From NCBI GenBank assembly GCA_005881995.1, contig VBHV01000639.1, forward strand, positions 1 through 6,484: a stretch of DNA of 6,484 bases, written 5' to 3'. The notes below the pieces were generated by a model, which ran no database searches, was not told the DNA's origin, and worked only from the letters and a program-made list of their open reading frames with translations. Position numbers and translations under genes: made by a program. This DNA is from Chloroflexota bacterium. Its GTDB lineage: Bacteria; Chloroflexota; Ktedonobacteria; Ktedonobacterales; Ktedonobacteraceae. Positions 1 through 6,484 of this stretch are shown one piece after another (positions within the stretch are counted from its first letter, which is position 1; each line of letters begins with the position of its first letter).

Positions 1-340
1 CACGCACACGCGCGTTAATCATACGGTTGACGGCATTCATGCCACCACCGCCAACGCCCGCGACGACAATATCTACATGGTTTGGCGCCTGATCATAATA
101 GTCATAGGGATTGGGGGAAGCGTAGGCATCATCTTCTGTATCGCGCTGATCCCAATCAGATCGCTCTCGCCCGCTGTTCTCATCATTCCGCATCACATGC
201 TCATCCTCCACCTCGTGCCGAAGAACGGCCCACTGATCTTCCTGTTCTGGCTGCGCATTCGAAGAATCGGGTGTCATCCCTTTTCCAGGATTGTGGGGAT
301 AGTTGCGTTTGTTTGCATCTTGATGAAACTGTGGCTGCAT
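1..340 (-). CDS. ftsZ: Cell division protein FtsZ, N-terminal part (runs off left edge)
   Basis: FtsZ is the tubulin-like GTPase that polymerises into the cytoplasmic Z-ring at the division site. Only the first 113 codons are in the window. Residues 89-113 read as the first beta strand and G1 loop of FtsZ: VDIVVAGVGGGGMNAVNRMI, with GVGGGGMNAVN at about 95-105 forming part of the GTP-binding pocket. Residues 1-88 form a hydrophilic, acidic, Asp/Glu/Asn/Gln/Pro-rich stretch with no fold I recognise; in well-known FtsZ proteins this region is only about 10-20 residues. The start at 340 is preferred because AGGGG (346-350) sits 5 bases upstream and a promoter lies just beyond. In-frame ATGs at 370 and 418 lack good SD spacing, and the 418 one overlaps the -10 element. 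No ftsA or ftsQ lies upstream, so ftsZ appears to have its own promoter. The FtsZ identity is firm; the exact start is less so. Confidence 0.9.
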   Translation of the reverse strand, partial: MQPQFHQDANKRNYPHNPGKGMTPDSSNAQPEQEDQWAVLRHEVEDEHVMRNDENSGRERSDWDQRDTEDDAYASPNPYDYYDQAPNHVDIVVAGVGGGGMNAVNRMINARVR

Positions 341-345
341 ATGAT

Positions 346-350
346 CCCCT
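346..350 (-). promoter_or_regulatory. Ribosome binding site deciding the ftsZ start
   Basis: AGGGG on the minus strand, 5 bases before the ATG at 340. The upstream in-frame ATG at 370 has no purine-rich SD at suitable spacing, and the one at 418 has AGGA directly abutting it. This site is the reason for choosing 340. Confidence 0.55.
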
Positions 351-406
351 GTTCTTCTCGCTCTGCTCATACGATACGCGCTTGTTCCGCACTGCTGTTG
401 AGAGCA

Positions 407-415
407 AGTATAGCA
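407..415 (-). promoter_or_regulatory. Extended -10 promoter for ftsZ
   Basis: The minus strand reads TGCTATACT, a TGn extended -10 motif followed by TATACT (5 of 6 match to TATAAT). The sequence 17 bases upstream (TAGGAT) is a poor -35, as is common for extended -10 promoters. Transcription would start near 400, giving a leader of about 60 bases before the ATG at 340. The same nine bases recur at 6346-6354 on the plus strand. Confidence 0.55.
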
Positions 416-422
416 CATTCCT

Positions 423-433
423 GGATGGCATCC
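423..433. promoter_or_regulatory. Short palindrome GGATGGCATCC in the ftsZ promoter
   Basis: An 11-bp palindrome (GGATG, one central base, CATCC) lies where the -35 element and spacer of the ftsZ promoter would be. Such a position fits an operator, but 5-bp arms arise easily by chance and no known regulator is recognised. Confidence 0.25.
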
Positions 434-622
434 TACCCGCATTGTAACAATAATGTCAAGTATATACCAACTCGATTGCCTGAAAGCAGATAGAACGCAG
501 TTCACCTGGCTGATGGCAGTCGGAATAAAGAGAATTGTGCGTGTAACAGCGCGTACAAATTACATAGTACTTATGATTATAGCGGGTAGAGACCAGGTTG
601 TGTATTGTGGGAGGCGAATTTG
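434..622. other. Spacer with no recognisable gene
   Basis: Between the ftsZ promoter and the repeat cluster I see no ORF with a ribosome binding site, no tRNA-like cloverleaf and no clear terminator. Minus-strand reading frames extending into 456-854 are translations of the GC-rich repeats (recurring ARPSRSPWP-like peptides) and have no start signal. Together with the repeats, this makes 341-867 a gene-free spacer of about 530 bp. Confidence 0.6.
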
Positions 623-787
623 ACGGCCAGGGCGACCGGGATGGACGCGCCGCATGAACAACGGCCAGGGCGATATTGACCCCGCCAGCCACGTCATAGA
701 TATAGGCGACTGGGATGGACGCGCCGCACGAACAACGGCCAGGGCGACCGGGATGGATGCACCGCACGAACAACGGCCAGGGCGACC
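623..787. repeat. Tandem 38-bp repeat cluster, about 3.4 copies, one interrupted
   Basis: The unit starts ACGGCCAGGGCGACC and ends CCGCAYGAACA. Copy 1 is 623-660. Copy 2 is 661-734 and is split after its 13th base by an unrelated 36-bp stretch (674-709), with its remaining 25 bases at 710-734. Copy 3 is 735-772, with changes to GGATGC and ACCGC. A partial copy 4 starts at 773 and runs into the inverted repeat. Copies differ at only a few positions. The units are contiguous, with no spacers, so this is a minisatellite and not a CRISPR array. Confidence 0.8.
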
Positions 788-847
788 GCGAGGGTCGCCC
801 GTACAATACCTGTAGACGTACGGGCGACCCTCGCGGTCGCCCTGGCC
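775..847. repeat. Perfect 30-bp inverted repeat with 13-base loop
   Basis: The left arm 775-804 is exactly complementary to the right arm 818-847, with a loop at 805-817 (AATACCTGTAGAC). Each arm contains a smaller palindrome, GGGCGACC / GGTCGCCC, so it can fold as one long hairpin or as two nested ones. On the minus strand it lies 20 bases beyond the stop of the small basic protein, where it could halt transcription or protect RNA 3' ends. No T-tract follows on either strand, so it is not a canonical intrinsic terminator. It resembles REP/MITE-like dispersed palindromes; a related single arm occurs at 6244-6264. Confidence 0.85.
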
Positions 848-867
848 TGGACACACTCTATTAGCGA

Positions 868-993
868 TTACTCTTTTTTCAATGAGATGCCGGAGTTCTG
901 TTTGGCTGCTTTCTTCTCTTTCAGCATCTCCTTCTTCTGTTTATTGGATTTCGGGGGACTTTTTTGCGCTTTCTTCTGTTCTTTGTTTGCCAT
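868..993 (-). CDS. Small lysine-rich basic protein (41 residues), unknown function
   Basis: This short gene encodes a 41-residue protein starting MANKEQKKAQK and ending SLKKE. It has 14 lysines and 4 glutamates, no aspartate or arginine, and so a strong net positive charge. There is no signal peptide or membrane segment. The middle (about residues 15-31) is K/E/A-rich and could form a charged helix, while PP at 13-14 breaks it from the N-terminus. The ATG at 993 is preceded by AAAGGAG (1000-1006) at 6 bases, one of the best ribosome binding sites in the window, which is the main reason to believe it is translated. It lies 100 bases downstream of the LOG gene on the same strand, with a promoter candidate in the gap, so it may be read alone or jointly. 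The composition suggests binding to nucleic acid or the ribosome; that is inference only, and I recognise no family. Confidence 0.72.
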   Translation of the reverse strand: MANKEQKKAQKSPPKSNKQKKEMLKEKKAAKQNSGISLKKE

Positions 994-999
994 GATAAG

Positions 1000-1006
1000 C
1001 TCCTTT
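1000..1006 (-). promoter_or_regulatory. Strong ribosome binding site of the small basic protein
   Basis: AAAGGAG on the minus strand, 6 bases before the ATG at 993. This near-ideal SD supports translation of an ORF that length alone would not justify. Confidence 0.7.
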
Positions 1007-1034
1007 CCATACGTAACGGAGATCAAGACTGACA

Positions 1035-1048
1035 CAACGTTGACGTTG
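1035..1048. promoter_or_regulatory. Palindrome CAACGTTGACGTTG near the start of the small-gene transcript
   Basis: Two 6-base arms, CAACGT and ACGTTG, flank a central TG. The site lies just downstream of the transcription start predicted from the extended -10 at 1057-1065, a typical place for a repressor operator. No specific regulator can be assigned. Confidence 0.3.
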
Positions 1049-1056
1049 CTACGTGT

Positions 1057-1065
1057 ATTGTACCA
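1057..1065 (-). promoter_or_regulatory. Extended -10 promoter candidate for the small basic protein
   Basis: The minus strand reads TGGTACAAT, a TGn motif followed by TACAAT (5 of 6 match). A perfect TTGACA sits at 1073-1078 but only 10 bases away, too close to serve as its -35. The predicted start near 1050 gives a leader of about 57 bases to the ATG at 993. Confidence 0.4.
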
Positions 1066-1093
1066 AATCCAGTGTCAATGTGGAAGCTATCCC

Positions 1094-1681
1094 TCAAGGT
1101 TCAGGTGGAGTATCAGTCCATTTGTCTACGCCGGTCAGAGGCTTATAGGACTCGAAGCGATCTAGCAGGGCGGACGGCGTAGATTCACGGAGAATGATGT
1201 CGATATGACGAGGTGGAATGAAACATTCCGTCGAGGCATGCGTGATGAGCGCCAGCAAGGGTGTAAAATAGCCTGCGACATCAAGCAGCCCGACCGGCTT
1301 GCTGTGCAGCCCAAGTTGCGCCCACGTGGTGATCTCGAAGAGTTCGTCGAACGTTCCAAAGCCGCCGGGCAGCGCAATAAATCCATCTGCAAGGTCGGCC
1401 ATTAGTGCTTTACGCTCGTGCATGCTGCCTACCTCGTGCAACTGGGTGAGGCCACTATGCGGAAACTCCCGCTTGAACAAGCCGCGCGGTATGACGCCGA
1501 TGACTTCCCCTCCACGAGCCAGAACGCTATCGGCGATCACCCCCATCAGTCCCACGCTGGCCCCTCCGTAGACGAGTCCAAGCCCGCGGGCCACAAGCTC
1601 CTGGCCCAGCGCCTGTGCTGCCTGCCGGTATTCGGGACGATTGCCGTAGTTTGAGCCTGCGAAGACGCAGATGTGTTGCAT
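1094..1681 (-). CDS. LOG-family protein (nucleoside 5'-monophosphate phosphoribohydrolase)
   Basis: A 195-residue cytosolic Rossmann-fold enzyme of the LOG (Lonely Guy / TIGR00730) family. Characterised members hydrolyse the N-glycosidic bond of cytokinin riboside 5'-monophosphates or related nucleotides, releasing the base and ribose 5-phosphate. Visible signatures: an N-terminal strand and loop ICVFAGSNYGNRPEY (4-18), GGASVGLMG (39-47), VIPRGL (63-68), the MHERKALM segment with R90 and K91 (87-94), and the hallmark PGGFGTFDELFE (105-116), which binds phosphoribose and includes the catalytic glutamate. The length is normal and the protein looks intact. The ATG at 1681 has AGGAGG (1691-1696) 9 bases upstream. 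It is divergent from the large signalling gene and upstream of the small basic protein on the same strand. Family membership is firm. Whether the substrate is a cytokinin or a common nucleotide cannot be told from sequence, and physiological roles in free-living bacteria are poorly known. Confidence 0.92.
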   Translation of the reverse strand: MQHICVFAGSNYGNRPEYRQAAQALGQELVARGLGLVYGGASVGLMGVIADSVLARGGEVIGVIPRGLFKREFPHSGLTQLHEVGSMHERKALMADLADGFIALPGGFGTFDELFEITTWAQLGLHSKPVGLLDVAGYFTPLLALITHASTECFIPPRHIDIILRESTPSALLDRFESYKPLTGVDKWTDTPPEP

Positions 1682-1703
1682 GTGAGTGTTCCTCCTGATG
1701 ATA

Positions 1704-1732
1704 TATATAACATATGTGTATAGCGATAATAA
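1704..1732 (-). promoter_or_regulatory. Possible -35/-10 promoter of the LOG gene
   Basis: On the minus strand TTATTA (1727-1732) and TATATA (1704-1709) are separated by 17 bases. Matches to consensus are 3/6 and 4/6. Transcription would start near 1697, just ahead of the AGGAGG at 1691-1696. The surrounding 1698-1730 stretch is very AT-rich and contains the palindrome ACATATGT (1710-1717), as expected of a promoter zone between divergent genes. I found no convincing promoter for the plus-strand gene. Confidence 0.33.
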
Positions 1733-1880
1733 TGTTGTAGACCGAGTAAGAAATAAGGAAAAGGAAGAGGCACTAGTTTGCAGTCGTGGTTATACAGGTG
1801 ATAGAGTAATGAGAAGAGTACGAGGCTCATCCCGATCTTCATCGAGGCGTTTCTTTCTCGGCAACAGGCATGCAACAAGA

Positions 1881-1887
1881 GGAGGTG
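1881..1887 (+). promoter_or_regulatory. Ribosome binding site deciding the GTG start of the large fusion gene
   Basis: GGAGGTG, within AAGAGGAGGTG, lies 5 bases before the GTG at 1893. The open frame extends back to 1686 with an alternative ATG at 1809, but neither has an SD of this quality. The 69 extra residues are Arg/Ser-rich and unlike any kinase N-terminus, whereas the kinase fold begins about ten residues after the GTG. Confidence 0.75.
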
Positions 1888-1892
1888 CAGCC

Positions 1893-4800
1893 GTGACTGA
1901 CCGTGTAGGTCAGCAGATTGGCAACTATCGCCTGCTCCGACTGCTTGGTCAGGGCATCATTGCGGAAGTCTACCTGGGGGAACACCTGCACCTTGGCATG
2001 CAGGCGGCCATTAAAGTGCTGCGTGTCCACTTGACGAACGAGGATAGTGAGCAACTCCACGCTGAAGCACGCTTGATTGCGCGCCTTGTGCACCCTCATA
2101 TCGTGCGCCTCTTCGATTTTGACGTCAAAGATGGCCGCCCCTTTCTGATCATGGAGTATGCCCCCAATGGCACCTTGCGCCAGCGCCACCCAAAAGGCAC
2201 CCTGGTACCACTCGACATCGTCGTCTCCTACGTGAAACAACTGGCCGAGGCTTTACATTATGTCCATGAGCTAGGGCGGGTGCATTGCGATATCAAGCCT
2301 GAGAACATCGTGATTGGGCATAACCATGAACTCTTGCTCTCTGACTTTGGCCTGGCTTTCACAGGCCAAAGCTCATATTCCCGGCAGACCCAGGGGATGG
2401 TCAGGACCTCGGCCTATATGGCTCCTGAGCAGATCCAGGGGCATCCGGTCCCAGCCAGCGATCAGTATTCTCTGGCTGTGGTGGTCTATGAATGGCTCAG
2501 TGGAGATTGGCCTTTTTCTGGGTGGACGTTTGCGGAGATGGAGAGCCAGCATCTCTTAGTTGCTTCCCCGTCTCTGCGTGAAAGGGTGCCAACGATACCA
2601 CCAGCAGTTGAACAGGTTGTAATCAGAGCGCTCGCCAAAGATCCGCAGCAGCGCTTTGCGAGCGTAAAGGATTTTGCTCTGGCTCTGGAAGAAGCTGCTA
2701 AAGCAGAATCTTCTCTATATCTATCTGAAGCCGGGCAAAGGAGCGTTTCCATTGGTGATCTACCGAGGGGTACGGTCACACTTCTCTTCACTGACATCGA
2801 GGGGTCTACACATCTGCTCCAGCAGTTGGGTGACCACTACACTGACATGCTCTCAGAGTGCCGACAGCTACTGCGTGCTGTATTCCAGGAATGGAGTGGT
2901 CGTGAGGTGGACACGCAGGGAGATGCCTTCTTCGTCGCTTTTGCACGCGCCACAGATGCCGTGTTAGCGGCGGTTGATGCACAACGGGCCATTTCCAATC
3001 ATCCCTGGCCGGAAAGTGTGGCAGTGCGCGTGCGCATGGGCCTGCATACGGGAGAACCATCACTCACATCCGAAGGCTACGTCGGCCTGGATGTGCATCG
3101 CGCCGCACGCATCATGAGCGCCGGGCACGGTGGGCAGGTCCTGCTCTCCCAGACGACCTGTATGCTGGTGGAGCAGGACCTGCCGGATGACGTGGGTCTG
3201 CGGGAGCTAGGGGAATATCGCCTCAAGGACCTGGGTCGCCCCAGGCGTCTTTTCCAGCTTGTGATCTCAGATCTCCCTGCCAACTTCCCGGCCTTGAGAA
3301 CCCTCGATAACTTCCCTAACAACTTACCCGTCCAGCCTACCCCGTTTCTTGGGCGTGAGAAGGAATTGGCGGTCGTCGGGGATCTGCTGCACCGCGAGGA
3401 TATACGCCTGGTCACCCTGACAGGTTCCGGTGGCTCCGGTAAGACTCGCCTTGGGTTGCAGGTGGCGGCGGAACTGAGTGATCTGTTCGCTGATGGCGTG
3501 TTTTTCGTGAACCTGGCTCCCATCAGCGATCCTGCCTATGTGGTGCCTACCATCGTCGAGACGCTCGGCCTCTGGGAAGGGGTTGGCCAATCGCTCCTGG
3601 AGCGTCTAAAGGAAGAACTGCGACAGAAGCACATGCTGCTGCTGCTGGACAACTTCGAGCAGGTGGTGAGCGCGGCAGAGCAGGTAGCAACCTTGCTTGT
3701 GGCTTGCCCACAGCTCAAGGTACTGGTGACGAGCAGGGAGGTGCTGCACGTGCGAGCCGAGCACGAGTTCGTCGTGCCACCACTGGCGTTGCCCGATCCC
3801 AAACAACTGCCGGATCTCACAGTACTCTCGCAATATGCATCGGTTGCCCTCTTCATCCTGAGAGCTCAGGCAGTAAAGCCCGATTTTCAGATGACGAGCG
3901 CCAACGCTCGCGCAATCGTTGAGATCTGCGCTCGCTTGGATGGACTACCACTGGCCATTGAGTTGGCTGCTGCCCGCATGAAATTGCTCACTCCGCAGGC
4001 TCTGCTGGCGCGACTGGGTCAGCGTTTACAGGTCTTGACAGGTATGTCGCGGGATGTACCGGCGCGCCAGCAGACTCTGCGCAACACCATCGAGTGGAGC
4101 TACAATCTGTTAAATGAGCAGGAACAACGGCTCTTCCGGCAGCTTTCAGTCTTCGTCGGAGGCTGCACATTAGAGGCGGTAGAGGCTGTACATTCTGCCC
4201 TTGGAGACGGCGACAGTGCAGAACAGATTTTGAATAGAGTAGCCTCGCTTATCGACAAGAGCTTGCTGCAACAATCCGAACAGACGGTGGAGGGGCAGGA
4301 ATCACGGCTAATGCTGCTAGAGACGATCCGTGAGTATGGGCTAGAGTGCCTTACGGCGAATGGGGAGGTGGAGATAGCCAGGCGTGTTCACGCCAACTAC
4401 TATTTAGCTCTGGCTGAAGAGATAGAGCCGGAACTGGTTGGTGCAGAGGATAAGAAGTGGCTGGATCAGCTGGAACGGGAAAACGATAACTTACGAGCCG
4501 CGCTGAATTGGTTGATAGACTGTCAAGACGTGGAAGCGTTTTTGCGATTGGGTGGAGCTTTGGAGACGTTCTGGACAGCTCGTGGTTATGAAAATGAGGG
4601 AAGACAATATCTGGAGCGGGGACTCACAACACCTGCGCCTATTTCTAGCGCTGTGCGAGCCAAGGCGCTCAATGCAGCTGGGGCGTTGGCTCTCAGTCAG
4701 TACGATATCGACAAGGCAGAAGAGCTATGCAGAGAGGGCCTGAAACTCTATCGATCACTTGGAGATAAAGGTAGAATTGCACGTTCAACCTATCTATTAG

Positions 4801-6008
4801 GAAGTGTTGCCGGGATGAGAGGCAACTTCACATCTGCTCGCTCACTGTTAGAGGAGGCTACAGTACTCTTCAGGGAGGAGGGCATTGAATGGGGTACCGG
4901 TGATATTTTCTTCGCAATGGGTGTAATTGCTTTCGATGAGGGAAAGTACGCACAGGCAAGTTCACTATTTGAGGAGAGCCTTTCGGTCTTCAGAAAGGTT
5001 GGTAATAAAGGGAGTATTGTCTATGCGCTTTTCCAACTGGCGCGTGTGACCTTTACTCAGGGTAATTTTACAAAGTCGCAGGCTCTAGCCGCGGAATGCC
5101 GGGCATTCTCCCAAGAAATCAGCTTCAAGTTAGGGATAGGCTTAGCTCTCTTCCAACTGGCGCGTGTGACCTTTGCCCAAGGCGATTCTACCAGAGCACG
5201 CTCCTTGGCGGAAGAATGTCTCACGCTTTGTCGTAATGAGCCGAAGGACAAAGCTGGTATCGCCTACGCTCTCGGCTTATTGGGACAGGTTGAACTTTAT
5301 CAAGGAAATATTGTAATGGCACATTCTCTCATAGAGGAGAGTTTGGGATTTTTTAAGGATGAGGTGGAGGACAGGCGAGGCTTAGTCGAAGCCCTCTTCC
5401 ACCTGGGACGTGTGGCTAGCTTACAGAAAGACTCTACAAGGGCGCGTGCTCTCTATGAGGAGAGCTATGTAATAGCTAAAGAGATGGGCAACAAGCTGTT
5501 GATTGCCTCCTGTTTAGAAGGCTTAGCAAGTCTTGCTGCGACGCAGGGAGAAACGACCTGGGGTACATATCTCTGGGGAGCTGCAGAATCCCTACGCGAA
5601 GCAATTGAGGCACCTATGCTGCCCATCGAGCGAGACGACTACATGCGCTCAGTAGCAGCCGCACGGGCCCAACTGGGTGAGAAACTCTTTGCGGCTGCGT
5701 GGGCTGAAGGACGGTCGATGACGCCTGATCAGGCCTTCGCCGCACGAGAAACTGCGATATCAACCACAATAGTTCCCGATGGACCTCATCCTGCGAAGGT
5801 TGCAATTTCCTATCCGGCTGGACTCACGGCACGTGAGGTGGCGGTGCTGTGCCTAGTGGCCCAGGGGATGACGAATGAGCAAGTGGCCGACCAGTTGGTC
5901 ATTCGTCCGCGGACCGTTAATACTCATCTGACCTCGATCTATGGGAAAATTGGGGTCTCCACGCGCAGTGCGGCCACCCGCTATGCCATGGAGCACCACT
6001 TGCTCTAA
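1893..6008 (+). CDS. Ser/Thr kinase - class III cyclase - STAND ATPase - TPR - LuxR HTH fusion regulator
   Basis: A 1371-residue cytosolic one-polypeptide regulator starting at GTG 1893. Domains in order. Ser/Thr kinase, about 10-268: GQG loop (19-21), AIK K41, helix-C E58, HCDIKPEN with D133/K135/N138, DFG 151-153, APE 177-179, R254. Class III nucleotide cyclase, about 291-425: metal aspartates D301 (FTDIEGST) and D344 (QGDAFF), RMGLHTGE, HRAAR with R406. NB-ARC-like STAND ATPase, about 484-800: Walker A GSGGSGKT (511-518), Walker B LLLLD (582-586), TSRE (613-616), GLPLAIELAAAR (684-695). Then a linker with LLETIREYG and ENDNLRAALNW. Seven to eight TPRs of about 40 residues, 922-1235. LuxR/GerE HTH, 1311-1371, with RTVNTHLTSIYGKIGV. 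There is no membrane segment. By family precedent (MalT/PknK-like and mycobacterial cyclase-ATPase-HTH proteins), ligand or partner sensing by TPR/STAND should control DNA binding. The kinase is non-RD (HCD), and the cyclase lacks the usual substrate-selecting Lys/Asp and the Asn of NxAAR. The target promoter is unknown. Confidence 0.93.
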   Translation: MTDRVGQQIGNYRLLRLLGQGIIAEVYLGEHLHLGMQAAIKVLRVHLTNEDSEQLHAEARLIARLVHPHIVRLFDFDVKDGRPFLIMEYAPNGTLRQRHPKGTLVPLDIVVSYVKQLAEALHYVHELGRVHCDIKPENIVIGHNHELLLSDFGLAFTGQSSYSRQTQGMVRTSAYMAPEQIQGHPVPASDQYSLAVVVYEWLSGDWPFSGWTFAEMESQHLLVASPSLRERVPTIPPAVEQVVIRALAKDPQQRFASVKDFALALEEAAKAESSLYLSEAGQRSVSIGDLPRGTVTLLFTDIEGSTHLLQQLGDHYTDMLSECRQLLRAVFQEWSGREVDTQGDAFFVAFARATDAVLAAVDAQRAISNHPWPESVAVRVRMGLHTGEPSLTSEGYVGLDVHRAARIMSAGHGGQVLLSQTTCMLVEQDLPDDVGLRELGEYRLKDLGRPRRLFQLVISDLPANFPALRTLDNFPNNLPVQPTPFLGREKELAVVGDLLHREDIRLVTLTGSGGSGKTRLGLQVAAELSDLFADGVFFVNLAPISDPAYVVPTIVETLGLWEGVGQSLLERLKEELRQKHMLLLLDNFEQVVSAAEQVATLLVACPQLKVLVTSREVLHVRAEHEFVVPPLALPDPKQLPDLTVLSQYASVALFILRAQAVKPDFQMTSANARAIVEICARLDGLPLAIELAAARMKLLTPQALLARLGQRLQVLTGMSRDVPARQQTLRNTIEWSYNLLNEQEQRLFRQLSVFVGGCTLEAVEAVHSALGDGDSAEQILNRVASLIDKSLLQQSEQTVEGQESRLMLLETIREYGLECLTANGEVEIARRVHANYYLALAEEIEPELVGAEDKKWLDQLERENDNLRAALNWLIDCQDVEAFLRLGGALETFWTARGYENEGRQYLERGLTTPAPISSAVRAKALNAAGALALSQYDIDKAEELCREGLKLYRSLGDKGRIARSTYLLGSVAGMRGNFTSARSLLEEATVLFREEGIEWGTGDIFFAMGVIAFDEGKYAQASSLFEESLSVFRKVGNKGSIVYALFQLARVTFTQGNFTKSQALAAECRAFSQEISFKLGIGLALFQLARVTFAQGDSTRARSLAEECLTLCRNEPKDKAGIAYALGLLGQVELYQGNIVMAHSLIEESLGFFKDEVEDRRGLVEALFHLGRVASLQKDSTRARALYEESYVIAKEMGNKLLIASCLEGLASLAATQGETTWGTYLWGAAESLREAIEAPMLPIERDDYMRSVAAARAQLGEKLFAAAWAEGRSMTPDQAFAARETAISTTIVPDGPHPAKVAISYPAGLTAREVAVLCLVAQGMTNEQVADQLVIRPRTVNTHLTSIYGKIGVSTRSAATRYAMEHHLL
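5031..5174 (+). repeat. Near-identical neighbouring TPR units at DNA level
   Basis: Within the TPR coding region, 5031-5054 and 5151-5174 are identical over 24 bases (encoding FQLARVTF) and lie exactly 120 bp, that is 40 codons, apart. Sequence around the two blocks is similar but diverged. This indicates a recent unit duplication or local gene conversion between adjacent repeats. Confidence 0.8.
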
Positions 6009-6127
6009 ATTACACGCCGTTCAGTCGTAGAACCCTACATCACTATCCATCATAATGTCAGATGCCGATGTGTTGCTGCCGGGGTCGCCCAATACGCATC
6101 AACCTAACAACAAGCCCATCAACGTCT

Positions 6128-6203
6128 GTAGGGCGAGCCACACCCCGCCCCCGGGCGACCATAAAGGCCCTCCCAACCCCTCATCGTCCGCCCTCGCCCC
6201 TAC
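6128..6203. repeat. Imperfect inverted repeat, MITE/REP-like remnant
   Basis: The left arm GTAGGGCGAG (6128-6137) pairs with the right arm CTCGCCCCTAC (6193-6203), with one bulged base. The roughly 55-bp middle is C-rich and contains GGGCGACC (6153-6160). The sequence family matches the hairpins at 775-847, suggesting a decayed member of the same dispersed repeat. Confidence 0.5.
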
Positions 6204-6243
6204 GGATTGTCCAGCTCTGTGCCTGGCTTTCCGGATTAGGTTT

Positions 6244-6264
6244 GGGCGACCGCGAGGGTTGCCC
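6244..6264. repeat. Second copy of the GGGCGACC-GCGA-GGGTCGCCC palindrome
   Basis: These 21 bases match 780-800 at 20 of 21 positions. The single change (C to T at the 17th base) weakens the hairpin. It shows that the palindrome is dispersed on both sides of the gene block, not a one-off. Confidence 0.75.
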
Positions 6265-6345
6265 TGGAAGTCAAATCGTATTCCTGGCGATCATTCACAG
6301 ACCCTGGTGCTTCTGCACATGCATCTTTCTATATTATCCCCACTC

Positions 6346-6354
6346 TGCTATACT
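6346..6354 (+). promoter_or_regulatory. Extended -10 promoter candidate for the right-edge gene
   Basis: TGCTATACT is identical to the extended -10 assigned to ftsZ. The bases 17 upstream (TTTCTA, 6326-6331) are a weak -35. A start near 6361 would give a leader of about 88 bases before the ATG at 6449. Confidence 0.38.
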
Positions 6355-6432
6355 CATCCCTGGAAGAACTGCCCAAACCAATCCATAAAAACAACTCGTC
6401 GTGACTTTATAGCGCGAAAGGCGGCGTCAGTC

Positions 6433-6440
6433 GGAAAGGA
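6433..6440 (+). promoter_or_regulatory. Ribosome binding site for the right-edge CDS
   Basis: GGAAAGGA lies 8 bases before the ATG at 6449. An in-frame ATG at 6440 overlaps this site and is therefore less likely to be the start. Confidence 0.45.
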
Positions 6441-6448
6441 TGGTTGCT

Positions 6449-6484
6449 ATGCCTACATTGCTTGTACGATGCATGCTCTTTCTC
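6449..6484 (+). CDS. Possible start of the next gene (first 12 codons only)
   Basis: An open frame begins at ATG 6449 and runs off the right edge: MPTLLVRCMLFL. Support comes from GGAAAGGA (6433-6440) at good spacing and an upstream extended -10 candidate. The fragment is hydrophobic with one arginine, compatible with a signal peptide, a membrane segment or simply a buried N-terminal strand. Twelve codons are too few to name a family. Confidence 0.42.
   Translation, partial: MPTLLVRCMLFL

What the first reader, a model, noticed from the sequence alone, without database searches (positions are those of the whole stretch)
1893..6008. Five-module signalling fusion: kinase, cyclase, STAND ATPase, TPR and DNA-binding domain in one protein
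The motifs of all five modules are visible in one uninterrupted frame. Known relatives combine subsets: PknK joins kinase, ATPase and TPR, while mycobacterial Rv0386-like proteins join cyclase, ATPase and HTH. Here both enzymatic modules precede the STAND-TPR-HTH core. That would place phosphorylation, cyclic-nucleotide signalling and transcription control in one chain of 1371 residues. I cannot say whether this exact order has been described.
Basis: partly seen in the sequence, partly recalled or inferred. Interest (0 to 1): 0.75.

Follow-up and report, generated by a model that had tools for sequence, protein, structure and literature searches.

The report
Five-module kinase-cyclase STAND regulator family
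One long bacterial protein joins a protein kinase, a nucleotide cyclase, an ATP-driven switch, a repeat sensor and a DNA-binding tail; the join is real, and it turns out to be a common build in a large, little-studied protein family of soil Ktedonobacteria in which the kinase has lost catalytic residues again and again.

Summary
One uninterrupted frame (GTG 1893 to stop 6008, 1371 aa, good ribosome site) encodes a Hanks-type kinase, class III cyclase, NB-ARC/STAND ATPase, TPRs and a LuxR-type (GerE) HTH, in that order. It is no assembly join: a 99% identical protein lies on another contig, and kinase, cyclase and ATPase are co-linear in 120, 121 and 121 of 121 aligned proteins. Nor is it unique: 127 of the 170 proteins examined hold all five modules; the five with an organism name are Ktedonobacteraceae, Ktedonobacter or Chloroflexota. 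Ten literature searches showed no description of the build. Known proteins (PknK, Rv0386, Myxococcus PKN2) hold subsets. New here: (1) the DFG aspartate is Glu in 68 of 170, with at least 11 changes on the tree, while the ATP-binding lysine stays and EFG kinases do not evolve faster; the window's own kinase is intact but non-RD. (2) The cyclase keeps both metal aspartates but has Asp/Gly where adenylyl cyclases have Lys/Asp, so cAMP cannot be assumed. (3) TPRs vary most; cyclase, ATPase and HTH least. (4) Actinomycetota carry a kinase-cyclase-STAND fusion without HTH whose kinase seems independently acquired.

The parts
1880..1886 (+). Shine-Dalgarno-like AGGAGGT, six bases before the start codon
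   Evidence: read directly from the sequence
1893..6008 (+). whole five-module gene, 1371 aa, GTG start
   Evidence: full-length homologues
1926..2660 (+). Hanks-type Ser/Thr kinase (residues 12-256); K41, E58, HCD 131-133, N138, DFG 151-153 present; non-RD
2769..3227 (+). class III nucleotidyl cyclase (residues 293-445); metal D301 and D344, R406; D340/G395 in place of Lys/Asp; H402
3369..4103 (+). NB-ARC/STAND ATPase (residues 493-737); Walker A 511-518, Walker B 582-586, TSR 613-615, GLPLA 684-688
   Evidence: Pfam; motif columns in 121 proteins
4743..5642 (+). TPR array (about residues 951-1250), the most variable module
   Evidence: Pfam TPR_12, TPR_MalT; median identity to the query 40%
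5823..5987 (+). LuxR/GerE-type DNA-binding HTH (residues 1311-1365)
   Evidence: Pfam; median identity 75%

Best explanation
This is a one-protein signalling hub of the STAND type. Shown: five modules in one chain, with intact ATPase motifs, intact kinase catalytic residues, conserved cyclase metal residues and a conserved LuxR-type HTH, and this build kept across a large family. Inferred: the variable TPR array takes up the signal (a ligand or partner protein); the NB-ARC ATPase then binds ATP and oligomerises, as STAND proteins of the MalT kind do (recalled); this brings cyclase domains together (class III active sites form between two domains, recalled), brings kinases within reach of each other for trans-phosphorylation, and pairs the HTHs on DNA. 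One switch would thus set off a second messenger, a phosphorylation event and a promoter choice together. In this protein the kinase is predicted active and, lacking the HRD arginine, probably not controlled by activation-loop phosphorylation. The cyclase product is open: the Asp/Gly pair looks more like a guanylyl than an adenylyl cyclase.
Against: No activity, ligand, oligomer or DNA target was tested. Inter-domain confidence is low (pTM 0.57 and 0.41), so the models say nothing on how the modules touch. Relatives with little TPR (18 of 170 under 30% coverage) or HTH (33 of 170) exist (some may be incomplete genes), so not every member needs all outputs. Changed kinase residues in 80 of 166 speak against phosphorylation as the common output. 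The cyclase has His at the position of the transition-state Asn (143 of 170). The STAND part had no sequence match in the PDB at E 0.001, and its fold was not searched alone.
Confidence: 0.5

Rival explanations
1. The kinase module mainly regulates the neighbouring cyclase by binding ATP, as the kinase homology domain of animal receptor guanylyl cyclases does; phosphotransfer is optional and has been lost repeatedly. In the window's protein the kinase may still be active, but the shared role is allosteric.
For: DFG Asp to Glu in 68 of 170; catalytic-loop Asn to Ser in 41 of 170; HRD Asp to Asn in 8 of 170; the ATP-binding lysine is kept in 166 of the 167 with a letter there (the exception, P0121, begins inside the kinase, so that letter is misaligned). 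Supported branches force at least 10 D/E changes among 121 rows and 11 among 169. EFG kinases are not relaxed: kinase-to-(cyclase, NB-ARC) distance ratio 1.19 in 59 EFG rows, 1.29 in the all-intact group of 35, 1.70 in the other 17 intact rows. In titin kinase, EFG together with a VAIK change has been suggested to preclude activity (PMC4718504, passages). Receptor GC-C has an ATP-binding kinase homology domain, a linker and then the cyclase (PMC9276936, passages). The cyclase's Asp/Gly pair is GC-like.
Against: The window protein and 85 others of 166 readable rows keep all six kinase residues. Some proteins classed as pseudokinases are active (PMC4718504). The kinase-cyclase linker here is variable (median identity 45%) and partly of low confidence (residues 274-285), unlike a conserved signalling helix. 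DFG and catalytic-loop Asn changes are not significantly linked on independent pairs (median p 0.22).
Confidence: 0.25
2. It is essentially a MalT/AfsR-like transcription factor; kinase and cyclase heads are nucleotide-binding regulatory or decaying attachments, and DNA binding is the only output that matters.
For: The HTH is among the best conserved modules (median identity 75%), with near-invariant R1314, A1332, T1341 and H1345. Kinase residues change repeatedly. A cyclase metal residue is changed in 15 of 170.
Against: Rows with under 30% HTH coverage exist (33 of 170) while kinase and cyclase are covered over 70% in 169 of 170 each; the second search was made with a kinase-cyclase query, which favours such rows. 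EFG kinases are not evolving faster.
Confidence: 0.15
3. It is a defence or self/non-self STAND protein (biological conflict), with cyclase or kinase as effectors.
For: AP-ATPases with C-terminal TPRs, cNMP cyclases and catalytically disrupted kinases occur as effector modules in conflict systems of multicellular bacteria (PMC7159879, passages). Diverse TPRs fit recognition of varied ligands.
Against: All 25 PADLOC matches shown (of 38) lie on the kinase stretch, most of them to PD-T4-6 models. The two neighbours scanned are FtsZ-like and LOG-like, not defence genes. A LuxR-type HTH suggests gene control.
Confidence: 0.08
4. Assembly or sequencing join of separate genes.
For: None found.
Against: 99% identical copy on another contig and family-wide co-linearity.
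Confidence: 0.01

Closest known systems
PknK (mycobacteria, Rhodococcus)
   Same: N-terminal Hanks kinase followed by a STAND domain (PMC4601284, passages); Rhodococcus plasmid genes, some annotated PknK or protein kinase, align from kinase to C-terminal HTH over 78-87% of this protein at 31-35% identity in the 20 records listed of 1173
   Different: those places are about 3.2 kb long for some 1350 query residues, so roughly 300 residues, fitting the cyclase, are missing (inference); the kinase-end-plus-cyclase piece (residues 201-478) covers 80% in 0 of 180 plasmid records with a match
Rv0386-like CHD+LuxR proteins (Mycobacterium)
   Same: class III cyclase and C-terminal LuxR HTH in one chain; an alternative substrate-binding mechanism is reported for Rv0386 (PMC3466318, passages)
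   Different: no kinase listed; in that survey of 991 actinobacterial LuxR proteins the only 3-domain sub-family is Pkc+TPR+LuxR (PMC3466318, passages)
TIGR03903 TOMM system kinase/cyclase fusion protein
   Same: by its name, kinase and cyclase in one long chain (1267-position model)
   Different: 121.9 bits against a cut-off of 705.75; its tie to a TOMM peptide cluster is recalled, and the two neighbours scanned are not of that kind
PKN2 of Myxococcus xanthus
   Same: kinase followed by a guanylate-cyclase-like domain (PMC1262709, passages)
   Different: listed there as kinase, guanylate cyclase and transmembrane segment only
Animal receptor guanylyl cyclases (GC-C)
   Same: kinase homology domain, linker, cyclase in that order (PMC9276936, passages)
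   Different: membrane receptor without STAND or HTH; its kinase-like domain lacks catalytic residues (PMC1262709, passages)
Actinomycetota kinase-cyclase-STAND-TPR proteins found here (L018, L019)
   Same: same first four modules (NB-ARC of L019 is under its cut-off, 21.6 against 23.5, but 48% identical to the query's over 261 residues)
   Different: no GerE match; kinase only 27-29% identical to this one while cyclase and NB-ARC are 40-50%, which suggests an independent kinase acquisition

Membership tests
Hanks-type Ser/Thr kinase | Pkinase domain above cut-off and PknB-like fold | tested here: met
Hanks-type Ser/Thr kinase | Lys, alphaC Glu, catalytic Asp, Asn and DFG | tested here: met
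   KEDNDG in the window protein
Hanks-type Ser/Thr kinase, RD type | Arg before the catalytic Asp | tested here: not met
   HCD in place of HRD; among 170 proteins Arg in 160, Cys in 7
Class III nucleotidyl cyclase | Guanylate_cyc domain, fold, two metal Asp, Arg | tested here: met
Class III adenylyl cyclase (canonical) | Lys/Asp pair choosing adenine and transition-state Asn | tested here: not met
   D340 and G395 align with Lys and Asp of Ma1120; H402 at the Asn position (residue roles partly recalled; Lys/Asp against Glu/Cys stated in PMC1262709)
Class III guanylyl cyclase | Glu/Cys-type pair choosing guanine | tested here: inconclusive
   Asp/Gly pair; an engineered KDA-to-EGY Ma1120 was crystallised with GTP (5d0g title), but wild-type Ma1120-Cat was too (5d0e title); no activity data
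STAND NTPase (NB-ARC type) | Walker A, Walker B, TSR and GLPL motifs | tested here: met
STAND NTPase (NB-ARC type) | ATP-dependent oligomerisation | not testable with these tools
   needs purified protein
LuxR/GerE-type regulator | C-terminal GerE HTH | tested here: met
   59.1 bits, cut-off 23.5
PknK | kinase joined to the STAND region without a cyclase between | tested here: not met
   cyclase at residues 293-445
TIGR03903 TOMM kinase/cyclase fusion | score above the curated cut-off | tested here: not met
   121.9 against 705.75 bits
Receptor guanylyl cyclase | kinase-like domain regulates the cyclase through ATP binding | not testable with these tools
   needs cyclase assay with kinase-pocket mutants

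The most novel reading that the evidence does not exclude
Bacteria have independently built the animal receptor-guanylyl-cyclase unit (kinase-like domain regulating a GTP-type cyclase through ATP binding) and mounted it on a STAND oligomerisation switch with its own DNA-binding output. The Ktedonobacteria family would be a natural series of active kinases turning into pseudokinases, again and again, while the cyclase next door stays under selection.
Probability: 0.2. Interest if true: 0.78.

Novelty: new variant of a known kind. Interest (0 to 1): 0.48.

Why it matters
If the hub works as proposed, one ATP-driven switch controls phosphorylation, a cyclic nucleotide and transcription in one molecule, in filamentous soil bacteria whose signalling is hardly studied. 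The family also offers a repeated natural experiment on kinase-to-pseudokinase change beside a conserved cyclase: pairs of close relatives with DFG and EFG would let one ask directly what a kinase-like domain does for a cyclase. The unusual Asp/Gly substrate pair makes the cyclase product (cAMP, cGMP or neither) a simple, open and testable question.

Tried and rejected
Assembly join: rejected. Uniqueness of the architecture: rejected. Membership in TIGR03903, PknK proper and canonical adenylyl cyclases: rejected on tested features. Defence system: the PADLOC matches shown (25 of 38) lie on the kinase alone. Own genome: none is held, so copy number per genome, paralogues and operons could not be counted. 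The single genome-contig scan found only a Bifidobacterium HTH match, so no Chloroflexota genome could be centred on; the Actinomycetota sample (phylum inferred from that locus's title) scored at most 3 candidates a genome and its list was cut, so two kinase-containing fusions in it is a lower bound. Sigma-70 promoter scan of 1650-6300: 0 found, 2.4 expected by chance, no use. Phage records: 0 of 53 with a match have a place covering 80% of the protein. Association of cyclase metal loss with EFG kinases: 8 of 8 losses lie in EFG rows among 121 (Fisher p 0.0025, relatedness ignored), but in the wider set of 170 it is 10 of 15 by my count, so I do not build on it. Linked change of DFG and catalytic-loop Asn: not significant on independent pairs (median p 0.22). 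Structure: AlphaFold domain arrangement not used (pTM 0.57, 0.41); the STAND part did not appear among the 50 rows shown of either fold list because the cyclase filled them, which says nothing about its fold.
Full report
What is there. The frame 1893-6008 (+) encodes 1371 residues without interruption, with AGGAGGT six bases before the GTG start. Pfam gives, each above its curated cut-off: Pkinase 12-256, Guanylate_cyc 293-445, NB-ARC 493-737, TPR repeats (TPR_12, TPR_MalT; about 951-1250 by alignment) and GerE 1311-1365.

It is not a join and not unique. The protein search scored 7994 relatives (the cap of candidates was reached) and listed the best 120; P0002 is 99% identical and equally long. 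In the alignment of those 120 plus the query, kinase, cyclase, NB-ARC, TPR and HTH regions are covered over 70% in 120, 121, 121, 120 and 108 of 121. A second search, with the kinase-cyclase part of a distant member, added 49 proteins; of all 170, the query included, 127 hold all five modules. Shorter builds occur: 33 of 170 have under 30% HTH coverage and 18 of 170 under 30% TPR coverage, though some may be incomplete genes; P0151, P0153 and P0155 keep kinase, cyclase, ATPase and GerE without TPRs; P0004 has two kinase domains, the second with TDYG in place of DFG. Five of the listed proteins carry an organism name, and those read Ktedonobacteraceae (three), Ktedonobacter sp. and Chloroflexota. 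These proteins are best hits to two queries, so the proportions are not population estimates.

Shape of selection. Median identity to the window protein is 80% in the cyclase, 76% in NB-ARC, 75% in the HTH, 62% in the kinase and 40% in the TPRs. The distances of kinase, cyclase and NB-ARC rise together (Spearman 0.56-0.71; 0 of 200 permutations as high), as for modules inherited together. This is what one expects if TPRs are the changing sensor on a shared output machine.

Spread. In 198 genomes of the phylum of a Bifidobacterium locus (Actinomycetota), 197 have some match; the best ones mostly begin at residue about 260-290, that is cyclase-STAND without the kinase. Among the listed matches two run from the kinase into the STAND part (G011, G041); their genes L019 and L018 hold kinase, cyclase, ATPase region and TPR, without a GerE match (in L019 NB-ARC is below its cut-off, 21.6 against 23.5, but the region is 48% identical to the query's). 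Their kinases are 48% identical to each other, but only 27-29% to the window's, while cyclase (43-50%) and NB-ARC (40-48%) are closer; within the Ktedonobacteria-type family distant members still share 57-61% in the kinase, and the window's kinase shows 36% identity to PknF in a structural alignment (a different measure). The simplest reading is that a cyclase-STAND core gained a kinase at least twice. The kinase evolves somewhat faster than the core, so this is likely, not proven. Rhodococcus plasmids carry a PknK-like build.

Known or new. A survey of 991 actinobacterial LuxR proteins lists CHD+LuxR in Mycobacterium only and Pkc+TPR+LuxR in Rhodococcus as the only 3-domain group (PMC3466318, passages). 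NCBIfam's kinase/cyclase fusion model TIGR03903 scores far under its cut-off. None of the ten literature searches showed a description of this five-module build in the titles and abstract openings listed; I read passages of seven papers, not whole texts, and subscription journals are mostly not held. I file it as a new variant of a known kind: a STAND-TPR-LuxR regulator with two enzymatic heads.

Mechanism. I think it most likely that the TPRs bind a signal, ATP-bound NB-ARC oligomerises, and this switches on cyclase pairs, kinase pairs and HTH pairs together. Modules and motifs are shown; all the coupling is inferred from STAND and class III cyclase biology (recalled). The main rival, which the pseudokinase data favour for the family as a whole, is that the kinase module is chiefly an ATP-sensing regulator of the cyclase, as in animal receptor guanylyl cyclases (PMC9276936, passages). 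Both could hold, in different members.

Noticed in passing
window 623-847 and 6244-6264: Intergenic 51-base direct repeats, a perfect 30-base inverted repeat (775-804 / 818-847, 13-base loop) and a 95% copy of its 21-base half after the fusion gene: looks like a small dispersed palindromic repeat. The exact 21-mer occurs in 4 stretches of the viral collection.
   Followed up: partly
window 775-847 (-): Rfam match EBv-sisRNA-2 (44 bits, cut-off 41.8) falls on that long hairpin and is most likely a chance fit to a hairpin.
   Followed up: no
window 1094-1681 (-): TIGR00730/LOG-type Rossmann protein (191.9 bits, cut-off 96.35), divergent from the fusion gene with about 210 bases between.
   Followed up: no
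window 2-505 (-): Start of an FtsZ-like gene with a long N-terminal extension, cut by the window edge (22.2 bits over 29 residues, well under the whole-protein cut-off of 295.2).
   Followed up: no
protein P0004: A 1644-aa relative with two tandem kinase domains, the first canonical, the second with TDYG and ASE in place of DFG and APE.
   Followed up: partly
L020, 2176-5925 (-): Actinomycetota protein whose cyclase-STAND part follows a long N-terminal region that by eye resembles an AfsR/SARP-type DNA-binding and activation region; not scanned.
   Followed up: no
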